DNA of 6,385 bases from an uncultured Candidatus Pelagibacter sp. GTDB taxonomy: Bacteria; Pseudomonadota; Alphaproteobacteria; Pelagibacterales; Pelagibacteraceae. The stretch is from assembly GCA_913043015.1 (NCBI GenBank), contig CAJWKX010000038.1, positions 1 to 6,385 of the forward strand. The letters are read 5' to 3'. The notes beneath the pieces are model-generated. The model was not told the DNA's origin and searched no databases. It saw nothing but the letters and a program-made list of their open reading frames with translations. This document shows positions 1 through 6,385 of the stretch, in pieces. The first letter of the stretch is position 1. Each line of letters begins with the position of its first letter. The translations under genes were made by a program, and so were the position numbers.

Positions 1-324
1 AGAGGAATGAAATATACTTCTGTAGAATACAATGATGCTTTGACCAAGATAGATGTAGCAAATACCTACTTTAAACAATTTTTTAACGATTATGATGCAA
101 TCTTAACTCCATCTGCAACTGGAGAAGCTCCCAAAGGTTTGAAATCTACTGGCGATCCCATATTTTGTACAGTTTGGACATATTGCGGAATGCCTAGTAT
201 TAGCGTACCATTATTGCAGGGAAAAAATGGTTTACCAGTTGGTGTGCAGTTAGTTTCGTCTTTATTTGATGATGAAAGATTGTTTAGAAATGCAAGCTGG
301 TTAACAGATAAAATTAAAAGGTGA
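1..324 (+). CDS. Amidase-signature family protein, C-terminal fragment (5' end outside window)
   Basis: The frame is open from the first base and stops with TGA at 322-324, so this is the last 107 codons of a longer gene; the Met at base 7 is internal, not a start. The visible part matches the C-terminal end of amidase-signature hydrolases (GatA and related aliphatic or aryl amidases). It has a 'DAILTPSATGEAP' strand, then 'GDPIFCTVWTYCGMPSISVP' and the 'GLPVGVQLVS' segment followed by 'DDERLF'. These pack around the active site, but the catalytic Lys-Ser-cisSer residues lie upstream, outside the window. Family members hydrolyse amide bonds. This end does not tell a true GatA subunit (tRNA-dependent amidation) from a catabolic amidase, and no gatB or gatC is visible nearby. 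The family is clear; the substrate is unknown. Confidence 0.88.
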   Translation, partial: RGMKYTSVEYNDALTKIDVANTYFKQFFNDYDAILTPSATGEAPKGLKSTGDPIFCTVWTYCGMPSISVPLLQGKNGLPVGVQLVSSLFDDERLFRNASWLTDKIKR

Positions 325-336
325 TTAAAAGCAGAC

Positions 337-522
337 ATGAAATCAAGTGAAAAATTAACTATTATTTTAGGCATTGTTTTAGTGGGCGTATTTGTAACTG
401 GCTTAGCATGGAGTATAAGCACGGGTCTTGCTGGATTTTGGAGAGGGCTTCCTTTTTGGTTAATAGTTATTTTTTGTATGTCTCTTTTAATTTATGATTC
501 CTTAAAATCTTTTAGAGAATAA
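337..522 (+). CDS. Small hypothetical membrane protein with two predicted helices
   Basis: A 61-residue protein starting at ATG, 12 nt after the amidase stop and on the same strand, so probably co-transcribed with it. Two hydrophobic stretches are visible, about residues 7-29 (LTIILGIVLVGVFVTGLAWS region) and 38-55 (LPFWLIVIFCMSLLIYDS). A short glycine-rich link with 'GFWRGLP' joins them. The N-terminus (MKSSEK) and C-terminus (KSFRE) are charged. This suggests a helical hairpin in the inner membrane with both ends on the same side. I do not recognise the family. It carries no catalytic motif and is not obviously a transporter subunit. No Shine-Dalgarno sequence precedes it (upstream bases are AAAAGCAGAC). 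The reading frame, clean hydrophobic pattern and position argue that it is a real gene; the amidase link is positional only. Confidence 0.7.
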   Translation: MKSSEKLTIILGIVLVGVFVTGLAWSISTGLAGFWRGLPFWLIVIFCMSLLIYDSLKSFRE

Positions 523-562
523 TAAAAATTTATTTTTTATTTTGATTAGTTTAAATAATAAA

Positions 563-1363
563 ATGTTTATTACAAAATTTATTATTTCAATTCTTGTTAT
601 CTACTTTGTATTGCTAATTTTTTTGTACTTTTATCAAGGAAAATTGTTATATCATCCAAATGTTAATAATTACACCGAAGATGACAAATTAGCTCTTGAA
701 ATAAACAAAGTTAACATTACTACTTCAGACCATCATAGTCTTCTTGGATGGTTCTATAAAAAAGATATTTCAAAAAAAACTATTTTATTTTTTCATGGTA
801 ATGCCGGATCATTAGAAAATCGAATATATAAACTAAATCATTTTAAAAATTTAGATCTAAACTTTTTGATAATAGCTTGGAGAGGTTTTAGCGGAAATTC
901 TGGCAAACCAAATGAAAAAGGACTTTATGATGATGCAAAAAGTGCTATGAAATGGCTTGAATCTGTTGGAATTAAAGAAGAAAAAGTAATTTTATATGGC
1001 GAATCATTGGGAACAGCTGTTGCAATAGAGATTGGCCAAAATAAAAATTTTGCAGGTATAATATTAGAGTCTCCATTTACGTCTATGGTTGAAATGGGTA
1101 AAAAATATTATCCTTTTTTTCCTGTGGGATTATTATTGAAAGATAGGTATGAAAGTATAAACAAAATAAAAAATATTAATTTTCCTGTTCTAGTTATGCA
1201 CGGAAAAAAAGATAAAATTGTTCCTTTTTATATGGGAGAGGAAATTTATAATTTATCAAATATGCCAAAATTTAAATATTTTACTGATCTAGACGATCAT
1301 ATGATGGATTTTGATGAAAAGTTAATAAATGAAATTAATTTATTTATTAAAAATTTAAATTAA
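563..1363 (+). CDS. Membrane-anchored alpha/beta hydrolase (BEM46/ABHD13-like)
   Basis: A serine hydrolase of the alpha/beta fold, 266 residues from the ATG at 563. An in-frame TTG at 542 would add seven residues (MISLNNK). I prefer the ATG because it puts the hydrophobic anchor (about residues 5-24) right at the N-terminus, as is usual in this group. The oxyanion segment 'HGNAGS' is at 78-83, followed by 'WRGFSGNSGKP' at about 106-116. The nucleophile elbow 'GESLG' places Ser at 148. The acid is probably Asp217 in 'HGKKDKIVP' and the base His246 in 'DLDDHMM'. This order matches BEM46/ABHD13-type hydrolases, whose substrates are mostly unknown (esters, lipids or peptides are possible). One anchor helix should tether it to the inner membrane. 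Its TAA overlaps the stop of the convergent transporter gene. The fold and triad are well supported; the substrate is not. Confidence 0.88.
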   Translation: MFITKFIISILVIYFVLLIFLYFYQGKLLYHPNVNNYTEDDKLALEINKVNITTSDHHSLLGWFYKKDISKKTILFFHGNAGSLENRIYKLNHFKNLDLNFLIIAWRGFSGNSGKPNEKGLYDDAKSAMKWLESVGIKEEKVILYGESLGTAVAIEIGQNKNFAGIILESPFTSMVEMGKKYYPFFPVGLLLKDRYESINKIKNINFPVLVMHGKKDKIVPFYMGEEIYNLSNMPKFKYFTDLDDHMMDFDEKLINEINLFIKNLN

Positions 1364-2586
1364 TTTTTTTTAACTTTTAATAATATTACCAAGCCCAGTA
1401 ATAGAAGAAATATTGCAGAAGAAAAACCAATTCTTTGGCTGTTTGAAATATAAGTAATAGTACTAACAAGAAGAGGGCCAATAAAAGAAGTTAATTTTCC
1501 TGATAATGCAAACAATCCAAAACCTGAAGCTTGATTGTTTATATCTATTGACTTTGTAATAAATACTCTGCTAGCCGATTGAATTGGTCCAATAAAAAAA
1601 CCATTTATTGATGCAAAAATTAAAAAAAATATTTTTGCTTTAATAAAAAGAATTATTGCCGAAGAAACAATTAAACCAAATAAAGATAAAATAATTACAG
1701 ATTTTGAAGTAAACTTGTCATTTGCATAACCACCTACTATTGCTCCTATAAAAGCTGTGATATTCATCAATACTGACAATATTAATAAATCTTTAATTTC
1801 TAGATTAAATACTCCTACAGCAAATATTCCACCCATAATTATTATTGCATTTAATCCATCAGCATAAAGCATTCTTGCTACTAAAAATTTTCCAAGGTTA
1901 TTTAATCCTTTATTCCAAATTAAATTTTTGATTTTTTTTATACTATTTGATGATCTGTCTATTTTATTTTTAATTTCTTTTTTTAAAGAAAATAAAAAAG
2001 GTATTGAAAAAATTAGGTACCATAAAGAAACAACTATTGAAGTCGCTCTTATATTTTCAGAATTTTCTTTTGTAAGTCCAAATGGCAAAGTATTGTTATC
2101 TATAAAAATTTTTATACAAACAATTAAAATTAATATCCCACCTATATATCCTAAAGCGAATCCAAAACCTGAAGATTTTCCTAAATTTTTATCACTTGAA
2201 ATTTTTTTTAAAATTGAATTATAAAAAATTAAGCTTAATTCATAAAAAAAATTTGCCAGACCAACGATTATTAATGTATAAAACAGGTATTTTTCTGATG
2301 GTTTTGAAAACCATAAAAATGACGTTAAAATAATACAAATTATAGTAAACAATTTAACAAATAATCCTGTACAATTTTTTTTGTCAGCAAAACTCCCTAA
2401 TAGTGGCCCAATTAAAGCAACTAATATTCCTGTAATTCCAATAGCCCACCCCCAGTAAGATTGTCCTAAAACAGGATTAGGAGCTATTTGTTTTGCAAAA
2501 TAAGTAGAAAAAATAAATGTAATTATAATAGTTGTAAAAGCAGAGTTTGCAAAATCATATAAAGCAAAATTAAATACTTTTTTCAT
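1360..2586 (-). CDS. MFS transporter, UMF1 / Atg22-like family
   Basis: A 408-residue polytopic membrane protein with about twelve hydrophobic helices, starting at the ATG on the complement of 2584-2586. The N-terminus carries 'YDFANSAF' (residues 10-17), the hallmark of the UMF1/Atg22-like branch of the major facilitator superfamily. The helix 2-3 loop has an MFS motif-A-like 'GSFADKK' (64-70), and the second half repeats it as 'GGYANDKF' (285-292). 'GPIQSASR' (333-340) and 'GFGLFALSGKLTSFIGP' (355-371) are also typical of this branch. A Lys/Asn-rich loop at about 201-230 separates the two six-helix halves. Bacterial UMF1 proteins are uncharacterised permeases; yeast Atg22 exports amino acids from the vacuole, but that substrate cannot be carried over. 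No Shine-Dalgarno sequence precedes the start. It is divergent from the exported protein at 2658 and convergent with the hydrolase. Confidence 0.9.
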   Translation of the reverse strand: MKKVFNFALYDFANSAFTTIIITFIFSTYFAKQIAPNPVLGQSYWGWAIGITGILVALIGPLLGSFADKKNCTGLFVKLFTIICIILTSFLWFSKPSEKYLFYTLIIVGLANFFYELSLIFYNSILKKISSDKNLGKSSGFGFALGYIGGILILIVCIKIFIDNNTLPFGLTKENSENIRATSIVVSLWYLIFSIPFLFSLKKEIKNKIDRSSNSIKKIKNLIWNKGLNNLGKFLVARMLYADGLNAIIIMGGIFAVGVFNLEIKDLLILSVLMNITAFIGAIVGGYANDKFTSKSVIILSLFGLIVSSAIILFIKAKIFFLIFASINGFFIGPIQSASRVFITKSIDINNQASGFGLFALSGKLTSFIGPLLVSTITYISNSQRIGFSSAIFLLLLGLVILLKVKKN

Positions 2587-2657
2587 TAAATTTTAAAATC
2601 TTATTTTACACATAATTAGGTCACATCATTTACAATATTTTTTTTTATAAGTAACTA
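2587..2657. promoter_or_regulatory. Divergent intergenic region, putative weak promoters for both flanking genes
   Basis: These 71 bases separate two divergent starts, so both genes' promoters should lie here or just inside the genes. For the + strand, TACAAT at 2631-2636 is a good -10 candidate; the nearest -35-like hexamer, TTTACA at 2605-2610, is 20 nt away, longer than ideal. For the - strand, TAAAAT (complement of 2603-2608) could be a -10, with no well-spaced -35. A perfect ATTTTAAAAT palindrome lies at 2590-2599 but is unremarkable in such AT-rich DNA. There is no GC-rich structure and no Shine-Dalgarno sequence on either side. Confidence 0.35.
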
Positions 2658-3206
2658 ATGAAATTATTAATACTTTTCTTATTTTTTGTATTGTTAATTA
2701 ATCCAAGTTTTTCAGAAAATATTGATAATATATTTTTTATCGGAAAAATGGAATCTTATAACAAGAATTTTACCCTATATTTCAAAACGAGAGAAAAAGC
2801 TATTTTGGCCAGAGGTGAAAATTATAATTACATCACTGACTATCCGCAAGATCTCTATATTTATAATCATAAAACAAAAACTGACTTACCATTAATTTCC
2901 TATGAATGGTTTCCTAGCAAAGCTAAAAGAATATTAACTAGTTATGATTTTCCAGTTTTTCCAGAAGATTTTGCATACTATTTATTGAAAGATAATAATA
3001 CTTTAATATTGGTTAGTGCGATTAAAAAAGTAAATAAAAATTTACAATTCGACATATCAAAAAAAAATCTTCAAGCCTACAACAATAAAGGAAAATTGGA
3101 TTTTATAATTTCATCGATAGCAAAAAAATGTGGGTATTTTGATTTAAATGAAAAATTCAATTGTGATTATTATAAACCTTTGATTTCAAAAAATTTAATT
3201 AATTAG
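2658..3206 (+). CDS. Hypothetical exported protein (signal peptide, two cysteines)
   Basis: A 182-residue protein I do not recognise. The N-terminus is a clear Sec signal peptide: Lys2, a Leu/Phe-rich core (residues 3-14), then 'INPSFS' with probable signal peptidase I cleavage after Ser19, before Glu20. The cleavage site has no lipobox cysteine. The mature part is rich in Tyr, Lys, Asn and Phe and looks beta-rich, with segments such as 'FTLYFKTREKAILARG' (38-53) and 'DLYIYNHKTKTDLPLISYEW' (65-84). The only two cysteines, Cys158 and Cys169, are 11 apart near the C-terminus and could form a disulfide in the periplasm. There is no enzyme motif. The TAG stop overlaps the 3' end of ftsY on the other strand by 8 nt. 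The gene stands alone on its strand, so context gives no functional clue. A real exported protein is likely; its function is unknown. Confidence 0.8.
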   Translation: MKLLILFLFFVLLINPSFSENIDNIFFIGKMESYNKNFTLYFKTREKAILARGENYNYITDYPQDLYIYNHKTKTDLPLISYEWFPSKAKRILTSYDFPVFPEDFAYYLLKDNNTLILVSAIKKVNKNLQFDISKKNLQAYNNKGKLDFIISSIAKKCGYFDLNEKFNCDYYKPLISKNLIN

Positions 3207-4116
3207 ATTGAATAAACGCATTTGCAAATTTTTCTGCATTAAATATTTGTAAATCGTCTTCTTTTTCACCAAGTCCTAACGCAATTATTGGTAGTTTATA
3301 TTTTTTAGCCAAAGCAATGAGAATTCCACCTTTAGCTGTTCCATCTAACTTTGTCATTATTAAACCTGTAATAGGAATAATTTTATTAAACTCTTCTACT
3401 TGATTAATTATATTTTGACCTGATGTAGCATCTAAAACCAATATAACTTCATGAGGTGCATTTGGATCAATTTTTTTTGTTACATTTGCAATCTTTCTAT
3501 ATTCATCCATCAAGTTTTTCTTATTTTGCAGCCTGCCTGCCGTATCAATTAACACATAGTTAATTTTATTTGCTATTGCATGTTCTACAGCTCTATAAGC
3601 AACTGAAGCCGGATCAGATCCTTGATTGGATTTGATTATTTCAACATCTATTTTTTTTGCCCAATTTTCTAGCTGTTCGATAGCCGCAGCTCTAAAAGTG
3701 TCACATGCAGAAAGAATAACTTTGCTTCCATTTGATTTTAAAATTTTACCTATTTTACCAATAGTGGTTGTCTTACCTACGCCATTAACACCTGCAATAA
3801 GTATGGCATTTAAACCTTCTTTTTTAGTAATAAAATTTTTGTTTTCTAAAGGCTTCATCAATGTAATTATATAATTTTTTAGAAGTAAATTTACTTCATC
3901 CATAATATTTTTTTTTGGATCAATTTTTTCTTGAGCAATTATTTCTTTGATATCTGAGGCAGCTTGAATTCCAACATCGGATTGAATTAAATAATCTTCA
4001 ATTTTATTTAAAGTATTATCATCAATTTCTTTTTTTACTATGATATCTCGTAATCCAGTTGCAAAAGTTGATGCACTTTTCCTAAAACCTGATTTAAATT
4101 TTTCAAAAATTCCCAT
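3199..4116 (-). CDS. ftsY: Signal recognition particle receptor FtsY
   Basis: FtsY is the membrane-bound GTPase that receives Ffh-ribosome-nascent chain complexes and hands them to SecYEG. The 305-residue protein has a short basic amphipathic N-terminus ('IFEKFKSGFRKSASTFATGL', 3-22) in place of the long acidic A domain of E. coli FtsY; that segment is the likely lipid anchor. The N domain covers about 25-95 and the G domain about 100-305. Visible motifs are the P-loop 'GVNGVGKTT' (109-117), 'DTFRAAA' (139-145), 'DTAGR' (191-195), the guanine-specificity 'TKLDGTAKGG' (255-264) and 'GLGE' (281-284). 'DTFRAAA' and 'TKLDGTAKGG' are FtsY-type, unlike the Ffh versions in the neighbouring gene. The start overlaps the dapF stop as TAATG, implying translational coupling. 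The tail overlaps the convergent exported-protein gene by 8 nt. Confidence 0.97.
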   Translation of the reverse strand: MGIFEKFKSGFRKSASTFATGLRDIIVKKEIDDNTLNKIEDYLIQSDVGIQAASDIKEIIAQEKIDPKKNIMDEVNLLLKNYIITLMKPLENKNFITKKEGLNAILIAGVNGVGKTTTIGKIGKILKSNGSKVILSACDTFRAAAIEQLENWAKKIDVEIIKSNQGSDPASVAYRAVEHAIANKINYVLIDTAGRLQNKKNLMDEYRKIANVTKKIDPNAPHEVILVLDATSGQNIINQVEEFNKIIPITGLIMTKLDGTAKGGILIALAKKYKLPIIALGLGEKEDDLQIFNAEKFANAFIQSN

Positions 4117-4940
4117 TATATTATTACTTCAATTTCTTTTATTTCAGAAACAGGACCACTCATATATATCGAGAAATCATATTCGATTCTTATTGAAAGA
4201 AATCCTAATTCAAATTGAATATCTGTTTTTTTTGATGTTAATCCATTTAAAAATCCTGCAAAAGCAGTTGCGCACGCCGCTGTTCCGCAAGCCTTTGTTA
4301 AACCCGCACCTCTTTCCCATACCCTTACTAGTATTTTATTTTTATTTATCACTTTAGCGAAAGTTACATTACATTTTTCAGGAAATAATTCGTGATTTTC
4401 TATTTCGGGTCCAATTTTTTGGATATCAAAATTATCTATGTTCTCAACAAAAAATATTACATGAGGATTGCCAACATTAACAGCGATACCATCAATATAA
4501 TTAGAATTATCTTTTGATTTAATTTTTATTCCCAAATTTTTTGTGTCTACTTTTTTACTAAGTGGAATTTTATTCCATTCAATTGTTGCTTTACCTATAT
4601 TTGTTTCGACGAAGTTATTATCTAATATATTTGAATTTAAAATTCCTGATGATGTTTCTAAACTAATTGTTTTTTGGTTGTTTTCGGCAGATAAAAATCT
4701 TGCAACACATCTAGTTCCGTTTCCACAAGCTCCCGAGATACTTCCATCAGAATTATAAAAAACCAAAGAGCCATGGCTTGATTGACTTTGGTTGATAAAA
4801 ATTAATTGATCACAGCCTATAAAATTTCTCTTACAAATTTTTACTATTTGATTTTTAGATAAATTTAGATTTTGTAATCTTTGATCAATGATTACAAAAT
4901 CATTACCCAAACCGTCCATTTTAAAGGCATTAAATTGCAT
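4116..4940 (-). CDS. dapF: Diaminopimelate epimerase
   Basis: DapF is a cofactor-independent cytoplasmic enzyme that interconverts LL- and meso-diaminopimelate, the last step before lysine decarboxylation and the source of the peptidoglycan cross-linking residue. The 274-residue length is normal. The N-terminus 'FKMDGLGNDFVIID' is diagnostic. The two catalytic cysteines are both present: Cys72 in 'SGACGNGTRC' and Cys218 in 'GAGLTKACGTAA'. Further family motifs are 'NSDGS' (63-67), 'VNVGNPH' (154-160) and 'ERGAG' (209-213). The protein is the usual duplicated fold, one cysteine per half. The ATG at 4938-4940 gives 'MQFNAFKMDGLG', close to the E. coli start 'MQFSKMHGLG', so the start is well placed although no Shine-Dalgarno sequence precedes it. 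It is first in an operon with ftsY (TAATG overlap) and divergent from ffh. Confidence 0.97.
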   Translation of the reverse strand: MQFNAFKMDGLGNDFVIIDQRLQNLNLSKNQIVKICKRNFIGCDQLIFINQSQSSHGSLVFYNSDGSISGACGNGTRCVARFLSAENNQKTISLETSSGILNSNILDNNFVETNIGKATIEWNKIPLSKKVDTKNLGIKIKSKDNSNYIDGIAVNVGNPHVIFFVENIDNFDIQKIGPEIENHELFPEKCNVTFAKVINKNKILVRVWERGAGLTKACGTAACATAFAGFLNGLTSKKTDIQFELGFLSIRIEYDFSIYMSGPVSEIKEIEVII

Positions 4941-4964
4941 ATACTTAAATACTTAACTTATTTA

Positions 4965-4992
4965 TTGACTTTTTGAACCTCTATTATATTTT
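4965..4992 (+). promoter_or_regulatory. Putative sigma-70-type promoter for the ffh leader
   Basis: TTGACT at 4965-4970 matches the -35 consensus at five of six positions. Downstream, TATTTT at 4987-4992 lies at 16 nt spacing (four of six), while the better hexamer TATATT at 4985-4990 lies at only 14 nt. Either places transcription start near 4996-5000, exactly where base composition changes from AT-rich to GC-rich and the structured leader begins. That coincidence is the best support for the call. It is a pattern match only. Confidence 0.5.
4983..4988 (-). promoter_or_regulatory. Putative -10 element for the dapF-ftsY operon
   Basis: The - strand reads a perfect TATAAT here, 42 bases before the dapF ATG, which would give a leader of about 35 nt. 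No convincing -35 hexamer sits at 16-18 nt upstream: that position reads only a T-rich stretch inside the ffh leader. The same bases contribute to the putative -10 of ffh on the other strand, so the two promoters would overlap. In DNA this AT-rich a single hexamer match is weak evidence. Confidence 0.35.
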
Positions 4993-4995
4993 CAT

Positions 4996-5092
4996 CCCGT
5001 TTCCGCAAAAAACAGCAATTTGCGGTGTCTTTGGGGACAAAGAGATCGACACTAGTCAGCGAGGGTTCGCCCACTAGTGCGATTGCTGCTGT
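4996..5092 (+). ncRNA. Structured 5' leader RNA of ffh with three hairpins and a pseudoknot
   Basis: I count about 53 G or C in the 100 bases from 4996, against an AT-rich background. Hairpin A pairs 5003-5009 (CCGCAAA) with 5019-5025 (TTTGCGG) around the 9-nt loop AAACAGCAA. Hairpin B pairs 5028-5033 with 5038-5043 and is capped by GGGA, a GNRA tetraloop. Hairpin C pairs 5045-5048 with 5080-5083 and 5050-5056 with 5073-5079 (CACTAGT/ACTAGTG), with A5049 bulged. Past a CA/CC internal loop, GCGA (5059-5062) pairs with TCGC (5067-5070). The loop of A, CAGCA (5013-5017), is complementary to TGCTG (5084-5088), which directly follows hairpin C, giving an H-type pseudoknot. Linkers are only 2 nt and 1 nt. 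The GNRA cap exists only on the + strand, which fixes the orientation. It ends 12 nt before the ffh ATG, so cis-regulation of ffh is the likeliest role; a released small RNA is possible. It lacks the SRP RNA core. Confidence 0.8.
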
Positions 5093-5100
5093 ACGAAATT

Positions 5101-6385
5101 ATGTTTGAAAATTTGACAAATAAATTTGAAGAAATTTTTTCTTCATTAAAAAAAGCACCATCTCTTGATGAAAGACAAGTAGATGAAGGTTTAAGAAATA
5201 TAAGACTGGCTTTATTAGAGGCAGATGTATCCTTACCTGTTGTAAAAGAATTTGTTGAAAAAATAAAACCTAAAGCTTTAGGTCAAGAAATAATTAGATC
5301 AACATCACCAGGCCAAATGTTGGTTAAAATTGTTTATGATGAACTTGTAAAACTTCTTGGAGATACTAGTTCTGACGTTAATTTAAATGCAGTTCCTCCT
5401 GTTTCAATGATGTTGGTAGGTCTACAGGGATCAGGAAAAACTACTACCACTGCTAAATTAGCAAAATATTTAGAAAAAAATAGAAAAAAGAAATTAATGA
5501 TGGTTAGCTTAGACGTTTATAGGCCAGCCGCACAAGAACAATTGAAGTTTTTAGGTGAACAAAGCAATATTCTTACATTGCCGGTAATTAACGGACAACT
5601 TCCGGCCGACATCTGCAGAAGAGCAATAAGTGCTGCCAATCTTAATGGAGCAGAGATTATTTTATTTGATACTGCCGGCAGAACCCAGATTGACCTTCAA
5701 ATGATGAGCGAAATAAAACAAATTGAAAGTATTATAAATCCTACCGAAGCTTTTTTAGTTGCAGATTCTTTAACAGGCCAAATAGCAGCTGAGGTTGCAA
5801 AAGAATTTAAAAATACAGTTAATCTTACGGGAATAATTTTAACTAGAGCGGATGGTGATGCCAGAGGTGGAGCTGCAGTAAGCATGAAATATGTTTCGCA
5901 TGTTCCAATTAAATTTTTAGGTGTTGGGGAAAAAATAGATAATTTAGAAATTTTTCACCCAGATAGAATCGCAAATAGAATTCTTGGTATGGGAGATGTT
6001 GTTTCTTTGGTAGAAAAAGCAGCTCAAGACCTTAGTGAAGAAAATATAAAAAAAACAGAAGAAAATTTAAAAAAAGGGAATTTTTCAATGGAAGATTATT
6101 TAACTCAATTGAGACAAATGAAAAAAATGGGAGGAATAGAAGGAGTCATGTCATTTTTACCAGGTGTTTCAAAAATTAAATCACAAATGGATCAAGCTGG
6201 GGTAGATGAAAAAATAATAACTCAAAACGAAGCTATAATTTTGTCTATGACAAAAAAAGAAAGAGAGAACCCAAAAATAATTGATGGTTCCAGAAGAAAA
6301 AGAATTGCTAATGGCTCTGGTACAGATGTAGCCACTATCAATAAATTGTTAAAACAATTTAAAATGATGTCTGAAATGATGAAGA
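5101..6385 (+). CDS. ffh: Signal recognition particle protein Ffh (3' end outside window)
   Basis: Ffh is the GTPase that binds SRP RNA and hydrophobic signal sequences emerging from the ribosome and docks on FtsY. The first 428 codons are present. The ATG at 5101 gives 'MFENLTNKFE', the standard Ffh N-terminus, so the start is firm despite no Shine-Dalgarno sequence. The N domain (about 1-90) includes 'LRNIRLALLEADV' (31-43). The G domain has the P-loop 'GLQGSGKTT' (107-115), 'DVYRPAA' (138-144), 'DTAGR' (190-194), 'TRADGDARGG' (248-257) and 'GVGEKIDNLEIFHP' (274-287). The Arg and Ala after Thr in the specificity motif differ from the E. coli form (TKVDGD) but keep the Asp. The methionine-rich M domain begins near 300 and includes 'MKKMGGIEGVMSFLPG' (340-355) and the SRP-RNA-binding 'SRRKRIANGSG' (397-407). 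Only the C-terminal tail is missing. The gene follows the structured leader and is divergent from dapF-ftsY, which encodes its receptor. Confidence 0.98.
   Translation, partial: MFENLTNKFEEIFSSLKKAPSLDERQVDEGLRNIRLALLEADVSLPVVKEFVEKIKPKALGQEIIRSTSPGQMLVKIVYDELVKLLGDTSSDVNLNAVPPVSMMLVGLQGSGKTTTTAKLAKYLEKNRKKKLMMVSLDVYRPAAQEQLKFLGEQSNILTLPVINGQLPADICRRAISAANLNGAEIILFDTAGRTQIDLQMMSEIKQIESIINPTEAFLVADSLTGQIAAEVAKEFKNTVNLTGIILTRADGDARGGAAVSMKYVSHVPIKFLGVGEKIDNLEIFHPDRIANRILGMGDVVSLVEKAAQDLSEENIKKTEENLKKGNFSMEDYLTQLRQMKKMGGIEGVMSFLPGVSKIKSQMDQAGVDEKIITQNEAIILSMTKKERENPKIIDGSRRKRIANGSGTDVATINKLLKQFKMMSEMMK

Follow-up and report, generated by a model that had tools for sequence, protein, structure and literature searches.

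The window, i.e., the whole stretch of 6,385 nucleotides analyzed here, belongs to the genus of 'Ca. Pelagibacter ubique'. It contains the divergent dapF and ffh genes, and the stretch between their starts is free of genes, as the initial annotation had described. The features of this gap are collected in Table 1. The rpsP gene, which encodes the ribosomal protein S16, lies outside the window, past its end; in relatives (loci L159-L170) it is found after ffh.

The initial annotation had pointed to a compact GC-rich, structured RNA in AT-rich DNA, and both properties are found. Positions 4996-5092 have a G+C content of 52.6%, compared to 28.1% across the window, and this value is reached in 3 of 6289 segments of 97 nt, all three at this site. 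The fold of the segment has an energy of -35.2 kcal/mol, while the shuffle mean is -26.1 kcal/mol (z -2.63, with 2 of 200 shuffles equally low), and the structure is further backed by the covariation of hairpins A, B, and C considered below.

Table 1. Positions of genes, promoter elements, and RNA features in and around the dapF-ffh gap.
Feature	Position	Strand	Details
dapF	4116..4940	-	start at 4940; divergent neighbor of the leader
TTGACT, likely -35 box	4965..4970	+	assigned from the sequence
TATTTT, likely -10 box	4987..4992	+	putative; would place the transcript start near 4999
Hairpin A	5003..5025	+	CCGCAAA 5003-5009 with TTTGCGG 5019-5025
Extended B base	5023..5048	+	C5023-G5048, G5024-C5047, G5025-U5046, U5026-A5045 (CGGU/AUCG)
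Hairpin B	5026..5045	+	U5026-A5045, G.G mismatch 5027/5044, six pairs 5028-5033/5038-5043, GGGA loop
Hairpin C	5050..5079	+	seven outer pairs 5050-5056/5073-5079, four inner pairs 5059-5062/5067-5070, GGGU loop
Conserved 3′ tail	5080..5091	+	ends with GCUG; from alignment A1
ffh	5101..6384	+	5′ part, cut by the window end; ATG at 5101; first gene past the leader

Identity and distribution of the element

The Rfam search gives a match to RF01793 at 5035-5087 with 55.7 bits, for a cut-off of 35, and no other Rfam family exceeds its threshold in the window. The suggestion that the element could be the Pelagibacter ffh motif is thus confirmed. The motif was described in 2009 by Meyer et al. (PMC2704228) as a single bulged hairpin with a possible role in the control of ffh and no proposed mechanism, in agreement with its earlier characterization as a candidate lacking one. 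According to the same source, the motif precedes ffh in nearly every example, and in HTCC1062 it is assigned to the gap between ffh and dapF at 260190-260348. The match in the same-genus genome G011 (260205-260256, minus strand) falls within this listed gap, such that the element and the ffh/dapF gap are the same in the two cases. Unlike the single-hairpin description available there, the element considered here includes also hairpins A and B, an overlap between them, and rpsP as the likely target. The element itself is known, its anatomy extends beyond the published description, and S16 rather than Ffh is its likely target.

Within the order of the window, 348 of 397 genomes contain RF01793. 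A class-wide sample of 385 genomes gives 106 with a match, of which 81 exceed the cut-off; the stricter filters used for this second count miss some weak matches. No match is obtained in the 14 control genomes. Twenty of the 49 genomes of the order without the family were checked, and none of them has a full ffh over the cut-off, one having the terminal part of the gene at the edge of a contig. This suggests that the locus is absent from those assemblies and that the missing matches in the order reflect assembly gaps. A table in PMC5596092 lists an RF01793 RNA of Mesorhizobium huakuii, MH_s5, in an intergenic region labeled Pb, possibly on a plasmid, and this is possibly a second genomic context for the family.

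Three hairpins and an overlap between A and B

The structure was assessed in an alignment (A1) of 58 SAR11 sequences, hand-chosen from 78 unique sequences of 93 loci. Hairpin C, which is the hairpin of RF01793, is paired in 100% of the alignment cells, with two of its 11 pairs changed on both sides and nine invariant. The corresponding values are 96.6% and two of seven pairs for hairpin A, and 86.7% and six of eight pairs for hairpin B. For the three hairpins together, 95.0% of the cells are paired, compared to 89.0% in shuffles, 10 pairs have changes on both sides, compared to 7.1 (1 of 500 shuffles being as high), and the doubly changed cells amount to 110, compared to 32. Slid versions of the same structure are only 36-51% paired. 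No excess of further pair types is seen in these sequences (24 compared to 23.5 in shuffles). The check for covariation that had been proposed for these helices thus gives a positive answer for the three taken together, as judged by the pair counts, with most of the support located in B. Hairpins A and B are backed by covariation besides C, so the element is larger than the published hairpin.

The division into three hairpins made in the initial annotation holds for A, B, and C as such, while the outer extension of C that was implied by its single-nucleotide gap after B does not. This extension (5045-5048/5081-5084), which is seen in the thermodynamic fold, is paired in 81.3% of the cells, compared to 81.0% in shuffles, with one doubly changed cell, and it was rejected in favor of the extension of B because 5045-5048 pair as extended B instead. 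Two further candidates were also discarded. A pseudoknot between the loop of A and the tail (CAGCAAU 5013-5019 with AUUGCUG 5082-5088) is perfect in the window, yet it is paired in 48.2% of the cells in both the alignment and the shuffles, and shifting the register by one column raises the value to 61.1%. A helix that would close the element by pairing its 5′ end with the tail, close to the start of ffh, was considered as an anti-Shine-Dalgarno arrangement and evaluated on 75 unique strand pairs taken from 93 loci. Its mean energy is -7.30 kcal/mol for matched and -6.83 kcal/mol for mismatched strands, a slight difference that is equaled in 108 of 5000 permutations, and its 5′ strand would fall largely before the inferred transcript start.

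The inner part of hairpin C contains the two mismatches C5057.C5072 and A5058.C5071. The C.C mismatch is found in 66 of 68 unique elements from SAR11, in all 11 of the PS1 type, and in 120 of the 128 others, with U.C in its place in the remainder. These counts come from a finder whose score favors C at the mismatch. The position beside it is A.C in 64 of 68 SAR11 elements, A.A in 8 of 11 PS1-type elements, and either A.C (77) or a standard pair (47) in the 128 others. The internal loop of the published motif is better read as a C.C mismatch plus this neighboring position. The two conserved C residues in the bulged hairpin of RF01793 are present in the window as C5071 and C5072. The second of these is C in all counted elements, again at a place where the finder favors C. 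At the first, C is found in all 68 unique elements from SAR11, in 98 of the 128 others, and in 2 of the 11 of the PS1 type. In this count, L044 was left out beforehand (the locus being off the match), L105 and L244 gave no match, and seven low-scoring loci were dropped; three of these, namely L227, L254, and L275, nevertheless have the element, with a U.C mismatch at the C.C position.

A general scan for a hairpin in front of C gives a score of 10.34 in SAR11, compared to 5.30 in shuffles (51 sequences), and 7.0 compared to 4.8 in the PS1-type elements (12 sequences), which are clear differences. For other alphaproteobacteria the difference is modest (6.92 compared to 5.55, 126 sequences), with 40% of the sequences over the shuffle mean plus one standard deviation.

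The base of extended B (Table 1) is paired in 99.6% of the cells, compared to 95.1% in shuffles, with 15 doubly changed cells, all at one pair. Nucleotides 5023-5025 are claimed both by this base and by the 3′ arm of hairpin A, and the two helices consequently look mutually exclusive. A1 columns 21 (5′ arm of A), 44 (shared), and 69 (3′ arm of B) vary in concert, their combination being GCG in 40 sequences, AUA in 15, GUG in two, and GUU in one. On a tree of Ffh obtained with a quick method, the AUA state requires two changes, both forced by well-supported branches, a number of events too small for a significant sign test. The two conformers, with energies of -28.0 and -26.9 kcal/mol, are 1.1 kcal/mol apart, while the minimum-energy fold (-36.9 kcal/mol) is a third conformer in which C is paired further outward, a pairing that the covariation does not favor. 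A hairpin A of at least six pairs ending on the shared bases is found in 49 of 50 SAR11 sequences (7, 10, and 3 in offset controls) and in 14 of 19 sequences from outside SAR11 and PS1 with this type of B (0, 0, and 3). It is found in none of eight PS1-type elements, which is under the offset controls (3, 3, and 4). The mutual exclusion of the two helices is evident from the sequence, and a switch between them in the cell is a possible consequence.

The rpsP operon with and without detectable SRP

The SAR11 operon has the order ffh-rpsP-trmD-rplS-leuC-leuD-leuB in L159 and L169, while rimM follows rpsP in L164; these are the three loci in which the SAR11 position of rpsP was read. The rpsP gene is located downstream of ffh in 12 of the 12 loci that were fetched for the element (L159-L170), although in L161 and L165 it is more than 2 kb beyond ffh, with other genes in between. 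Neither L159 nor L169 has rimM between rpsP and trmD. Many SAR11 contigs break off some 1.65-1.75 kb past the element, close to the 3′ part of rpsP (e.g., G276:C8, G195:C1, and G116:C15). In L159, the S16 protein carries a tail of repeated Ala/Pro/Glu/Lys residues, and this repetition may disrupt assembly from short reads.

A further 80 named loci were retrieved by means of S16 as the query, such that rpsP is present by construction and the set is usable only for missing genes. In the 66 of these that extend at least 3.5 kb after the S16 gene, tblastn detects ffh in 62, rimM in 60, trmD in 55, and L19 in 40. The four loci without ffh are two of the PS1/OCS116 type and two that are cut off upstream. 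In L227 and L268, which have the element followed by ffh-rpsP, none of rimM, trmD, and L19 is found within the 4.3 kb after rpsP that the search reached, with the proviso that tblastn with few queries can miss L19. In L227, the long open reading frames after rpsP lie on the opposite strand.

A different context is provided by a family of PS1/OCS116-type genomes (f51), with named relatives among the OCS116 cluster and the PS1 clade as well as 'Hyphomicrobiales' AH-657-K06. Fourteen of the 18 genomes carry the element, and in all 14 loci the gene that directly follows it is rpsP. The divergent dapF is visible in 12 of them, the other two being near contig ends. (Loci L203-L206 are four of the same genomes, as seen from the matching positions; further loci of the family are L171-L184.) A search with TIGR00959, which also detects a second, FtsY-like protein in the comparison genomes, finds neither Ffh nor FtsY in any of the 18 genomes, six of which are at least 90% complete; the only match, of 17 bits over 45 positions, is not an SRP GTPase. 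With the same model, both proteins are found in 5 of 5 comparison genomes. A query with the SAR11 Ffh protein, run without a positive control, gave no match in 10 PS1-type genomes. The SRP RNA (4.5S) was not found in any of the seven PS1/OCS116-type genomes searched for it, while all five comparison genomes have it at E <= 0.001, four over the cut-off and one, a SAR11 genome, under it. Since the SRP RNA family is matched in only 11 of 14 control genomes, a divergent SRP RNA may persist in the PS1-type family. As judged from these searches, the PS1/OCS116-type alphaproteobacteria appear to have lost the whole SRP, and no such loss in PS1 or OCS116 bacteria is reported among the open-access literature matches listed. 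A lineage without detectable SRP constitutes a natural experiment that separates a position before ffh from a function for ffh.

These results bear directly on the proposal, implied by the published motif and by the initial annotation, that the leader controls the synthesis of the SRP protein. In such a mechanism, Ffh or SRP would autoregulate its own mRNA through the leader, which would agree with the position of the motif before ffh in nearly all examples given in PMC2704228, and with the presence of ffh after the element in SAR11 and in the 12 loci selected for it. However, the position before ffh, which holds in the window, is not universal: in the PS1/OCS116-type loci the element has been retained before rpsP in the apparent absence of Ffh, FtsY, and 4.5S RNA. 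The window itself, moreover, has no SRP RNA match at E up to 5. We therefore consider control by Ffh very unlikely.

The rpsP gene is the only one that is found downstream of the element in every carrier with readable downstream genes, which points to S16 as the regulated protein. As ribosomal leaders are recognized by a protein from the operon that they precede (PMC7247131), S16 is also the likely ligand. The present analysis thus favors, with a probability of roughly 60%, that positions 5003-5091 constitute the RF01793 RNA plus two additional hairpins and act as an autogenous leader of the rpsP (S16) operon rather than as a sensor of Ffh. Another product of the same operon, namely L19, TrmD, or RimM, could take the role of the ligand instead. 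The trmD and rplS genes do follow rpsP in the SAR11 operons that were read and in the PS1-type loci that are long enough, and a leader for L19 has been described in Firmicutes and Flavobacteria (PMC7247131), with which the present case shares the presence of L19 in the same operon. The missing genes in L227 and L268 argue against all three proteins, and the absence of rimM between rpsP and trmD in L159 and L169 argues against RimM in particular, which makes this possibility unlikely. No L19 leader appears among the Rfam 15 matches in the window up to E 5.

Likely promoter, predicted output, and the proposed S16 leader

A TTGAC box accompanies hairpin C at a rather constant distance. Within the 150 nt that precede the hairpin, it is found in all 92 SAR11 loci, all 20 PS1-type loci, and 105 of the 130 others, the median distances being 85, 78, and 89 nt, respectively. 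In a control stretch 300-450 nt upstream, it is found in 20 of 92, 0 of 15, and 4 of 92 loci, respectively.

Downstream of hairpin C, the groups differ. The tail of many other alphaproteobacteria consists of a U-run followed by a UUUGG-like stretch. A U-run, defined as at least four consecutive U within 12 nt after C, follows the hairpin in 56 of 128 unique elements from groups other than SAR11 and PS1, and a control stretch gives 5 of 128. The counts are 4 of 68 for SAR11 and 2 of 11 for PS1-type elements. In SAR11, the median distance from the end of hairpin C to the start codon is 23 nt, as read in 91 of 92 loci. In Sinorhizobium meliloti, the dapF-ffh gap holds a predicted RNA, sm5 (PMC2573895), and deep sequencing found a 115-nt transcript, SmelC778, that was matched to Sm5 (PMC2873474). 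An RNA of this kind is as expected of a terminated leader, and together with the U-run it fits attenuation in many species. In SAR11, where C ends near the start codon, interference with initiation at ffh is possible. L159 has a strong Shine-Dalgarno-like AAGGAGA before rpsP, in the 10-nt gap after ffh, which weakens the case for a control of S16 by a purely translational block at ffh.

The same observations can be read in two other ways. The hairpin with its U-run could be a constitutive terminator, or the leader a 5′ stabilizer, without any ligand. The conserved C.C mismatch, linker, and tail, together with two overlapping covarying helices, exceed what a plain hairpin would need, and such a ligand-free role is highly improbable. 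Alternatively, the leader could give rise to a free small RNA whose main action is in trans. Rfam types RF01793 as an sRNA, and, besides the S. meliloti transcript, an 'ffh leader RNA' is named among the expressed sRNAs of Bartonella (PMC7717549). Nevertheless, the element precedes the same operon whichever gene comes first, and the short distance between hairpin C and the start codon in SAR11 leaves little room for a separate transcript. Hence, a principal role in trans is distinctly unlikely.

For the S16 leader, the following mechanism can be envisaged. S16 in excess over free 16S rRNA would bind to the stack formed by B and C, stabilizing C together with extended B and thereby disfavoring A, and the bound leader would reduce operon expression. 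For many alphaproteobacteria, transcription is predicted to stop early, at hairpin C with its U-run. For SAR11, where the U-run is mostly missing and C ends about 20 nt before the ffh AUG, the prediction is instead a block of initiation at ffh, with lowered expression downstream. A more detailed version, which we advance only tentatively, is that an S16-sensing switch, based on the choice between A and extended B and on the C.C mismatch, is the missing regulator of rpsP-rimM-trmD-rplS and has outlived SRP in a marine lineage that would have lost Ffh, FtsY, and 4.5S RNA.

The element shares with ribosomal-protein leaders a covarying structure in a 5′ leader and a location upstream of a ribosomal-protein gene or operon. 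A leader with S16 as the proposed ligand has in fact been put forward in Flavobacteria, where it lies before rpsP, usually with rimM (PMC7247131). The present element resembles it in being an RNA before rpsP with S16 as the proposed ligand and differs in its occurrence, the Flavobacteria leader being compared here by its description only. The likeness of a leader to the rRNA site of its protein is, according to the same source, frequent and not required. In a simple scan of one SAR11 16S locus, nothing like hairpin C was found: the two hairpins with a C.C mismatch inside the 16S do not have the sequence of C, and GTCAGCG occurs once, without a partner strand. Against the S16 reading counts also that the PS1 leader may simply have been inherited along with its promoter. 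Among the open-access titles and abstracts listed, a set that leaves subscription papers mostly outside its scope, none links RF01793 to rpsP or S16.

If the S16 reading is correct, it would supply a target and a testable ligand for an orphan RNA found in most genomes of the SAR11 order. It would also provide the regulation of the trmD operon, which a 2024 review (PMC10931766) describes as a rare case for which information on control is lacking. The closest reference genome is stated to match about 20% of marine metagenomic reads (PMC2704228).

Finally, a tRNA-Ala gene is located shortly upstream of the element in L223, L255, and L275, though not in L279. In the former three loci, the element could also end a tRNA transcript.
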